From NCBI RefSeq assembly GCF_033343995.1, contig NZ_CP137573.1, forward strand, positions 62,001 to 126,000: a stretch of DNA of 64,000 bases, written 5' to 3'. Positions 1-64,000 of the stretch are shown here, one piece after another. Position 1 is the stretch's first letter; each line of letters begins with the position of its first letter. Source of the DNA: Streptomyces sp. HUAS YS2. GTDB lineage: Bacteria > Actinomycetota > Actinomycetes > Streptomycetales > Streptomycetaceae. The notes beneath the pieces are model-generated. The model saw only the letters and a program-made list of their open reading frames with translations, made no database searches and had not been told where the DNA came from. The position numbers and the translations under genes were made by a program.

Positions 1-393
1 TGAGTACCGAAGAAGCGGCCAGTACAGCGACGGACCACCGTCCGACCATACCCCTGCTCATCCTGTCCCCCTGATCATCACGGCCCCAGCGTATCGAACT
101 GCCGAATCGTCACACTGGTCACCCCGGCCAGGAAGCCTCAACAAGATCGTGTTACGAGCTCCAAGTGAACATCCCGCCACCGGACTATCCCCGCGGGCGA
201 CAGGGCACAGGCTCTGCGCCCCGCCGGCTCCAGTCCACCTGCGTCCCATGACCATCCCCCGCACATGCGGGGAACGGCCGGCGCGGCATGTGAGGCGGTC
301 AGCGCTCCCACCCCAGCGGCAAGTTCCTCTGAGGACGGCACGGCTCGGTCCTCGACAACATCGACCTCCTCAGCTTGCCGACCTCCCCGTGTT
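1..393. other. No recognisable gene
   Basis: Frames on both strands are arginine/proline-rich shadows without domain-like sequence or convincing ribosome binding sites. The only structured item is a CRISPR-repeat-like palindrome near 251-279, listed separately. The first bases could be the tail of a gene outside the window. Confidence 0.5.
250..279. repeat. Isolated CRISPR-repeat-like palindrome
   Basis: The core CCCCGCACATGCGGGGA, preceded by GACCAT, has the size and shape of the type I-E repeats common in Streptomyces. There is no second copy at spacer distance and no cas gene in the window. A related palindrome lies about 440 bp downstream at 689-722. It may be an array relic or a plain hairpin. 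Confidence 0.25.
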
Positions 394-579
394 TCAGCAG
401 GGGCCCTTGTCCTGGCCCGTGCCGCATACCGAGCCGGGATCCTCGTAGATCGAGATCAGGAAGATGACGAAGGCCACCCCTGCCACCACTGTGCCTATAC
501 GCCACAGCAATTCGACACGCTTCCGCCGGTCCTCGTCATGCTCGTGCTCAGCGCGATCACCGCCGCTGTCGCCACTCAT
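394..579 (-). CDS. Small single-pass membrane protein
   Basis: The predicted 61-aa protein has a charged, acidic N-terminus rich in Asp, Glu, His and Arg. One hydrophobic helix (around residues 30-47, core VVAGVAFVIFLISIY) follows, then a short tail with two cysteines. The ATG at 579 is chosen because GAGGGGGG lies just upstream on the coding strand; a longer reading from 633 lacks that. No family is recognised. It probably sits in the cytoplasmic membrane with the charged end inside. It has no operon partner, since the flanks are gene-poor. Confidence 0.55.
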   Translation of the reverse strand: MSGDSGGDRAEHEHDEDRRKRVELLWRIGTVVAGVAFVIFLISIYEDPGSVCGTGQDKGPC

Positions 580-688
580 GGTCCCCCCTCGGATGAGTGC
601 GGCGGAGCCATACCCCGAATGCACGAGCGGCAACCGCGTCAGCGCGCCTGACCGAGCCGCAGCGCCGCGCCGGAGGTGATCGACACCC

Positions 689-722
689 GGGGACCATCCC
701 CGTGCGCGCGGGGATGGCCCCT
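689..722. repeat. GC-rich perfect stem, CRISPR-repeat-like or terminator-like
   Basis: GGGGACCATCCCCG is followed by a short centre and the complementary CGGGGATGG, giving an almost perfect 30-bp palindrome. It shares GACCATCCCC and GCGGGGA with the palindrome at 250-279. It has no T-run, so it is a weak candidate for a factor-independent terminator. It is more likely an orphan repeat or a regulatory hairpin. Confidence 0.3.
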
Positions 723-868
723 GATTGATCGAGCGTCAGGAGAGAACCTGTCATCAGGTCGCCCCTGGCTGAGTCAGCCTCACCCGAGCTGGGGCCCCGG
801 TTTGGGCTCATGCTCTCCGGAGCCGAGCCCGTCCGCGGCCGCCCCCACGTGCCGATCGGTAACTCGAT

Positions 869-1069
869 GTGGCCAGTCCACAGAACCCTGAGCCAGGACC
901 GAGACTCCTGCAACAAAGCCAAGCAGCGCAGTTCGAGGAACCGCCGCGGCACGTCGAACTGGTCATCAGCGGGCCTCGGCCCGGAGAGTGCGAGATCGGC
1001 TGCCGACGATGCGGGAAGGCAGTCCGTCCGTACCCGGCAGGATGGCGGTGTGAGGAGCATCGGCCGTGA
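869..1069 (+). CDS. Small zinc-ribbon-like hypothetical protein
   Basis: A GTG-started frame of 66 aa. The C-terminal third holds a C-x3-C-x2-C pattern (CEIGCRRC) followed by WRCEEH, giving four cysteines and a histidine that could bind zinc. The aromatic, proline-rich stretch between them (VRPYPAGW) resembles small zinc-finger proteins carried by actinobacterial conjugative elements and phages. The N-terminus is low complexity, and the ribosome binding site is poor, so the start is uncertain. It is likely part of the decayed element that also left the toxin-antitoxin and prim-pol scraps downstream. Confidence 0.45.
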   Translation: MASPQNPEPGPRLLQQSQAAQFEEPPRHVELVISGPRPGECEIGCRRCGKAVRPYPAGWRCEEHRP

Positions 1070-1284
1070 CCCTGGCGAGGCACGTGACCTAATCGGCTTC
1101 GGTCGCGTTGACCGGGTGGCGCGTGCACTCCCCTGTCAGGAGAAACCGCCTGCGGGGCCAGACCCGCCCGGCCTGGCCCCGCCCCCGCTTTGCGACCCTC
1201 TCTGATGACTGGATTCCGCCCGGGGTGTCGGTGGCCGCTGGGATACTCGGACTTCAGACTGGTGATCATCAGGGGGAGGGGTCG

Positions 1285-1887
1285 ATGTCTGGATTCGCGA
1301 GGGATCCGCAGTACTACGGCGACCGGCTCGTGTACGAGCCCCTGGAAAGCAAGTGGAGCCGCTACCACGCGACGCACTGCGGCTGCGGGCAGGACTGGCT
1401 GACTGCCCATGCCATCCCCGCTGGATTCACCGTCATCCCGCGCGGCAAGACCGGCTACTACGGTCTGGTCGGGCCCGGGCTGACCGAGGGTGTCGACGAG
1501 CAGGCCCTGACGGCCAACGCGCTGTGGGAAGCCGTCACCGGCAAACCAGGCACTCAGACCTGGCACGAGACCGTTCATGTCACCTGCCGGAGCCCTGAGG
1601 CCGAAGCTGCGCGGAAGGCGGAGAACGAACGCATCTACGGGCCGCGGCGGGAACGTGCCGCGAAGGCCAGGACCGAGCGGGCCACGGACAAGCAGCTTGC
1701 GTACCTGGCGAAGCTCGCGGAGACCGCAGGCAAGGAGCGGTTTGACGCCGAGTTCTTCAAGGTGATCAAGGGCACCGACATCAAGCCGCGAGCTCCCCGC
1801 GAGCGGATGACCACGGCGTCCAAGAGGCTGACCAAGGCGGCGGCACGGAAACTGATCGGTGCCCTCGTCGCTCTGGAGACATCCTGA
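1285..1887 (+). CDS. Hypothetical protein
   Basis: The 200-aa protein starts at an ATG behind a strong purine-rich site (GGGGGAGGGG). The N-terminal half contains HCGCGQDW and many Gly/Tyr residues. The C-terminal half is highly charged and helical, rich in Lys, Arg, Glu and Ala (about residues 115-200), and may bind nucleic acid. I recognise no named family. Its position beside a toxin-antitoxin cassette and other scraps suggests accessory, element-borne origin. The codon usage looks like a normal expressed gene. It is monocistronic, as the next gene starts 62 bp later with its own ribosome binding site. Confidence 0.7.
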   Translation: MSGFARDPQYYGDRLVYEPLESKWSRYHATHCGCGQDWLTAHAIPAGFTVIPRGKTGYYGLVGPGLTEGVDEQALTANALWEAVTGKPGTQTWHETVHVTCRSPEAEAARKAENERIYGPRRERAAKARTERATDKQLAYLAKLAETAGKERFDAEFFKVIKGTDIKPRAPRERMTTASKRLTKAAARKLIGALVALETS

Positions 1888-1949
1888 CCAGACCCACGTG
1901 GCGGGCTGCTGCGCTAGCCTCGGGGTGTACGCGACCGGCGGAGGACCCG

Positions 1950-2162
1950 ATGGCGCACCTGACCTTCGACGAGGACGAGACGCGGATGCTTCGCGACTCC
2001 GCCCGTGAGCGCGCCGCGGACGGCGACGGTCTCCTCGCGTACGCCCTCCAGCAGCTCGCGGCCGAGGGCGTCGACCTGACGAAGGTCACCCCGTATGCCG
2101 AGGTGCAGGCGCGGTACGGCCTCGGAGACGCCGACGCCGCCCGAACGCCCGGCACCGCCTGA
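1950..2162 (+). CDS. Putative antitoxin of a RelE/ParE-type toxin-antitoxin pair
   Basis: The 70-aa protein begins MAHLTFDEDE. It is acidic and helical in the first 45 residues, with a looser C-terminus, the usual build of small antitoxins that wrap a RelE/ParE toxin. GGAGGA precedes the ATG. The stop overlaps the toxin start as TGATG, so the pair was translationally coupled. The leader (from GCTGCGCTAGCCTCG at about 1907) and the first codons are repeated at about 4845-4920 before a decayed paralogue. With the toxin broken, this gene may now be neutral or protect against related toxins. The function is inferred from context and size, not from a recognised antitoxin motif. Confidence 0.6.
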   Translation: MAHLTFDEDETRMLRDSARERAADGDGLLAYALQQLAAEGVDLTKVTPYAEVQARYGLGDADAARTPGTA

Positions 2163-2416
2163 TGGCACCCAAGCACGGCCCCTGGCGGGCGCACGTCGTC
2201 CTCCACGACGTCGCCGAACCGCAGATCGACGCGATGGCCGACGCCGAGCGCGAGGTCCTCGACGCCGCGATCGTCCGCCTGTCCCTCGACCACCGGATCG
2301 GCACCCGCGTCGAGCACTAGCTCGAGTGGGAGTACCGCGACGACCGGGTCCGCGTCGTCTACATCCCGACCGTGGTCGGCACGATCATCCTGGTCGCCTA
2401 CGTCGAGGTCGAATGA
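2162..2416 (+). pseudogene. RelE/ParE-family toxin with an in-frame stop
   Basis: The frame would encode 84 aa with the family's pattern: an N-terminal helical half, RIGTRVE, then a beta-rich end WEYRDDRVRVVYIP and VAYVEV. RelE/ParE proteins are mRNA interferases or gyrase poisons. Codon 53 is TAG (2318-2320), between VEH and LEWEY. A single GAG-to-TAG change would explain it. The truncated product lacks the C-terminal strands that carry the active surface, so it should be inactive. The coupling to the upstream antitoxin is intact, suggesting recent inactivation. Suppression or a sequencing error cannot be excluded. Confidence 0.65.
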
Positions 2417-2772
2417 CCCAGCCCAACCGTTGGCCAGAGGCCGGTACAGTCCCCTCTTCGGCGGGCTCACGTTCTGGTGATCACTTCTACAACCCGTCGC
2501 CTTCGCGCCCCTGGCTCCAGCGCTCTGGACCAGGGCGTGGTACATCAGCAGTACGGCAGCGGCCGGCGCCGGGCTACGGCTGGCTGTCCTCGCAATCGCG
2601 TACGCGGGATTCTGAGCCAGCCGCGATCAGCTCGTGCGCGAAGCTGGGCCGCTCCACCTTTCTCTGGTCCTGCCGAGACCTCTCCGCCCGAGGCATCGTC
2701 CACGCCCCGCTTCAGCGCCCCGGCCTGACTGAGTGACCCGATCTTGAACGCGCTGGAGCGTCGACGCGCGGC
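2417..2772. other. Intergenic stretch carrying a repeat
   Basis: No supported gene lies here. The notable item is the palindrome-containing repeat at 2505-2579, which has a second copy at 7025-7100. Sequence after about 2600 shows nothing recognisable. Confidence 0.5.
2505..2579 (+). repeat. Intergenic repeat copy A (hairpin plus GC block)
   Basis: It begins GCGCCCCTGG, contains the palindrome CCTGGCTCCAGCGC...CCAGG, and ends GCAGCGGCCGGCGCCGGGC followed by TACGG. Copy B at 7025-7100 keeps the palindrome, with compensating changes in the arms, and the GC block exactly. The middle 20 bp differ. It could be a small non-autonomous element or a structured RNA. Confidence 0.5.
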
Positions 2773-3558
2773 GTGGCGCATGGTTGCTTGATCACGAATC
2801 CATGCATGGTGGCGACATCCTCAAGAGGGAGCGCGCATGGGACAGGAGTCGCCGCCAGGTACGGGCGAGCCGGAAGACAATGGGCCCCTGGCCAGGTCCG
2901 GGACAGCCGTCTTCAGAGCTGGCAGACGTTGCTGGCCGCGCTCGTTGCTGCGGCGGTATCGCTTATCGGCATCCTGATCACGAGGGGTCCCGACACCGGG
3001 TCACAGCCGGACCCAGCCCCGACAACCACTTCTCCCGAGCCGCAACCGGTCGAGGCCTACATCACGAGGGTGCAGTCGGGCCCCCACCCCAGACTCCCCT
3101 CACCGGCCGTGTTGTTCCATCTTGAGGGAAAGTTCAAGAACCTCGAGCCTGGAACAGCTGTGGTCGGTCTCCTGGGGCCCGAGATGACGGCCGGCAGTAC
3201 ACGACAGTGGGTGGTGGCGAACGCCGTCCTGGACAGAGCGCGGAGTACGTGGAAGGTGGACCTGCGGCTGCAGCGTCCAGGCAAGCAGGTCCTCTATCAG
3301 GTTGGCACCGCCTCGGAGGAACTTGGGGGGCACTGCACTGCCGAGACCGAGTGCCTCCTCGCTGACCAGCCTGAAGGCCCCACCGAAAGCGCAACGGCCA
3401 GTGACCCGCCGGATGAAGGTGATCAAGCCACCCCTGGCGAGTCGAGCGGTACGGAAGAACCAGCATCCTCGATGGACGAGTTCACCCCAACCACTCCCCT
3501 CACCGACGCAAAGACGGGGCAGACGTATTCATTGCCCCCACCTGGCCCCGGTCCTTGA
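2773..3558 (+). CDS. Membrane-anchored hypothetical protein, possibly frameshifted near its start
   Basis: The well-supported part runs from a hydrophobic helix (WQTLLAALVAAAVSLIGILIT, about residues 50-70) through a Thr/Pro-rich linker to a domain of about 100 residues, then an acidic Ser/Thr/Pro-rich tail. This suggests one membrane anchor with an external domain. The domain is not recognised. The in-frame ATG at 2773 has no ribosome binding site. An ATG at 2837 in another frame has AAGAGGGAG before it and opens with a plausible hydrophilic start (MGQESPPGTG). The true gene may therefore start at 2837 and have suffered a frameshift around 2900-2930. Confidence 0.5.
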   Translation: MAHGCLITNPCMVATSSRGSAHGTGVAARYGRAGRQWAPGQVRDSRLQSWQTLLAALVAAAVSLIGILITRGPDTGSQPDPAPTTTSPEPQPVEAYITRVQSGPHPRLPSPAVLFHLEGKFKNLEPGTAVVGLLGPEMTAGSTRQWVVANAVLDRARSTWKVDLRLQRPGKQVLYQVGTASEELGGHCTAETECLLADQPEGPTESATASDPPDEGDQATPGESSGTEEPASSMDEFTPTTPLTDAKTGQTYSLPPPGPGP

Positions 3559-3597
3559 AGGCGAATTAGTCGTTGCGCAGGGGCTCGAGGGTTCGGC

Positions 3598-4017
3598 GGG
3601 ACGCTTTCACTCGACTCGCTGGCCGGGGCGAACATCGGCGTCGCCTGCCGACGGTCCCGCCTGATCGTCCTCGACCTCGACGTGAAGCACGACGTCAACG
3701 GCATCGAGACGTTCTCCTGGCACCTCGCGCGGTGCCGGGAGCCGTGGCCGGACACGCTGACGGTCGCCACGCCGTCCGGCGGCCGCCACATCTACTACCG
3801 GGCCCGCTCCGGCTGGACAGTACCCAGCTCGTCCTGCGACCGCATCCGCCTCGGCCCTGGCGTCGACGTTCGCGCCCCGGGCCGGCGGCTCGGCGGGTAC
3901 GTCGACGGCCCCGGATCGGTCGTCGACGGCTGGCGGTACGAGGTCGCCGTCGACGCGCCGGTGCAGCTGCTGCCGGTGTGGGTGGCCGAGTTGATTGGCG
4001 GCCGCCGAAACGGCTGA
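3598..4017 (+). pseudogene. Prim-pol (bifunctional DNA primase/polymerase) domain, 5'-truncated
   Basis: From about 3598 the frame reads NIGVACRRSRLIVLDLDV, then about 110 residues ending in a stop. The core matches the N-terminal prim-pol fold of replication proteins from actinobacterial integrative elements and phages: the hydrophobic strand with DLDV metal ligands, TPSGGRHIYY, and GVDVRAPG. The beginning of the domain and any helicase part are missing. The only internal start (GTG 3682) removes the DLDV motif. The frame is shared with the preceding gene's stop at 3556-3558, hinting at a deletion junction. It is a relic of a replicating or conjugative element. Confidence 0.6.
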
Positions 4018-4221
4018 CCACAGGCCACGGGCCGCTACGGTGTCCCGAGGCGGTTCACCCTTTGGGGTGGTGGCTTTCGTCGGCCCGCTCCTCGCGCCCC
4101 CGATCCGCGCTCTGGACGGGGGCGCAAGCATGGCCGCGCGGTGGTCGGCTCGAGGTGCGTGATTTTCTGGGCGGCAACGTCGCCGAGGGCCAATGTGCCC
4201 GCCAAACTGAGGAGTTGACCA

Positions 4222-4809
4222 TTGGCCGGGAGCGATCTGACCACATACATGCAGATGAGCACCGAGTTCGCCGCTGCCATGGTGACGGTGATCCCCGTGA
4301 CACTCCTGCTGGGCGGTGTGGAGATCAACACACTGCAAGCACGCCGACGCCAGGAGGCGGAGACGATCCAGGGGCTCATCGAGGCGGCCGCGGACCGCAT
4401 CCTGGCTCGGCTGGCGGCGAGCGAATCGCCTGACCAGAGGGACCTCTCCATCGTCTCCCGCAAAGGCCGCCACGATTTCCATGAATACACGGTGCTTCAG
4501 ATGATGTGGGGCATCTACACCGTCGCGGGAATCCTCGCCGAGATGTACCTGGTCATGTGGCTCGCTCTGGCCGAGGGGCCTAAAACGCCGTGGGCGGCGA
4601 ACGCAGTCGCGTGGATCGGGGTGTACGGCTTCTTCCTCGTCCTCTTCTCGTCCGCGACCTTGCTCATGAGTCAGAGGCAGTACCAAAGCGAGGTAGTAGC
4701 CTGCTCACCTCTGCCGACCTCGGAGCACCCTGCTGTAGCTGCCGCGGTCGCGCTCGGAGCAGGCACCAACGTCGTGCCTCCTCAGCCTGACCGGCAAGCA
4801 TCCAGCTGA
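4222..4809 (+). CDS. Three-helix membrane protein, hypothetical
   Basis: The 195-aa protein starts at TTG 4222 with GAGGAG seven bases upstream. Hydrophobic segments appear at about residues 15-33, 92-112 and 124-147. Between the first two lies a charged helical stretch (ARRRQEAETIQGLIEAAADRI), probably cytoplasmic. The C-terminal tail is Pro/Ala-rich. No family is recognised. It stands alone between the prim-pol relic and the decayed toxin-antitoxin copy. Confidence 0.6.
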   Translation: MAGSDLTTYMQMSTEFAAAMVTVIPVTLLLGGVEINTLQARRRQEAETIQGLIEAAADRILARLAASESPDQRDLSIVSRKGRHDFHEYTVLQMMWGIYTVAGILAEMYLVMWLALAEGPKTPWAANAVAWIGVYGFFLVLFSSATLLMSQRQYQSEVVACSPLPTSEHPAVAAAVALGAGTNVVPPQPDRQASS

Positions 4810-4844
4810 CTCCGAGACGAACCAGGTCCCCAGCCAGCCCAGCT

Positions 4845-5291
4845 GCGCTAGCCTCGACGAAGCACCCGACCGCCGGAGGAACCGATGGCGAACCTGACCT
4901 TCAACGAGGCGGAGCAGCGCGGGCTGCGCGAGGCCGCCCGTACCGAGTTCCCCGGGAACCCTTCGCTGGCCTAGGTCCTCGAGAACCTCGCCTCCGAAGG
5001 CACAACGAAATCCTCCACGACGACTCCCTCGCCTTCGCCACCGACGACAGGTACCCCGAGTCCGACCACGCCCCCGTCGTCGCCACCTTCCACTTCGACG
5101 GACGCCATAGCCCTCCACCCCTGACGTCCCGTGTCGCGGCCGGCCCGACCCGCCTCCACCAGGTCCGGCCGCTCGCAGTTCGCCGGATGCACGACCCGGA
5201 CCAGCTCCTGATCGTGCAGCTCGAGCTGGGAGTACCCCGACAGCGGCGAGCGGATCGGCTGTCTGACCTGACATTCACGGCCGCGCCGTGA
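4845..5291 (+). pseudogene. Decayed second copy of the toxin-antitoxin cassette, with a foreign insert
   Basis: The leader AGCTGCGCTAGCCTCG, the ribosome binding site and the first codons (from ATG 4885, MANLTFNEAEQRGLREAAR) parallel the antitoxin at 1950. A TAG follows after 29 codons. The reading then changes to a fragment ending SDHAPVVATFHFDG (5001-5100), which looks like the C-terminus of an endonuclease/exonuclease/phosphatase-family enzyme. Near 5215-5260, CAGCTCGAGCTGGGAGTACC matches the toxin's LEWEYRD segment in another frame. This is a mosaic of paralogous cassette ends around a nuclease tail. Confidence 0.5.
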
Positions 5292-5673
5292 ACGGAGGAC
5301 TCATCCCCTGAACTTGACGGCATAGCAACGTGAGGTGTCTACGTTGTCCGCGTGGCGCGTGCACGCCTCGCACGACGGGGTGCGTCACCCGGGGGCCTGG
5401 ACCCCGCCCGGCCCGGGCCCCCACTCGTTTCCCGTCGGCTTCCCGCACGAGGCGTCGAAGCCGTATCGCATGGACGACGGCATCATCCGCACTATCGCGC
5501 GAGCACGTCACCGTGGCCATCCTTGTCAGGGCACACCGGCACCCTGACCGTCCTGGCCATCGCCTACGCCACCGAGGTGTAGCCGACCACTGTCGGCGGT
5601 GCTGGAAGTGGGTCGAGTCGACCTGGAACTGATCCCGGCGCTCGCTCCCGGCTGCGAGTGAGATCCTGAACGG
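5292..5673. other. No supported gene
   Basis: Short frames exist on the plus strand, one ending in TLTVLAIAYATEV, but none has a good start signal or a recognisable domain. It may be eroded coding sequence. Confidence 0.4.
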
Positions 5674-6462
5674 ATGACCGAGACATCCGCAGCTCTGGCA
5701 ACCGCCCGGTGGCCGCTGACCGCGGCTGGGGAGATCGAATGGCTGCGGGAGCTGGCCGGCGACGACGGGCTCACTGGCTTCATGCCCCCAGCGCTGCCCG
5801 ATGCTGCATGGGTGCTCCATTCCATGTATGAACACGAACTCGGGCCCACCGACATGTCCTACGTCGCGTACCAACGAGCCGTGCTCAATGGCGGCGGACC
5901 GGAGATCATCCCGGGCCTCGACCCGGCGGAAGTGTTCGCAGGCACCGTAGGCGAGCGCCCCGGACCTCGTTGGCGCCGGCTGCTCTGGGCGGAGCTCGCA
6001 CGGCGGACCCGTGATCCCCTCGTGCCCGAAGGGCAACTGCCCTGCTACCGCTCCTTCCCCTCGCTCCGGGAGCCGGACGGCTGGCCAGTCGGCATCACGG
6101 GGCCGTCCGAGGGCAGTCTGGACCGAACCGACTGGAACCGACTGGTCGACATCCTCACCAAGCACAGCCCCCAGGGCGCGGGAACCCGCTGCCTGGCCTA
6201 CTACAGCCCGCTGTTGCACGGAGCCGAAGACTTCGTCAACCTGCACGTCCGGGCCGGCGCGCTCGCGGACGCCAAGGCCTTGTACGACCACCCCGAAGAG
6301 GACGGTTGGACCCCGTCCAATCTCTGGGCCCAGGACCGGTCCTGGGTCCTGTGCACGGACTACGACCTCTGGGCCACCAAAGTGGCGGGCCCCGCCCCGC
6401 TCGTCGAGGCCCTCCTCAGCGACACAGCAATCGAGGCCGTACGACTGCCCTGGGCCCCCTGA
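5674..6462 (+). CDS. Hypothetical protein (cytoplasmic, 262 aa)
   Basis: A soluble acidic protein with many Trp and Pro residues and no signal peptide or membrane segment. Features include WLRELAGDDGLTGFMPPALPD near the N-terminus, a basic RWRRLLWAEL stretch, and a C-terminal WAQDRSWVLCTDYDLWATKVAG that resembles immunity- or SUKH-like hypothetical proteins of streptomycetes in style. I cannot assign a family. The ATG at 5674 is the first in frame, with a weak GATCCTGAACGG leader. It is flanked by degenerate sequence and appears monocistronic. Confidence 0.65.
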   Translation: MTETSAALATARWPLTAAGEIEWLRELAGDDGLTGFMPPALPDAAWVLHSMYEHELGPTDMSYVAYQRAVLNGGGPEIIPGLDPAEVFAGTVGERPGPRWRRLLWAELARRTRDPLVPEGQLPCYRSFPSLREPDGWPVGITGPSEGSLDRTDWNRLVDILTKHSPQGAGTRCLAYYSPLLHGAEDFVNLHVRAGALADAKALYDHPEEDGWTPSNLWAQDRSWVLCTDYDLWATKVAGPAPLVEALLSDTAIEAVRLPWAP

Positions 6463-6628
6463 TCCTCTCCTGGGTGGGAAATGCAGATCCGCGACCTCGG
6501 CGCCCTGAGCTGGCTTCCCCCTTCCAGTCGGCGTCTGTAATGGCCTCCTAGGCAGGGGTATGGGTCTCGCGACCTGCGCGTTCACCGGGCATGGGGACTT
6601 GAAGTCAGGCTCTGCCGTCCTGCTGCAT

Positions 6629-7270
6629 ATGGATCAAGGAATAGCCGCTCTGGTAGCAGGCTTCTCGGGTGCGTTAGGGGCCTTGGCCGGCGCGGCTGTC
6701 GGAGGTGTCGCTGCCGTCCGCGGTGCACGGACAGCGGCACAGTCCGCACGTCAGCAGGTACGTGATCAGGCGGCGGTGGAACATCAGCACTGGCTGCGCG
6801 GGCAGCGCCAGGAGGCCTATGCGCAGTGCACCGGTGCCGTAGAGCGATGCCTGGCGGCGAGCGAGGCGGCCTTCTCTCACGACGCGGATGCAGCACGGGT
6901 GGCCAGTGCGCGCGAAGCGCATGCGGGGTACGACACACCACACTCGATGATCTCCCATTCTGAAGATCTACCCGGCGTAAACCCGAGGGCCGGTCGGCCT
7001 GCGCGCCGAGGCAGCAGGCCCACGGCGCCCCTGGTTCCAGCGCTTTGGGCCAGGGGCACGCTGCGGCAGCCATCCGGCAGCGGCCGGCGCCGGGCTACGG
7101 GGATGGGTGTGTGGTGGACGACGCCCGGACAGGCCCTAGCAGGACGCCAGCCGCCCGGCGAGGTCGCCCGCCAGCTCCCCCCGTGGCGCCCCTCGTCCGA
7201 CTCGTCCTCGAACCACAGGAGCAGGTTCCGATCGTTTGATGGACGATCGGGAGGAGTCGCCCGGACCTGA
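6629..7270 (+). pseudogene. Membrane-anchored hypothetical protein, C-terminus degenerate
   Basis: The start ATG 6629 opens a protein with an N-terminal Gly/Ala-rich helix (about residues 5-30). A helical segment rich in Gln and Arg (ARQQVRDQAAVEHQHW) follows, then RQEAYAQCTGAVERC. This layout of an anchor followed by an RR-QEAYA helix is common among small actinobacterial proteins of unknown role. After about residue 110 the frame loses protein-like composition and runs through the intergenic repeat at 7025-7100. The original C-terminus has therefore probably been replaced. The gene at 7279-7811 has a similar layout on the other strand. Confidence 0.45.
7025..7100 (+). repeat. Intergenic repeat copy B
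   Basis: Second copy of the element at 2505-2579: CCTGGTTCCAGCGCTTTGG..CCAGG hairpin followed by CCGGCAGCGGCCGGCGCCGG and GCTACGG. The arm changes relative to copy A largely preserve pairing. Confidence 0.5.
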
Positions 7271-7278
7271 GTGCCCCC

Positions 7279-7811
7279 TCACCGCCCAGCGCTGTCGCCG
7301 TTCAGATGATCACGAGCTGCGACCATGAACGCGTCAATCGCCGTCGACAAGGCCGCATGCATAAGAACCTCATGCGGCCTGCTATCGGTTTCGGTGCCGT
7401 GACGTATCGGAAAGTAGCCATGAGCACTCAGGCGTACCTGGAGAGCAGCATCCTTGATGGCCCGGGCAAGATCGGCGATGTGGGCGGGGCCCTCCAGGAG
7501 TACTAAAGAGTACGCGCGATGCAGTCCGTCCACGGATTGGGACGCCTCGAGCCGGAGTTCACGTGCCCGCTGCGACATGCGCGCGGACTCAGCTGGGCTC
7601 ACCGTGTCAGGCAGATTTCCCCAAGCCCGCGCACGCACTCTTCTGAGTTCCGTCCCGTCGCGGTAGGTGACGGCGGCTTCGAGGAAGGCGGCGTATGCGT
7701 CGCGTCGGTGTTGTCTGCGGACGGCGTCCACAGGGCCGCGGTGGGGGCCGTCGGGGTGAGGGCCAGGGTCAGGGCCGCGCACGCGGCGAGCAGTACAGCG
7801 GTCTTCTTCAT
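7279..7811 (-). pseudogene. Frameshifted exported or anchored helical protein
   Basis: ATG 7811 has a good ribosome binding site (GGGAGATAA) and opens a signal-like segment, MKKTAVLLAACAALTLALT. That frame soon becomes implausible. Near 7735 the adjacent frame takes over with VRRQHRRDAYAAFLEAAVTY and continues as a normal helical protein to 7279. Joining the two gives about 175 aa, with an anchor followed by an RR..DAYAAFLEAA helix, an arrangement common in streptomycete hypothetical proteins. One indel would restore it. No programmed-slippage motif is obvious. Confidence 0.5.
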
Positions 7812-7839
7812 GGCGTTATCTCCCGGTCGGTCGGGCAGG

Positions 7840-8120
7840 CTACGGAGCGGGGGTGTAGTGGACGACGGTGGTCTCGCAGGCCTCGGCGTACACCGTCAGC
7901 GCGTCAACCTCGGCCTGGTCCGCCGACAGGCCCCAGCGCAGCTTGGTGCCGGTCCACTCGCCGACGTACCGGCAATGCGCTTCGGGGAGCGGCGGCATCC
8001 ACTCGGCCGGGTCCTGGTCCGCCTTGCTCCTGTTCGACCGCGCCGTCACGGCCACCAAGGAGACGGCGGCGTCTTGGTCGTTGGCGTACGCCTCACGCCG
8101 CTTCGCATCCCAGTTCGAGG
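7840..8120 (-). pseudogene. HNH endonuclease (DUF1524/GmrSD C-terminal type), 5'-truncated
   Basis: The frame reads SNWDAKRREAYAND, then SLVAVTARSNRSKADQDPAEW, CRYVGEWTGTKLRWGLS and a short tail. This matches the C-terminal half of secreted or phage-type HNH-family nucleases in actinobacteria, including the NRSKADQDP signature after the catalytic segment. The catalytic HNH histidines and the N-terminus are missing: homology stops at about 8120, where a transposase 3' scar begins. The product would be inactive. Confidence 0.65.
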
Positions 8121-8160
8121 CCCCAACCGCCGCAGCCCTCAGCATCTGGCTCCGAACATC
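8121..8160 (+). mobile_element. Transposase 3' scar, left copy
   Basis: AACCGCCGCAGCC.TCAGCATCTGG encodes TAAALSIWLR, the C-terminal signature of an IS5-type transposase. The same 34 bp (31 identical) recur at 12231-12264 in the same orientation. The scar cuts the HNH gene on one side and ends just before the BNR gene's stop on the other. Confidence 0.55.
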
Positions 8161-8187
8161 ATCGGCCGGACAAGTCCAGGCGGGTGC

Positions 8188-11100
8188 CTACTTCCCGGTG
8201 CCGCTCATCGGGACCGACACCGCGGGGGTGCCGGGATCGTTGCTGGTGAGGCGGAAGACCGCCGTGGCGATCCCGGCCGTCGTGGGCTGGAAACGCACGG
8301 TGAGGTCCTGCTCCTGGCCGGGCTGCAGTGTGAACGGGAAGCCGGGTCCACCAGCGGTGAGGGCGAAGGCCGGGCTGCCCGATGCTCGCGTGAAGCCGGT
8401 CACGCCGAGTGGCGTCGACCCCGCGTTGAACACCTTGGCCACCAGGTTGGCCGAGCCGTTCACCGCCACCTTCCCGAACGCGAGGTTGGAGACGACCGCC
8501 ACCCGGGGCCCCACCGACGTGACCAGTTCGAAGACGCTGCGACCGTTCGTGCCGACGCGCAGCAACGACGGCGTGCGCGACCAGTCGAGGGCGAGCGACA
8601 TGCAACTCGCCGCGGGCAGCCCTACGCCGAGCACGCGCCAGGTTGCACCGTCATCGATGCTGAACAGCACACCGGTCTCGTTGCCGCAGATCAGCGCCGG
8701 CGGCACGACGGGCACACTGTGGTCGGCCCACGCCGTCCCGTCGGCGGAGGTGAGCACGGTGCCGAAGTCGCCGACGGCGATGAACTGCGAGCCCGTCCAG
8801 AGGATCGCGCTGAGCCGGTAGGCCGATCCCGTCGGCTGCAGCGTCCAGGTGACCCCGTCCGTCGAGGTGACGACCTTACCGGAGTTGACCGTGCCGACGA
8901 AGCGCACGCCGGACCACGCCACCTCAGTGATCTGGTCAGGGGTCGGCGACACGCGCGCCGTCCAGGTGCTGCCGTCCGGCGAGGTCAGGATGGTGCCGGT
9001 GCCGGTGGCCACGTACTGCGTACCCGACCAGGCGACGGAAACGAGGTTGGCCGTCGTCGGGGTCGCGTGCGCGGTCCAGGTGAGGCCGTCAGGCGAGGTG
9101 ACCACGGTGCCGGAATACCCGACCGCGACGAACTGGCCGTTGCCCCAGGTGATGGCGAGCAGCGCCTGAGCGGCCGCGTCGTGGACCGAGATCCAGCTGA
9201 CGCCGTCGGTCGAGCGGTAGACCGTACCGTACGACGCCGAGGTGACAACCAGCACGGCGCCGGACCAGGCCACGCCCTGTAGCGCCTCCGAGGACGGTCC
9301 CGCCTTGCGTGTGGTCCAGACGATCCCGTCCGGCGAGGTGAGGATGGCCCCGTCCAGGCCGACCGCGACGAACTGGGAGCCCGTCCAGACCACGTCGGCC
9401 AGCGTGTTGTAGGCGTCCGAGACCCGGGCCGTCCAGGCGAGTCCGTCGGTCGACGTCAGGACCGTCCCGAACAGGCCGACCGCAACGATCACGCTTCCGG
9501 ACGTGGCGATGCCGGACAGACCGTTGCTGGAGCCCGGGTCCATGGCGACGCTGTAGACGGGCAGGTCGGGCAGGTTGGTGGTCGGGCTGCCATCGGTTCC
9601 GCTGGCGTCGACCCAGGTCAAGCCGTTGTTGGTGGTCAGGTAGACGTGCTGGCTGCGGTTGGGCGGCGCGATCCCCGAAGCGCCCCAGTAGCCCGCCATC
9701 ACGCGCTGCGCGCTGAAGGGATCGACCGCGATGCTGGTGACGCCGCGTCCTCCTGGCAAACCGGTCGAGTACGAATTCCACGTCGACCCGGTGCCCATCA
9801 GCGCGTTGTCGGTCCGCCACATCGAGCCGTCCATCAAACCCACCCACACGCTGGCGCCGCCGCTGCCGTAGACGGGCGCGATGCTGAGGATGCCCTCGGG
9901 GAAGGTGTGAATGCTGGTGAAGCTGGCGCCGTGGTCGGTGCTCTGCAGCAACTGCGGGCCCCAGTCACCGTGCGGCCCGCCGGCGGCGTAGACCCGGCTG
10001 CCGTCGCCGGGATCGACGGCGATGGCGTGGACACCGGGCGTCATACCCGCCGCGCTGGTCCACGTGGCGCCGCCGTCGGTGCTGTGCTGGTAGTAGCTGT
10101 TGACTGTGGCGTGGACGGAGAGCGGGGCGAAGGGGTCGACGGCCACCCAGCCGCCGTCGCCGCCGAGTCGGTGGCGCCAGTCGTTGCCGGGCATGCCGGG
10201 TGCGCGCTGCGCGGTGCCGTTGTCCTGCGAACCGGCGTAGCCGTAGCCGTTGTTGACCGCCGAGTGCCGGCCGATGTCGAGACTGCCCATGCCGACGAGG
10301 ATGGTGGAGACGCCCTCGTTGAGGTTGGTCCAGGTGCTGCCGCCGTCGCCGCTGACCGCGGTGCCGCCGTCGGTGCCGACGTACAGTCGGGTGGGCGCCG
10401 CGCCCCAGTGGGACTGCGGGCTGAAGGTGATGGCGTGATGGTCGACGTGCACCTTGCCCCCGGTCACTGATCCCGGGGCGAAGCTGTCGCCACCGTCGGT
10501 GGACAGGTGCAGCTCCAGGAAGCCCAGGTAGACCCGCCTGGCGTCCTGCGGGTCGACGCCGACGGTCTGGTCGAAGCCGAACTGCGCTCCGATGGCGGGG
10601 GCCGCCGCGGCGGGCTTGAGCTTCCAGTTATGGCCGTCGTTGGTCGATTTGAACAGCCCCACCCAGGCGCTCTGGGTCGACGCCGTGGCGTACATGGTGT
10701 GGTCGGCGGGCTTCGTCGACTGCGCCATGGTGACGGTCAGGTAGGTACCGGCGGCCGGCGCACCCGGGTTGGCGAACAGGTTGGTGGGGAAGGTGGCGCC
10801 GGAGTCCGTGGACTCGAAGATGCCCTGCCCGCGCATGCACGCGTACACCGTGGTCGGCTTCGTGGTGTGGAGGTGCAGGTCCGTCAGCAGGCCACCCAGG
10901 ATCGGCGCGTTGTTGTTGTAGGCGCCCACGTTGTTGCCGAAGTTGGCACCGTCGTTGACGGAGCGGTACACCCCGTTGATGAAGGTGCCCACCAGGACCA
11001 CTCCGGGGGCGGGGAGGACGATGCGTACCACGCTCTGGCCAAGCATGGCGGCGCCGCCGATCGTGCTCCAGGTCTCGCCGCCGTCGACCGATCGGAACAG

Positions 11101-11592
11101 CGACGGGCCGGGCGCGAAGGTACCGCCCGCGTACACGATGTCCGGGTTGACGGGGTCGAGCTCCACCGCGCCCATCTGGGTCCACGGCAGGCGATCGGTC
11201 TTCGGCGCCCAGGTGGCGCCGCTGTCGAGGCTCTTCCAGATGCCCCCGAGGGTGGCGGCGTACAGGGTCTTGTCGCTGCTGCCGCGCGGGTCGACGGCTA
11301 CGTCGTACACACGACCCGCCACCGGGGCGGGACCGCCGCCCAGGGGCTGCCGCATGGGTGCCGGCCCCACCTGCCGCCACTGCGCCGCGACCAGCGGAGC
11401 ACTGCCAGCGACCCCACCGCCGAAGCCGGCGATGCGCAGCTGCATGGCGTCGCGCTCCAGGCCCTCGACCTGCTGCAGCGCCTCCAACCAGGCTTCACGG
11501 TCGAACTCCCCGTCCGCCCGCGCCCGCGCCAGCCGGCGCGCCTCGTGCAGGCGCGCCCTGATGGCGATCTCGATGGCCGCATGCTGAGTCAT
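8188..11592 (-). CDS. Large BNR/Ycf48-like beta-propeller protein with C-terminal ASH-type domain
   Basis: 1134 aa from ATG 11592, with AAAGGAC upstream. Residues 1-60 are helical and charged with no signal peptide. They are followed by many sialidase-like Asp-box repeats (S.DGG.TW), first the glycosyl-hydrolase/sortilin type (KSLDSGATW, RSVDGGETW). About nine photosystem-assembly-like repeats of the pattern VAWSG..FVAVG..G.ILTSPDG..WT follow. The last 110 residues (VSNLAFGKVAVNGSA to VPMSGTGK) form an ASPM/SPD-2/Hydin-like immunoglobulin domain. It is probably a scaffold or carbohydrate/peptide-binding propeller rather than an enzyme, and no catalytic set was seen. It is translationally coupled to the 83-aa membrane protein upstream. 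The whole unit is bracketed by IS scars. Confidence 0.8.
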   Translation of the reverse strand: MTQHAAIEIAIRARLHEARRLARARADGEFDREAWLEALQQVEGLERDAMQLRIAGFGGGVAGSAPLVAAQWRQVGPAPMRQPLGGGPAPVAGRVYDVAVDPRGSSDKTLYAATLGGIWKSLDSGATWAPKTDRLPWTQMGAVELDPVNPDIVYAGGTFAPGPSLFRSVDGGETWSTIGGAAMLGQSVVRIVLPAPGVVLVGTFINGVYRSVNDGANFGNNVGAYNNNAPILGGLLTDLHLHTTKPTTVYACMRGQGIFESTDSGATFPTNLFANPGAPAAGTYLTVTMAQSTKPADHTMYATASTQSAWVGLFKSTNDGHNWKLKPAAAAPAIGAQFGFDQTVGVDPQDARRVYLGFLELHLSTDGGDSFAPGSVTGGKVHVDHHAITFSPQSHWGAAPTRLYVGTDGGTAVSGDGGSTWTNLNEGVSTILVGMGSLDIGRHSAVNNGYGYAGSQDNGTAQRAPGMPGNDWRHRLGGDGGWVAVDPFAPLSVHATVNSYYQHSTDGGATWTSAAGMTPGVHAIAVDPGDGSRVYAAGGPHGDWGPQLLQSTDHGASFTSIHTFPEGILSIAPVYGSGGASVWVGLMDGSMWRTDNALMGTGSTWNSYSTGLPGGRGVTSIAVDPFSAQRVMAGYWGASGIAPPNRSQHVYLTTNNGLTWVDASGTDGSPTTNLPDLPVYSVAMDPGSSNGLSGIATSGSVIVAVGLFGTVLTSTDGLAWTARVSDAYNTLADVVWTGSQFVAVGLDGAILTSPDGIVWTTRKAGPSSEALQGVAWSGAVLVVTSASYGTVYRSTDGVSWISVHDAAAQALLAITWGNGQFVAVGYSGTVVTSPDGLTWTAHATPTTANLVSVAWSGTQYVATGTGTILTSPDGSTWTARVSPTPDQITEVAWSGVRFVGTVNSGKVVTSTDGVTWTLQPTGSAYRLSAILWTGSQFIAVGDFGTVLTSADGTAWADHSVPVVPPALICGNETGVLFSIDDGATWRVLGVGLPAASCMSLALDWSRTPSLLRVGTNGRSVFELVTSVGPRVAVVSNLAFGKVAVNGSANLVAKVFNAGSTPLGVTGFTRASGSPAFALTAGGPGFPFTLQPGQEQDLTVRFQPTTAGIATAVFRLTSNDPGTPAVSVPMSGTGK

Positions 11593-11840
11593 GGCCGTCC
11601 TTTCGCCCCGCTCACCTGGGCCCTGCGCCACTCACCTCGCGCGAGCAGGGAGAACACAACGGTGGCGCAAAGGGCGACGGCAACGATCGCCCACTCAAGG
11701 GCCCCGCTGTGCTTATCGGGATCTACCCCGAACACGCCCTCGATCCAGTCGGGCCAGGCCAGGGTGACGAGGAACAGGCAACCGCTGATGGCGGCTGCCA
11801 CCGTCTCGAACCAACCTCGTGTGCGCAGACGTGACTTCAT
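11589..11840 (-). CDS. Small two-helix membrane protein coupled to the propeller gene
   Basis: 83 aa from ATG 11840 (AAAGGGC upstream). A basic N-terminus is followed by two hydrophobic helices (about residues 9-26 and 47-66) separated by DWIEGVFGVDPDKHSG, then a basic tail. The stop overlaps the start of the propeller gene as ATGA, so the two are co-translated and probably work together, perhaps with the membrane protein as partner or anchor. No named family is recognised. Confidence 0.6.
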   Translation of the reverse strand: MKSRLRTRGWFETVAAAISGCLFLVTLAWPDWIEGVFGVDPDKHSGALEWAIVAVALCATVVFSLLARGEWRRAQVSGAKGRP

Positions 11841-11964
11841 GTCGTGCCCTTTGACGTGCGGGCAAGCCGTGCGAGCGTCCCGGGCCCTCACCTGGGCGCG
11901 GGGGGACGTCGTGCACTGTCTGGCTCTGATGTCACCTTCAGTAAGCGTCGCTGCCAGGGATCTG

Positions 11965-12147
11965 TCAAACGCACCCGGAGCAGACGAAGAACAGGAGGTT
12001 GGGTTTGGTTGAGACGTCATGGAAGCCGTCGGGGAACAGCTCGCGGGCGGCGGGGTCGGGCTGAGGCTCGCTGATGAGGGAAAGCCGGAAACCGGCGCTG
12101 GTGAAGGCCTCGATCACGGCGTGCAACGGCCTGCGCCAGAACGCCAT
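11965..12147 (-). pseudogene. Class I SAM-methyltransferase C-terminal fragment
   Basis: The minus-strand frame MAFWRRPLHAVIEAFTSAG, then FRLSLISEPQPDP and ARELFPDGF, matches the end of streptomycete SAM-dependent methyltransferases, where the RRP..... AGF..... EPQP pattern is typical. Everything N-terminal of it, including the SAM-binding motifs, is absent. The break coincides with the transposase scar beginning at about 12152 on the other strand. Confidence 0.5.
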
Positions 12148-12151
12148 CGGT

Positions 12152-12264
12152 ACGGACTGCCCCAACCTCCTCAAACAGCACCGGGCAGTCCCCACCCGCT
12201 ACGACAAACGCCGCTACGTCTACCTCGGCACCGCAACCGCCGCAGCCTTCAGCATCTGGCGCCG
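12152..12264 (+). mobile_element. IS5-type transposase 3' remnant, right copy
   Basis: The frame encodes NLLKQHRAVPTRYDKRRYVY, then LGTATAAAFSIW, the C-terminal block of IS5-family DDE transposases (N-LKQ...TRYDKR...). The catalytic region is missing. The last 34 bp duplicate the scar at 8121-8154. The junction on the right leads directly into the delta-60-repeat pseudogene, so the IS end probably mediated a deletion. Confidence 0.6.
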
Positions 12265-13110
12265 ACGGCGGGGAGGACTTCGCCGTCGCTCGTTACCTGC
12301 CCGACGGCCGCCTCGACCGGACCACCCAGGGGCGGGGCGTGACGGCGCTCAGCCCGCACGACGACGCCCAGGCCATGCGTCTCCAGCACGACGAGCGCAT
12401 TGTGTTAGGCGCGTACGCCGGTACGGGCGAGGGCCCCGAGGGCGGCGACTTCGCCCTCGTGCGCTACCTGCCCGACGGGCGCCTCGACCGCTCGTTCAAC
12501 CGGTCCGGGCCCCGCCCCGGCACCGTGGTGACCGACATCGAGGGCGGGCGCGACCAGCTGCGGGACATCACCCTCGACGCCCGTGGCCGCGTCGTGGCCG
12601 TCGGCTCGGCCACCCTCCCCGCGGCCTGGGGAGGCACGAGCTTCGTCGTCGCCCGTTACTTCCGCGACGGCAGCCTGGATCCCTCCTTCGGGCTCCGGCG
12701 GCCGCCGGCCGGGCGTGGTCGGCACGCCCATGGCGGCGAACGTCGGCCTCGACTTGGCGGAGAGCGTCGTCGTCGACCGGCACGAGCGGATCCTCGCGGG
12801 CGGTTCCGCGGATGCCGACGGCCGCTTCGACCTGGCACTCGCCCGCCACCGCCCGGACGGATCGCTCAACCGCCGATTCGGCGTTGCGGGGAAGGCACTC
12901 GCCAACGTCGGCCCCGACAGCACCGACGAAGGCTTGGCCGGGCTCGCGCTTCAGCCGGACGGCCGCATCCTCGCCGGCGGAAGCACCGCTGCCACCTAGT
13001 TCGGTGTGGACAGCGACTTCCTCCTCGCCCGCTTCCGCGACGACGGCACCCTCGACCGCGGCTTCGGCCGCGGTGGCTTCGTCATCACCATCCTGCGGGC
13101 CGACCAGCAT
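12261..13110 (+). pseudogene. Delta-60-repeat protein, truncated and broken
   Basis: Repeats of the form DFALVRYLPDGRLDRSF ... G...V, about 55-60 residues each, mark the delta-60 repeat family, predicted beta-propeller proteins often secreted or surface-exposed. Five repeat units can be read. Three lesions are visible: the 5' end is replaced by the transposase scar, a frameshift occurs near 12690 after SLDPSFG, and TAG at 12997-12999 interrupts the last repeat before FGVDSDFLLARF. No single frame covers the gene. Confidence 0.65.
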
Positions 13111-13344
13111 GCGGCCGGAGCCCACACCGATCCCCCACCAGTTCTGGCGTCAATGGGGGTGGGCCGACAGAACACCAGAACGAGAGACCACAGCAGGCCT
13201 CGTCCTCACAGCGGCCCAGGGCCTCGTAGACGGACCATCAGGCGCCGTGGCCCGGCTCGCCGGCTTCCACGACCGCACCACCGCCACCACCGCAGAGCCG
13301 GCCGCTCCGCCGCCCTCACCAGCAGCGGCCCGCATCCTCATCCG

Positions 13345-14823
13345 TCACCGCAGACTCGCCGGATGAGGCGACGTCCGCAGGAGTGCCCGGGCCGTGCGGG
13401 CGGCCTGGGCCGCCAGGGCGGGGATGCTGGCGGTGATCGCCGGGCCGCCGGCGATGAGGTCTCCGACCACGTGCACGCGCGGGTCCAAGGGGGTCAGGCC
13501 GCCGGCCGGGTGGAGAGCGGACAGGCCGGTGGCCGTCAGGGAGCGGAGCAGGCAACGGGCCGCCTCGGGGACCGCTTGCGGTGGCGGGTTCACCGCGTTG
13601 ACGATGAAGTCCGCGCCGCGCTCGCCGCCGTCGTGCCGTATCCGAAAGCTCCCCTTCGCCGGGACGATCGCGCGCACGCCCGGAACGAGAGTGAGCCGGC
13701 CGGAGTCCAGCTGGCGCATCAGGACGGTCGCGTTGCGCGGGATCATGGGCGAGGCCACGCTCACGGCCGTGCGGAGGTGACGCCTCAGCCTCGCACGGTC
13801 GGACTCCGACAGCAGCCGCCAGGCGTACGGGCCGACGGTGTGCATCGTCTCCTGCAGCACACGCCGGCCGATCCGAGGATCCGCGACAGCGGCCAGCTGC
13901 CGGCGGAGCCTTTCGACCGGGTCGTCGGTCACGGTGGCAAGCAGTTCCGTCGCGAACACGTCGAAGTCCTCACCCGCGTCGCCGAGTTCCGTGCGCAGCA
14001 GGCCGACGAGGTCGTCCAGAGCGACGTTTCCCCCGTCCCGGTGCAGCCGCGCCACGCGATCGACGGTCACGTGCTGCGGGGGCCGGGCGATCGGGCGCTG
14101 CCAGACATGCGGCAGCACACCGCTGCGCGACAGCAGCGCGATCCCCCCGGTGTGCCCACGCGCGGCGAGAGAGACGACGACGTCCACAGCGGTCAGACCA
14201 CTGCCGATGACCGCGACGTCGGCTCCGGGCGGAACGCTTGCGAGCGTGTCGGCCAGCGGATACGGGTCGGCCGTGAAGCCGGAACAGCCGGTCAGGGCGT
14301 ACAGGTCCGGGGGCGCTCCCCCGCCCACGCACAGCACGACATGGGTGGCCGCGTGCTCGTAGGCGCCCTGGCGTGCGTCGTCATGCACGTCGTCCGTGCG
14401 CAGTACGAGACCGGCTCCTGAACGCACGACCTCCGTCACGCGTGCCGTCACGACACGTACCCGCCAGCCCTGTTCACCGAGCGCTGCCACGGCCTTCTCT
14501 GCGCTGTGCACGAGGTACTCGCCGTACAGGGCCCGCGGGACCAGCGGCCGACCGAGGAACTCGTCCGTGTGGTCGGCGCCCCGCTCCCCCAACCAGGCCG
14601 CGTAGTGGTCGAAGTCGCCGTCGCGGATCGACATGATGACGGGTGGCGCGTTCACCAGCACCGAGTCCAGATCCGGGCCGTACGCCCGTCCCCGCCACAA
14701 CCGCGGCGACGGCTCGAAGACCGTGATCGTGCCAGTTCCGCCCCCATGCGTCCCGCCCGTGGCGGCCAGCGCGTCGAGCAGACCGACCGCCGCCGCACCG
14801 CCCCCGATGATCGCGATGTCCAT
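13345..14823 (-). CDS. FAD/NAD(P)-binding protein (NAD_binding_9 type)
   Basis: 492 aa from ATG 14823 (GGGGAG upstream). The N-terminal dinucleotide fold GGGAAAVGLLDAL binds FAD, and a second Rossmann motif VIGSGLTAVD (about residue 220) suggests NAD(P)H binding. SIRDGDF and the C-terminal VVGDLIAGGPAITAS segment fit the family of FAD-NAD(P)-binding proteins related to lysine/ornithine N-monooxygenases and HI0933-like proteins. Substrate unknown. It is divergent from the LuxR regulator at 14988 across a 164-bp region with a strong palindrome, so joint control is likely. Confidence 0.8.
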   Translation of the reverse strand: MDIAIIGGGAAAVGLLDALAATGGTHGGGTGTITVFEPSPRLWRGRAYGPDLDSVLVNAPPVIMSIRDGDFDHYAAWLGERGADHTDEFLGRPLVPRALYGEYLVHSAEKAVAALGEQGWRVRVVTARVTEVVRSGAGLVLRTDDVHDDARQGAYEHAATHVVLCVGGGAPPDLYALTGCSGFTADPYPLADTLASVPPGADVAVIGSGLTAVDVVVSLAARGHTGGIALLSRSGVLPHVWQRPIARPPQHVTVDRVARLHRDGGNVALDDLVGLLRTELGDAGEDFDVFATELLATVTDDPVERLRRQLAAVADPRIGRRVLQETMHTVGPYAWRLLSESDRARLRRHLRTAVSVASPMIPRNATVLMRQLDSGRLTLVPGVRAIVPAKGSFRIRHDGGERGADFIVNAVNPPPQAVPEAARCLLRSLTATGLSALHPAGGLTPLDPRVHVVGDLIAGGPAITASIPALAAQAARTARALLRTSPHPASLR

Positions 14824-14912
14824 GCGCTCCCCATTGTCCGTAGTGCCGTGTGGCAACGACCTTCGGCGACTGCGCGGGAGCGGCATATCCCCCGCGCACG
14901 GGATCACGGACG

Positions 14913-14941
14913 GCAACAGCCCCTCATATGAGGGGTTGTCG
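14913..14941. promoter_or_regulatory. Palindromic operator candidate in the divergent promoter region
   Basis: The centre CCCCTCATATGAGGGG is a perfect 16-bp palindrome, extended by CAACAG/TTGTCG arms to about 28 bp with few mismatches. It lies between the FAD protein and the LuxR-type regulator. This is an inferred binding site, most simply for the regulator itself. Confidence 0.5.
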
Positions 14942-14987
14942 CCACACAGACGAACGGACAGGCTGATCACGCACGAAGGAGGAACCC

Positions 14988-16124
14988 GTGACCGACCCGC
15001 ACCGCCCGATACTCACCGCCGCCCAACGGGCCGATGACGCAATGGACTTGTTCAACCGCGCCTCGGCGAAGCTGCGGCGGGCGGTGCCGTTCCACTCGGC
15101 GGTGTGGACGGCGGCCGACCCGCAGACCGGCCTGATCACGGCGCCGATGCTGGTGGAGGACCTCGGCTCCGGGGGGAGCTGCGCCGCGTACTGGGAGAGC
15201 GAACTCCTGGAGGAGAACGTCCTGCCGTTCCACGAGCTGGCCCGGGCGACCGTACCGGCAGCCGGGCTGCGCGCGGCCACCGGCGACCTGCCCGCCCGCA
15301 GCACCCGCTTCCGGCGCCTCCTGCGCGATCAAGGCGTGTACGACGAACTCCGCGCCGTGCTGAGGATCGACGGCCGGCCATGGGGCCTGGTCAGCCTGTT
15401 CCGCACCACCACCGCGTTCCGCCCCGACGAGATCGCACTCCTCGCCGGCCTCTCCCGCCCGCTGGCCGGACGATTACGCGACCTGGCGCGCCCGCCCCGG
15501 TCCACACCACACACCGACGCACCCGCGCCCGGGCTGATCCTCTTCGACGAATCCGGCCGGGCCACATCGATCAACGACGAGGCACGCCATCACCTGGCAC
15601 TACTGCCCGAAGGACCCTCGTCTCCTTCACCCCTGGGAGCCCAGCTGCCCATCTGGGTGATCGGCGTGGTCCTCCAGGCCCGCGCCATCGCCGACGGACG
15701 CGACCACGGCAACGCCCGGGTACGCATCCAAACCACCGAAGGCCGCTGGCTGGTCTGCCACGCCTCCAGCCTGACCGGCCCCGGCGGCACACCCGGACCG
15801 GTCGCCCTCGTCATCGAGCCGGCGACACCCGCCGACCTCGCGGTCCTCATCGCCGACGCCTACGCCCTCACACCACGCGAACTGCAGATCACCCAACTCC
15901 TCGCCCGCGGCATGACCACCACCGACATCGCCGCCACCCTGGTCATCTCACCCCACACCGTCCGCGACCACCTCAAATCCGTGTTCACCAAGGCAGGCGT
16001 CTCCAGCCGCGGCGAACTCGTCGCCCGCCTCTTCACCGACCACTACTGGCCCGCCCTGCCCACCCCCACACCCCTCCCACGCCCCGACCGGCCCCCCGCC
16101 CACGCACGGTTCCCCCACATCTGA
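14988..16124 (+). CDS. GAF-like sensor with LuxR-type DNA-binding domain
   Basis: 378 aa from GTG 14988, with GAAGGAGG upstream. The first 160 residues look GAF-like (AVPFHSAVWTAAD ... WGLVSLFR). A middle PAS-like segment follows (LILFDESGRATSINDEA). The C-terminus (about 300-350) is a LuxR helix-turn-helix: LTPRELQITQLLARG, TTTDIAATLVIS, HTVRDHLKSVF. It has no receiver domain, so it probably responds to a small molecule or redox signal. It is the likely regulator of the divergent FAD protein and of itself. After the helix-turn-helix there is a proline-rich tail. Confidence 0.85.
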   Translation: MTDPHRPILTAAQRADDAMDLFNRASAKLRRAVPFHSAVWTAADPQTGLITAPMLVEDLGSGGSCAAYWESELLEENVLPFHELARATVPAAGLRAATGDLPARSTRFRRLLRDQGVYDELRAVLRIDGRPWGLVSLFRTTTAFRPDEIALLAGLSRPLAGRLRDLARPPRSTPHTDAPAPGLILFDESGRATSINDEARHHLALLPEGPSSPSPLGAQLPIWVIGVVLQARAIADGRDHGNARVRIQTTEGRWLVCHASSLTGPGGTPGPVALVIEPATPADLAVLIADAYALTPRELQITQLLARGMTTTDIAATLVISPHTVRDHLKSVFTKAGVSSRGELVARLFTDHYWPALPTPTPLPRPDRPPAHARFPHI

Positions 16125-16582
16125 CATGCCGGCGGGAGCCGCCATACCGAAGAAGCCGAAGCAGGCCCCAACCGGTAACCGGAGGAACCGTCCGACCCGC
16201 GCCGGCGGCGAACAGGGCCGCCGGGAACGGACCGGGTACACGATCCCGCCGGAGTCGAACTGCGACACCTGTGAGGTGTAGTTCCGGATTGCCTCGGCCG
16301 TCTGCGCGGTGATGTCGCCCGCGGATGAGGCGACGCGCAGTGCCAGGAGGTGGTTGCTGTCGTGGCAACCTGTCCAGCCACCACATACACCGCGCCTCGC
16401 CTGACAGACGGTCAGGCTTGAGTGTGTGAGGGAGTGACCACAGCCGGCTATTGAACCCTCATGTCGGCCGCAGTGATCGAAACGCCTTGGCCGGTGGTGG
16501 GTGGGTGTGCTGTGCTTCCCCTGCGTCCTGCGCATGGGTAGCGATCGCGACCGTGGCGTTTGCCGAGAGAGTGAGGGAATCG
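16125..16582. other. No supported gene
   Basis: A minus-strand stretch near 16260-16370 reads HDSNHLLALRVASSAGDITA, then QTAEAIRNY, and looks like eroded coding sequence of an unidentified protein, but it has no start and no domain I recognise. The rest is unremarkable. Confidence 0.4.
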
Positions 16583-16969
16583 ATGGAGTTCGTGTCTCAC
16601 AATCCCACCGAAGGTGTCTACGCAGCCACCGACGACTATGTGCATGCTTTGGAAGTGCGAGGTGCCGGACGGCTGCTGTTCGTCGCCGGCACTATGGGGC
16701 TCGACCCTGCCGGGAAGCCGGGGGCCGATCTGGAGGAGCAACTCGACCTCCTCTGGTCCAACATCCGGGCCATCCTCGCTTCGGCCGGCATGACCGTGGA
16801 CAATATCGTGCGGCTGACCAGCTACCTGCGGGACTCCGCCTACGCCGAGGCGAACGCTGCCGCTCGAACGGCTGCCCTGGGTGGCAGGCGCGTCCCGACC
16901 ACCGCGATCGTTGCCACGACCCTTGACAGCAACTGGCTGGTAGAGATTGAGGTCGTGGCCGCGGGGTGA
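16583..16969 (+). CDS. RidA/YjgF-family protein
   Basis: 128 aa from ATG 16583, preceded by GTGAGGGAATC. RidA proteins are small trimeric enzymes that hydrolyse reactive enamine/imine intermediates from PLP enzymes; some relatives act in catabolic pathways. Visible family features are FVAGTMGLDPAGK, the helix LEEQLDLLWSNIRAIL, ASAGMTVDNIVRLT, and VPTTAIVAT. The usual active-site arginine position in the RVPTTAIV segment is present. It may be coupled to a short frame downstream, as its TGA overlaps a GTG. Confidence 0.85.
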   Translation: MEFVSHNPTEGVYAATDDYVHALEVRGAGRLLFVAGTMGLDPAGKPGADLEEQLDLLWSNIRAILASAGMTVDNIVRLTSYLRDSAYAEANAAARTAALGGRRVPTTAIVATTLDSNWLVEIEVVAAG

Positions 16970-17178
16970 TCGATTTCGGCCATGTTCGGCGGCTGGCTGT
17001 TCGTCGCGGGTGGTGGCCGTCCCCGTCGGGGACCTCGGACTGCTGCGGGTGCAACGGGGAGTCCAACGGCTGCACCGTCGTGGTCGATCCTCTGAGGCAC
17101 CACGCCTGGCACGACTTGGGCGACCGTGACGGCATGACGGCCTCAATCGCATCGCGGATCTCGTCGTCATTGCGGTGA
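16966..17178 (+). CDS. Possible small cysteine-containing protein downstream of the RidA gene
   Basis: The GTG at 16966 overlaps the RidA stop (GTGA), the usual sign of translational coupling. The 70-aa frame carries CCGCNGESNGC and a C-terminal helix (DGMTASIASRISSSL). There is no known family, and the opposite strand is also open here. The call rests on the overlap alone. Confidence 0.25.
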   Translation: MIDFGHVRRLAVRRGWWPSPSGTSDCCGCNGESNGCTVVVDPLRHHAWHDLGDRDGMTASIASRISSSLR

Positions 17179-17526
17179 ACCCGCCACCGAATGCGGTCCA
17201 CGATGCGGCCCGGCCGCCGCCGGACGGTTGGAGTCCGGTGGTTCTTCGATTCGTGAGGCCTGCAGCTTGCGTTGGACGGCAAGGACGACTGTCGGTGGTG
17301 GGGCGTGAGGCTTGGGGCGGCGGCGTCGGTTTCTGGTGCAGTGACGGCCTGTGTCGCCGACACTCGCGGACCGTCGGGTTCCGCTGGGGCGAAGCAGGTC
17401 GACGAAGACCCGGCCTGGGGCGTGTGGAGGAGCCGAACTCGGCACAAGCGCCGCCAAGTTTGCGATAGCTTCACAGCAAATGAATGGCTCGATCGAATCG
17501 AACTGAACCCGGGGGAACCAAGAGCA
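17179..17526. other. Promoter region of the epoxidase/prenyl-synthase cassette
   Basis: No gene is supported. The stretch from about 17460 to 17526 (GATAGCTTCACAGCAAATGAATGG...GGGGGAACC) is the only AT-richer part and probably carries the promoter and leader of the downstream FAD enzyme. Confidence 0.35.
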
Positions 17527-18849
17527 ATGCGACGCGCCATCGTGATGGGCGGCAGCTTCGCCGGCCTCAACGCAGCACAGGCACTCAGCCAGCACGTTGA
17601 GGAGGTTGTCGTGCTGGAGCCAGACGACATCGGCGAGGACGGTCTCGGGGAACGCAGCCCTCACCGGACTCAACTGCACGCTCTGCTGGCCATGGGCCAC
17701 ACACAGATCGAGAGCCGCTTCCCCGGCATCACCCAGGAACTCGTGGAGGCAGGAGCCCGGCTGGGTCAGGGACGCGACGTTCAGTTCTACGTCGACGGCG
17801 TCTGCAGACCTCCCGTCGACGGCATCCAGATGCTCGGAGCCAGCCGCCCCTTCCTGGAAGCGGCGGTGCGCAGGCGGGTCCTCGCCCTGGGTAACGTCCG
17901 CCTGGTCCACGGACACGCGCGGGGTCTGACCTTCGACGGCGAACGCGTCTCCGGTGCGCGTTTCTCCGAAGCCGGCTCTCCGCACCCCGAGCAGATGCTT
18001 GACGCCGACCTGGTGGTCGACGCGATGGGGCGTTCGAGCAGGGTTGCAACGTGGCTTGAGGAGGCGGGCCGTGGGCGGGTGCCGACGGACCGCATGCGCG
18101 TCGACCTCGGCTACGCCACAGCGTCGTTCACACGGGGCGACGAACTCGGCAGCACGGTCATCGCCCACTCGGCCCCGGGCCCCGCCTCCAACTATCAGCC
18201 AGGGCTGACTGAGCCCGGAGCGCTCGCAGCAGTGGAGGGCGGCCGATGGAGTGTGGTTGTCGCGGGCTACGCCGATCAGAGGCCCACGGATGATGTCGAG
18301 GACTTCCTCGCACGCATGCGGCGCTGCGTGGGTCCCATCCGCACCGTGGCACAGGCGTGCTCCATGATCGGCAAGGTCGAGACGTTCAACTTCCGTGAGA
18401 GTCAGCGTCGTAACTACCACGGCTGTTCCCATCTCCCGGGCGGGCTCGTCGTCCTGGGCGACGCTCTCGCGTCGGTGAACCCCGTCTACGGGCAGGGGCT
18501 CACCCTTGCAGCACTGCAAGCACACTGCCTTGACCGCTACCTCGGCTCCGGAGCTGACCTCCACGAGCCTGCGACGGCGTACTTCCGGCGCGCCTCTGCT
18601 TTCGTCGATGCGGCCTGGCAGTTGTCGACGACGGCAGACCTTGCCCAGCCCCACGTTCTCGGCCCCTATCCGCCCGGCTACCGCCTGATGAAGTGGGCCG
18701 GCGACAAGATCACCGGTGCCTCCGTCACCGATCCCGAGATCAATGACCTCTTCATGAACGTCGTCCACATGAAGGTGCCTCCGCGGCAGCTGACCTCGCC
18801 TGCGGTGCTTCTGCGAGCCCTCCGAGTTGGCGGCAGGCGCGATGCGTAG
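17527..18849 (+). CDS. FAD-dependent epoxidase/monooxygenase
   Basis: 440 aa from ATG 17527; GGGGGA lies about 11 bases upstream. The N-terminal FAD fold is MGGSFAGLNAAQAL. The segment PHRTQLHALLAMG, then FPGITQELVEAGA, is typical of the LasC/Lsd18-like and related hydroxylase/epoxidase family. The FAD-binding GDALASVNPVYGQG lies at about residue 315. Such enzymes use NAD(P)H and O2 to epoxidise or hydroxylate isoprenoid or polyketide substrates. The downstream squalene/phytoene-synthase-like gene overlaps its stop, so the substrate is probably an isoprenoid made by that protein. The exact reaction is unknown. Confidence 0.8.
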   Translation: MRRAIVMGGSFAGLNAAQALSQHVEEVVVLEPDDIGEDGLGERSPHRTQLHALLAMGHTQIESRFPGITQELVEAGARLGQGRDVQFYVDGVCRPPVDGIQMLGASRPFLEAAVRRRVLALGNVRLVHGHARGLTFDGERVSGARFSEAGSPHPEQMLDADLVVDAMGRSSRVATWLEEAGRGRVPTDRMRVDLGYATASFTRGDELGSTVIAHSAPGPASNYQPGLTEPGALAAVEGGRWSVVVAGYADQRPTDDVEDFLARMRRCVGPIRTVAQACSMIGKVETFNFRESQRRNYHGCSHLPGGLVVLGDALASVNPVYGQGLTLAALQAHCLDRYLGSGADLHEPATAYFRRASAFVDAAWQLSTTADLAQPHVLGPYPPGYRLMKWAGDKITGASVTDPEINDLFMNVVHMKVPPRQLTSPAVLLRALRVGGRRDA

Positions 18850-19780
18850 CTGGAGCTCCACCCTCGACCGCGCTGCCGTCGACACACCGTCGCTGAGGGC
18901 CGACTTCAGTGAGCAGCGAAAGCGTGTCGCCGAACGCTCCCGCGCCGAGTACATGGCGGCCCGGCTTCTCCTTCCCACCTCGCTCCTCCCCGACGTCGTG
19001 GCGGTCGTTGCCTTCATGCACGACTCGGACGACCTACTGGACCGCGCGCTGCCCGGCGAGGGGATCAGCCGTCTCGCCAGCTGGGAGGAGCAAACGCGAG
19101 AGGCGTTGCAGAGTGGCGATTCGCCGGACTCGACATTGCGCTGCCTTGTCAGCGCATGCGGGCGCCATCCTGGGCTCCGAGACCGGGTGGAGAGCTTCCT
19201 CCGCGGAGCGGCCGTTGAAGCCTCCTGGGTGGGATTCGGCTCGGAGGCTGAGTACAAGGAGTACGTCGCTGCCTACTCGCTCCCCGCCTTCATGCTCTCT
19301 GCATGTCTCCTCAGGCAGGGCTCCGAGGACGCAGCAGCGTACGAGGGCCATTGCCATGAGCTCATCGATGCGATGCAGAGGATCGACTTCCTCAGCGACC
19401 TGGCCGAGGACGTGGCTTCGGGACGACTGGGCATCAGCCTCGAAACTCTCGACTGTCACGGTCTGGCACCGGAGGACCTCAAGCGGGGCCTGTCGCCTGA
19501 TTCATCGGCGTTGGACCAGCTGGTTCGGCAGCAAGTCGAACGCGCTGAGGAATCCCTTGCGGCTGCACGTGGCCTGACAACCATGGTCAACCCGGACTGC
19601 GGACCATTCGTGTCGGCCCTCTTCGAGGTCCAGGAGCTGAGAGCCCACGCGGTTCGACGGGCCGGCGCCTTGGTCCTCGTCGCGCCGCCCGACATCTCCG
19701 GTCTGAGACTCGCTCGGCTGTTGATCAAGTACCTGGCGAAGGCGATATGGAAGCGTGCGGCTACGGCTGGCGGTCAGTGA
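18842..19780 (+). CDS. Squalene/phytoene synthase-like trans-prenyl synthase
   Basis: 312 aa. ATG 18842 overlaps the upstream stop by 8 nt, so the pair is translationally coupled. The first aspartate-rich motif is DSDDLLD (residues 61-67), the second is DLAED (186-190) followed by VASGRLGI, and SRAEYMAARLLLP matches the substrate-binding helix before it. These are the Mg2+-binding motifs that let the family join two prenyl diphosphates head to head. Which diphosphate is used cannot be read from sequence. No cyclase, desaturase or hpn genes are nearby, so this is not an ordinary hopanoid or carotenoid cluster. Confidence 0.8.
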   Translation: MRSWSSTLDRAAVDTPSLRADFSEQRKRVAERSRAEYMAARLLLPTSLLPDVVAVVAFMHDSDDLLDRALPGEGISRLASWEEQTREALQSGDSPDSTLRCLVSACGRHPGLRDRVESFLRGAAVEASWVGFGSEAEYKEYVAAYSLPAFMLSACLLRQGSEDAAAYEGHCHELIDAMQRIDFLSDLAEDVASGRLGISLETLDCHGLAPEDLKRGLSPDSSALDQLVRQQVERAEESLAAARGLTTMVNPDCGPFVSALFEVQELRAHAVRRAGALVLVAPPDISGLRLARLLIKYLAKAIWKRAATAGGQ

Positions 19781-19893
19781 GCGGGCTGCCGGAGCTGAGG
19801 GGCTGTTGTGTCCCGCTAGGGGTGCTTGGTGGGGCGGCTGTTTCGGCGGATCGCGGTGGCTCCTGAGTGCGGTCCGTGGGGTTCAATGCTGGT

Positions 19894-20091
19894 ATGGGGA
19901 ACGCGTTGTGGGACCGGCTCTCGATTGAGGTGCAGGCGGAGGTGGACAGCCTCGTTTCGGCTGGGCGGAGTGTGCAGGCCATCGCCGTGATGCGTGAGCG
20001 TGCCGATCTACCGACCCCGGGTCTGCACGAGTGTGTCGACCTGGTGGAGCAGCGATTCAGGGTGTTTCGGCAGGGGTCGGCGAGCTGGTGA
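19894..20091 (+). CDS. Small helical protein resembling the L7/L12 C-terminal fold
   Basis: 65 aa from ATG 19894 (GGT-rich leader, no clear ribosome binding site). The pattern V.SLVSAGRSVQAIAVMRER, then HECVDLVEQRF, resembles small actinobacterial proteins that copy the ribosomal L7/L12 C-terminal layout (LV..GRKI.AIK.LRE...L.EAKD.V). Role unknown. The conserved-looking composition suggests it is real despite its size. Confidence 0.5.
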   Translation: MGNALWDRLSIEVQAEVDSLVSAGRSVQAIAVMRERADLPTPGLHECVDLVEQRFRVFRQGSASW

Positions 20092-20094
20092 TGA

Positions 20095-20338
20095 TGCCGT
20101 GCCCAGTGGTCATGCGCCGCGCCGGTTCGGGGTCGATGCGCGGCGCGGGTGAGCCGGCTTCTGGGGGGTGGTCGCGGCAGGTGACCTCGACGTCGATGCC
20201 CGGGCGGGCGCCGTGGTCGATGGCTTGGCGTGGTGGCCGGTGTCGGCCCAGGCTTTGGTGATGCGGGGGTGATCGGCGGCGATGCTCGAGAGCACGTGGA
20301 TGCCGCCGGCGTTGTCGGCGACGCTCGTGGCTCGTCAC
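20095..20338 (-). mobile_element. IS5-family transposase fragment, frameshifted and internally deleted
   Basis: On the minus strand one frame gives DNAGGIHVLSSIAADHPRIT, then KAWADTGHHA. The next frame continues AIDHGARPGIDVEVTCRD. A C-terminal scrap STPNRRGA ends it. This order matches IS112-like IS5-family transposases, where the DDE-containing centre and the WVVERTLGWL block should lie between; that part is missing. It is non-functional. Confidence 0.55.
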
Positions 20339-20393
20339 GCAGCCCTGGCCGGGTGATCGCCGGTGTCAGTGATCGCGGCTACGGTCTTCGGTC

Positions 20394-20897
20394 ATGGGGT
20401 TCTCGGGGTCTTTCATCGTGGCGCGAGCCAGTCGGCCGCTGACGGAGTTGGCGGCGATGCGGGCCTTGGACTATGTGCCGCTCTGGTGGGCACGTGATGG
20501 CGAGTGGCAGATCCTGCAAGCGTGCCCTGTCACGGATCCGGATCCTTCGATCATTCGCGAGACGCGCGCTTCTGTCCTGGTCGCTCATGTGGTGGACAGC
20601 GACTTTGCGACAGTTCAGGCAGTGAGTCCCGATGGCCAGTCATGGCAATGTGCTCTGTCCCCGGAGATGGCGCGGGATTACGGTCTGCCCGGTGAGTGGA
20701 TCGGCAATTCGGCCGAAGTAGGAGAACGAGCTGCGGCCTGGGCTCGAGGGGCCGGCCTTCAGCCGGACCCGGTGGCGCTCAGGACTGCTCTGGTGGCTGA
20801 GTGTGCTCCGCTGGCAGAAGACTTGGTCTTCGCGCTCGTTCACGCCTTGGGGTTCCGGTTCCGTGAAGGGTTCGGCCTGGCACCGCCAGCCGTGTGA
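20394..20897 (+). CDS. Hypothetical protein (167 aa)
   Basis: ATG 20394 follows TTCGGTC with little ribosome-binding-site character. The soluble protein contains LDYVPLWWARDGEWQILQAC near the start and an alpha-helical C-terminal half (AEDLVFALVHALGFRFREGF). No family is recognised. Codon usage is typical of the host. It stands alone, flanked by IS debris and an empty stretch. Confidence 0.65.
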   Translation: MGFSGSFIVARASRPLTELAAMRALDYVPLWWARDGEWQILQACPVTDPDPSIIRETRASVLVAHVVDSDFATVQAVSPDGQSWQCALSPEMARDYGLPGEWIGNSAEVGERAAAWARGAGLQPDPVALRTALVAECAPLAEDLVFALVHALGFRFREGFGLAPPAV

Positions 20898-21528
20898 TGG
20901 GCGGCGCCCGTTCGCAACCCGCGCCCTGCTGACTCGCCATCGGAAGTGCTCGGCCCAGTCGCACGACCTGCTGCTCGTCGGTTAGCAGACTGTCTCCAGG
21001 ACCTGCGTGCTCGCGGTACGGCCGGCTGTGCCACGGCCGAGAAGGCTCCATGAAGCGGACCTCACGATCGCCACGTTCCCCAGCCACCTGGGCCCGGCAT
21101 TGCTCCGTGGACAAGGCCATGAAGCCGGTCCGGCAGGAGGCTTCTCCTCGCTCGTCGAACCGTCCGGCGACGTTGACGAGGTGGAGCGGTCCCTCGTTCT
21201 CACAGTGGGACTCCGCCAGGGGGTTCAGCAACACGAACCCCGGCGAGGGGACACGAGAACGGCCCACCACGTGTATCAGGTGGGCCGCCCTCGGCCCCTC
21301 ACGCGGGACCCGGATCGGAGATCTCGTGGGCCCTGCGCCGGCTCGAAGAACGTGCCGCCCGGCCGCCAGGTCGTCCTCCGCAGCTACGCCGACGACGACA
21401 TGCTCCGCTGCCCGGTGGTTTCCGTGGCCCGATCTCCGCTGAAGGCTCCCGAGGACTTCCTCGTCGGCCGTTCCGTCGTATTCTCCACCGAGGTCCTCGC
21501 GGCCGGGGCCGCACCGTGCACGGCCGTC
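20898..21528. other. Gene-poor stretch
   Basis: No supported gene. A plus-strand segment near 21350-21520 (QVVLRSYADDDMLRCPVV) looks faintly protein-like but has no start and reads into the 3' end of the ABC transporter gene on the other strand. It could be an eroded gene. Confidence 0.4.
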
Positions 21529-23244
21529 TCAGTGCTGCGCCGCCCCAGCCAGGGACAAGTCCCAGTACGCGGCGTACCGGCCGCCGCGTCGCAGCAACTC
21601 GTCGTGGCTGCCCTGTTCGACCACCCGCCCGGCGTCGAGGAAGGCGACGTGGTCGGCCCGGCGCACGGTGCCCATGCGGTGCGCCACCATCACCACGGTC
21701 CGGCCCGCCATCAGCTCCTCGATGCCGGCGTGCACGGCCGCCTCGTTGACCGGGTCCAGGGCCGAAGTGACCTCGTCGAGCAGCACGATCGGCGCGTCCT
21801 TCAGCAGCGCGCGGGCGATGGAGACGCGCTGCCGCTCGCCGCCCGACAGCAGCGCCCCGCCCTCGCCCACGTGCGCCGACCAGCCGCCGGGCAACCGCTC
21901 GATCACCTCGTCGAGACGGGCCGCGGAGGCCGCGGCCCGTACCTCGGCGTCGGTGGCGTCCGGGCGGCCGAGGCGCACGTTCTCCTCGATCGTGCCGTCG
22001 AAGAGGTAGACGTCCTGGAAGACGATGGCGATCCGCGCCATCAGCGCCGCGGTGTCCATCTCCCGTACGTCCACGCCACCGATCCGCACCACGCCCGCCT
22101 CGACGTCGTAGAAGCGGGCGAGCAGCTGCAGCAGCGTCGTCTTGCCCGCGCCCGACGGCCCGACGACGGCGAGCCGCCGGCCCTCGGGTACGGACAGCGT
22201 CACCCCGTCGGCGACCGCGCGTTCTCCGTGCCGGAAGGTGACCGCGTCGAACACGACGTCGTGACCGGCCGGTTCGCGCGGCTCGCGAGGCTCCGGCAGC
22301 GGCTTGGTGGCGAGGACGTCTTCGAGGCGGGTGAGTTCGGCGCGGGCGGCGCGGATGCCACCACTCATCTCGGCGAGGGACAGCAGCGGGTCGGCGCAGC
22401 GGGCGGCGAGTACGAGGACCGCAAGCACCTCGGCCGCGCCGGCGTGCCCGCCGAGGGCGAGGTACGCACCGAGTGCGAGCAGCGCGGTGAACACCGCCTG
22501 CACGGTGACCGCGAGACCCAGCACACCTGGCAGCGCCGAAATGGTGGAGCGATGCGAGGCGCGGCGCAGTTCCTTCAGGGAGTCGTCCAGCAAACCGAAT
22601 CGCTCACCGGTGCGGCCGCCGGCGCGCAGCACCGGCTGGGCCTGGAGGTACTCGATGACGCGGCCGGTGGCCGCCCGCTCGCGTTCCACGCGCTCCGTGT
22701 CGGTCGCCGTCGTCGCGCGGGCCGCGCGCAGCTGAACCGCGGCCACCAACGGCACGGCGGCCAGGGCGGCAAGCCCCATCTGCCAGTTGAAGGCGAGCAT
22801 CACGGCGACGATCGTCAGCGGCGTCACGCAGGCGGAGATGAACGGCGCCAGCAGGTGCGCGATCACGCCCATCGCCTGCAGCACGCCCTGGCTGGCGAGG
22901 ACGGACACCTCGCCGGTGCGGCCGGGTTGATACCAGCCGACGGGCAACCGGGCGAGGTGCTCGCCGAGGCGCTCGTACATGCCGTGCAGCATCGTCGTGC
23001 CCACGCGGAATCCGGAGCGGTCGCTGACGTACCGCAGCACCGCATAGACCGCGACCGCCGCGCCGAAGGTGGCCAGCCAGGGCCGGGCGTCCTCGGGTGT
23101 GCTGCCGAACAGCGCGCGCAGCACCGGCACCAGCAGGGCGTACGACAGTCCCTCGACGAGGGCGGTCGCCGTCATCAGGGCGACCGTGCGGCGCACCGGC
23201 CCGGCGTACTCCTGGCCGAGCACACGCAGCAGTGTGCTGATCAT
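21529..23244 (-). CDS. ABC transporter, permease-ATPase half (second of pair)
   Basis: 571 aa. The N-terminal 300 residues form the six-helix transmembrane domain; the ATPase follows with Walker A GPSGAGKTT (362-370), Q-loop Q410, signature LSGGE (466-470), Walker B IVLLDE (486-491) and switch AHR. The ATG at 23244 overlaps the upstream gene's stop as ATGA, so the two half-transporters are co-made and should form a heterodimer in the membrane. The layout plus an AraC regulator recalls the IrtAB/YbtPQ pairs that import iron-siderophore complexes. A multidrug or peptide exporter is the alternative. Confidence 0.85.
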   Translation of the reverse strand: MISTLLRVLGQEYAGPVRRTVALMTATALVEGLSYALLVPVLRALFGSTPEDARPWLATFGAAVAVYAVLRYVSDRSGFRVGTTMLHGMYERLGEHLARLPVGWYQPGRTGEVSVLASQGVLQAMGVIAHLLAPFISACVTPLTIVAVMLAFNWQMGLAALAAVPLVAAVQLRAARATTATDTERVERERAATGRVIEYLQAQPVLRAGGRTGERFGLLDDSLKELRRASHRSTISALPGVLGLAVTVQAVFTALLALGAYLALGGHAGAAEVLAVLVLAARCADPLLSLAEMSGGIRAARAELTRLEDVLATKPLPEPREPREPAGHDVVFDAVTFRHGERAVADGVTLSVPEGRRLAVVGPSGAGKTTLLQLLARFYDVEAGVVRIGGVDVREMDTAALMARIAIVFQDVYLFDGTIEENVRLGRPDATDAEVRAAASAARLDEVIERLPGGWSAHVGEGGALLSGGERQRVSIARALLKDAPIVLLDEVTSALDPVNEAAVHAGIEELMAGRTVVMVAHRMGTVRRADHVAFLDAGRVVEQGSHDELLRRGGRYAAYWDLSLAGAAQH

Positions 23245-25034
23245 CGGGCCTCTTCCCCTTCCGTCACACCGGCGTGGATCTTCCAGAACTCGGCGAACGC
23301 GCCGTTTCGCGCGAGGAGTTCCGCGGTCGTGCCCCGCTCCACGATCGCGCCGTCGCGCAGCATCACGACGGTGTCGGCGTCGGCGATCGTCTCCAAGCGG
23401 TGGGCGATGACCAGCGTCGTCCGCTTCTCCCGGGTCTGCGCCAGCGCCTCGCGCACTGCCTGCTCGGTCTGCGGGTCGGCGAAGGCGGTGGCTTCGTCGA
23501 GTACCAGGACGGGAGCGTCCGCGAGCAGGGCACGGGCGATCGAGACGCGCTGCGCCTCGCCGCCGGAGAGGCGGGCGTCCTCGCCGATCACCGAGTCGTA
23601 GCCGCGGGGCAGTTCGACAATCCGGTCGTGGATGCTCGCCAGGCGGGCGGCACGGACAACGGCGTCGCGGTCGGCTTGCGGGACCGCGAGGGCGATGTTG
23701 TCCGCGACCGAGGCGCGCAGCAGCCGGACGTCCTGGAAGACGAAGGACACCCGCCGGTACAGCTCCTGGCTGCCCACTTCACGCAGGTCGACGCCGCCGA
23801 GGAGCACGGAGCCGTGCGACGGGTCGTAGAACCGCGGCAGCAGCTGCACCAGCGTGGACTTGCCGCTGCCGGACGGCCCGACCACGGCCGTGGTCGTCCC
23901 CGGCTCCAGCACCAGGTCGATACCGCGCAGCACCTCGCGCCCAGCCGCGGCGTCCTCGCGCCCCGCGGCACCCTCGTACCCGAAGCGGACGTCCCGCAGC
24001 TCCACCCGGTGTCCCTGGGGCGCCACCGGCCGTACGGGCTCGGGCAGCGACGGCTCGGCGAGTACGTCCCGGATGCGGCCGACGGCGCGCCGCGCGGCCT
24101 GCAGGTCGTCGAAACCGTGCCCGAGCGCGGCCACGGGCGCGGTCAGGCCGAGGCCGAGAAGGATGAAGGGCAGCAGGTCCGCCGGGGCCAGCCCGCCCCC
24201 GGTGATCCGGTACGCGCCGCCGACCAGCACCGCCAGCAGCACGAACGGCGGCGACAGTGCCACCTGCATCCCGGCGGCGACCCCGGAAAGACCGCGCACC
24301 ATCCGGTAGAAGCTCCGGGTGAAGTCGTCCACCGCGGTACGGAACCTGCCGTGCGCCCGCTCCGACCCGCCGAACGCCTTCACCACCGCGATGCCGTGCA
24401 CGAACTCGACCACCGACGCCGAGATCCGCCCCATCGCGGCGTCGAACTCCTTCTGCTCGCGCAGCCGCGCAGGGGTCATCATCAGCGGCACCAACGCGAC
24501 CGCCAGCAACACGGGGATCAGCGTGATCAGCGTCAGCCGCCAGTCCACGGTGAAGAGGTAGCCGAGCGAGACCAGCGGCACCACGAAGGCGGAGACCAGC
24601 TCGCCCGGCGTGTGCGCGATGAACGGGTGCACGGCGCTGACGTCCTCACCGACCAGCTTCGCCAGCTCCCCGTTGCGCCGCCGCGCCAGCCAGCCGATCG
24701 GTACCCGCCCGAGCCGCGCGGCGAGTTGCCGGCGCAGCGACAGCTGCACCCGGGTGTCGAGGAGGTGCCCGACGCCGGACGAAGCGGCCGTGAACAGCAG
24801 CCGTACGAGCAGGCCTGCCGCGCCCGCGATCACGACGTCGCGCACGTGCCCGTCGTCGGCCGGCCCCGACGCCAGCAGCGTACGGCCGAGCTCGACGACC
24901 GCGAGCAGCGGCGCCAGGCCGGCGACAGCGCCGATGACCTGCAGGACGACGACGGCGGCGAAGCTGCCCGCGTACGGGCGCAACAGACGAGCCACGCTCG
25001 GTGGTGGCGGCGCGGTGATTCCGGTGGAAGTCAT
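23241..25034 (-). CDS. ABC transporter, permease-ATPase half (first of pair)
   Basis: 597 aa from ATG 25034, with GAAGGTGAG upstream. The transmembrane domain covers about residues 20-310. The ATPase has Walker A GPSGSGKST (386-394), signature LSGGE, Walker B VLVLDEAT and an AHRLE switch. Both sites of the pair look catalytically complete. It lacks the N-terminal siderophore-interacting domain of IrtA, so siderophore import is only one option. It is first in a two-gene operon and divergent from the AraC regulator at 25123 with an 88-bp shared promoter region. Confidence 0.85.
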   Translation of the reverse strand: MTSTGITAPPPPSVARLLRPYAGSFAAVVVLQVIGAVAGLAPLLAVVELGRTLLASGPADDGHVRDVVIAGAAGLLVRLLFTAASSGVGHLLDTRVQLSLRRQLAARLGRVPIGWLARRRNGELAKLVGEDVSAVHPFIAHTPGELVSAFVVPLVSLGYLFTVDWRLTLITLIPVLLAVALVPLMMTPARLREQKEFDAAMGRISASVVEFVHGIAVVKAFGGSERAHGRFRTAVDDFTRSFYRMVRGLSGVAAGMQVALSPPFVLLAVLVGGAYRITGGGLAPADLLPFILLGLGLTAPVAALGHGFDDLQAARRAVGRIRDVLAEPSLPEPVRPVAPQGHRVELRDVRFGYEGAAGREDAAAGREVLRGIDLVLEPGTTTAVVGPSGSGKSTLVQLLPRFYDPSHGSVLLGGVDLREVGSQELYRRVSFVFQDVRLLRASVADNIALAVPQADRDAVVRAARLASIHDRIVELPRGYDSVIGEDARLSGGEAQRVSIARALLADAPVLVLDEATAFADPQTEQAVREALAQTREKRTTLVIAHRLETIADADTVVMLRDGAIVERGTTAELLARNGAFAEFWKIHAGVTEGEEAR

Positions 25035-25122
25035 GCGCTCACCTTCACCGCGCCCACGACCCGCTGGATTGGACAAATGTTCCGTCCGGGCGCTGCGTCG
25101 GGCAGGCCCGTAGCATGGACGC

Positions 25123-26031
25123 ATGTCAACTGCCGTGCGCCAGCGCGTCTCTGCCCCCGCGTGGCAGGTCACGCGCCCTGTCCGGCCCAGCCGCGTACCC
25201 GGCGTCGTCCTGGCGGGGCTCCGCGACCGCGGCCCGGCTCCGGTCGACCACCGGCTCGACCCGCACCCCGTGCTGACGCTGGCGCTGCCATGCGGCGATG
25301 CGGCGCCGGGCATCGACGAGTCGACGGGGCGGCAGCACCGCGGCAGCCTTGTCACCGGGCTCGGGTTCGGCGCAGGCGGTGCGGCACGGGTACGGGCCGC
25401 GAACGTCGAGTGGATGCAGGTGCGCCTGTCCCCCGCCATCGCGCACGCCGTGTTGAGCGTGGGCCCTGCTGAGCTGGAGAGCTCCGTGGTGACCCTGGAC
25501 GACCTGTGGGGAGAGCGGCGGGCAGCCCGGCTGCGCGAGCAGCTGGCCGAGGCCGCCTCGTGGGAGGAACGCTTCGCGCTCGTCGAAGCGATCCTCGCCC
25601 GGCTGTCCTCCGCGGGGCCCGCCATCGAGCCGGAGCTGGCCTGGGCCTGGGACCGCATCATCGCCAGACAGGGCCAGGTGCGGGTCGAGGGGCTGGCCGA
25701 CGAGCTGGGCTGGAGCCGGAAACGCCTGTGGTCCCGCTTCCATGCGCAGCTCGGCATGCCGCCCAAGCGCGCTGTGAAGCTCGTCCGCTTCGACCGTGCC
25801 GCCACCCGCCTGGCCGGAGGCCAGGAGGTGGCCAGCGTCGCGGCCGACTGCGGCTACGCCGACCAGTCACATCTGCACCGGGACGTCCTGGCGTTCACCG
25901 GTGTGACCCCCGCAACCGTGGCCGGCGGGTCGCTCGTCGCAACGGCCGACATGGCGTGGATGGACCACGTGCCACGCCTCCCGGCGCGCTGGGGCGATGC
26001 CCCGGCCTCCCGCATGCGCTGCGGCGCATAA
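25123..26031 (+). CDS. AraC-family transcriptional regulator
   Basis: 302 aa. The N-terminal 150 residues are the sensing part. The C-terminal AraC domain (about 190-270) shows the first helix-turn-helix (VEGLADELGWSRKRLWSRF), the linker LGMPPKRAVKLVRFDRA, and the second helix-turn-helix VASVAADCGYADQSHLHRD. It is divergent from the ABC transporter operon and probably controls it. Regulators of this position commonly respond to the transported ligand. The start at 25123 is the first ATG, with a GTAGCATGGACGC leader. Confidence 0.85.
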   Translation: MSTAVRQRVSAPAWQVTRPVRPSRVPGVVLAGLRDRGPAPVDHRLDPHPVLTLALPCGDAAPGIDESTGRQHRGSLVTGLGFGAGGAARVRAANVEWMQVRLSPAIAHAVLSVGPAELESSVVTLDDLWGERRAARLREQLAEAASWEERFALVEAILARLSSAGPAIEPELAWAWDRIIARQGQVRVEGLADELGWSRKRLWSRFHAQLGMPPKRAVKLVRFDRAATRLAGGQEVASVAADCGYADQSHLHRDVLAFTGVTPATVAGGSLVATADMAWMDHVPRLPARWGDAPASRMRCGA

Positions 26032-26324
26032 CCCGGGAATGACCATCTCACTCCGGATGCGCCACCGCAGGTCAGTGCCCCTGGAGACCCCTTGCGGGCG
26101 AGCGCTCAAGTCACCGGAACCGAGAACCGCAAGATCTTGGTGACGGGCTCCATCGCCCACAAGAGACCGGACCTTGCCCGCGCCCTTTTCCCGTCCCCCA
26201 ATCACACAAGGTGGGACACCGCGACTCTCCATGCATGGGCGATGCGTGAGGGGTCGGTGGAGCGCGAGCCATCAGAAGCAGGACCGGCAGGACCAGCGAT
26301 CACGCCGTGTGGCGATGACCTGGC

Positions 26325-27566
26325 TCAGGCCGCATCACGTGTCTGGTGGCTCATGCGTTCCTGCATGTGGCCGAAGAACTCCTCCGGTGGGGTCATTCCC
26401 GCTGTGACTCTGACGAACTCGTCCGAGGCCGAGGGGCTCTGGGACGTGGCGAGGAGCAGCTGCTCCATCTCAGGGGGTGGTGGTTCCATCGTCGCGAACT
26501 CGGCTGTGAACTCGTACATGCTCGTGACCTGCGCGTCCCTCGCCTCCTGGGTCGCCCGCATCGCTTCGTCGAAGGGCCGGCGGCCGGTGAGCACGTCGTC
26601 GAGTGCGTGGGCGCACCGCTCCGCGTCGCGGAAGGCGTCCTGGATGCCCTGGGCGGTGATCGGGTCCTTCAGGTATCCGGCGTCGCCGACCAGGGCCCAG
26701 CCGGGGCCATAGGGTTGGCGGAAGTAGTTGGGGACGGCCGTCCCGACGAACCGTTCGGTCCGCGTGGCCCGCGCGATCCGCTCGGCGAAGGCCGGCGCAC
26801 GGGCCAGCGTGGCGTGGTAGTTGCCTTCCACGTCGCCGCGCTTGGCTTCGAAGTCACGCATGGGCCAGCCGGTGATGACCATCGCCTGGTCCTCATTGGT
26901 GGGCCACGCGGCGAAGGCGCAGTCACCGCGGTCGTAGGCCTCGAACCTTCCGTGCAGGGGCAGCCCGGACCAGTACGTGTAGTAGTAGGCGTTGATCTTC
27001 GGCTTTTCCGTGTAGCCGGCGGCACCGGTCGCCTTGGCGACGGACGAGTGGAGTCCGTCCGCGCCCACGGTGATTCGGGCGTGGTCGACGGAAGTGCTGC
27101 CGTCCTTGCTGTGGCCCTTGATCCCGGTCACCGTGGGGCCCTCGAACAGGATCTCCTCGACGGTGAAACCCTCGCGCACCTCGGCACCGGCTTCCGCGGC
27201 GGCGTCGACGAGGATCTTGTCGAGGACCGTGCGGCGCGGCGCGTACGAGGCGGCGAAGCCGTCTCCGGCCGGGGACCCGACGATGGCGAACGGTCCGAGG
27301 TCGTACGAGTAGGTGTCGATGGGCGGACATCCTGTCGCCACGACCCGCTCCAGCAGTCCCCACCGGTCCAGCGCGGCCAGGCCCGGCGGATGGATCAGGT
27401 GCGTGGAGATCGTGTCGCTCGGGAACGTGGCCCGGTCGACCAAAAGGACCCGGTGACCGAGTCGGGCCAGAAGCATCGCGGTCGGCGCGCCCGCGCAGCG
27501 TGCGCCGACGACGATCACGTCGTGGTGGTGGATTCCGCCGCCGGCTGGGCCGGGCGTGTCGCTCAT
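26325..27566 (-). CDS. FAD-dependent monooxygenase (PHBH-fold)
   Basis: 413 aa from ATG 27566 (GGTGAGAG upstream). The FAD fold reads VIVVGARCAGAPTAMLLARL. GADGLHSSVAKATGA and GDAGYLKDPITAQGIQDAF are the other two signatures of the p-hydroxybenzoate-hydroxylase-like group, which hydroxylates aromatic or polyketide rings with NAD(P)H and O2. No partner genes indicate the substrate. It is monocistronic. Confidence 0.85.
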   Translation of the reverse strand: MSDTPGPAGGGIHHHDVIVVGARCAGAPTAMLLARLGHRVLLVDRATFPSDTISTHLIHPPGLAALDRWGLLERVVATGCPPIDTYSYDLGPFAIVGSPAGDGFAASYAPRRTVLDKILVDAAAEAGAEVREGFTVEEILFEGPTVTGIKGHSKDGSTSVDHARITVGADGLHSSVAKATGAAGYTEKPKINAYYYTYWSGLPLHGRFEAYDRGDCAFAAWPTNEDQAMVITGWPMRDFEAKRGDVEGNYHATLARAPAFAERIARATRTERFVGTAVPNYFRQPYGPGWALVGDAGYLKDPITAQGIQDAFRDAERCAHALDDVLTGRRPFDEAMRATQEARDAQVTSMYEFTAEFATMEPPPPEMEQLLLATSQSPSASDEFVRVTAGMTPPEEFFGHMQERMSHQTRDAA

Positions 27567-28375
27567 TGCTCTCACCTGCCGATCGGACGCCTCGCGAGAG
27601 GGCGGCCGGCCGGGCGAACCGAAGGTGCCGGCCATCGCCGCTGCACGGTGCACGTCCCTTTCTACGCTAGAACACCTTCGGAACGCGGTCTCGGCGGGCG
27701 GGCCCGGACAAGACGGCCGCAACCCCGCGCCGGGCACGGCAGGGCCGAATGCTTCGATCTCACGCTTCGAGGTCGCCGCCGTTCTTGATCCACGTGAAAA
27801 CACAACCTGCGATGTCCGAGTCCAGCATCACCAGGTCGAAGACGGCACGGTCCGCGCCGGCTCTTCGATCGATCGCGCAGTAGCCCCCACCACCAGGAGC
27901 TGCCCTGGAGGAACGATCCGTCATCCCAGGCAGCCGGACGCATTCACGGAAGTGCGGATGGTCGGCTCGCGCGTCGAGGCAGCAGCCCGGTGTAGCGGGT
28001 CACGTCCGGCGTCGTTGCTCGTGGTTATGGGCTCGAGGACGCACCAGCCGACTCCCTTGGTCGATTCCTGACCTTCGGCGCTCCCGCACTCGTCCAGGTC
28101 GCGTTGAGGGCGTCTGGACTGGTGGTGATCCGGTCCCAGGCACGACGTCGCAACCAGAGCTGAGCCGGGGTTCCTCACGTTCGTGGAGGCGGACGGGAAG
28201 GACGCGGCGGCGCCATACCTGAGCCACGGCTGCCGCTCGCAGCGAGCCAACCAGGGCCCCCTCAGAGACTTTCGCCGCCCGCCCCAAAGATCACCCGCCG
28301 TTAACGACCGCGTTCCGATGACTTCGGCAAGTCCCCATAGCGTTCACGACGTTCACATCGCTACTAAGGGGTAAC
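27567..28375. other. Long stretch without a firm gene
   Basis: About 800 bp holding at most a 54-aa minus-strand frame at 27760-27924 (ends DIAGCVFTWIKNGGDLEA, no ribosome binding site) and other weak frames on the minus strand around 28000-28290. The final 80 bp, AT-richer with AAGGGG, form the promoter and ribosome binding site of the phytase gene. Confidence 0.4.
27760..27924 (-). CDS. Possible 54-aa protein or gene remnant
   Basis: The ATG at 27924 opens a protein-like sequence, with AGADRAVFDLVMLDSDIAG, then CVFTWIKNGGDLEA at its end. There is no Shine-Dalgarno site and no in-frame upstream start that looks better. It may be the tail of a degraded gene. Confidence 0.25.
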   Translation of the reverse strand: MTDRSSRAAPGGGGYCAIDRRAGADRAVFDLVMLDSDIAGCVFTWIKNGGDLEA

Positions 28376-29692
28376 ATGACTGCTTTCGCTCTCGGAACCC
28401 TGACCGCGCTCGCCACCGCGTTCACCCTGACCACCAGCCCCGTGGCCCCAGTCCCCGTCACAGCCGCCGTGGAGACTCCCGCGGTCTTCGACGACGAGGC
28501 GGGCGGCAACGCCGACGCCGACGACCCAGCCGTGTGGGTCGACCCCAAGAACCCCGGCCGCAGCATCGTCGTCGGCACGCTGAAGGAGGCCGGTCTCGAC
28601 GTGTACGGACTCGACGGGCGGCGCCTGCAGCACATTGCGGCGCCAGCGGCCCCCGGCGAGGACGCCAAGCCCGGCCGCTTCAACAACGTCGACATCGTCT
28701 ACGGGTTCGAGCTGGGCGGCCGGAAGACGGACCTGGCCCTCGTCAGCGACCGGGGCCGTGACCGCGTCCGCGCGTACGCCATCGACCCGGCCGCCGTCGC
28801 GGCCGGCAGGCCGCCGCTGAAGGACGTGACGTCCTTCGACGCCCCACCGGTGTTCGCCGCCGACGAGACCGAAGTGAACGACCAACGCACCTCCTACGGC
28901 CTCGCCGCCTTCAGCGATGACGACGACGCCTACGTGGTGGTGTCGCAGCGCGAGGAGACCCGCCTGCGCCTCCTGCAACTGGAGGACCGCGGCGGACGCG
29001 TCGGCTACCGGACCGACGACACCCTCGATCTGCCCGCCACGTTCACTCTGCCCAACGGCAAGGCGTGGACCCCGTGCGCGGACCCTGGCGAGAACCCCCA
29101 GGTCGAGGGCATGGCCGTCGACCTGGAGGAGCACGTCCTGTACGCCGCCCAGGAACGTGTGGGCCTGTGGCGGATCGACCTGGACGACGAGGAGTTCGAG
29201 GACCCGAAGCTGGTCGACCGCGTCCGGGAGTACGGCACGCCGTGGACGTACGACGCGACGGAGGAAGAGTGCGTCCTCGACACCGCTCACGACCCTGGCT
29301 TCGGCGGTGAGCACCTGAGCGCCGACGCGGAGGGCATCACCGTCTACCACGCCGAGGACGGCGCGGGGTACGTCCTCGCCTCCAGCCAGGGCGACAACGC
29401 CTTTGCCGTCTACGAGCGCGACGGCGACAACGAGTACATCGGTTCCTTCCGCGTCGGCGACGGCAACGTCGACGGCGTGCAGCACTCCGACGGCTCCACC
29501 GTGGTCAACGTGCCCCTCGGCCGGAGCTTCCCCAAGGGCCTGCTGATCACCCACGACGGCGAAGCCACCCCCACCGACGGCGACCGGGCCGGCACCAACT
29601 TCAAGTTCGTCCGCTGGGACGCCGTGGCCGGAGCCTTTCCCGACCCGCTGACGATCGACACCACGTCCTTCGACCCCCGCGACGCGGACTGA
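28376..29692 (+). CDS. Secreted beta-propeller phytase
   Basis: 438 aa from ATG 28376 with AAGGGG upstream. An N-terminal hydrophobic segment (about 1-30, ends VTAAVE) looks like a signal peptide. The mature part has DADDPAVWVDPKNPGRS, FNNVDIVYGF, DRGRDRVRAYAID, ENPQVEGMAVD, GEHLSADAEGITVY and YVLASSQGDNAFAVY: the calcium- and phosphate-binding blocks of beta-propeller phytases. It should release phosphate from calcium-phytate outside the cell. No PHO box was identified. Confidence 0.9.
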   Translation: MTAFALGTLTALATAFTLTTSPVAPVPVTAAVETPAVFDDEAGGNADADDPAVWVDPKNPGRSIVVGTLKEAGLDVYGLDGRRLQHIAAPAAPGEDAKPGRFNNVDIVYGFELGGRKTDLALVSDRGRDRVRAYAIDPAAVAAGRPPLKDVTSFDAPPVFAADETEVNDQRTSYGLAAFSDDDDAYVVVSQREETRLRLLQLEDRGGRVGYRTDDTLDLPATFTLPNGKAWTPCADPGENPQVEGMAVDLEEHVLYAAQERVGLWRIDLDDEEFEDPKLVDRVREYGTPWTYDATEEECVLDTAHDPGFGGEHLSADAEGITVYHAEDGAGYVLASSQGDNAFAVYERDGDNEYIGSFRVGDGNVDGVQHSDGSTVVNVPLGRSFPKGLLITHDGEATPTDGDRAGTNFKFVRWDAVAGAFPDPLTIDTTSFDPRDAD

Positions 29693-29761
29693 ACCCACGA
29701 GCCCTACGGCCTTCGCGTTGAGGACAGGCCGGGTCGGTGTCGTCATCGTCAACGTACCGGG

Positions 29762-29892
29762 CCGATGAGCCGTGGAGTGGAAATCCCATGCCAGACACAG
29801 CCCGTTGAACGGGGGAACCGACCCGTAGGACCAGCCGGTCACCGCTGGCAACCACGCGGGAATCCCCGCCCTTTAAGGCGGGGATGATGCAA
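29762..29892 (+). mobile_element. Orphan tnpB 3' end / IS200-IS605-family right end
   Basis: The plus-strand frame gives QPVERGNRPVGPAGHRWQ, then PRGNPRP and a stop, matching the C-terminal extension of actinobacterial TnpB proteins as I recall them. It overlaps a hairpin CCAGC..GCTGG (29831-29848) and a perfect 9-bp stem ATCCCCGCC/GGCGGGGAT with loop CTTTAA (29862-29885). In IS605-family elements this region forms the right end and the 3' part of the omegaRNA guide. No tnpA or tnpB body is present, so this is a solo end or a residual non-coding RNA. Confidence 0.5.
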
Positions 29893-30034
29893 CGTGCACA
29901 GTATCCGCTCGACCGCGAGGTGCCGGAGTTCTGACCGAGCTCGGTCGGGCCGACGGCCGGCCGGTCGCGTCCCCACCCGACGCCTCAGGCCGAGCCGGGT
30001 CCGCATCGCAGGAAGCGGCGAAGCCAGAAATGAG

Positions 30035-30078
30035 GACGACGACGGGGCCGGCTACCGAACCGGGCCCCGCCGTCGTCA
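30035..30078 (-). terminator. Strong stem-loop after the NCS2 permease gene
   Basis: GACGACGACGGGGCC pairs with GGGCCCCGCCGTCGTC around a GGCTACCGAACC loop. It lies about 20-60 bp beyond the permease stop on its downstream side. There is no long T-run, as is usual in streptomycetes. Confidence 0.6.
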
Positions 30079-30096
30079 ACTCAACTGATTTTGACG

Positions 30097-31566
30097 CTAC
30101 TTGACGCCGAGCAACTGCTCGATCGGGTCGATGGCGAAGTAGACGAGGAAGAGTGCGGAGGCCCCCCACAGCAGCCAGTGCACCTCGCGCGCCTTGCCGA
30201 GCGCGGTCTTGATGACGACGTAGGCGAGGAAGCCGGCGCCGATGCCGTTGGTGATGGAGTACGTGAACGGCATGACGGCGATGGTCAGGAACGCCGGGAT
30301 GGCGATGTCGTAGCGGTCCCAGTCGATGTGCTTGACCTGCGTCATCATCAGGAAGCCCACAGCCACGAGAGCGGGGGCGGCTGCCTGTAGCGGCACGATC
30401 GTGAGGACCGGCGTGAGGAAGAGCGCGAGCGCGAACAGGCCGCCGGTGAACAGGTTGGCGAAACCGGTGCGAGCGCCTTCGCCGACGCCTGCCGCCGACT
30501 CGATGTAGGTCGTCGCCGAGGACGCCGACGCGGCGCCGCCGGCCACGGCTGCCGCACCGTCGATGAGGAGCACCCTGCCGAGGTTCGGGACCTGGCCGCG
30601 TTCGTCGAGGAGCCCGGCCTCGGCCGTCACGCCGACGACCGTGCCCATGGTGTCGAAGAAGTCCGACAGGATGAGGGTGAAGACGAGCAGCAGCACGGTG
30701 ACGACGCTGACCTGCCCGAACGCACCGAAGACGTCGAAGTTGCCCAGCAGCCCGAAGTCGGGAGAGGCCACCACGGAGTCCGGGAGCGAGGGGGTGGTCA
30801 GGCCCCAGGTCTTGATGTCGGCGGCCTTGTCGAGGATGACGGCGAGGACGGTCATCGCGACGATGCTGATCAGAATCGCGCCCTTGACCTTGCGTGCGAG
30901 CAGCACGATGGTCAGCACGACTCCGAGGGCGAAGACGAGCATCGGCCAGCCGGTGAGGCTTCCGGTGCCGAGCTGCACCGGCACGGTGGTCTTGGCCGCG
31001 TCCGGGACTCGGGTGACGAATCCGGCGTCGACGAATCCGATGAACGCGATGAACAGGCCGATACCGACACTGATGGCCTGCTTGAGCGGCTGCGGGATGG
31101 CGTGCATGACGGCCTCGCGCAGACCGGTGAGTACGAGGACGCAGATGATGAGTCCTTCGAGCACGATCAAGCCCATCGCGTCGTCCCACGTCATCAGCGG
31201 GGCGAGCTGGAAGGCGACGACGGCGTTGAGGCCGAGACCCGCGGCGAGGGCGAGCGGGAGGTTGCCGCCGACGCCCATGATGACGGTCATCACAGCGGCC
31301 ACGAGCGCGGTGGCGGTGACCAGCTGCGCCGGGTCGAGCTGGGCTCCGGTCTTGTCCTCGGCCGCGCTCAGGATGATCGGGTTGAGGACGAGGATGTACG
31401 CCATGGTGAAGAACGTGGCGATTCCACCGCGTATCTCGCGCGCGTACGTCGATCCGCGCTCGGTGATACGGAAGTAGCGGTCGAGCGGGCCGCCGGGGGT
31501 GCGGGAGGAGCCGCCGGCGTGGGGGTGCGCGTCGTACGGTGCGCCAGTCGCGCTGGGGGAATTCAT
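30097..31566 (-). CDS. NCS2-family purine permease (AzgA/PbuG-like)
   Basis: 489 aa from ATG 31566, with GGAGAG upstream. About 12-14 hydrophobic segments are present. The start IRGGIATFFTMAYILVLNP and LILSDFFDTMGTVVGVT are AzgA/PbuG hallmarks (adenine, guanine or hypoxanthine uptake with protons). The N-terminal 30 residues are cytoplasmic. The neighbouring allantoinase-like gene and a DNA-binding protein make purine use the likely context. Confidence 0.9.
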   Translation of the reverse strand: MNSPSATGAPYDAHPHAGGSSRTPGGPLDRYFRITERGSTYAREIRGGIATFFTMAYILVLNPIILSAAEDKTGAQLDPAQLVTATALVAAVMTVIMGVGGNLPLALAAGLGLNAVVAFQLAPLMTWDDAMGLIVLEGLIICVLVLTGLREAVMHAIPQPLKQAISVGIGLFIAFIGFVDAGFVTRVPDAAKTTVPVQLGTGSLTGWPMLVFALGVVLTIVLLARKVKGAILISIVAMTVLAVILDKAADIKTWGLTTPSLPDSVVASPDFGLLGNFDVFGAFGQVSVVTVLLLVFTLILSDFFDTMGTVVGVTAEAGLLDERGQVPNLGRVLLIDGAAAVAGGAASASSATTYIESAAGVGEGARTGFANLFTGGLFALALFLTPVLTIVPLQAAAPALVAVGFLMMTQVKHIDWDRYDIAIPAFLTIAVMPFTYSITNGIGAGFLAYVVIKTALGKAREVHWLLWGASALFLVYFAIDPIEQLLGVK

Positions 31567-31909
31567 CAACTCTCCAGAATCAGCACATGCCCTCGGGAGC
31601 GGCACATGGGTGGACTCGGGGAACGCATTCGGAATCAGGGACAGTTGGGGCGATCCTCTGATGCCGTAGTCAGCCTCGTGATGCGCGAACGCACATGCGA
31701 AGTGGTGTGGATCATACGGACGCAAGCCCTGCGGCGCGGACTGGATTGGTAGCAACTGCCAATGGTTGCAAGGATGTTATGAAGATCCAGCGGCTGCGCC
31801 CCCACCTGGACCGCTTCCCGCCCGGGCCGCCCTCGGAGACACACACGAAACGCACACTCGGCAGAACGCACAGTAGCCAGATCGCGAAACGATCTCTAGC
31901 ATCCCGGCT
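31567..31909. promoter_or_regulatory. Divergent promoter region, NCS2 permease and XRE-like regulator
   Basis: The region contains GCAAC-N7-GGTTGC at 31752-31769, with outer TTGG/CCAA, as an imperfect dyad. AT-richer pieces such as GATCATACGG probably belong to the permease promoter. A related half-site pair occurs in the ArsR operon promoter at 40307-40367. Confidence 0.35.
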
Positions 31910-32611
31910 GTGCCTGGACCCCCCTCCCCCCATGACCGGCCCGCGCCCTTCGACGCCGCTGCCGCGCGCCGCATCCGCGAGTCGCTGGGCATGACACCGA
32001 GCCATGTCGCGCACGGCCTGCGCGCCTCGTTCGGTTTACGTCATGTCAGCCCTGACATCGTCATAGCCTGGGAACGCGGCATGGCCGCGCCCAGTCCCAG
32101 CGAGCTCACCGCCCTCTCGAGCGTGCTGTGGTGCGATCCGACCCAACTCATCGGTACGCCACGTGGGTTGAGGGAGCACCGCCTCATCAGCGGCTACGCC
32201 GCCGCCGACGTCGCTCGCGCGATCGGCATGGACTTCGGCGCCTACGAGCACGCCGAACTCACCGGTGTCTGGACGGGCGACGCCCGGCAGACGGCGGCTC
32301 TCACCTCCGTGCTCGGCCTGTCGTCACGCGACCGCATGGCCGTCACGGGTGACGCCGAGCGCCTCGCCGGACTGCTCGCTGACGCGGTGAGCACCCGCTG
32401 GCAGGCGCACATCCGTGCCGTCGCCAAACTCACCGGCCACGACCGCCGCACGCTCGACGGCCCGCTGCGGACGATGCACCAGGAGTACCAGCACCTGATG
32501 ACGGCGACCCTGAGTCGGGCCGCCGGTGCGGCGGCCTCCGGCGAGCAGGGCCGCGCCTACATGGAACGGGTCGTCGACCGCTTCTGGGACCTCGTGGAGG
32601 CATCGGCCTGA
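31910..32611 (+). CDS. XRE-like helix-turn-helix regulator
   Basis: 233 aa from GTG 31910. Residues 10-60 form a Cro/CI-type helix-turn-helix (RRIRESLGMTPSHVAHGLR, then VIAWERGMAAPS), and a second similar segment occurs at about 88-120 (LISGYAAADVARAIGMDF). The C-terminal half is alpha-helical and unknown. It is divergent from the purine permease with a 343-bp promoter region, so it is the likely regulator of purine uptake. There is no strong ribosome binding site; an internal start is possible. Confidence 0.75.
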   Translation: MPGPPSPHDRPAPFDAAAARRIRESLGMTPSHVAHGLRASFGLRHVSPDIVIAWERGMAAPSPSELTALSSVLWCDPTQLIGTPRGLREHRLISGYAAADVARAIGMDFGAYEHAELTGVWTGDARQTAALTSVLGLSSRDRMAVTGDAERLAGLLADAVSTRWQAHIRAVAKLTGHDRRTLDGPLRTMHQEYQHLMTATLSRAAGAAASGEQGRAYMERVVDRFWDLVEASA

Positions 32612-32972
32612 GAACCGAGCGCGCCGGCTGGTGGAGACGGAGCGGCTTCCGGGCCGTGATCCGCGTCGGCGGCCCTGCGGCTCGGGGCCCGACAGGGTGC
32701 CGGAGCCGGTTCCAGCGGCGGCCGCAGCCTAGCTCGAGGCCCTTCGGCCCGCGATCCACCGTTGTCCCGTCGCGGCGGTCGCGGTAGGCGCACTTACCGC
32801 CGTCGGCAGTGAGCACGGCCATCCGCTCCCAGAACACGAGGCTGCGACGGCGCCTCGGGATGGGGGCATGCTGTGTCGACACCGTGGGCCTCCGGCGTCG
32901 GCATCGACGACGTCGCTGCAGCGGCATGCAGGCGTTCCCAGGCCGCATGTGCGCAGCGCCGGCTCCCAAGCG
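32612..32972. other. Gap with an HNH-like scrap
   Basis: On the minus strand 32751-32858 reads LVFWERMAVLTADGGKCAYR, which resembles the start of an HNH motif (WxRM..LTADGG.C.YC). The rest of the domain is absent. Otherwise no gene is supported. Confidence 0.35.
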
Positions 32973-33875
32973 TCACCGCGGGTGCGTGGCGAGCCAGTGC
33001 CGGGCGATCTGTTCGCGCGTGGCGACCCACGCGCCGCCACGCTGCGCGACGTGCCGCAAGAAGCCGTCGAGCGCGCGAATGCGGCCGGGCCTGCCGATGA
33101 TCCGGCAGTGCAGGCCGACGCTCATCATGCGGGGGCGTTCGGCGCCTTCGGCGTGCAAGGCGTCGAACGTGTCGATCAGATACGCGAGTATGTCGTCGGC
33201 GGTCGTGAACCCGTGGACGAGTAAGAACTTGAAGTCGTTCGCGTCCAGGCTGTACGGCACGACGAGGTGCGGCCGGCCGGCCGCCTCGACGTAGAACGGC
33301 AGATCGTCCGAGTAGTCGTCGGAGTCGTAGAGGAAACCGCCTTCCTCGACGACGATGCGCCGTGTGGCGTGGCTTGTCCGGCCGGTGTACCAACCCACGG
33401 GCCGGCGTCCGACGAGCCGCTCGATCGTCGCGGTCGTGCGGGCGACATCGCCGCGCTCGATGTCCTCGGGCACGTCGCGGTAGTCGATCCAGCGCCAGCC
33501 GTGGCCGGCCACCTCCCAGCCGGCGACGCCCATCGCGCGCGCCGCAGCCGGGTTGCGCTCCAGAGCCTGCCCCACCGCGTGGACCGTCAGCGGTGCACCG
33601 TGTGCCGCGAGCGTGCGATGAATGCGCCAGAACCCCACCCGCGCACCGTAGGCGAACATCGACTCGACGTTCAGATCACGTCCGCCGGCCACCGGCGGCG
33701 CGCCGACGACCTCATGCAGAAAACCCTCTGAGGTCATGTCACCGTCGAGGACGTTGTGCTCGCCGCCCTCCTCGTAGTTGAGGACGAGGCTGACGGCCAC
33801 GCGCGCGCCGCCGGGCCAGGCGGCACGCGGCGGCTGGGCGCCGTAGCCGACGAAGTCGCGCTGATGGTCGGACAC
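32973..33875 (-). CDS. Allantoinase of the polysaccharide-deacetylase family
   Basis: 300 aa. PuuE proteins open the hydantoin ring of allantoin in purine breakdown, using the NodB/CE4 fold. Visible: WPGGARVAVSLVLNYEEGGE, RVGFWRIHR, EVAGHGWRWIDY with the family's histidine, and PHLVVPYSLDANDFKFL. The typical NYEEG motif replaces the TFDDG metal site of sugar deacetylases, which supports the allantoinase call. A Ni/Zn-independent mechanism has been proposed for the group. It lies next to the NCS2 permease/XRE pair. A related chitooligosaccharide deacetylase is less likely. Confidence 0.8.
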   Translation of the reverse strand: MSDHQRDFVGYGAQPPRAAWPGGARVAVSLVLNYEEGGEHNVLDGDMTSEGFLHEVVGAPPVAGGRDLNVESMFAYGARVGFWRIHRTLAAHGAPLTVHAVGQALERNPAAARAMGVAGWEVAGHGWRWIDYRDVPEDIERGDVARTTATIERLVGRRPVGWYTGRTSHATRRIVVEEGGFLYDSDDYSDDLPFYVEAAGRPHLVVPYSLDANDFKFLLVHGFTTADDILAYLIDTFDALHAEGAERPRMMSVGLHCRIIGRPGRIRALDGFLRHVAQRGGAWVATREQIARHWLATHPR

Positions 33876-34041
33876 GGCGGCACCCTACCGTCGATCGACC
33901 ACCGTCTGGACGAGGCGCAGCGGCGGCGCCTCGGGACGCGCATGGCCGGCGCTTCGCGGGCGGAGGGCCGGATTCGTGATCTGATGCAGTCAGACCGTGC
34001 CGCTGTCGAATCCCTCGTCGAATCCCCTCCCGGATGGCCCG

Positions 34042-35223
34042 ATGAGCACTCCGCACACCCCAGCGTCGTTGCCCTCACCCACGTCGGAACCGGGGCCCCG
34101 GCACGCCAGATGGCTGGAACTCTTCTTCGACCTGGTCTTTGTCGCCGTCGTCGCCCAGCTTTCGCACGGCCTGCACGGCGATCCCGGCTGGCGCGAGTTC
34201 GCCGTGTTCCTCGGCCTCTACTTTCCGCCCTGGTGGATGTGGGCGAATCTCACGGTCTCCGCCAATCTCTTCCAGGACGACAGCGCCCGCCGCCGCGTCG
34301 TCATGCTGATCGCGATGCTCTGCCTCGCCGTGATGGCCGCCGCGGTGCCCGAGGCAGACGGGGACCGGGCCCCTGCCTACGCCCTCGGCTACGCGGGCAC
34401 CCGCCTCGTCCTGCTCGCCCTGTGGTGGCCCGCCACCCGCTACCCCGCGCCCCGTACCCTGCCCCGCTGGCGGCCACTGACCTACTGCCTGCTCTCCGGG
34501 GTGCTCTGGGCCGGCTCGGCGGCGGTTCCGGCTCCCTGGCGCTACGGGATGTGGGTCGCCCTGCTGCTGGCGGAGATGGTCCTGCTACTGACCGCGCGCG
34601 GCAGAGGCATCCCGGGCCCGGTCCACACCGGCCACCTGGTCGAGCGGGTCGGACTGTTCGTGATCATCGTCCTCGGCGAGTCGGTACTGGCACTCATCAC
34701 CTCGACAGACCACACCTGGACTGCCGCGGCCGGGGTCGTAGCTGTGCTCGGGTTCGTTCTGCTGGCCGCGCTGTGGTGGTCCTACTTCGACTTCGCCTCG
34801 ACGGCGGCGGAGCGCGTCATCGGCGCCGCCGGTACCCGCGAGGCCTACCTCCTCGCCCGTGACGTGGGCGGCTTTCTGCACTTCTTCGTCACCGCCGCCG
34901 TCATCTCCATGGCCGCCGGACTGGCCACCGCCGTGGAGGAGTCCGGTCACGACCACCTGGCACGGGGCGCGGTATGGGCCCTCGCCGGCGGGTTGGCCGC
35001 CTACCACGCAGCGCACGCCCTGATCGCGCTCCGGTTCGGCCGTCCCCTGCGTGAGGTGACCGTCTGGGCACTGCCCGGGATCGGCATCCCTCTCCTGGTC
35101 GTCCTCGGCGCCGATGTGCTCGCGCCGTGGCTGGTGGTCCTGCTCCTCGCGGCCGAGGCCATCGCCCACCTGCTGTACGCGACAACCATCCGGTCCCGCC
35201 GTCAGACCGCCGGCACCGCATAG
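34042..35223 (+). CDS. Low temperature requirement A (LtrA) membrane protein
   Basis: 393 aa from ATG 34042 (GGATGG upstream; an earlier in-frame GTG at 33997 lacks a site). The N-terminal RWLELFFDLVFVAVVAQLS is the LtrA hallmark, and WWSYFDF near the middle and GLYFPPWWMWANLT are further signatures. About ten transmembrane segments are expected. Function of the family is unclear; it was first linked to growth at low temperature in Listeria. It is monocistronic. Confidence 0.9.
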   Translation: MSTPHTPASLPSPTSEPGPRHARWLELFFDLVFVAVVAQLSHGLHGDPGWREFAVFLGLYFPPWWMWANLTVSANLFQDDSARRRVVMLIAMLCLAVMAAAVPEADGDRAPAYALGYAGTRLVLLALWWPATRYPAPRTLPRWRPLTYCLLSGVLWAGSAAVPAPWRYGMWVALLLAEMVLLLTARGRGIPGPVHTGHLVERVGLFVIIVLGESVLALITSTDHTWTAAAGVVAVLGFVLLAALWWSYFDFASTAAERVIGAAGTREAYLLARDVGGFLHFFVTAAVISMAAGLATAVEESGHDHLARGAVWALAGGLAAYHAAHALIALRFGRPLREVTVWALPGIGIPLLVVLGADVLAPWLVVLLLAAEAIAHLLYATTIRSRRQTAGTA

Positions 35224-35481
35224 CCCGCCGTGTGGGTTTGTCACGTTCAGTAGCCCTCACATCAGGGCCGGCCGACACGGGAGCGGCGCAGATGAGTTGT
35301 GCAGCACAGCGTGCTCGACGGGACGCTCGCGGGGGGCGAAGCCGAAGAGCCCGCGTCAGGCCGCACATCTGTCGAGGTCCTCGACTACACATGTGCTCGC
35401 CCGGCAGGATGGAGCGGGTTCCCGCCCTGCCTGACGGTACCCGGGGCTGATCTACCACCACTTCGGAATCGAGTACCGCGA

Positions 35482-36699
35482 ATGAGTTCCGCGCCCCACC
35501 CCCTGCTGCTGCCCGACGGCGAGCCCGCCGGCCGGGCCTGGACCCTCGATCCGGCGACGAGGCACCTCAACCACGGTTCCTTCGGCGGGGTCCCACGGAT
35601 CGCCCAGCAGGAGCAGCAGCGGCTGCGCGCGGAGATGGAGCGCGCGCCGGTGGTGTGGTTCCCGGCCTTGCCACGCCGGGTCGCGGCGGCCAGGAGGGAA
35701 GTCGCGGAGTTCCTGCGGGTCGAGGCGCGCGACCTCGCCCTCGTCCCCAACGCCAGCGCCGGGGCCAGCGTCGTCTACCACAGCCTGCCGGCCCGGCCGG
35801 GCGGCGAGATCCTCGTCACCGACCACGGCTACGGCGCCGTCACCATGGGCGCCGAGCGGCTGGCCCGGCGCTGGGGCGGCAGTGTCCGCACGGCGCGGGT
35901 TCCGCTCGACGCCTCCGCCGAGCTGGCCACCGCGGCAGTCCTCGCCGAGATCACGGACCGGACAGCACTCATCGTCCTCGACCACATCACGTCGGCAACT
36001 GCCCGCTGGATGCCCGTGGAGCAGATAGGCACCGCTGCCCGGGCGGCCGGCATCCCGCTGCTGATCGACGGCGCGCACGTCCCGGGCCTGGCCGAGGACC
36101 CGCTGGCCGGCCTGGAGTTCGACGTGTGGGTCGGAAACCTGCACAAGTTCGGCTGCGCGCCGCGCGGCGCCTGCGCCCTCGTGGTGCGCAGCGACAGGCG
36201 CGACCTCCTCTACCCGTTGATCGACTCGTGGGGCGCCGAGGCACCCTTCCCCGAGCGCTTCGACACCCAGGGGACCATCGACGTCACCGGCTACCTGGCG
36301 GCGCCGACCTCACTGGACTTCATCGAGGACACCTGGGGCTGGAAGACCGCCCGCAGCTACATGGGTGAACTGGCCGACTACGCCGAGCAGATCATCAGCG
36401 CGGCCTTCACCGAGCTGACAGGCGAATGCTCCACCGTCGACGTCGGCATGCCCGTGAACGCGTTGCGCCTGGTCCGGCTCCCCGACGGCCTGGCGACCAC
36501 CCGCCTGGACGCCGACGCCCTGCGCGACCGCGTGGCTGCCGAACTCGGCGTCGAGGCTGCCTTCACCAGCCTCGGCGGCATCGGGTACTTCAGGCTCTCC
36601 ACCCACGTGTACAACACCGCCGCCGACTACGAGTACTTCGCCGAACGGTGCGTCCCCACGCTGACCGACTGGGCCCGCGAGACCCGCCGCCCGGCCTGA
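35482..36699 (+). CDS. Class V aminotransferase, isopenicillin N epimerase-like
   Basis: 405 aa from ATG 35482. PLP-binding residues are visible: LNHGSFG substrate loop, ASAGASVVYH phosphate pocket, DGAH (D196) that pairs with the pyridine nitrogen, and the Schiff-base lysine in GNLHKFGC (K222). The domain order fits the CefD/cysteine desulfurase-like family. Isopenicillin N epimerase itself is only one member and no beta-lactam genes are near, so the substrate is unknown. An epimerase, desulfurase or decarboxylase is possible. Confidence 0.85.
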   Translation: MSSAPHPLLLPDGEPAGRAWTLDPATRHLNHGSFGGVPRIAQQEQQRLRAEMERAPVVWFPALPRRVAAARREVAEFLRVEARDLALVPNASAGASVVYHSLPARPGGEILVTDHGYGAVTMGAERLARRWGGSVRTARVPLDASAELATAAVLAEITDRTALIVLDHITSATARWMPVEQIGTAARAAGIPLLIDGAHVPGLAEDPLAGLEFDVWVGNLHKFGCAPRGACALVVRSDRRDLLYPLIDSWGAEAPFPERFDTQGTIDVTGYLAAPTSLDFIEDTWGWKTARSYMGELADYAEQIISAAFTELTGECSTVDVGMPVNALRLVRLPDGLATTRLDADALRDRVAAELGVEAAFTSLGGIGYFRLSTHVYNTAADYEYFAERCVPTLTDWARETRRPA

Positions 36700-36831
36700 A
36701 CCGCAACGAGTTGTCGGCGTACGCCTGGACGGGCGTGTCGCTGAGCTTGTGACGCGTTTGGCCGACAGATCGCTCGAGCGGGGCAGCTCTGCAAGCGCCG
36801 TGCCCACCAGCGGTCGCACCCGGGCCCGGAG

Positions 36832-38844
36832 TCAACGTAGGCGGTTGACCAGGGCGAATGCTTCCTCGGTCTTGGGGTGGGTCTTGCCCAGTCGGGTGTC
36901 CAGGATCCGGGCGCCCCGGCGTGCGAGGTCCGGTGCCGTCGGGTCGTTCAGCTGGTGCAGGACCCGGGCCTGGAACAGCAGGACGTACCCGATGTACAAG
37001 TGGTCCGGCGCGTAGCTGGCCTCGCGGATCCGCAGCGCCCGCGAGATCAGCGGCACTGCCGTGGCGTAGTCGCCGAGGTCGACGTGGACGTTCGCCAGCG
37101 CCACCAGGTCGAAGCTCACGTACGGGTCGTTCGGCCCGTACGCCGCCTCGTCGATCCGCAGTGCCCGCTCGGCCAGCGGCTGCGCCGCACTGTGCTCGTC
37201 GAGGTTGCACAATATCCGCGCCAGCGTGGCCAGATCCGTGGCGATGGCGGGACTGTTCGCCGGCAGGCAGGAATCGTGGAGGCGCAGTGCGCGTTCGGCC
37301 AACGGACGCGCTCTCTCCGGCGCTCCGAGGTCCCGGTGGATCTGCGCCAGAGTGATCAGGTCGAAGCCGACCTCCGCATTCCGGCCGCCGAGCGACTCGT
37401 CGATCGCGAGGGCACGTTCGCACAGGGGCAGCGCGACCGAGTAGTCCCCGATCTGGATGAGGAACTCCGACGCCCGCCTCAGCAGCACCGCAGTTTCAGC
37501 GGCGCATTCCGCCGGTGGGTCGTCCTTGGTCAGCGCGATGACGTGCGGCAGCAGCTTCTGCCAGCGCGGCCGCGCATCGGGTTCTGCGTGGATGTCCTGC
37601 GGCACGGCCGCGAGCAACGCACGACAGAGCAGGACCCGAGCTTCGTTGAGCACGGGGTCCGGCGTCGCGGCCCGGATCGCCGCCTGAACCAACCGGTGCA
37701 GCATCAGGGAGGCGTCCCCGCGCCGCGCGAGACCGAGACCGGCCAGGGCGCCGACCGTCGTGTTCCATGCCAGCGGGTCGCCTGCGGGTACGTTCAGCAG
37801 GTCGGGGCTGCCGGTGAACAGGTCCAGCGGGATCGGCTCCGGCGCCAGCAGGGCACAAAGCTCCAGCAGCCGTACGGCCTGGGGTTGTTCCGTCTCCAGC
37901 CTCCGCACGCTGAGCTGCCACAAGGTCGCGACCACCACCGCCGGCCGGTCGGCGAGCTCGCCCTGCCCGATCATGTCCTCCAGCCGGGACGTGAGCAGGG
38001 AGAGGTACTCCTCGGGCGCCGTTTGGTTGTAGCCCATGTACCCGGCTGCCTGCTCCAATGCCAGTGGTAGATCCCCGAGTTGCTCGGAGATCCTGTCCGC
38101 CACGGGCGCGGTCATGCCAGGAATACGCCGGACCAGCAGCTCGACCGATTCCCGCCTGGTGAACACATCCAGGTCGATGACGTCGGCTCTGCTCGACCAG
38201 CCGCTGACTCGGGTCGTGACGATGACATGGCCGCTGCCCGCCAGGCCGCCCGACGGCAGCGCGTGCGTGAGCGTGCCGGGCTTCTCCCCGTTGTCGAAGA
38301 TGATCAGCCAGGGCCTGCGGTCCAGCAGCTTGCCGTACACCCTGGGAATGGCCTGGTCGGAGTTCACGTCCGTCAGTCCCAGTTCGCCGGCGAGCGCCAC
38401 GAACTGCGGTGCCACCAGATCGGGATGCTCGGCGTCCACGAACGCGACAAACCGATACTTCGACAGGTGGCGGTACGCGTACTCGACCGCGAGCTGGGTC
38501 TTGCCCACGCCACCCAGCCCGTGCACGGCCAGCATCGCGACGTCGTTCATCGAGGTGAGACGTTGCCGCAACTCCCGGAGCGTGGCGTCACGGCCGGTGA
38601 AGTGGGTGTTGCGCGGCGGCAGTCGGTACGCGAAAGGCGTGGGCGGGGCCTGCGTACGGCGGGGAGTCTGCCACAGCCCGATCAGGGCCAAGGGTACGAG
38701 GATGAGGAGCACCACCCACGGGTGGACACGCACATGGTCGAGCGGCCCTGGCCAACGGCTTTGACCGGAAGCCGCGTTGAAGGCGAGGCTCCCGACGAAC
38801 AGCACGAGCAAACCGGCCACAGCGCTGACCAGCGTGCGCCACAT
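36832..38844 (-). CDS. Membrane-anchored STAND NTPase with TPR domain
   Basis: 670 aa. Two N-terminal hydrophobic helices (about 4-22 and 43-58) precede an NB-ARC-like NTPase: P-loop GLGGVGKTQ (109-117), Walker B PWLIIFDN, and sensor LPLALEQAAGYM. From about residue 450 a tetratricopeptide array has repeats such as ALPLCERALAIDESLG and ARPLAERALRLHDS. STAND proteins act as ligand-triggered switches in signalling or defence. With no effector domain fused, this one may recruit a partner through its TPRs. It resembles the FxsT-type proteins of streptomycetes. It is monocistronic. Confidence 0.8.
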   Translation of the reverse strand: MWRTLVSAVAGLLVLFVGSLAFNAASGQSRWPGPLDHVRVHPWVVLLILVPLALIGLWQTPRRTQAPPTPFAYRLPPRNTHFTGRDATLRELRQRLTSMNDVAMLAVHGLGGVGKTQLAVEYAYRHLSKYRFVAFVDAEHPDLVAPQFVALAGELGLTDVNSDQAIPRVYGKLLDRRPWLIIFDNGEKPGTLTHALPSGGLAGSGHVIVTTRVSGWSSRADVIDLDVFTRRESVELLVRRIPGMTAPVADRISEQLGDLPLALEQAAGYMGYNQTAPEEYLSLLTSRLEDMIGQGELADRPAVVVATLWQLSVRRLETEQPQAVRLLELCALLAPEPIPLDLFTGSPDLLNVPAGDPLAWNTTVGALAGLGLARRGDASLMLHRLVQAAIRAATPDPVLNEARVLLCRALLAAVPQDIHAEPDARPRWQKLLPHVIALTKDDPPAECAAETAVLLRRASEFLIQIGDYSVALPLCERALAIDESLGGRNAEVGFDLITLAQIHRDLGAPERARPLAERALRLHDSCLPANSPAIATDLATLARILCNLDEHSAAQPLAERALRIDEAAYGPNDPYVSFDLVALANVHVDLGDYATAVPLISRALRIREASYAPDHLYIGYVLLFQARVLHQLNDPTAPDLARRGARILDTRLGKTHPKTEEAFALVNRLR

Positions 38845-39013
38845 GGCTCCCTCTTCGGTAGGGCGGCGACCGTGTCAATCAACAGCCCCTGATCCTATCC
38901 CCGGAGCCGTACCGCGCGAGGGGTGTCGTCCCGCGTCGACGGTCCGGCTCTCCGAGGCGTCCTCGATCAGAAGGCGGCGAGCGGCGTCGTGCCCCTGCTC
39001 GGGCATCGCCGGG

Positions 39014-39457
39014 TCAGTGCCAGTCGCTGATCTTCACGTCGCGCGGGGCGGGGGCGCCTTCCCCGGTCTCGAGGAGCTGCTTGAGGCTCATCAGGAAAGT
39101 GCCCCACTTGGTGCTGCAGTGGTACATGAACTCGGCCGGATCACGCCAGCCCTCGTGCCTGAACAGCACGATGGTGTAGTCGCCGTCCTGACGCAGGTCC
39201 CACTGCACGCTCGTGCCGACCCACTCCGGCGGTCCGTCCACGACGTCCCAGCGCACGAGCCGGCCCGGATCGAGTTCGGTGACCTTCATGTCGAACCCGC
39301 CCGGACCGAACCGGAACTCGATCACGCCGCCGAGGTCGGTCTGCCCCGACGTCTTCTCCGTCCACCAGCCGGACAGGCCGTCCAGGGTGGTGAGCGCGTC
39401 GTACACCTGCTCCGGAGAGGAGTGCTCGACGCCGATGCGGTGAAGGATGTCTGACAT
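39014..39457 (-). CDS. SRPBCC (AHSA1-like) domain protein
   Basis: 147 aa from ATG 39457. The START/Bet v1-like pattern is clear: SSPEQVYDALTTLDGLSGWW, GGVIEFRFGPGGFDM, LDPGRLVRWDVV, and the C-terminal SLKQLLETGEG. Such proteins bind hydrophobic ligands or assist Hsp90-like ATPases; no ligand can be named. It is the last gene of a three-gene operon with an ArsR regulator and another SRPBCC protein, with a 14-nt gap to the ArsR gene. Confidence 0.85.
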   Translation of the reverse strand: MSDILHRIGVEHSSPEQVYDALTTLDGLSGWWTEKTSGQTDLGGVIEFRFGPGGFDMKVTELDPGRLVRWDVVDGPPEWVGTSVQWDLRQDGDYTIVLFRHEGWRDPAEFMYHCSTKWGTFLMSLKQLLETGEGAPAPRDVKISDWH

Positions 39458-39471
39458 CTCCGTGTTCCCTT

Positions 39472-39834
39472 CTACTGCGCCTTCTCGGTCTCGTTGTTCG
39501 TGTCCTTGCCGCGCTGGATCGTCTCGGCGATGCGCTTGATGCGCTGGAGACGGGAGTCCCAGGCGCTGCCGACGTCGGCGAGCTGGGCGACGGCGCGCGC
39601 GAGCTGGGCCTGATCCACGTGGAAGCGCTTCTCGCGGCCGGCTGTGGTCGCGCGGACGAGGCCGACCCGGTCGAGGACGACGAGGTGCTTCGCCACGGCC
39701 TGACGGGACACCGGCAGCTGCTCGCTCAGGCTGGTCGCCGTCCCACTGCCTTCGCTCAGCAGCAGGTCGAGCATCCGGCGCCGGGTCGGGTCACCGACCG
39801 CCGACCAGAGGTCGTCGTCCACCATCACGCTCAT
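39472..39834 (-). CDS. ArsR-family regulator
   Basis: 120 aa. A winged helix-turn-helix covers about residues 6-85 (WSAVGDPTRRRMLDLLL, then TSLSEQLPVSRQAVAKHLVVLDRVGLV). There is no CxxC metal site in the recognition helix, so metal sensing is not supported. In this common SRPBCC-ArsR-SRPBCC arrangement the regulator acts with its neighbours in detecting organic ligands. The GTG/ATG start overlaps the upstream gene by 4 nt (ATGA), giving coupled translation. It probably binds the twin dyads at 40307-40367. Confidence 0.9.
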   Translation of the reverse strand: MSVMVDDDLWSAVGDPTRRRMLDLLLSEGSGTATSLSEQLPVSRQAVAKHLVVLDRVGLVRATTAGREKRFHVDQAQLARAVAQLADVGSAWDSRLQRIKRIAETIQRGKDTNNETEKAQ

Positions 39835-40292
39835 CCACCCGCTCCGACCTTCGCGGCGTACACCGGCAGCCGCGGCAGGTAGAAGTCCCAGCCGGTGCTG
39901 TGCTCGGCGTACTTGGCAGCCACCTTCGCCTCGTCCCAGCCGCGCTCACGAAAGCCGCTCTCGGTCATCCGCAGGATCGTGCCCGCCCCGGAGGGCTCGA
40001 TCTCGAAGACGACCAGGTTGGAGTTGCCCGGGGCGGCCGACTCCCCCTCCTCGTGGGTCCACCGGAAGGAGAAGAGCCTCGGCGGCACGGCGTCGACGAC
40101 GGTGAACTGCACCCAGGTGCCGCCCTGTGAGCAGTCCCCGAAGCCGATCCGCCCCGCTCCCCCGGGAACGGCCGGGAACTCCGCCTCATCCGGCCACCAC
40201 TCGCGCAGGTGCTCGGGACTGCTCACCACGTCGAAGACCACCTCCGGTGAGGCGTCGATACGGATCTCCCGCTCGATCGTTCCGAATTCCAT
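39831..40292 (-). CDS. SRPBCC (AHSA1-like) domain protein
   Basis: 153 aa from ATG 40292. SPEVVFDVVSSPEHLREWWP, FGDCSQGGTWVQFTVVD, RLFSFRWTHEEGES and FLPRLPVYAAKVG place it in the AHSA1 group. It is the first gene of the operon, and the ArsR gene starts inside its stop codon. Likely a ligand-binding partner in the system that the ArsR protein controls. Confidence 0.85.
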   Translation of the reverse strand: MEFGTIEREIRIDASPEVVFDVVSSPEHLREWWPDEAEFPAVPGGAGRIGFGDCSQGGTWVQFTVVDAVPPRLFSFRWTHEEGESAAPGNSNLVVFEIEPSGAGTILRMTESGFRERGWDEAKVAAKYAEHSTGWDFYLPRLPVYAAKVGAGG

Positions 40293-40306
40293 GCCCGCAA
40301 CCTTCC

Positions 40307-40367
40307 GCAACGTTTGGTTGCGTATCAGCCTAGCCGACCGCTCCGGCATGAGCAACCATTGGTTGCG
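40307..40367 (-). promoter_or_regulatory. Twin dyads upstream of the ArsR operon
   Basis: Two 16-bp sites, GCAACGTTTGGTTGCG (40307-40322) and GCAACCATTGGTTGCG (40352-40367), differ only in their centres. Their centres are 45 bp apart. They sit just upstream of the first SRPBCC start, which is the place for autoregulation by the ArsR protein. Binding is inferred. Confidence 0.65.
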
Positions 40368-40547
40368 CAATGGTGTGACCGGGTTCGGCGCCCTGGAGCG
40401 CGAAGTACGACCGTCCTCCTGGGACAGCGGCCTCTCGGTCACACCGCCTCGGGCCCTGCGCCTGCCCGCCGGTCAGCAGGAGTGAGAGCGCCCTCGGAGG
40501 CCCCGCGCGAGTACGGCGCGGAGCGGGAACCCTTGGTGCTTGTCCGC

Positions 40548-41534
40548 TCAGGTCCCGGCCAGCAGGGAGTGTCCCAGCGGCGTGAGGCTGTGGAGCACGG
40601 CGGTACCGGTGCGGACCGTGTCGATCAGGCCCGCGTCGCGCAGAACGCCCGCGTGCTGGCTGGCCGCGGCGAGGGAGACGCCGGCACGTTCGGCCAGGGC
40701 CGTGGTCGTGGCCGGCGTGCGCAGCAGTGCGAGGACTTTCGCCCGGGTGCGGCCCAGCAGCGCCCCCAGTGCTTCCGGCCTGCTGTCCGCCCGTTCGCGG
40801 CGGCACATGGGGTAGACGAGGACGGTCGCGGTCTCAGGGCGGTACATCACCAAGGGGCCGGTGGCGAACCACGAGGGCACCAGGAGCAGTCCACGGCCGC
40901 ACAGCGGAATGTCGTATGTGGAGGGTGAGGGAAGGTGCAGGGTGGGCGGCTCCCATCGCCAGGTGGTGCCCAGGGTGGTCAGAAGGGCGTCGACACCCCC
41001 GCGCAGCAGCATCTCGGCCCGTAGCGCGCGATCGGTCAGCGCGTCGCTGCGGATCCTCGGCCACAGCGGAGCGATCGACGCGTCGAAGTAGCGCCGAGTG
41101 TCGCTCGCCAGGGTCCGCCGCGCGGCCGGTGAGCCCTGGGCGAGCTCGTGCGCCCATTTGCCGGGCGCGGCCAGGGCGCCGTTCCAGCCCGAGGCGTCCG
41201 GGATCCCGAGATCGGTCGCCAACTGCGCCGTGGGAGTCGAGGCGGCTAGGTCGAGCGCGGCGTGGAAGTCGTGCACCGCCGGCTGCAGGAAGAAGTCCGG
41301 CACAAAACCCTGCCCGGTGACCAGTTCGGCCAGGACGCCCGCCTGCGCGGTCGCGCCCACACTGTGGGAGCGGCGCCACTGCTCCACGGCCGGGTGCAGC
41401 CTGCCGGTGCCGCGGCCGTTGTGTGCGTGGCGCAGGCCCAGGCGCAGGCTCAGCGCGGTCTCCGAGAGCGCATTGGCCGCCGGAGCGAGGGTGATCTGTC
41501 GCAGGTCGGCGGCGGTGAAGTGTAGGCGGATCAC
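40548..41534 (-). CDS. ArsR-like winged-helix regulator with N-terminal DUF5937-type domain
   Basis: 328 aa from GTG 41534. The first 170 residues are a helical sensing domain (LHFTAADLRQITLA). The C-terminal 80 form a winged helix (ALGALLGRTRAKVLALLRT, then TALAERAGVSLAAASQHAGVLRDAGLI). It has no visible metal-binding cysteines. It is divergent from the secreted SMP-30-like gene at 41777 with about 240 bp between. It may control that gene. Confidence 0.8.
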   Translation of the reverse strand: MIRLHFTAADLRQITLAPAANALSETALSLRLGLRHAHNGRGTGRLHPAVEQWRRSHSVGATAQAGVLAELVTGQGFVPDFFLQPAVHDFHAALDLAASTPTAQLATDLGIPDASGWNGALAAPGKWAHELAQGSPAARRTLASDTRRYFDASIAPLWPRIRSDALTDRALRAEMLLRGGVDALLTTLGTTWRWEPPTLHLPSPSTYDIPLCGRGLLLVPSWFATGPLVMYRPETATVLVYPMCRRERADSRPEALGALLGRTRAKVLALLRTPATTTALAERAGVSLAAASQHAGVLRDAGLIDTVRTGTAVLHSLTPLGHSLLAGT

Positions 41535-41776
41535 GCCAACCGATTATCGGCCCGTCGGACCCTTTCGCACAGGGGTGAAAGGCAGTGCGCCGCGCGGAAG
41601 GACAGGCCAGGCTCCGGGTGTCCGTCCAGCCGACCTGCCCGCCCCACCCGCCCCACCCGGCCGACCCGCCCTGCCGGCCGACAGGCCCGACCGGCGGGCC
41701 CGGCCGAACCGCCTGGTCGATCCGCCTGCTCGATCCGCCTGGCCGATCGGTCCACCCCGTCGAAAGGAACGCAACG

Positions 41777-42742
41777 ATGCCCCGCAACCGCAACCATGTC
41801 CGTACGGCCTGCCTCGCCGCCGCAGCCGTGTTCACCACCGTGTGCGCGGCGCCCGGCCCGGCCGCAGCCCGGGACCTGCCCGACACGTACGTCGTCTCGC
41901 GGCAACCCGGTGTCCTGCCCGAGGGGATCACCATCGCCCCGGGCGGCACGATGTACGTCTCGTCCGACGGTACCGGCGCCCTGTACCGCGGCCACATCGG
42001 CGACCCGGCCCTCACCACCTTTCCCGCCCGCGGCCTGGAGGACCGTCCCAGCTCACTCGGCGTTCACACCGATCGCGCGGGACGCGTCCTCTCCGTGGGC
42101 GGCGCCACGCTGACCGTCCACGACGGCCACGGCCGGCTGCTGGCCACCCGCACCGCCCGCAGCGGACCGCTCGGTGCTCCCCACCTCAACGACCTCGTCG
42201 TGACGAAGGACGCCGTGTACGTGACCGACTGGGCCAACCCCGTCATCCACCGGGCACAGCTGAAGGGCGGCATCGTCGGCCCGCTCGAACCCTGGCTCGA
42301 CATACGCAGCGCCCTCCCCCAGTTCCCGGCACAATACTGGCTGTTGAACGGCATCGTCGCGAACGAGGACGGCACCGCCCTGCTGGTGGCGTCCAACGGA
42401 ACCGAGGCGGTCTGGCGGATCGGCACGGCCGATAAGGAGATCGACCAACTCTCCCTCGACGAGCCGTCCTTCGGCCCCGACGGCATGGTTCTGCACGGCC
42501 ACACCCTCTACTCCGTGCTCAACTACGGCGCACCGCACGGCGTCTACATCGCCGAACTGGACGACGACCTGCGCACGGGCAAGGTCACCCATCGCATCAC
42601 CGGGGAGCGCTTCGACCTGCCGACCACCCTCGCGCGCCACGGGTGCCGCCTCTACGTCGTCAACAGCCAGCTGGACCAGCCGCCGGGCCGCCCGCCGTAC
42701 ACGGTGAGCGCGATCGACGACCCCACGTGCGACACCCCTTGA
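41777..42742 (+). CDS. Secreted SMP-30/gluconolactonase-like beta-propeller
   Basis: 321 aa from ATG 41777 (GAAAGGAACG upstream). The signal peptide is about 1-34 (TACLAAAAVFTTVCAAPGPAAA). The rest shows propeller blades: PEGITIAPGGTMYVSSDGTG, LNDLVVTKDAVYVTDWANP, LLNGIVANEDGTALLVASN, and FGPDGMVLHGHTLYSVLNYG. SMP-30-like proteins hydrolyse lactones or bind ligands; the calcium-binding residues cannot all be placed. It lies divergent from an ArsR-like regulator. The upstream 130 bp are a low-complexity tract with short repeats (GATCCGCCTG). Confidence 0.75.
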   Translation: MPRNRNHVRTACLAAAAVFTTVCAAPGPAAARDLPDTYVVSRQPGVLPEGITIAPGGTMYVSSDGTGALYRGHIGDPALTTFPARGLEDRPSSLGVHTDRAGRVLSVGGATLTVHDGHGRLLATRTARSGPLGAPHLNDLVVTKDAVYVTDWANPVIHRAQLKGGIVGPLEPWLDIRSALPQFPAQYWLLNGIVANEDGTALLVASNGTEAVWRIGTADKEIDQLSLDEPSFGPDGMVLHGHTLYSVLNYGAPHGVYIAELDDDLRTGKVTHRITGERFDLPTTLARHGCRLYVVNSQLDQPPGRPPYTVSAIDDPTCDTP

Positions 42743-42745
42743 TGA

Positions 42746-42786
42746 CACGACAGCGTGACCGGGCCCGGCAACGGGGCCGTTCGTGT
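42746..42786. terminator. Convergent stem-loop between SMP-30-like and VOC genes
   Basis: CACGA...TCGTG outer arms enclose GGCCC/GGGCC. It sits directly after one stop and before the opposite gene's stop, so it could serve both. There is no T-run. Confidence 0.4.
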
Positions 42787-42820
42787 TCCGAATTCTTTGC
42801 GCGTCAGCCGTGAAGAGCCG

Positions 42821-43261
42821 CTAGCCGATCTGTTCGGCCAGGGCCAGGATGATGCCTGAAGGGCCGCGGAGGTAACAGAGGCGGTAGATGTCCTTGTACT
42901 GCGCTACCTCGCCGAGCAGTTCGGCGCCATGAGCGCGCAGGCGGGCGATGGTGTCGTCGATGTCGTCGACGGCGAACATGACCCGGTGCAGGCCCAGCGT
43001 GTTCGGCGCCGGGTGGTGCGAAGCGTCACCGATCGCCGCGGGACGGTGGTACTGCGCGAGCTCCAGCTTGCTGTGGCCGTCCGGAGTCCGCATCATCGCC
43101 ATGTCACTGCGAACTCCGTCGAGCCCGACGGCCTGGTCCGCGAAGAGGCCCTCGATCTGCGCCCTGCCTTCGACCTCCATGCCAAGTTCGGTGAAGAAGG
43201 CGACGGCGGCGTCCAGGTCTTCGACAACGATGCCCACGTTGTCCATCCTCTGAAGCGTCAT
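42821..43261 (-). CDS. VOC-family (glyoxalase/bleomycin-resistance fold) protein
   Basis: 146 aa from ATG 43261, preceded by GAGGGAGAA. Two beta-alpha-beta-beta-beta modules: RMDNVGIVVEDLDAAVAFFTE and LGLHRVMFAVDDIDDTIARL. The metal-ligand positions (His in the second half, Glu at the end) look partly conserved, but an enzyme activity cannot be assigned. Possible roles are isomerase, dioxygenase or drug-binding protein. It is monocistronic. Confidence 0.85.
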   Translation of the reverse strand: MTLQRMDNVGIVVEDLDAAVAFFTELGMEVEGRAQIEGLFADQAVGLDGVRSDMAMMRTPDGHSKLELAQYHRPAAIGDASHHPAPNTLGLHRVMFAVDDIDDTIARLRAHGAELLGEVAQYKDIYRLCYLRGPSGIILALAEQIG

Positions 43262-43660
43262 GACGGTTCTCCCTCTGCGTTGCGGCAGCCCTTTGGAACC
43301 ACCGGTATACCGAGGAAGGAGCCAGCGGCCATTCCCGACACCCATGAATGGGCCGAGTTCCTGAGGCCCCTTTCTGGCCTCGGCCTGAGTGCCGACCTCA
43401 CAGAACGAGAACCATCGGGCCAAGGGAGACGATCTGAACCAGGGAGGGCCTCCGATGTCACTGGAGATACTCCCCGACCGAGACGGGCGGGAAGTTGTCT
43501 TCGAGCGACGCGCCATCGGCTCATGAACCGCCTCAAGGCGATCGGGCACGGGACAGCGACGTGGCCTGACACCCCACGTCGCTTCCGCCGGCCGAGCACG
43601 TGATCAGCTGTTGGACCCGCAGAACATCCGACAGGCAGGCACTAGCCCGATGCCTTGCGA
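43262..43660. other. No supported gene
   Basis: Only arginine-rich shadow frames are found between the VOC gene and the protease gene. No repeats or hairpins of note. Confidence 0.5.
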
Positions 43661-44926
43661 TCAGCCCCCGTAGCCGCCCTCCTCCATGGCACCGCCGGCG
43701 GCACCGTCGCCGTCACTGTCACCGCCGCTGACGCCACCGTCCTGAGCACCGCCGTCCGCGGTGTCATCGCTGTCGGCACCGCCGTCCCCGGTGCCACCGT
43801 CGTCGGCACCGCCCGAGCCGATCTGGGCGCCGACGGCGTCCAGCGCGGTCGTCACCGGCTGGAAGAACGTCTCCCCGCCCGAGGTGCAGTCGCCGCTGCC
43901 ACCCGATGTGAGGCCGATCGCGCTTCCGTCCCGGGTGAACAGGGCACCGCCGCTGTCGCCGGGCTCCGCGCAGACATCGGTCTGGATGAGCCCAGAGACT
44001 GTGCCCTCGGGGTAGTTGACGGTGGCGTTGAGGCCGGTCACTTGGCCGTCCCGAAGACCGGTCGTGCTGCCCATGCGGAACACCTGCAGGCCGACCGCCG
44101 CATCGGCCGCCTGCTTGATCTCTACGGTCTGGCCGTCTCCGACGTCCACAGCGCTCGGGGCTTGGGCGTTCGGGTCGTTGTAGGTCGCGAGTGCGAAGTC
44201 GCCCGCACCCGGGAAGACGGCTTCCTGTACCGTCGCGATCGGCTGGCCGTTCTGCTGCTCGGACCACTGTTCGAAGGCGACGCCGCAGTGTCCTGCCGTC
44301 AGGAAGCCGGGCCGGCCGTCCTGGGTCGTGACATTGAACCCGAGCGAGCAGCGCGAGCCGCCGCCGAAAATGGCGTCCCCGCCCTCGATGAAGGGCTTGA
44401 ACTCCCCCTTCGACTTCTGGATGCGGGCGACGCCGTCGCCCAGCGCGCGGACGGCGTTATCCACTGTGTCCCAACGCTCACCGGTGACCGTACGGTCGGC
44501 GGTGACCAGGATCTGGTTCGTCCTGGGGTCGACGGCCCAGGCGGTGCCCGGGACCGACGCCTTGCCGCGGAGAGAGTTCATCGCGGAGGCGAGTGCGGAG
44601 AGGTTGTTCTGCACGCTGCGCGCAACGGCGCCGGCCCTCTCGACATCGGCGTCGGCCTTGTTGTCGTCGCCTACGACGTTGACGACGAGCTGTTGCTTGT
44701 CCGCGTCGTAGTAGGCACCGCCGTAGGAGTCGCCGAGCTGCTTGCCGAGCCGCTGAACGAGTCCCGCGGCTGAGGCGGCGCTCATCTTTCTCGGCGAGCC
44801 CGCCTGCTCCCCCGCTCCGTCCTGCGAGGCATTGGCCTGCGGCAGCAGGATCGCCGCCGCGGCGATGCCCACCGCCCCGGCTCCCGCGAGAACGGCCTTC
44901 CGCTTGGGTATTCGCCTGTGACTCAA
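43661..44926 (-). CDS. Secreted streptogrisin-like serine protease with acidic C-terminal tail
   Basis: 421 aa from TTG 44926 with AGGAGG seven bases upstream. A signal peptide (about 1-33) is followed by an alpha-lytic-type pro-region (up to about 175) and a chymotrypsin-fold S1E domain with catalytic His213 (LTAGHC), Asp243 (GAGDFALATY) and Ser325 (EPGDSGGALF). Cysteines near the triad fit the family's disulphides. After residue 370 about 50 Gly/Asp/Ser-rich residues form an unusual acidic tail instead of ending at the domain. It is monocistronic. The pro-region should guide folding outside the cell. Confidence 0.9.
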   Translation of the reverse strand: MSHRRIPKRKAVLAGAGAVGIAAAAILLPQANASQDGAGEQAGSPRKMSAASAAGLVQRLGKQLGDSYGGAYYDADKQQLVVNVVGDDNKADADVERAGAVARSVQNNLSALASAMNSLRGKASVPGTAWAVDPRTNQILVTADRTVTGERWDTVDNAVRALGDGVARIQKSKGEFKPFIEGGDAIFGGGSRCSLGFNVTTQDGRPGFLTAGHCGVAFEQWSEQQNGQPIATVQEAVFPGAGDFALATYNDPNAQAPSAVDVGDGQTVEIKQAADAAVGLQVFRMGSTTGLRDGQVTGLNATVNYPEGTVSGLIQTDVCAEPGDSGGALFTRDGSAIGLTSGGSGDCTSGGETFFQPVTTALDAVGAQIGSGGADDGGTGDGGADSDDTADGGAQDGGVSGGDSDGDGAAGGAMEEGGYGG

Positions 44927-45370
44927 AGCTTCGCCTCCTGCTGTGGGGGTACGGACTGCGATCGCTGAAGGAGCGACCGCCGGGCACGTGTCCGGCCTTT
45001 CATACGGATGGAGGGGCGGGCTCCGTTCATCGCCTCAGCAAGGAATTACCCAGGGCGGAGTTGCCTTCGCGAACACATCGTCACAGAAGGGGAGCAGCCG
45101 CTCTGAGATGCACCGGTGTCGGGAGTCAAAGTCCTGGGGCAGCGACGCGCGCCGACGAACGGCGTTCGGTTGGGGTGAACTCGTACGCCTTCGCGGAACG
45201 CCCGACCGAACCCGATGGCGCCGGAGACACCCCCAGCGACCCGCGCCCGCCCGAACGGGCCGACCGCTCAGTTTCCCCACGGGAAGGCAGGGAGCCTGTT
45301 TTCAGTAGGGCTGGTGACGCGTCTCGCCCCGGGTCGAGCCGGGGCGGAGGCCCTGGGGCATGATGCCCTC
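44927..45370. other. Divergent promoter region, no gene
   Basis: About 440 bp between the protease start and the next plus-strand gene. Frames here are not protein-like. It should carry the protease promoter; no operator could be identified by eye. Confidence 0.5.
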
Positions 45371-45706
45371 GTGCCCACCATGGTTGTTGAGATCCACGTG
45401 CCGATGCTGCCGACGCCCGCTCTGCCGGACGGCTCCTACCCGTTTCCCTGGATCGAGGAGGTCGAGGACTTCCTGTCTGGTCTCGAGGACCAAGGTGGTG
45501 TGGAAGTCTTCGACGAGGCAGAGGAGGACGGGGACGCCTACGTCTTCTTCCTCACCGGAGCCGGTGAGGGGGACCTGCTGGCGGCGGCGTCCCGCGTGGC
45601 CACGCTGCCCGGGGTCCCCGCGGGAACCGTCGCGGTCCTCAGTAACGACGAGGCCGAACAGTTCGGCCTGGGACGACGGGTGCCCCTTCCACTGCCCGCA
45701 CCCTGA
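45371..45706 (+). CDS. Hypothetical acidic protein (111 aa)
   Basis: GTG 45371 is used with GGGGC upstream; ATG 45380 is an alternative. The sequence PALPDGSYPFPWIEEVEDFL, then GGVEVFDEAEEDGDAYVFFL, and a helix/strand C-terminus (VATLPGVPAGTVAVLSNDE) suggest a compact alpha/beta fold. No family is recognised. It is monocistronic. Confidence 0.65.
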   Translation: MPTMVVEIHVPMLPTPALPDGSYPFPWIEEVEDFLSGLEDQGGVEVFDEAEEDGDAYVFFLTGAGEGDLLAAASRVATLPGVPAGTVAVLSNDEAEQFGLGRRVPLPLPAP

Positions 45707-45951
45707 AAGCGGTGCGGAGCGTCCGCCCGGCGCCCCCGTCGCGCAGCAGCGGGCCACAGCTGGAACCGAGGCCCGTGGCTCCTGTTGCCGTCCCCCTGGT
45801 CCCGGCACGAGCTGCAGGTTCGACGGCCGCGCGTGGCCACCCGGTGCGACACACAAGCGGACCGAATCGAAGAGGCAGAGAAGCCACGTCCTCCAAATGC
45901 ACCAGCGGCGTCTGCACATGGTGCAGGCGCCGCCGGAAGCAGGATCGGAAC

Positions 45952-46155
45952 TCAGCCGCGGATGATGTTCTCGGCCTGTGGGCCCTTCTGGCCCTGGGTG
46001 ATGTCGAACGTCACCGTCTCGCCCTCGGTCAGTTCGCGGTACCCGTTGCCGGAGATGTTGGAGTAGTGAGCGAAGACATCCGGTCCCCCTCCGTCCTGGG
46101 CGATGAAGCCGAAGCCCTTCTCGGAGTTGAACCATTTCACGGTGCCGCTGGCCAT
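45952..46155 (-). CDS. Cold-shock protein
   Basis: 67 aa from ATG 46155, with AAGGACGAG upstream. The OB-fold RNA-binding motifs are present: [17 protein letters not shown] (RNP1) and DVFAHYSNI (RNP2). It binds single-stranded nucleic acid and acts as an RNA chaperone. It is the usual length for the family. The central DGGGPDVF is typical of the Streptomyces paralogues. Confidence 0.95.
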
Positions 46156-46775
46156 GCTCGTCCTTCTGGTCAGTTCAATGGTGGACCGGGTTCGGGCCAC
46201 CCCGGGCTTCCCCATCGGACGCCCGAACCAGTCCTCCCCCCAGACCCTCGCACCTACACTCATTCATCCGATCGTGTTCGAACTCAGCGCCCGCGGACAG
46301 CAGGCCATAGGGGCCTCGATCGGCGGTCTCACCGAGCAGGTCGCGGCCGTGCTCTCGCAATCGCCGGTCGCCGAGTAGTCCACGTCGCGCAGGCGCTCGG
46401 ACGGATCGCGGCTACAGTACGCCGAGTGCCGCACCGCAGGCGTCGATGGCACAGCCCTTGCGGTCGGCGCCTTCCACGACGACATCACCGCGCCCTGGTC
46501 TGCCGGACGGACGCGGTCCGGGTTCCCGCTCGACCGACCGAGCTCATCCGCCGCTGTGCCGCAGCCCTCGGCGTGACGGCCGGCCCGGCCCTCACCGCGG
46601 CCGCCGCCATCAACCTGGTCCGGCTCGGGGTGCTCGGTCTCTTCCTGTTCCGGGGCCCGTACCTGCTGTACGGACTGGTGGACGCGGCCGGCTTCGGCAG
46701 CTGGCTGTACGGAAGTCGATGCGAACCGCGCAGCGGGCGCATAGCCCGTTGAACCAGCGCGCTGCTGCGGGTTGG
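46156..46775. other. Cold-shock leader and eroded coding sequence
   Basis: The part next to the cold-shock gene should hold its promoter and untranslated leader. From about 46500 to 46752 the plus strand encodes RPTELIRRCAAALGVTAG, then a hydrophobic stretch LGVLGLFLFRGPYLLYGLVD. It has no start and the frame before it is broken, so it looks like the tail of a membrane-protein pseudogene. Confidence 0.35.
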
Positions 46776-47684
46776 ATGGCCCGTATGCGGAACATCGTGG
46801 TCATCGACGCCCCGTCCAATCTCGGTCTGCGCCCGCCGGCGCCCGGCACGGTCCCCGGGTGCTACAAGCTCGCCGGAGCGCTGCGCGAGAACCGGATCGT
46901 GCAGCGGTTGGGCGCGCAAGACGGCGGGGTCGTCGTGCCTCCCCGATACGACCGGGGCGACTGGCAGGAAGGCGACGGCGTCTTCAACGCGGCGGCGCTC
47001 GCCGCGTACACGCCGAAGCTCGCGGACCGGATCCAACACCACGTCCAGGCAGGCGACTTCGCGCTTGTGCTGGGTGGCGACTGCTCCATTCAGCTCGGGG
47101 CTGCGCTCGCACTGCGCCGGCTCGGGCGGTACGGTCTCGCGGCGATCGACGCCTCGCACGACTTCCGCCACCCGGGCAACTCCGACCGGGTCGGCGCGGC
47201 CGGTGGCGAGGAGTTGGCCCTGGCGACCGGTCGGGGCCAGGACGACCTCACGGACCTCGAAGGCCGGCGGCCGTATCTGCGCGACGAGGACGTACGGCTC
47301 TTCGGCATCCGCGACGAGTTCGAGGAGGATGTCGCCGAGCTGCGGGAGCTGAAGGTACCGGTCGTCACGGTATCTGAATTGCGCGAGCGAGGCCCTGCGG
47401 ACGTCGCCGCGGACGTCGCGCAGAGCCTGGAGAACGACGCGCTCGACGGCTTCTGGGTCCACCTCGACGCCGACGTCCTCGACCCCACGGTCATGCCGGC
47501 CGTTGACAGCCCCGACCCCGGCGGCCTGCTGCCCGACGAGGTGACCGCGCTTCTGCGGCCGTTGATCCGCTCCCCGCGCTGCGTGGGCCTCAACATCACC
47601 ATCTACGACCCCGACCTCGACGCGGACGGCTCCGCAGGCCGCCTCCTGACGGATCTCGTGGTGGCGGCGTTCACGGCGTCCTGA
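46776..47684 (+). CDS. Arginase/agmatinase-family protein
   Basis: 302 aa from ATG 46776 (or 46785). The ureohydrolase fold is supported by GDFALVLGGDCSIQLG, FWVHLDADVLDPTVMPAVD and the C-terminal LNITIYDPDLD. The family's binuclear Mn2+ centre needs DAHxD. Here the site reads IDASHDFRHPGNS, with Ser where the metal-binding His is expected and His one position later. The GGDC and DADVLDP motifs are normal. It may be an arginase-like enzyme on guanidino compounds, or one with altered metal use. Confidence 0.8.
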   Translation: MARMRNIVVIDAPSNLGLRPPAPGTVPGCYKLAGALRENRIVQRLGAQDGGVVVPPRYDRGDWQEGDGVFNAAALAAYTPKLADRIQHHVQAGDFALVLGGDCSIQLGAALALRRLGRYGLAAIDASHDFRHPGNSDRVGAAGGEELALATGRGQDDLTDLEGRRPYLRDEDVRLFGIRDEFEEDVAELRELKVPVVTVSELRERGPADVAADVAQSLENDALDGFWVHLDADVLDPTVMPAVDSPDPGGLLPDEVTALLRPLIRSPRCVGLNITIYDPDLDADGSAGRLLTDLVVAAFTAS

Positions 47685-47859
47685 CGCCACTGGTCCGGGG
47701 CGGGGTGCGTGGGCGACCTCCGGCGAAGGCCGCGTCCATGACGTGGAGCGCGTGGACGGCGGCTCTGGTGCTGCGCAATTGCGTGGTCCTGGCCGCGAAC
47801 CACTCGGCAGCGCCGATGCGCCGCGCCGCCGATGGTTCGCGGCCCGTCGTGGTACTCCC

Positions 47860-48573
47860 TCAGGAAGTCCTCTGGTTGAAGCCGCCGGGGGCGTCTTTCT
47901 GGCTCCGCCGGCTCGGTTCGTCCTCCATGGAGTCGGGTGCGGCTGCCTCTGACCGGCGTCCCGTCAAGCCGGACACGCCGACGGCCAGCGCCCAGGCCAG
48001 GAGCGGGAAAGCGGCGACGCGTTCCATGCCTCCCATTCCGAGTCCGAGGTAGTGGTGGGAGAGGAAGAGGCCGAGGGCCGTCGCCGCCGCGAATCCGAGG
48101 AGGGCGGTCGCCCAGCGGCTCGCAGGGCTTGCGGCGAGCCCGAGTCCGGCTAGCAGCAGACCGATGTTGCCGGTCGCCATGATGAGCAGGGCGCCGAGGA
48201 CGTGCATGTTCTCGTCGGCGTCCGCAGGGGCCAGTCCGGCGAGGACGAATCCGACACCGGCACCGGCCAGCAGCAACCGGGCCGCGACTGCGGCCGGGCC
48301 CCTGCGCCACACGGCGCGCCCGGTCAGGACGACACCGACGACGAGCAGGGCGCCCAGCACGACGAACGACGTGTTCATCAGGCCGTGTTCGGGCGAGCAG
48401 ACGTACCGTGGCTCGGGCTCGGGCTGGAGGGCGCAGTGGACGTTCCCGAGGTCGCTGATGTTGTTCCCCGCCCAGCTGTACGGCTCCGCCCAGGCCGATT
48501 GAACGATCACGTGGACGACGAAGAACTGCACCACACCCACGATCCACGCTGTATACCCGAACCGACCTCTCAC
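47860..48573 (-). CDS. DUF998 membrane protein
   Basis: 237 aa from GTG 48573 (GGGGACGG upstream). Six or so hydrophobic segments. YSWAGNNISDLG, CSPEHGLMNTSFVVLGALL and the histidine-rich FLSHHYLGLGMGGMERVA are typical for DUF998 proteins of unknown function. The tail is polar. It is monocistronic. Confidence 0.85.
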   Translation of the reverse strand: MRGRFGYTAWIVGVVQFFVVHVIVQSAWAEPYSWAGNNISDLGNVHCALQPEPEPRYVCSPEHGLMNTSFVVLGALLVVGVVLTGRAVWRRGPAAVAARLLLAGAGVGFVLAGLAPADADENMHVLGALLIMATGNIGLLLAGLGLAASPASRWATALLGFAAATALGLFLSHHYLGLGMGGMERVAAFPLLAWALAVGVSGLTGRRSEAAAPDSMEDEPSRRSQKDAPGGFNQRTS

Positions 48574-48808
48574 CCGTCCCCCTCAGTCGCACGATTCCCG
48601 TGCACTCAGCAGACCACGAGACTCGGTTCCGATCACTCCGACGAGCCCCCGCAGCAGGGTGGGGCAATCCCCACCAGGCCGAATCCTGGCTCTGCGCCTC
48701 GGTGTTGACGTCCGAATCGGCCGGGCGCGCGCCTACCGCCGTCAGGTCACCCCGCGTCGTCCAGCAGCCGACGGTGGAGGAGCACCAGATTGCCGGCGCC
48801 TCATTCCG

Positions 48809-51076
48809 TCATGAGTTCTGAGCGCGGTTGTGCAGTTCGATGGCCAGCGGTGTGGCGGTGAACATGGAGGAGTAGGTGCCGACCGCGAGGCCGATGAGGA
48901 GGGCGAGGGCGAAGTCGGTGAGGGAGTCGCCGCCGAGGACCGCCAGCGCGGTGAGGATGAATGCCGCGCCCATGCCGGTGTTGACGGTGCGGGGCAGGGT
49001 CTGCAGGAGTGCCTGGCTGGTGATGCGGGAGAAAGGTGCCTTGCGGTCGCGGCGGCTGAGTTCTCTGATCCGGTCGAAGACGACGACGGAGTCGTTGACG
49101 GAGTAACCGATGACAGTCAGGAGCGCGGCGAGGAAAACGCCGTCGATGGGTTTGCCGAGCCAGGCGAAGATGCCGATGAGGATCACCACGTCGTGGGCGA
49201 GGGCGGCGACCGCGGCGGTTCCGAACAGCAAGCGGAACCGTGCCGCGAGGTAGATGAGTTGGGCGCCCAGGGCCACGGCGAGGGCGATGAGTGCGCCTTG
49301 GCGTAGTTCCTTGCCGAGGCTGGGGCCGATGGCTTCGTCGCGGATCTTGTTCGCGTTCCGTGTCAGATCGCCGACGGTTTCGGTGATCTCGGCTGCCTGT
49401 GTGTTGCTCAGTTGGTGGGTGCGTACGGTGAGTTGGTTGTCGCCGGAGGTCTGGACGACGGCTCGGGGGAATCCGGCGTCGGTGAGGGCTGTGCGCACCT
49501 GGTCGGGGTTGACGGGGGTGGCGGTGGAGTACTCGATGATGCGCCCGCCGGTGAATTCGATGCCGAAGTCGAGGCCGCGCAGGGCGATGCCGGCGACGGC
49601 CAGGACGAGCGCGGCGAGGGAGGCGGCGAGCCATCGGCGGGGGTGGCGCATCAGGTGGGGGTTTCTGCGGCTGAGACGGTCGCGGACGGCACCGGTGTGA
49701 GCGATGCCCGTGAGGCGAGGGCGTCGACGCACGAAGGTGCGGGCGAGGGCCCACTCAGCGAGCGCGCGGGTGATGACCAGGGCGCTGAGCATGGATGCGA
49801 GGACGCCGATGCCCAGGGTGACCCCGAAGCCCCGGACGGGTCCGGACGCGAGGAAGAACAGCAGGCCGGCGGCGATCAGGGTGGTGATGTTGGAGTCGGC
49901 GATCGCGCTGAAGGCGCTGCGGAATCCCGCGGTCAGCGACGACCGTGAGGTGGGGCGGTGGCGCACGGCGTATTCTTCGCGGGCGCGTTCGAAGACGAGG
50001 ACGTTGGCGTCGACCGCCATGCCGATGGCCAGGACGAACCCGGCAAGACCCGGGAGGGTGAGGGTGGCGCCGAGGGCGGCCAGGGCGGCGTAGGAGATGA
50101 GGCCGCAGCAGGCCAGTGCCACGGCGGCCAGGGCTCCCATGAGCCGGTAGACGGCGCTGATGAACAGCGCGGTCAACGCGGTGCCGATGACGGCGGCCCA
50201 GGCGCTGGCTGTGATGGCTTGAGCGCCCAGGGTGGGTCCGACGGTGCGCTGCTCGACCGTTTCGACGGGGACGGGCAGGGCACCGCCGTTGATGAGCAGG
50301 GCCAGTTCCTTGGCTTCGTCGGCGCTGAAGGATCCGGTGATCTGGGTGGAGCCGCCGCTGATGCCCGAGCCGCAGCCGACCGAGGGGTCGACCTGCGGGG
50401 AGGAGATGATCTTGTGGTCGAGGACGATGGCGAGCCTGCGGGACGGGTCGCCCGCAGCGTGGCAGGCGGCCTGGCCGGTCAGGCGGGCCCACCCGTCACG
50501 GCCGGGGCCTTTGAAGTCGACGGTGACGTGCCATCCGGCGCCGCCCTGCTGGTCGAAGCGGGCGGTGGCTTCCTTGACCTCGTTGCCGGTCAGCGAGGGT
50601 GAGGGTGTCTGCAGGCGCAGGAGCTGGCCGGACTCGTCGGCCAGGACGTGCTGGCGGGGCCGTTTGGGCAGCGGTTCAGGAGTGTCGTCGGCGCTGTTCG
50701 CGGTGCCGACCACCTGGTGGAAGGTGAGCTGAGCGGTACGGCCGAGGACGTCGGCGGCCTCGCTCGGGTCCTGGACACCGGGCAGCTCGACCACGATCCG
50801 ATTGCTGCCGGATCGCGCGATGGTCGGTTCGGCGACACCGAGTGCGTCGATACGGCCACGCAGCACCTCCACGATGCGGTCGGTGGTCTCAGTGTCGGCG
50901 TCGGCGTCATCGGTGGCTGTGGCGTCGGCGGTGGCGGTGGGTCGGGTTTCCAGAACGATCTGCGTGCCGCCGCGCAGATCAAGCCCAAGTTGGACCGGCA
51001 CGGTGAGCGCGATGTACAGGGACAGGGCGACGGCAGCGAGGGCAAGCAGCCCTCTGATGCGCAGGGATCGGTTCAC
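48809..51076 (-). CDS. SecDF fusion protein (protein-export accessory)
   Basis: 755 aa. SecD and SecF, usually two genes, are in one chain: twelve transmembrane segments, SecD's VQLGLDLRGGTQIVLE and GFVLAIGMAVDANVLVFERAREE (proton-relay region), then SecF's LDFGIEFTGGRIIEY and TVIGYSVNDSVVVFDRIRE. It uses the proton gradient to help pull secreted proteins from SecYEG. Housekeeping streptomycete secD and secF are separate, so this is an extra fused copy. It has a large periplasmic P1 domain (about 35-280). It lies near the two-component pair and MreB-like genes. Confidence 0.9.
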   Translation of the reverse strand: MNRSLRIRGLLALAAVALSLYIALTVPVQLGLDLRGGTQIVLETRPTATADATATDDADADTETTDRIVEVLRGRIDALGVAEPTIARSGSNRIVVELPGVQDPSEAADVLGRTAQLTFHQVVGTANSADDTPEPLPKRPRQHVLADESGQLLRLQTPSPSLTGNEVKEATARFDQQGGAGWHVTVDFKGPGRDGWARLTGQAACHAAGDPSRRLAIVLDHKIISSPQVDPSVGCGSGISGGSTQITGSFSADEAKELALLINGGALPVPVETVEQRTVGPTLGAQAITASAWAAVIGTALTALFISAVYRLMGALAAVALACCGLISYAALAALGATLTLPGLAGFVLAIGMAVDANVLVFERAREEYAVRHRPTSRSSLTAGFRSAFSAIADSNITTLIAAGLLFFLASGPVRGFGVTLGIGVLASMLSALVITRALAEWALARTFVRRRPRLTGIAHTGAVRDRLSRRNPHLMRHPRRWLAASLAALVLAVAGIALRGLDFGIEFTGGRIIEYSTATPVNPDQVRTALTDAGFPRAVVQTSGDNQLTVRTHQLSNTQAAEITETVGDLTRNANKIRDEAIGPSLGKELRQGALIALAVALGAQLIYLAARFRLLFGTAAVAALAHDVVILIGIFAWLGKPIDGVFLAALLTVIGYSVNDSVVVFDRIRELSRRDRKAPFSRITSQALLQTLPRTVNTGMGAAFILTALAVLGGDSLTDFALALLIGLAVGTYSSMFTATPLAIELHNRAQNS

Positions 51077-51146
51077 AGGGGGCCTCCGGCAGGCACACCG
51101 CGGCCAGGTCAGTGGCTGCGGTCAGGGAAAAAGAGAAGGGTGTGCG

Positions 51147-51563
51147 TCAGGTGCCTGACAGCGGAGGTGGTGCACGCAGCGGGTGGCAGTCCGCCGACTG
51201 AGTGGAGGTGGGCAGGCGCGTCGCAGGCAGCGGTGAGGACGCATACCGCGGCGGGCTGTCGGCTGTGCAGCATGGGGTGGGAGTGGCGGGGGCGGGCGGC
51301 GAAGGTCGTTCGCCGGTGGTGTCGCGATGGCTTCGGGCCGCGGCGCTGTGTACGGCGGAGTGTCCGTCGTCCGCGTAAGGTCCGCTGCCGGCCTGCAGTG
51401 CCCCGGCAGCGAGCACCGCACCATCCGGTACCTGAGGGTTGCCGTGCGTCGGCGGGCTGAGCAGGGCGGTGAGGACGGCAAGGAGGACCGCGATCACCGC
51501 TGCCGGGCCGAGGCCACCGCTGCGCGGGACGGTGTGAGGGACGGTGTGCGTGGAGCGGGTCAT
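51147..51563 (-). CDS. Small membrane-anchored or exported protein
   Basis: 138 aa from ATG 51563. A hydrophobic segment (about 18-36, AAVIAVLLAVLTALLSPP) is followed by a Pro/Ser/Thr/His-rich chain with a few cysteines. No domain is recognised. The GGGGGGACGGGGC ahead of the start may serve as ribosome binding site. Its position between SecDF and the response regulator suggests it belongs to the module. Confidence 0.5.
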   Translation of the reverse strand: MTRSTHTVPHTVPRSGGLGPAAVIAVLLAVLTALLSPPTHGNPQVPDGAVLAAGALQAGSGPYADDGHSAVHSAAARSHRDTTGERPSPPAPATPTPCCTADSPPRYASSPLPATRLPTSTQSADCHPLRAPPPLSGT

Positions 51564-51679
51564 GCCCCGTCCCCCCTTCCTCGGTGCGCTCGGTGTGGCT
51601 GTTTCGGCAGCGGGCTGTGGGGCCTCAAGGTCCCGGCTGGGGAGTGGGCAGCTGGGATCCTTGAGGCGGTCTGGACGGG

Positions 51680-52345
51680 TCAGGGCTCGATGAGGCCGGC
51701 CCGGATGGCGTAGCGGGTGAGCTCCAGTCGGTTGCGCAGGCCGAGTTTCTGCAGGAGGTTCGCCCGGTGCCGGTGGACGGTTTTGATGCTGATGAAGAGC
51801 ATCTCGGCGATCTCCTTGGAGGAGTGGCCCTCGGCGACGAGCTTGAGCACCTCCTCTTCCCGGGGGGTGAGGACCTTGTCGGGAGGTTCCTCGCCGTGGC
51901 GGACGCGGTCGAGGTAGTTGCGGATGAGGGCGGTGACCGCGCCCGGGTAGAGGAAAGGCTCGTCGCGCATGGCGGCCCGGCAGGCGGCGACCAGGTCGCG
52001 GTCGGCCACGGACTTCAGCACGTATCCGCCGGCGCCGGCCTTCAGCGCTTGGAAGAAGTACTGCTCGTTGTCGTGCATCGTCAACATCAGCACGCGCAAC
52101 CCCGGTTTGAGCGCGAGGAGTTCCGGTGTGGCCTGCAGACCGGTCATGCGGGGCATGGAGATGTCGAGCACGGCGAGGTCGATGTCGTGGGTGCGGGCCA
52201 GGGCGATGGCCTCCGCGCCGTCCCCGGCCTCGGCGACGACCTCGAGGTCCGGTTCACGATCGAGGATGAGCCGCACACCGCGACGCACCAGCGCATGGTC
52301 GTCGGCGAGGAGAATACGGATCATCTGCGTCTCGCTCATGCTCAT
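51680..52345 (-). CDS. NarL/FixJ-type response regulator
   Basis: 221 aa. Receiver domain with DD15-16 acidic pair, phosphoacceptor D61 (LDISMPRM) and switch Lys in GGYVLKS. The LuxR-type helix-turn-helix (about 155-210) reads LTPREEEVLKLVAEGHSSKE, IAEMLFISIKTVHRH. The ATG overlaps the kinase stop as ATGA, so they are co-translated and form one two-component system. Regulated genes probably include the neighbouring DksA-like and MreB-like operon. Confidence 0.95.
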   Translation of the reverse strand: MSMSETQMIRILLADDHALVRRGVRLILDREPDLEVVAEAGDGAEAIALARTHDIDLAVLDISMPRMTGLQATPELLALKPGLRVLMLTMHDNEQYFFQALKAGAGGYVLKSVADRDLVAACRAAMRDEPFLYPGAVTALIRNYLDRVRHGEEPPDKVLTPREEEVLKLVAEGHSSKEIAEMLFISIKTVHRHRANLLQKLGLRNRLELTRYAIRAGLIEP

Positions 52346-53292
52346 GGCTCTCTGGGGTCGGGCACGGTCAGTCGGATCTCTGTACCGGCCTTCGGCTGGG
52401 AGGCGATCTCCAAGGTGGCCCCGATGAGCAGGGCCCGCTCACGCATTCCGCGGATCCCCGCACCTTCGCGCGCGACCCCTGTTCCGCGGCCGTCGTCAGC
52501 CACGGCCAGGACCACCACGCCGTCCGTGTGGCGCAGGCTCACCTCGACCCGGTCTGCCTCGGCATGGCGGGCAGCGTTGGTCAGAGCCTCCTGGGCGACG
52601 CGGTACAGCACCAGTTCCGTTTGCTGATCCAGGGAGGGCAGGTCGGCGTCGAAGCGGCGCAGCACGCGCAGTCCGGTGTGGGTGGCGAACTCGGTGCTCA
52701 GCGAGGTCAGAGCGCTGACCAGGCCGAGATCGTCCAGCACGCCGGGCCGCAGGCGCCGCGCCAGGCGGCGTACCTCGTCCAGGCTCTCCCGGGTGATCTC
52801 CTGAACCTGCCGCAGCTCACCGCGCAGGGGGTCGTCCGCCTCGTCCGCCGCCCGCTCCAGCGAGAGCAGGATCGCGGTCATGCTCTGACCGACCTCGTCG
52901 TGGAGCTCCTGGGCGATGCGACGCCGTTCGCCTTCCTGCGCAAGCAGGACGCGCGCGCTGCTGGTGGCACGCTCGTGCTCCAGCCTCTCGAGCATGGCGT
53001 TGAAGGTGCGGATGAGGTCCTCGACCTCGCCGCGGCCGTGCACAGGCAGCCGCTGACCCGGGCGGAGCAGGTCGACGGTGGTCATCAGCTTCGTGAGCCG
53101 GCCCAAAGGGCTCAGTCCGATCCGCAGCAGGGCCGCATTGGCGACCAGCATGACCGCCAGGCCGGCCACGAGGATGACCGCCTCGGTCAGCAGAACCGGC
53201 ACCGAGACGGTCACCGGGGCCCACAGCAACAGCGCGGTGGCGGTACCGAGCACCATCGCGTTGAGCGCGAAGATCCGCCAGAACAGGGACAC
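52342..53292 (-). CDS. HisKA_3-type sensor histidine kinase
   Basis: 316 aa from GTG 53292. Two transmembrane helices (about 5-25 and 35-55) are followed by a HAMP-like linker (about 60-108), the dimerisation helix with H131 (AQELHDEVGQS), and an ATPase domain (N box LVLYRVAQEALTNAARHAEA, G box DDGRGTG, GIRGMRERA). It should phosphorylate the adjacent response regulator in response to a membrane signal. There is almost no extracellular sensor domain, so sensing probably occurs within the membrane or the linker. Confidence 0.9.
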   Translation of the reverse strand: MSLFWRIFALNAMVLGTATALLLWAPVTVSVPVLLTEAVILVAGLAVMLVANAALLRIGLSPLGRLTKLMTTVDLLRPGQRLPVHGRGEVEDLIRTFNAMLERLEHERATSSARVLLAQEGERRRIAQELHDEVGQSMTAILLSLERAADEADDPLRGELRQVQEITRESLDEVRRLARRLRPGVLDDLGLVSALTSLSTEFATHTGLRVLRRFDADLPSLDQQTELVLYRVAQEALTNAARHAEADRVEVSLRHTDGVVVLAVADDGRGTGVAREGAGIRGMRERALLIGATLEIASQPKAGTEIRLTVPDPREP

Positions 53293-53675
53293 AGGGATGA
53301 CGCCTTCCTTCGTGACACGGCTTTGCCTCTACTGTCGGTCACCGCGCACCCCAAGCGTGAAATGCGGCCACTGATCTTGACCGGCCCGCCGCCAGCCTGC
53401 CCGTCGGGCACTCCTTTCGTCGATGGGTTCCAATGCCCATTTCCGGACCATGGACTGCCCCCAGCGCGATGGGCCCTGGGACTCCCACAGATGGGTATCG
53501 CGCCCGATGGGATCTACGCGGCGTATCGCTCACGGTGGGGGCATGACACACAGAACGTGATCCCGGCCTCCCGGCCCTCGCCACTCGCCACTCGCCACTC
53601 GCCCCGAGCCGGGCCCCGCCCCCTCACACCGCGTACCCGTACACCCACCGTCTTGTGTGGAGAAATGGACCCACC
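53293..53675. promoter_or_regulatory. Divergent promoter region between two-component operon and DksA-like operon
   Basis: No gene. Around 53440-53530 several short motifs recur: GATGGG, GGCCCTGGGACTCCC and CCATGGACTGCCCCC. They could be response-regulator sites, but I could not identify a clear dyad by eye. Sequence with repeated CCACTCGCC near 53580-53610 is a small direct repeat. Confidence 0.35.
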
Positions 53676-54008
53676 ATGTCGCTTGACACGCCCCGGACCG
53701 AGTCTCGTCCCGAGCGACTGACGGCGCACGAGGCCCGCCAGCGCCTCGAACACGAACGCAACTCCCGACTGACACAGCTGCAGGCCATCGATGAGGCCGG
53801 GCACGGATCAGAGGAACAGATGCTGTCAGCGCAGAAGGACACCATCAAGCGCGTCATCAAGGAGATCGAGGACGCCTTCACCCGCGTCCACGACGGCAGC
53901 TACGGAATCTGCCAGGGCTGCGCCACGCCCATCCCGGTCGAGCGCCTGGAAATCCTGCCCTACACGCGGTTCTGCGTCCCCTGCCAGCGCACCACAGCCT
54001 GCGCCTGA
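53676..54008 (+). CDS. DksA/TraR-type zinc-finger protein
   Basis: 110 aa from ATG 53676. A helical coiled coil (about 20-75) is followed by YGICQGCATPIPVERLEILP, then CVPC: four cysteines for one zinc, as in DksA/TraR proteins that enter the RNA polymerase secondary channel. The two acidic tip residues of DksA are not evident. It is the first of a group of similar genes and is divergent from the kinase. Confidence 0.85.
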   Translation: MSLDTPRTESRPERLTAHEARQRLEHERNSRLTQLQAIDEAGHGSEEQMLSAQKDTIKRVIKEIEDAFTRVHDGSYGICQGCATPIPVERLEILPYTRFCVPCQRTTACA

Positions 54009-54075
54009 CAACCGCCCGCCCAGTCTCCCTCTCCCGCCCTGTCTCCTTCTCCCGCCCTGCCCAAGGGGTGATGTG

Positions 54076-54447
54076 ATGAACCACCAGATCATCGGCGACC
54101 GCAACACGACCCTGTCCAACGAGGACCTCGATGCGCTACGCGAAAACCTGCACGAGCAGCGCCTTTTCCGCCAGGACCAGCTGCGGCAGATCGCCGGCGC
54201 CGCCACGCCCCGCACGGACGCGCTGCTCGCCCGGCGGGCCGCCTCCCAGTTCGAGGTACGGCTCAAGCTCGCCGCCTCCGCCCGCATGGTCCTCGCCGAC
54301 GTCGAAGCGGCCCTCACGCGCATGGACCAGGGCCGCTACGGCGCCTGCCATCTGTGCCGCAAGCCCATCGCCCGCGAGCGCTTGATGATCGTGCCGCAAG
54401 CCCGCTACTGCGCCCGCTGCCAGCAAGTCAGGGAGGCAGGACGATGA
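54076..54447 (+). CDS. DksA/TraR-type zinc-finger protein, second copy
   Basis: 123 aa from ATG 54076. Again a coiled coil (about 14-70) and the zinc ribbon YGACHLCRKPIARERLMIVP, then CARC. It is a paralogue of the gene 68 bp upstream. The stop overlaps the MreB-like start as ATGA, so it is coupled to that gene. Two different DksA-like proteins in tandem suggest transcription control for this module. Confidence 0.85.
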   Translation: MNHQIIGDRNTTLSNEDLDALRENLHEQRLFRQDQLRQIAGAATPRTDALLARRAASQFEVRLKLAASARMVLADVEAALTRMDQGRYGACHLCRKPIARERLMIVPQARYCARCQQVREAGR

Positions 54448-55241
54448 CCACGCCGCACCGGCCCTGGCCCTTGCACCGCCAGTGCTCCGGCATCGCCCTC
54501 GACCTCGGCAGCGCACGCACCCGTGCCTGGATCTCCGGCCGAAAGACCGTCGTCGACGTGCCCACGGTGACCTTCCCCGGCAACGGCGCCATCTACCCCA
54601 TCCAGCGCGGCACGATCGTCGACACACCCGGAACCGCCCGGATGCTCGACCGCCTGCTCGGCCACCGCCTGCCCCGCTTCGGCCGCCGCCTGATCGTCCT
54701 GACCTCCCCCGCTCTGGGCGGAGTCGCCTTTCGGAACGAGGCTCGCATCGCGGTCGAGGTCCTGCGGCCGTCCACCGTGCTGACCGTCCCCACCGCGCGA
54801 GCCGTGGCCATGGCTGCCGGCGCCGACCTGACCCGTCCCCTGCTCGTCGTGGATCTCGGCGCCCACCTCACCGAGGTCACCCTTCTCACCGACGGCGCGG
54901 TGACCGACGCCCGCCACACCGCCCTGGGCACCAGCGACCTCGCCAGCCTCACCCGCCCCACGCAGATCACCGACGCCGTCGTCGCGATGGTGACCACGAT
55001 GCTTGAACAGGACTCCACTTCCCAAATGCTCGACGCCCTGCAGGCAGGCGCCCTCCTGGCCGGCGGGGGCGCGTTGCGCCCCGACATCACCGACCGCCTC
55101 ACCCAACAGCTGCACGCCTCCGCCAGGCCAGTGCCCGCCCCCCACAACGCAGCGGTCCGCGGCGCCGCAACAATTCTGGACGCCGCGCGCACCCACCCCT
55201 CGACCACGGGGAGCCTCGCACCCGCAGAGCACCGCTTCTGA
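54444..55241 (+). CDS. Divergent MreB-like actin-fold protein
   Basis: 265 aa from ATG 54444. ALDLGSARTRAWISG is phosphate-1-like, LTVPTARAVAMAAGADLTRP, then LVVDLGAHLTEVTLLTDG, is phosphate-2 region, and LAGGGALRPDITDRL is the adenosine motif. It is shorter than MreB (about 340) and lacks parts of the subdomains, like the S. coelicolor SCO6166 protein, as I recall it. It may bind nucleotide but form filaments poorly. It is coupled to the second DksA-like gene, and a role in envelope stress or cell shape is inferred. Confidence 0.8.
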   Translation: MTTPHRPWPLHRQCSGIALDLGSARTRAWISGRKTVVDVPTVTFPGNGAIYPIQRGTIVDTPGTARMLDRLLGHRLPRFGRRLIVLTSPALGGVAFRNEARIAVEVLRPSTVLTVPTARAVAMAAGADLTRPLLVVDLGAHLTEVTLLTDGAVTDARHTALGTSDLASLTRPTQITDAVVAMVTTMLEQDSTSQMLDALQAGALLAGGGALRPDITDRLTQQLHASARPVPAPHNAAVRGAATILDAARTHPSTTGSLAPAEHRF

Positions 55242-55637
55242 ACGCCCGCTGAACTGCCACCACCTTGGTCAACCCCATCGAACTGGGGAGGCCACCTCAG
55301 CACCGACGGAGCCTGAGCGGCCTGTGGCTGTCTGCCCGGCAGCCGAGAACCGATCGGCGATCAGCTGACGTGGGCAGCGATGGTTCGCCCACACGGCAGG
55401 GACTCGGTTTGCGACGTGTCCAACTCCAGGTCACCAAGACGAACAGGCGGCCGATGTATGGCCGAGCCTCGCTGCCCGTGCTGAGAGCCCTCCTCCCCCA
55501 GCCGTAGTCATCACGGAAGCGCGGTCACAGCCAGAATCCGGGATCGGCATCAGGGGCCGTTCCGCGTCCCCGGTATGCAGGCGCCTGCCTGCGGAGGGAA
55601 ACTGAAAGGGGCCGTCCGATCTTCGTCCGGAGGGAAG
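55242..55637. other. No supported gene
   Basis: About 400 bp downstream of the MreB-like gene. No hairpin strong enough to call a terminator. The last 20 bp (GGAGGGAAG) form the ribosome binding site of the next gene. Confidence 0.5.
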
Positions 55638-55898
55638 ATGAGCCAGCAGCAGGAACTCTCGAACGAGCTGAAGCTCGCCTACGAACAGAACGCGGCCGAC
55701 TTCGCCGTCCTGAACCAACGCCTGCAGGCGCTTCAGGAGACCGCGAAGGCACGCCTGGCGGACGCCGGGCTGGATCTGCTCCCCAGCATCGACTTCCCCT
55801 GTCTCGTGTGCCCCTGCCCCGGCTACTCGCGCGACCCGTCGATCCCCTCGACCGGCTGTATCTGCAACGACCCGGCCCACACGCACTACCCCGTCTGA
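55638..55898 (+). CDS. Small cysteine-rich protein with a likely metal site
   Basis: 86 aa from ATG 55638 with GGAGGGAAG eight bases upstream. The first 50 residues are a charged amphipathic helix (QELSNELKLAYEQNAADF, then AVLNQRLQALQETAKARL), probably a coiled coil. The end has CLVCPCPGYSRD, then CICNDPAHTHY: five cysteines plus histidines that could hold Zn or an iron-sulphur centre. No known family is recognised. The strong start signal makes it credible. Confidence 0.65.
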   Translation: MSQQQELSNELKLAYEQNAADFAVLNQRLQALQETAKARLADAGLDLLPSIDFPCLVCPCPGYSRDPSIPSTGCICNDPAHTHYPV

Positions 55899-55974
55899 CC
55901 GAACTCCGCCGTTCCCCGCCCCTCCGCAACGGGCGGTGACCCGCGGATCAGGGCGGCAGCGCGGTACTGGTTTC

Positions 55975-56222
55975 CATCGCGGGGCGGCGGTCAGGCAATC
56001 GGCGAGATCCGCGCCGATCTCGACGACGAGCTCCGCCCCACGACTGGGCAGATCGTGTCATCGACGAGCTGCTGACCGAGGCCGAGACCCGGATCATCGT
56101 CGCCGAGACCATCACGACGGCCACCGACGGCTATGCGCCGCACTCCCCCGGGCCCCTGGACCAAGTTGCCGCCTTCAACCGCGCGACCGACCTCGTCACC
56201 ACAACCGCAGTTGCAGTACTAG
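55975..56222 (+). pseudogene. Eroded plus-strand gene tail
   Basis: One frame encodes AIGEIRADLDDELRPT up to about 56043. The next frame continues DWADRVIDELLTEAETRIIV, then AETITTATDGYAP. This reads as one protein broken by a frameshift around 56040-56046, truncated by the opposing membrane-protein gene. No family is recognised. Confidence 0.35.
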
Positions 56223-57670
56223 GCCGGGCCCAGTTCCGGGTCGCGGGTTTCGTGGACTTCCCAGTGGCCCAGGCGGTCCGTGAGGGCCGCTCGGCGGCGG
56301 GCCAGGAAGACGAAGGCAGCGACGGCGGTGGTTGCGGCGGCTGCGGTCGTGGACAGTGCGGCGCCCCAGGACATCGGGACCATCAGGACGTAGGTGGCGA
56401 GGGCGTAAGACAGCAGCAGGCCGCCGAGCCAGGGCCAGTGGGCGCCTGGCAGCACGGTGGTGGGGGTGGGGGCGAGGACGGTACTGCGGTTCGGATCTGG
56501 CTGTACGGGGGTCGCGGCGGCGAGGATGCGCTCGAAGTCGGCACGGTCCAGTTCCAGCCACGCCACTTCGCCTTCGTCGGTGACGAAGACGACCGGCTGG
56601 TTGTTCCTGATCAGGCGCCAGTTGCGGGCGCCGCACAGCCAGCCCGGCCGTTCGCCCATGGTGGCCGCGAGCAGGGCGAGCGCGTGGGGCGGGCCGCCGC
56701 GGTTCGCGGCCAGTACCTCGGTGCCGTCCTCCAGTGCGAAGCACAGCTTGTGGTCCGAGGTCACGCGGACGGTGCCGTCGATGTCTCCGAGCGACACGTG
56801 GTCGCCGCGCCGGGCCGAGGTGACGCTGGCCCGGACGGCGGGCAGGGCCGACCCGGCGGCCGCGTCCTCGCGGAGGGTCCGGGCGGCGGCGTCGGCCTTC
56901 GGGGCGTACCAGGTCACGCGCATGACCCAGACGAACAGCAGGAGGCCGCCGGGAACGAAGGCGGTCACCGTGAGATAGGGCGGCAGGGAGAACGCGAACG
57001 GAGAGTCCTTCTTCGCGTACCGGCCGAGCTGGCCGGTGTAGTCGATCACACCACCGAGTTCGGGTGCCGAGGGGGCGTACAGGACGATCGTGGGTCTGGG
57101 TTCGCTGCGCCTGCTTCCTCCCTGCACCGGGTAGTGGCCGTTGCGCACCTCGACCCGCCCGGTGACCCGGTGACCGTCCGGGGCGAGGACGGGGACTTCG
57201 ACCGTCACGTCACCGCTGAACATGTCGACTCTCGGGTCGTCCCTCGTCAGCCGGTGAGTGGCGACGATCGTGCCCTCGGCGGTTTCGGCGCCGGCCTTCT
57301 GTATCGCGGCGATGCGCCTGAGGTCGTCACCGTCCGGCCGGATCGCCAGCTCGGTCGCCACGGCCAGGGAGGGCAGTATCACGGCCACGCCCAGCAGCCA
57401 CGGTGTGATGCGGCGGATCCACTGCGACTCGACGGGCAGGCGCGCGGGCGGTGGCGTGGGATCGGCCTGCCGAGGGGCCGCAACGCGGACCGGCCGGGAA
57501 CCCGACCACACCCATACGGCGCCCAGGACCAGAGCCACGGCCCCGAGTACGGCCACGTCCGGCCGGTACACGGACATGCCCGCCCGCAGCAGCAGTGTCC
57601 AAATCGCCAGCACTGCGAACAGCAGCCCGCCCTCATACGAAGTCCAGGTCAGCCAGGTGCTTCTCGCCAT
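56219..57670 (-). CDS. Multi-pass membrane protein, unknown
   Basis: 483 aa from ATG 57670. Helices occur at about 10-30, 37-57 and 83-103 near the N-terminus, at about 240-260, and two more near 420-465. Between lies a large soluble part (about 105-235) with DGHRVTGRVEVRNGHYPV, and a second one (about 280-420) containing SARRGDHVSLGDIDGTVRV and WLELDRADFERILAAA. It resembles the DUF3592-type envelope proteins in layout only. No operon. Confidence 0.7.
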   Translation of the reverse strand: MARSTWLTWTSYEGGLLFAVLAIWTLLLRAGMSVYRPDVAVLGAVALVLGAVWVWSGSRPVRVAAPRQADPTPPPARLPVESQWIRRITPWLLGVAVILPSLAVATELAIRPDGDDLRRIAAIQKAGAETAEGTIVATHRLTRDDPRVDMFSGDVTVEVPVLAPDGHRVTGRVEVRNGHYPVQGGSRRSEPRPTIVLYAPSAPELGGVIDYTGQLGRYAKKDSPFAFSLPPYLTVTAFVPGGLLLFVWVMRVTWYAPKADAAARTLREDAAAGSALPAVRASVTSARRGDHVSLGDIDGTVRVTSDHKLCFALEDGTEVLAANRGGPPHALALLAATMGERPGWLCGARNWRLIRNNQPVVFVTDEGEVAWLELDRADFERILAAATPVQPDPNRSTVLAPTPTTVLPGAHWPWLGGLLLSYALATYVLMVPMSWGAALSTTAAAATTAVAAFVFLARRRAALTDRLGHWEVHETRDPELGPA

Positions 57671-57714
57671 GATCACGGACTGTACCAACGCCGCTGCGCG
57701 GGGCGGCAAATGGA

Positions 57715-58063
57715 CCGACTTGGGTGGTGATGGTCCGAATCGCGGGCCACTTCGCCCGGGTCGAACCCCGGCTGCGGGCCGGGCGGTTGGTGCTGGGGCT
57801 GCTGTCGGCCTTGCCCCGCAAGAACTGCTGGACGATCGCGGAGCGGGCGGGGGAGAAGTCCCGGCACTGCATGCAGCATCTGCTGTGCAGGGCGTCCTGG
57901 GACGCCGATGCGGTGCGTGACGATGTGCGCGAGTACGGCGTGGAGCATCTCCACGACGAGGAGGCGGTCCTGGTCGTGGACAAAACCGGCGACATGAAGA
58001 AGGGCACCCGCACCGTAGGGGGCCAGCGCCAGACACGCACCCGCACTGGTCCGGACGACCTAG
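57715..58063 (+). mobile_element. IS701-family transposase, 5' fragment
   Basis: RIAGHFARVEPRLRAGRLVL, PRKNCWTIAERAGEKSRHCM, HLLCRASWDADAVRDDVREY and VVDKTGDMKKGT match the N-terminal third of IS701-family transposases. The first catalytic Asp is in VVDKTGD, where active members usually have VVDETGD. Homology stops at CTAG 58060-58063, where an IS5-family element is inserted. The remaining two thirds are not seen beyond it. Confidence 0.75.
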
Positions 58064-58950
58064 GGCCTGTCCGCAATGTCAGCTAGGGAGCCATAGTCGC
58101 AGGCAGGCGAGGGTGACCAGGGCTTTGTAGTGGCGGGCTCGTTTGTCGTAGCGGGTGGCGAGGGCCTTGTTCTGCTTGAGCCGGTTGAAACAGCGTTCGA
58201 CGACGTTGCGGCGCCGGTAGACCTCGCGGTCGAGACGGCACAGGCTCTCGCCTCGCCGGAGGCGTCCGTTGATCTGGTCGACGCGTTCGGGGATGGTGCA
58301 GGCGATACCGCGTCTGCGCAGGTAGGAGCGGATCTTGCGGGATGAGTAGCCCTTGTCGCCGACCACCCGTAGCGGTCGGGTGCGGGGCCGGCCGGGCCCG
58401 TATCGCTTGATGTGGATGCGGGCCATGACCGGTTCGAACTGCGTGCAGTCGTTGACGTTCCCGCCGGTGATCGTGAAGGCGAGCGGCCGGCCCTGTCCGT
58501 CGCAGGCAAGGTGGATCTTTGTGCTCAGTCCGCCGCGGGACCGGCCGAGTGCTTCGCCGGTCCAGGCCCCCTTTTCGGGCCCCGGCGGCGTGCTGATGGG
58601 CCCGCACGATGGTCGAGTCGACGCAAACGATCGACCAGTCGACCTCGCCGATCGCGTCCGAGTGCTGCTGGACGTGGGCCAGGAGCCGGTCCCAGGTTCC
58701 GTCCGCTGACCAGCGGCGGAACCGTTCGTAGACGGTCTTCCACGGCCCGTACCGCTCGGGCAGGTCCCGCCAGGCCGCACCCGTGGACAGCTTCCACAGG
58801 ATTCCGTTGAGGACCTGCCGCCGGTCCCGCACCGGACGACCCATCCGGGGCGGAGCCAGCAACGGCCCGATCACTTCCCAGGCCTGATCAGTCAGTTCAT
58901 GACGTCGCACCACGAACGGAGTAACGACCGATCGACATTGCGGACACGCC
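58064..58950 (-). mobile_element. IS5-family insertion sequence (element A), 887 bp
   Basis: Terminal inverted repeats GGCCTGTCCGCAATGTC (58064-58080) and, on the opposite strand, GGCGTGTCCGCAATGTC (58934-58950) differ at one base in 17. CTAG flanks both ends (58060-58063, 58951-58954), a 4-bp target duplication consistent with the IS427 group. It contains one two-frame transposase. It interrupts an IS701-family transposase. Confidence 0.85.
58079..58910 (-). CDS. IS5-family transposase of element A, two overlapping frames
   Basis: From GTG 58910 the first frame gives LTDQAWEVIGPLLAPPRMGR, PWKTVYERFRRWSADGTWDR and WSIVCVDSTIVRAHQHAAGA. The DDE fold then continues in another frame with LGRSRGGLSTKIHLACDGQG, VVGDKGYSSRKIRSYLRRRG and VVERCFNRLKQNKALATRYD. 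The switch lies at a CCCCCTTTT run (58567-58575; GAAAAGGGGG on the coding strand). The second frame is +1 relative to the first. It is either programmed frameshifting or an inactivating indel. Confidence 0.75.
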
Positions 58951-59028
58951 CTAGGCCCTGTCCGGCGGATCATTTCGGGCTGGTGCAGGGCACGGCTGGT
59001 ACGGCTGAGTCGTCGTGGGCCGCAGCGG

Positions 59029-59553
59029 TCACGCGAACGACGGCCACCGGTCGGCAGCCCACTCCCGCCAGTCGATCCAGCCGAGCGGCGGGCCGGCGAC
59101 CCTGCTGCTCTCCAGCTCCGCCGCGCCGGGCTCCTCGAAATGCGCCCGCCCGTGCAGGACGTCGGCCTCGGACACCGGCAGTGTCTCTTCGGGGGTGGTC
59201 GCCCAGCGGTGGGCGATCCGGGCGCGTTGGGTCTCCTCGTCCACCGGCAGGTAGACCATGCGGAAGCACGCCCCCTCGGCCTCCACGAGCCAGCGGATCG
59301 CGGACCGTTCGTCCCGTGACCAGCAGCCGTAGTCCACGACGACGTTGGTGCCCAGCCTGACCGCCTCCAGGGCGAGCCAGAGCATGCGCCCCTCCAGCAC
59401 GTCGCGCTTCCCGTCGGCCTCCACCTCGCCGAACAGGGGAATCATCCAGTCGTCGGGCGTCAGACGCAGCGCGCCGTGCTCCGCGGCGAGCTGTCGGGCC
59501 CGCGTGGTCTTCCCGGCCCCTGGCAGGCCGACCATCAGGAACAACGTGGTCAC
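59029..59553 (-). CDS. P-loop kinase (AAA_33-like), likely passenger of element B
   Basis: 174 aa from GTG 59553. Walker A is GLPGAGKTT near the N-terminus, followed by GALRLTPDDWMIPLFGE, VVVDYGCWSRDERSAIRWLV and YLPVDEETQRARIAHR. This matches the zeta-toxin/polynucleotide-kinase-like group of small ATP-binding proteins, whose substrates range from nucleic acids to antibiotics. It starts 53 bp after the transposase stop in the same direction and lies inside the element's repeats. Confidence 0.75.
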   Translation of the reverse strand: MTTLFLMVGLPGAGKTTRARQLAAEHGALRLTPDDWMIPLFGEVEADGKRDVLEGRMLWLALEAVRLGTNVVVDYGCWSRDERSAIRWLVEAEGACFRMVYLPVDEETQRARIAHRWATTPEETLPVSEADVLHGRAHFEEPGAAELESSRVAGPPLGWIDWREWAADRWPSFA

Positions 59554-59606
59554 ACCCAGATCGTGGCAGGGAAGCCAATCAGGCGGCCACCGTTTTATCC
59601 GCCCGC

Positions 59607-60488
59607 TCACGAGCGGAGCCACAGGCGGAGGGAGGCCACGGTGACAGTGCCGTGGAAGACGTAGGCGCGCTTGTCGTAGCGCGTAGCCACGGCGCGGAAG
59701 TGCTTGAGCCGGTTGATCGTGCGCTCGACCTCGTTGCGGCGCTTGCATCTCTCCTTGTCGAAGCTCGCCGGCCGGCCTCCTCGACTTCCTCGGCGCCTTC
59801 GGTTGGCCCGTTGGTCCTTCGGTTCCGGGATGGTGTGTTTGATCTGGCGTCTGCGCAGGTAGCGGCGATTACGGCGGGAGCTGTATGCCTTATCACCGCC
59901 CAAGTGGTCGGGACGGGTCCGTGGATGCCCGCCGCCGAGGCGCTTGACCCGGATGCGTTCGAGGACGGGGATCAGCTGTGGGCTGTCGCCCCACTGACCA
60001 GGAGTGACCAGCAGCGCCAGAGGGCGGAGGCCGCCTTCCCCGGCAAGGTGGATCTTGGATGTCAGACCGCCCCGTGAACGGCCGAGCCCTTCGTCGGAGC
60101 GGTGCTGCCGAGGTGTTGATCTCCGCTTCGGAACTCGCGGCGTCCTGCGCGGAGCCCCGGCAGCGTGCTGATGGGCTCGGCACGAGGTGGAGTCCACGCT
60201 CACCATGCTCCAGTCGATCCGGCCCCGGGCATCGGCATCGGCCTGGACGGCTTGCAGGATCCGATCCCAGGTGCCGTCCGCCGACCACCGGCGATGACGC
60301 TCATAGACCGTCTTCCAGTTCCCGAACCGGTTCGGGAGATCCCGCCACGGGACTCCCGTGCGCACTCGGAACAGCACCCCGTTGATCACTGTTCGGTGGT
60401 CGTTCCAACGCCCGCCCCGGCCGCCGGTCTTCGGCAGATGTGGCGTAAGTCGCGCCCACTCGTCATTCGTCAGATCACCCCGCCCCAC
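59607..60488 (-). CDS. IS5-family transposase of element B
   Basis: 293 aa in one frame from GTG 60488. LTNDEWARLTPHLPKTGGRG, GNWKTVYERHRRWSADGTWD, MVSVDSTSCRAHQHAAGA, LGRSRGGLTSKIHLAGEGGL and the C-terminal NEVERTINRLKHFRAVATRY give a complete DDE set, so it should be active. A basic insert (KDQRANRRRRGSRGGRPASF) lies between the second Asp and the Glu. It is about 55 bp from the right terminal repeat. Confidence 0.9.
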   Translation of the reverse strand: MGRGDLTNDEWARLTPHLPKTGGRGGRWNDHRTVINGVLFRVRTGVPWRDLPNRFGNWKTVYERHRRWSADGTWDRILQAVQADADARGRIDWSMVSVDSTSCRAHQHAAGAPRRTPRVPKRRSTPRQHRSDEGLGRSRGGLTSKIHLAGEGGLRPLALLVTPGQWGDSPQLIPVLERIRVKRLGGGHPRTRPDHLGGDKAYSSRRNRRYLRRRQIKHTIPEPKDQRANRRRRGSRGGRPASFDKERCKRRNEVERTINRLKHFRAVATRYDKRAYVFHGTVTVASLRLWLRS

Positions 60489-60819
60489 GAACCGAACAAT
60501 GGTCCCGACGCGAGGCGACCGTCACATGATCCGCCGGACACGACCTAGCCCCGCTGACCTGCAACTAGATCCAGCACCTGTTCCTCGCCACCGCCGTCCG
60601 GCCAGGCCACTGAACGACCTCGCTCATCGGATCAGCTGATCCGACTGGCGACGCCGCCATCGGGCACGATCACAGGCCAGCCATTGCCGTCGACAAGCCG
60701 CAGCCCAGACATGAAGATCACGATCTACACCTGGGGTACCAACCGATATCGGCACGCCTGGCACTCCGCCGGAGCGCACTCGATCAAGTGAGCATGAAGC
60801 CCGGGAGCGTGCTCTCGCG

Positions 60820-61323
60820 TCACGTCAACGAGCGCGTGAGCCAGACCACTTCACCGTTGTCCTCGGTGGAGACGTGATCCCGCTCGAACCCGAGCTTCTC
60901 AAGGACACGGAGCGACGGCGTGTTCCACGCGCCGACGGTCGACCAGAGCCGTTTCCGCCCGGTCGCAACAGCGGCATCCAACACCGCGCCGGCCGCCTCG
61001 GTGGCGTAGCCACGCCCGTGCGCGCGCTGGAACAACTCGTACGCGATTTCAGGCTCCTCCAGGGTGGAGCGGCCGATGATCAGCCCGCAGTAGCCGATGA
61101 AGTCGCCTTCGTCACGGCGCTGGATGGGCAACAAGGCGATCCCCGTAGTCGCCGTCGCGGCAAGCAGCTCCGCGATGGACGTCCGGATGTGCTCAACCGT
61201 GGGGGTCCCCTTGCCGCGTTCGGAGAGGAGGGCGCTGAACTCAGCGGCGTCCGACTCGGCCCACGGTCGCAATATCAGCCGCTCGGTCTCAAGGTGGAAC
61301 GGCATCGTCTCGTACGCAGTCAT
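60820..61323 (-). CDS. GNAT-family N-acetyltransferase
   Basis: 167 aa from ATG 61323. LETERLILRPWAESDAAEFS, GRSTLEEPEIAYELFQRAHG, GYATEAAGAVLDAAVATGRK and NTPSLRVLEKLGFERDHV are the RimJ/RimL-like GNAT motifs (acetyl-CoA site in RGYATEA). It transfers an acetyl group to an unknown amine, possibly a protein N-terminus, small molecule or antibiotic. It lies beside the IS cluster. Confidence 0.9.
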   Translation of the reverse strand: MTAYETMPFHLETERLILRPWAESDAAEFSALLSERGKGTPTVEHIRTSIAELLAATATTGIALLPIQRRDEGDFIGYCGLIIGRSTLEEPEIAYELFQRAHGRGYATEAAGAVLDAAVATGRKRLWSTVGAWNTPSLRVLEKLGFERDHVSTEDNGEVVWLTRSLT

Positions 61324-61412
61324 GCCCCCACTTTGCCCCACGGATCATCACGAACTACAGCTGGAGTATTCGAGGTCGCTTCCCCTGGCGTGATCGTTTC
61401 GTTGAACGGCGC

Positions 61413-61960
61413 ATGACGGATCTGGTTGAGCGGCTGGTGCCGGACAAGTTGTGGGTGCTGTTCCGGCGGGTGGTACCGCCGACGGAGGTCATACGCCCGC
61501 AGGGCGGCCGGCGTCGAGCGGGTGGCCGCGAAGCCTTGGCGGCGATCGCCTTCGTGGCGACCTCGGGGTGCACCTGGCGGCAGCTCCCTCCGGTCTTCGG
61601 CCCGAGTTGGCAGACGGTCTACCGACGTTTCGCCCAGTGGAGCGGCTCGGGTCTGGGCCCGGCTCCACCGCGTCATCCTCGATGAACTCGGCGCTCGCGG
61701 GGCAGTGGACTGGTCGCGGTGCGCGGTCGACTCCGTCCGCGTGCGGGCTGCAAAGGGGGCCCTGGCAAGCTCCACGCCGGCAAAGGCTACGACTAGCGCA
61801 AGGGCAGCGCGGTTGTGCCGCAGCGAATGCGTACACCTCGCCCTGGCGCCCGGAATGCTCCGCCGTAGGTCGCGACGATCGCGGCCAGGCTCCGTCGAGG
61901 TAAATCCGGTATCCACTGCGGTAGTTGTGAATTCGTCTCCGCGATCGAGTAGCCGCCCGA
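61413..61960 (+). mobile_element. IS5-family transposase remnant (third IS)
   Basis: ATG 61413 opens LVERLVPDKLWVLFRRVVPP, then FVATSGCTWRQLPPVFGPSW, QTVYRRFAQWSGSGL. A frameshift at about 61660 leads to LHRVILDELGARGAVDWSRC, AVDSVRVRAAKGA. A further shift and stop give KLHAGKGYD. Several lesions make it inactive. No terminal repeats are visible. Confidence 0.65.
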
Positions 61961-62029
61961 ATGCGTTTCTGCTGTGCGGACTTGAGGGGAGTGGACTGTC
62001 AGTGCGCGGGGCCAGCATGCTTACCTGGG

Positions 62030-62767
62030 TCATGCCCCCAGATCCCCTGTCAGGGGCAGGCACTCGGCGAGCAGGTCGACGACGTCGCGCCAGGCTCGCT
62101 GCGCGTGCTGTGGATGGTAGCCGACGCCGGGGACCACGGGGTGGTCGACCGTCGGGTGGTGGAAGGCGTGCAAGGCGCCGCCGTAGACCGTGAGACGCCA
62201 GTCGACGCCCGCGGCCTGCATCTCGGCTGTGAACGCGTTCCGTTGCGCGGGCGACATGATCGGGTCTTCCGACCCGACCCCGGCCCACACCGGGCAGCCA
62301 ATGCGCGCCGACTCGCCAGGTCGGCCCGTGGTCAGTCCGTTGACTGTCCCGATCCCCCGCAGGCTGACGCCGCCGCGCCCGAGTTCCAGCCCGACGGCGC
62401 CCCCGGTGCCGTAGCCGACGGCGGCGATCCGGTCGGGGTCGGTCCGCGGTTCGGTGCGCAACACGTCGAGCGCCGCATGGCCGATGCCTCGCATCCGGTC
62501 GGGATCAGCGAGCAGTGGCAGGCAACGGGCCAGCATCTCCTCGGGGTCGCCCAAATAGCGCCCGCCATGAAGGTCGAAGGCCAGCGCTATATATCCCAGC
62601 TCGGCAAGAGCATCGGCCCGGCGGCGCTCGACGTCGCTGAGCCCCGTGCCCTCTGGTCCGAGCAGCACCGCGGGCCGGCGGTCGACACCGGCCGGGAGCG
62701 CGAGGTGCCCGATCATCGTTAAGCCGTCGGCCGGATACTCGACCGTGCACGTCGTAATCGTCGTCAT
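62030..62767 (-). CDS. Dienelactone hydrolase-like protein lacking the nucleophile
   Basis: 245 aa from ATG 62767. The alpha/beta-hydrolase fold is clear (PAVLLGPEGTGLSDVERRRA, IALAFDLHGGRYLG, WAGVGSEDPIMSP, VYGGALHAFHHP with the Asp and His). The nucleophile elbow normally reads GYCFGG or similar; here it is GYGTGG (118-123) with Gly at the Cys/Ser position 120. Catalysis by the usual mechanism is therefore unlikely. It could bind ligands instead, or use another residue. Confidence 0.85.
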   Translation of the reverse strand: MTTITTCTVEYPADGLTMIGHLALPAGVDRRPAVLLGPEGTGLSDVERRRADALAELGYIALAFDLHGGRYLGDPEEMLARCLPLLADPDRMRGIGHAALDVLRTEPRTDPDRIAAVGYGTGGAVGLELGRGGVSLRGIGTVNGLTTGRPGESARIGCPVWAGVGSEDPIMSPAQRNAFTAEMQAAGVDWRLTVYGGALHAFHHPTVDHPVVPGVGYHPQHAQRAWRDVVDLLAECLPLTGDLGA

Positions 62768-63009
62768 GAGACTGGACTGTAGTGATCGTCGAGCCCGCTC
62801 CGGCCGGGGTTCTGCCGCTGGCAGATCTGCTAAGGGCCCCAATTCGGGATCATGGGGTGGCGGGCGCGCCTCGGCGCTTCCGCCCCAGCCCAGGCGGCCC
62901 TTCGGTAGCGGTCCTCTCTCCGACGTACCGGCACTGGCGGCGTCAGGGAGCAGCGGCATCCACTGGGTCGGGTTGCCGCACAGGACGCCGCGGATTGAGC
63001 TCCAGGCCG

Positions 63010-63393
63010 CTATCGGACGACACAAATGTCCGGCAGAACGGAGGCGTCCACGCCTTCCCGGGTGAGCACCCGTTGCGCAAGCCCGCGCGCACGAATCCAC
63101 TCCGCATCGCTGCTCAACGCTGTCGCCGCCCAACGATTCGGGGACTCGTCGCGACTCATCTCGTCGAAGATCGAATCGATCATCCGCAGGTCGGGCAATA
63201 CGTCACGGCTTACAAGTCCCTCCTCCATGAGGCCTTCGACCATGCGGAAGGCATGATCGAAGTCGAGGGCGATCTCGTCCGTCTCGACACCGTGCTTCTT
63301 CAGCCATGCCTCCTGAGCACTCACGGGTGCTGCCACGACGGTGAGCGCTTCCATCAGCAGGCGACGGCGCCAGGAAGGTTCAGGGGTCTCCAC
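63010..63393 (-). CDS. Hypothetical helical protein (127 aa)
   Basis: Starts at GTG 63393. Largely alpha-helical, with KKHGVETDEIALDFDHAFRM and a C-terminal RGLAQRVLTREGVDASVLPD. Acidic and soluble. No family is recognised. It may be a ligand-binding or immunity-like protein. It is followed by a 240-bp gap before the dienelactone hydrolase gene. Confidence 0.6.
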   Translation of the reverse strand: METPEPSWRRRLLMEALTVVAAPVSAQEAWLKKHGVETDEIALDFDHAFRMVEGLMEEGLVSRDVLPDLRMIDSIFDEMSRDESPNRWAATALSSDAEWIRARGLAQRVLTREGVDASVLPDICVVR

Positions 63394-63544
63394 GGCCAGA
63401 TCCTCCCACCCGTACGCTCAGCTCGAGCCAGCCTGTTCGACCATGCTCAGCAACGAACTTGAAGAGCCGACCGCCCGAGGTGTCTGTACGGGCCCGGTGG
63501 TGCCCGTAGCCGAAGCTGGCGTCGTCGCGGAGCTTGCTACTTGA

Positions 63545-64000
63545 TCAGCCCGTTCCGGCAGGGTTCGCCCTGCTGGCCGCGTGTGTGGCCGCACGCTCTT
63601 GGTGAACCCGTATGAGCAGGCCAAGTATCGCGATGCCCGCAGCCATGCCGATCCCGTGCTCGACGACGGCGACCGCCGGATGCTCGAGGGGCTCGTAGTC
63701 ACCAGGGCGCAGAACGGCCCAGACGAACCTCCAGGAACTCCAGGCGAACAGCGACCCTGAGGCGACGAATCCGGTCATCATGGGTAGCCACAGCGGAAGT
63801 CGACCACCAGTGTTGCCTGAAAGCACCCGCACGCTACAGGCGCCGAGCAGCGCCCAGAGCGCGCCACTTCCGATCAGCAGACGGCCGTTGAGATCCCAGG
63901 CGTGGAAGGCCGTATTGAGGCCGAGCGTTCCCCCGAACGCCCAGAACAGCCACAGCGCGGCCAGGATCGTGGTCGCCACGGGCACCAGCAGCAGGTGCCG
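63545..64000 (-). CDS. Four-helix membrane protein, possibly partial at the window edge
   Basis: A plausible start is GTG 63985 (146 aa), but the frame stays open to the edge (HLLLVPVATTILAALWLFW forms one helix), so the gene may begin outside. Hydrophobic segments lie at the N-terminus, about 35-55, 68-88 and 110-128 before a polar C-terminus. Residues FGGTLGLNTAFHAWDLNGR and EHPAVAVVEHGIGM are notable. It resembles DUF3995-type membrane proteins in size and layout; no function. Confidence 0.65.
   Translation of the reverse strand, partial: RHLLLVPVATTILAALWLFWAFGGTLGLNTAFHAWDLNGRLLIGSGALWALLGACSVRVLSGNTGGRLPLWLPMMTGFVASGSLFAWSSWRFVWAVLRPGDYEPLEHPAVAVVEHGIGMAAGIAILGLLIRVHQERAATHAASRANPAGTG

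Follow-up and report, generated by a model that had tools for sequence, protein, structure and literature searches.

In Streptomyces sp. HUAS YS2, a gene for an FAD monooxygenase of the MonCI/Lsd18 epoxidase group overlaps a gene for a squalene/phytoene-synthase-like (hereafter SQS-like) enzyme. The pair looks like a real, uncharacterized small-molecule pathway, because in relatives it usually adjoins a three-gene regulatory set. We favor, with a probability of about 0.5, a two-step pathway in which prenyl transfer to an acceptor would be followed by epoxidation of the chain. Each of the two enzyme types is known; the open-licence literature searched contains no description of their pairing, of the five-gene setting or of the product. 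That search returned no characterized cluster with this pair and no published pathway combining a phytoene-synthase-like (PSL) enzyme with a MonCI-like epoxidase, in agreement with the preliminary description, whose author had not met such a pathway before.

The overlapping gene pair and its surroundings

The window, the whole stretch of 64,000 nucleotides analyzed here, spans 62 to 126 kb of a 7.88-Mb single-contig genome. The features discussed below are the following (window coordinates).

17527..18849, + strand: FAD monooxygenase, MonCI/Lsd18 epoxidase group; 440 aa, ATG at 17527
17548..17565, + strand: FAD-binding glycine motif GGSFAG; Gly8 kept in 32/32 and Ser10 and Gly13 in 31/32 aligned sequences
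17677..17679, + strand: His51, kept in 32/32 and aligned with the His of AHLLW in MonCI
18457..18498, + strand: GD motif and NPVYGQG segment; G311, D312, N318, P319, G322 and G324 each kept in 32/32
18842..18849, + strand: 8-nt overlap of the flavoprotein and SQS-like genes, sequence ATGCGTAG
18842..19780, + strand: squalene/phytoene-synthase-like (PSL-type) prenyl enzyme; 312 aa, ATG at 18842
19028..19042, + strand: first Asp motif, D63-D67 (DDLLD); DxxxD in 44/46 homologs
19376..19426, + strand: second Asp motif, QRIDFLSDLAEDVASGR; position 182 is Asp, where the NxxRD form has Asn, and Asp186 has no Arg before it

Both ATG starts are backed by the N-termini of homologs, the longer mechanical ORFs beginning at TTG 17272 and TTG 18827. 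With the flavoprotein stop codon ending at 18849 and the SQS-like ATG at 18842, the 8-nt overlap reported in the preliminary description is confirmed. Its suggestion that the two proteins are made together fits this placement, which supports the view that the two enzyme genes are arranged for joint production.

Ten other window proteins, located at 8.2 to 29.7 kb, were scanned. They comprise a phytase, two ABC transporters, two flavoproteins, a LuxR and an AraC-type regulator, a Rid-type protein, a Vps10-like protein that at 1147 aa is the window's longest ORF, and a 167-aa protein for which no match was found. No polyketide synthase (PKS) and no assigned terpene-pathway enzyme was found among these ten, so the earlier statement that no desaturase, hopene cyclase, IPP pathway gene or carotenoid gene lies nearby is supported in part, for the neighbors scanned. 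For the flavoprotein at 26325 to 27803, the best NCBIfam model is the geranylgeranyl-reductase superfamily, matched below the cutoff (78.6/158.8). A whole-genome search placed the HpnC and HpnD genes (1.33 Mb), three trans-prenyl synthases (1.32, 2.74 and 3.45 Mb) and two cis-prenyl synthases (2.97 and 5.43 Mb) far outside the window. No aromatic-acceptor gene was recognized beside the pair, and a tblastn search of the window and the fetched loci detected cis-prenyltransferase partners only beside more distant relatives of the window family.

Kinship of the flavoprotein and the SQS-like enzyme

The flavoprotein match to Pfam FAD_binding_3 is subthreshold (21.2 bits, cutoff 22). Its nearest solved relatives are MonCI (phmmer E value of 2.9e-36) and Lsd18, and the family profile matches MonCI with an E value of 3e-56. 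Lsd18 and MonCI also occupy Foldseek ranks 1 to 9 for the AlphaFold2 model (pLDDT 91.7; TM 0.85 to 0.89), followed by weaker matches to the brominase Bmp2 (TM 0.68) and human squalene epoxidase (0.65 to 0.69). Twelve flavin-motif residues were tallied, each of them kept in 31 or 32 of the 32 aligned sequences. Because the residue pattern matches, His51 may be the equivalent of Lsd18 His71, which stacks on the flavin (PMC12144862). Sequence kinship, fold kinship and intact flavin motifs thus all place the protein in the MonCI/Lsd18 group, and its earlier assignment to the epoxidase/hydroxylase group proved sound; the polyether polyketide cluster setting of the MonCI/Lsd18 group was not seen among the ten neighbors scanned. 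The likeness to MonCI (monensin) and Lsd18/LasC (lasalocid) extends over nearly the whole protein at 26 to 27% identity, with the FAD motifs and the putative flavin-stacking His common to all. While MonCI and Lsd18 act on polyketide polyenes in PKS clusters, the partner of the window flavoprotein is an isoprenoid synthase-like enzyme.

Prenyl substrates have been reported for both relatives. MonCI converts farnesyl 4-hydroxybenzoate to a triepoxide, and its overexpression raised linalool epoxidation (PMC10560226); Lsd18 converts farnesyl acetate to a bisepoxide (PMC12144862). The entry titles of 9udb and 9udd describe crystals of MonCI in complex with farnesyl acetate and the derived monoepoxide. 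Since MonCI and Lsd18 epoxidize farnesyl esters, this enzyme type is able to act on prenyl chains, and by analogy the window flavoprotein probably adds epoxides to an isoprenoid chain.

The SQS-like protein matches Pfam SQS_PSY at 98.2 bits (cutoff 26) and belongs to the squalene/phytoene synthase superfamily by this domain, by its two Asp-rich motifs (DSDDLLD and DFLSDLAED) and by its fold. As had been noted from the letters alone, both motifs are intact, and they are kept across 46 homologs, with only L072 and L073 showing DxxxE in place of DxxxD in the first. The second motif departs from the NxxRD form of the phytoene synthase, CrtM-like and HpnD comparators: the diagnostic position is Asp in 46/46 homologs, and the Arg occurs in 0/46. 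Both departures are shared by the carbazole prenyltransferases LvqB4 and CqsB4, in which the motif reads QLLDFIWDLRED. The NxxRD form was seen in 5iys, the CrtM-like 8is6, the genome's own HpnD, L158 and five further comparators. HpnC lacks it as well, the genome's own HpnC reading EHLQD and 4hd1 NHMQD.

LvqB4 and CqsB4 ranked first for the SQS-like protein in phmmer, profile, Foldseek and VIA-align comparisons. Profile E values for the SQS-like family were 1.8e-34 for LvqB4, 5.9e-29 for CqsB4, 8e-21 for HpnC and 7.6e-7 for YisP. The structure model, built from 3 sequences (pLDDT 84), gave fold Z scores of 27.2 for LvqB4, 25.8 for CqsB4, 25.0 for 5iys and 18.8 for YisP, a small lead of the two prenyltransferases over canonical enzymes, and their identity to the SQS-like protein is only 21 to 25%. 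A FastTree tree rooted on 5iys and the CrtM-like enzyme placed the SQS-like family in one group with LvqB4, CqsB4 and further comparators, separate (support 0.967) from HpnC, HpnD and five more NxxRD-type proteins; branching inside this prenyltransferase-like group is weakly supported (0.346 and 0.602). The protein is therefore closer to LvqB4 and CqsB4 than to head-to-head enzymes and falls with the PSL prenyltransferases, by a fold-score margin that is small.

Two candidate group markers did not hold. The second motif is no clean divider, since L213, inside the prenyltransferase-like group, keeps the NxxRD form (TNLIRD); L215, L219, L220 and the fusion proteins of this group have D at the place of its Asn. 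The N-terminal signature LDxAGIxDPxLR as a PSL mark failed because it is also present in the NxxRD-type proteins L216, L218, L221, L224 and L227, all five unassigned, of which L216 and L224 were scanned and fell below every HpnC, HpnD and CrtB cutoff.

LvqB4 and CqsB4 are thus the closest solved relatives, sharing with the SQS-like protein two Asp motifs and the Asp-Phe of the second, but no carbazole, cyclodipeptide or membrane-cyclase gene was recognized beside the window pair. Our comparison of PSL enzymes covered these two; NzsG, DmtC1 and NozPT are placed in the same group in the literature (PMC7466098, PMC6173783, PMC10156859). According to passages of the same papers, the acceptors of PSL prenyltransferases are carbazoles or tryptophan-containing diketopiperazines, with DMAPP or FPP as donor, and as partner enzymes they name NzsA, a P450, or DmtA1, a membrane cyclase, whereas the window partner is a MonCI-type epoxidase. 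Judged by its relatives and motifs, the SQS-like enzyme probably attaches or releases an isoprenoid chain.

Linkage of the pair and the XRE-M78-DUF6545 set in relatives

Among 394 family genomes, an SQS-like match (E ≤ 1e-10) was found in 188 and a flavoprotein match (E ≤ 1e-70) in 30. Both occur in 21 genomes, a modest excess (Fisher p 0.009). Of these 21, 13 hold the two genes within 3 kb, against ~0.015 expected, and the pair is therefore no product of chance. The genes are directly adjacent in 12 of the 13, in tandem in five (G000, G217, G336, G306 and G192) and divergent in seven (G005, G013, G016, G017, G023, G028 and G035); in the thirteenth, G388, they are 2.7 kb apart, and in a fourteenth genome, G202, 12 kb.

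Separate occurrence is also frequent, and the two genes could therefore act apart. No flavoprotein lies within 3 kb in 33/40 fetched SQS-like loci, and 9/30 flavoprotein genomes have no SQS-like match at E ≤ 1e-10. Among flavoprotein loci from named genomes (79 loci, from the best 80 of 579 matches), 75 show no SQS-like match in the stretch examined, some of these stretches ending at contig ends and many of the flavoproteins being only 32 to 48% identical. The remaining four are L097 (Streptomyces filamentosus) and L100 (Wenjunlia tyrosinilytica), each with a match, L096 with a fragment and L158 with a distant 50-bit match.

Inspection of the neighbors in genomes with adjacent genes, a check proposed in the preliminary description, revealed a recurring setting. 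In 10 of the 13 linked loci the pair is accompanied by an XRE regulator, an ImmA/IrrE-like (M78) peptidase and a DUF6545 membrane protein, while the full set is present in only 1/33 fetched unlinked SQS-like loci (L038; Fisher p 7e-7), which were mostly the best-scoring ones and not a random draw. The small M78-like protein carries HExxH in 17/17 copies examined; of three copies scanned against Pfam Peptidase_M78, one was just under the cutoff (21.7/22) and the other two gave no match. Two DUF6545 proteins were scanned and passed the Pfam and NCBIfam cutoffs; by hydropathy, the 15 copies counted have 4 to 7 spans, most of them six. At the flavoprotein loci L082, L083 and L085 the set is complete or partial, and an adjacent SQS-like gene is missing.

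DUF6545 is common, occurring in 115/150 family genomes. In 40 loci fetched around DUF6545 (profile matches), an M78-type gene was found in 33, an XRE-type gene in 31 and all three in 21, and the enzymes alongside vary: MonCI-like flavoproteins in 2/40 and P450-like proteins, recognized by eye only, in 3. Since DUF6545 is widespread and its partner enzymes vary, XRE-M78-DUF6545 is a general set that one branch joined to the enzyme pair. The five-gene locus probably regulates or senses the pathway in most linked relatives, and a signaling role for the pathway is possible. A biofilm effect of a mycobacterial knockout has been described for MAB_1171c, which gives the DUF6545 family its other name, in a single paper on that protein. 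No functional study of the set was found in the open-licence literature searched, and the excerpted text of PMC13118837 yielded nothing on it.

The window itself, with two of the five genes, is not such a locus. It has no trace of XRE, M78 or DUF6545 (best E values of 2, 7.2 and 0.13), and DUF6545 is absent from the strain's whole genome; the sets that flank the pair in most linked relatives, and other enzymes elsewhere in the family, are missing from the window. The term "minimal" in the preliminary description suits the two-gene window copy; 10/13 linked loci carry five genes.

Proposed pathway and alternatives

In the pathway that we favor, the two Asp motifs of the SQS-like protein would hold Mg2+ for the ionization of an allylic prenyl diphosphate, and the prenyl group would pass to an acceptor other than a second prenyl diphosphate, as in PSL prenyltransferases; this acceptor would most likely be a small aromatic or other nucleophile. 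The MonCI/Lsd18-type flavoprotein would then epoxidize at least one C=C bond of the chain via a flavin hydroperoxide to give an epoxy-prenylated small molecule. Most linked relatives would do so with the pair as part of the five-gene locus, of which the window strain would have kept only the enzymes. The gene pair, its conserved linkage, the family kinship, the motif state and the make-up of the locus are observed; the order of the steps, the acceptor, the chain length, the epoxidation and the biological role are inferred. Prenyl transfer is preferred because LvqB4 and CqsB4 are closest in sequence and predicted fold; their low identity (21 to 25%), the weak order inside the tree group, L213, the small Z lead and the lack of a recognized acceptor gene count against it. 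Flavin epoxidases are usual primers of meroterpenoid cyclization (PMC13307353), and the epoxidase role in those pathways fits the proposed one, although their cyclases were not recognized at the window locus.

If this reading is right, it would bring together a PSL-type prenyltransferase and a polyether-type epoxidase, enzyme types that have been investigated separately; the relatives of the epoxidase epoxidize farnesyl esters in vitro, and the excerpts describing them name no natural terpenoid role. It would point to epoxy-prenylated metabolites of Streptomyces and relatives as a class not yet recorded, offer a short two-gene route to epoxidized prenyl compounds and make the common XRE-M78-DUF6545 gene sets accessible to experiment. 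It is tempting to go further and regard the five-gene locus as a self-sufficient hormone system based on a terpenoid in Streptomyces and related genera, in which the enzymes would make an epoxy-prenyl signal, DUF6545 would receive it and M78 would cut the XRE repressor; sets beside other oxidases would be sister systems with other ligands, and the window strain a producer without a receiver. To this extension we attach only slight credence.

The best rival to prenyl transfer, unlikely in our estimate, is that the prenyl cation would be quenched by water or cyclized, by a phosphatase-like or terpene synthase-like activity, and that the resulting farnesol, geranylgeraniol or terpene would then be epoxidized, with no acceptor involved. 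Two genes would be enough for this, which suits a locus without a recognized acceptor gene, and the flavoprotein relatives accept simple farnesyl esters. YisP, which has been proposed as a phosphatase, is a weak relative of the SQS-like protein in sequence and fold, but it ranks well below LvqB4, CqsB4, HpnC and phytoene synthase.

Alternatively, the two genes may be separate leftovers of a larger acquired locus that is now being lost, with no joint product in this strain. The missing regulatory set would agree with such a history, as would GC3 values of 0.80 and 0.78, under those of most linked relatives, and a location close to a contig end, at 80 kb of 7.88 Mb. Decay is visible in relatives: in L076 the flavoprotein is broken and little of the SQS gene remains, and L096 retains a short SQS piece only. 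However, both window frames and all tested motifs are intact despite 38 to 67% identity to relatives, and the 8-nt overlap is kept; we consider this account improbable.

The epoxidized head-to-head prenyl product suggested in the preliminary description is not supported: the second motif is without the Asn and Arg of NxxRD, and among solved structures carbazole prenyltransferases come closest. Two FPP or GGPP molecules would here be joined 1'-1 and the product epoxidized, in the manner of squalene and oxidosqualene. HpnC/HpnD, CrtM and phytoene synthases do share superfamily, fold and Asp motifs with the SQS-like protein, and the flavoprotein has a remote fold resemblance to human squalene epoxidase, but the head-to-head synthases are set apart by the NxxRD difference in all 46 homologs, by their position in the tree and by the equivalog cutoffs. 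The motif change argues against coupling as a suggestive pointer, not as proof, since HpnC lacks NxxRD while L213 keeps it. Taken together, head-to-head coupling by the SQS-like enzyme appears unlikely, more so than quenching or cyclization of the cation, and the full coupling-epoxidation scheme quite improbable.

The protein reaches the cutoff of none of the NCBIfam equivalog models for HpnC, HpnD and CrtB. A carotenoid route was rejected on two CrtB-type models, matched at only 26 bits of 500 to 550, and a hopanoid/squalene route as first choice because the HpnC and HpnD genes at 1.33 Mb already pass the cutoffs that the window protein misses by far (HpnD 65.8/278.6, HpnC 52.1/250.5); as a control, the genome's own HpnD and HpnC scored 316.6 and 274.1.

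Fusion to cis-prenyltransferase

The squalene/phytoene synthase domain (Pfam SQS_PSY) was found N-terminal to a cis-prenyltransferase domain, fused in a single open frame, at seven loci from relatives' genomes. Five of the seven fusion proteins, 538 to 625 aa in length, were checked against Pfam, and the other two rest on tblastn matches and the length of the open frame.

L214:1901-3517, SQS_PSY/cis-prenyltransferase fusion, Pfam
L217:2019-3671, same fusion, Pfam
L220:1774-3651, same fusion, Pfam
L222:848-2725, same fusion, Pfam
L223:2098-3762, same fusion, Pfam
L225, same fusion, tblastn and a 643-codon open frame
L226, same fusion, tblastn and a 572-codon open frame

At three further loci (L213, L230, and L231), the SQS-like protein and the cis-prenyltransferase are encoded by separate, adjoining genes. 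Together, the fused and side-by-side arrangements suggest that the prenyl donor at these loci comes from the cis-prenyltransferase.

XRE-M78-DUF6545 sets and a decaying locus

Sets of an XRE regulator, an M78 peptidase, and the membrane protein DUF6545 are very common in the family; DUF6545 itself occurs in 115 of 150 family genomes, with up to seven copies per genome examined. The enzymes adjoining these sets are varied (40 loci, L173 to L212), and no functional study of the set was found in the open-licence literature searched. Wenjunlia tyrosinilytica carries the set with its flavoprotein twice inside 14 kb (L058:1858-14873; also L100). The second flavoprotein there shares only 34% identity with the nearest query, and no SQS-like gene directly adjoins it. 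Another linked locus (L076:8836-10480) is in decay, its flavoprotein broken across two frames and adjoined by an SQS-like remnant of only 77 aa.

Other genes of the window near the pair

14988-16124, LuxR-type regulator
21529-25805 (-) and 25123-26031 (+), two adjoining ABC transporter genes and an AraC-type regulator
26325-27803 (-), second flavoprotein

The LuxR-type regulator scored 373 bits against the BagY/FevT model (cut-off, 700), and no cluster matching this regulator type was recognised nearby; BagY and FevT are members of the bagremycin and ferroverdin clusters. For the second flavoprotein, the best NCBIfam model was the geranylgeranyl-reductase superfamily, at 78.6 bits, below the cut-off of 158.8. 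Both ABC transporter genes encode fused membrane and ATPase domains.
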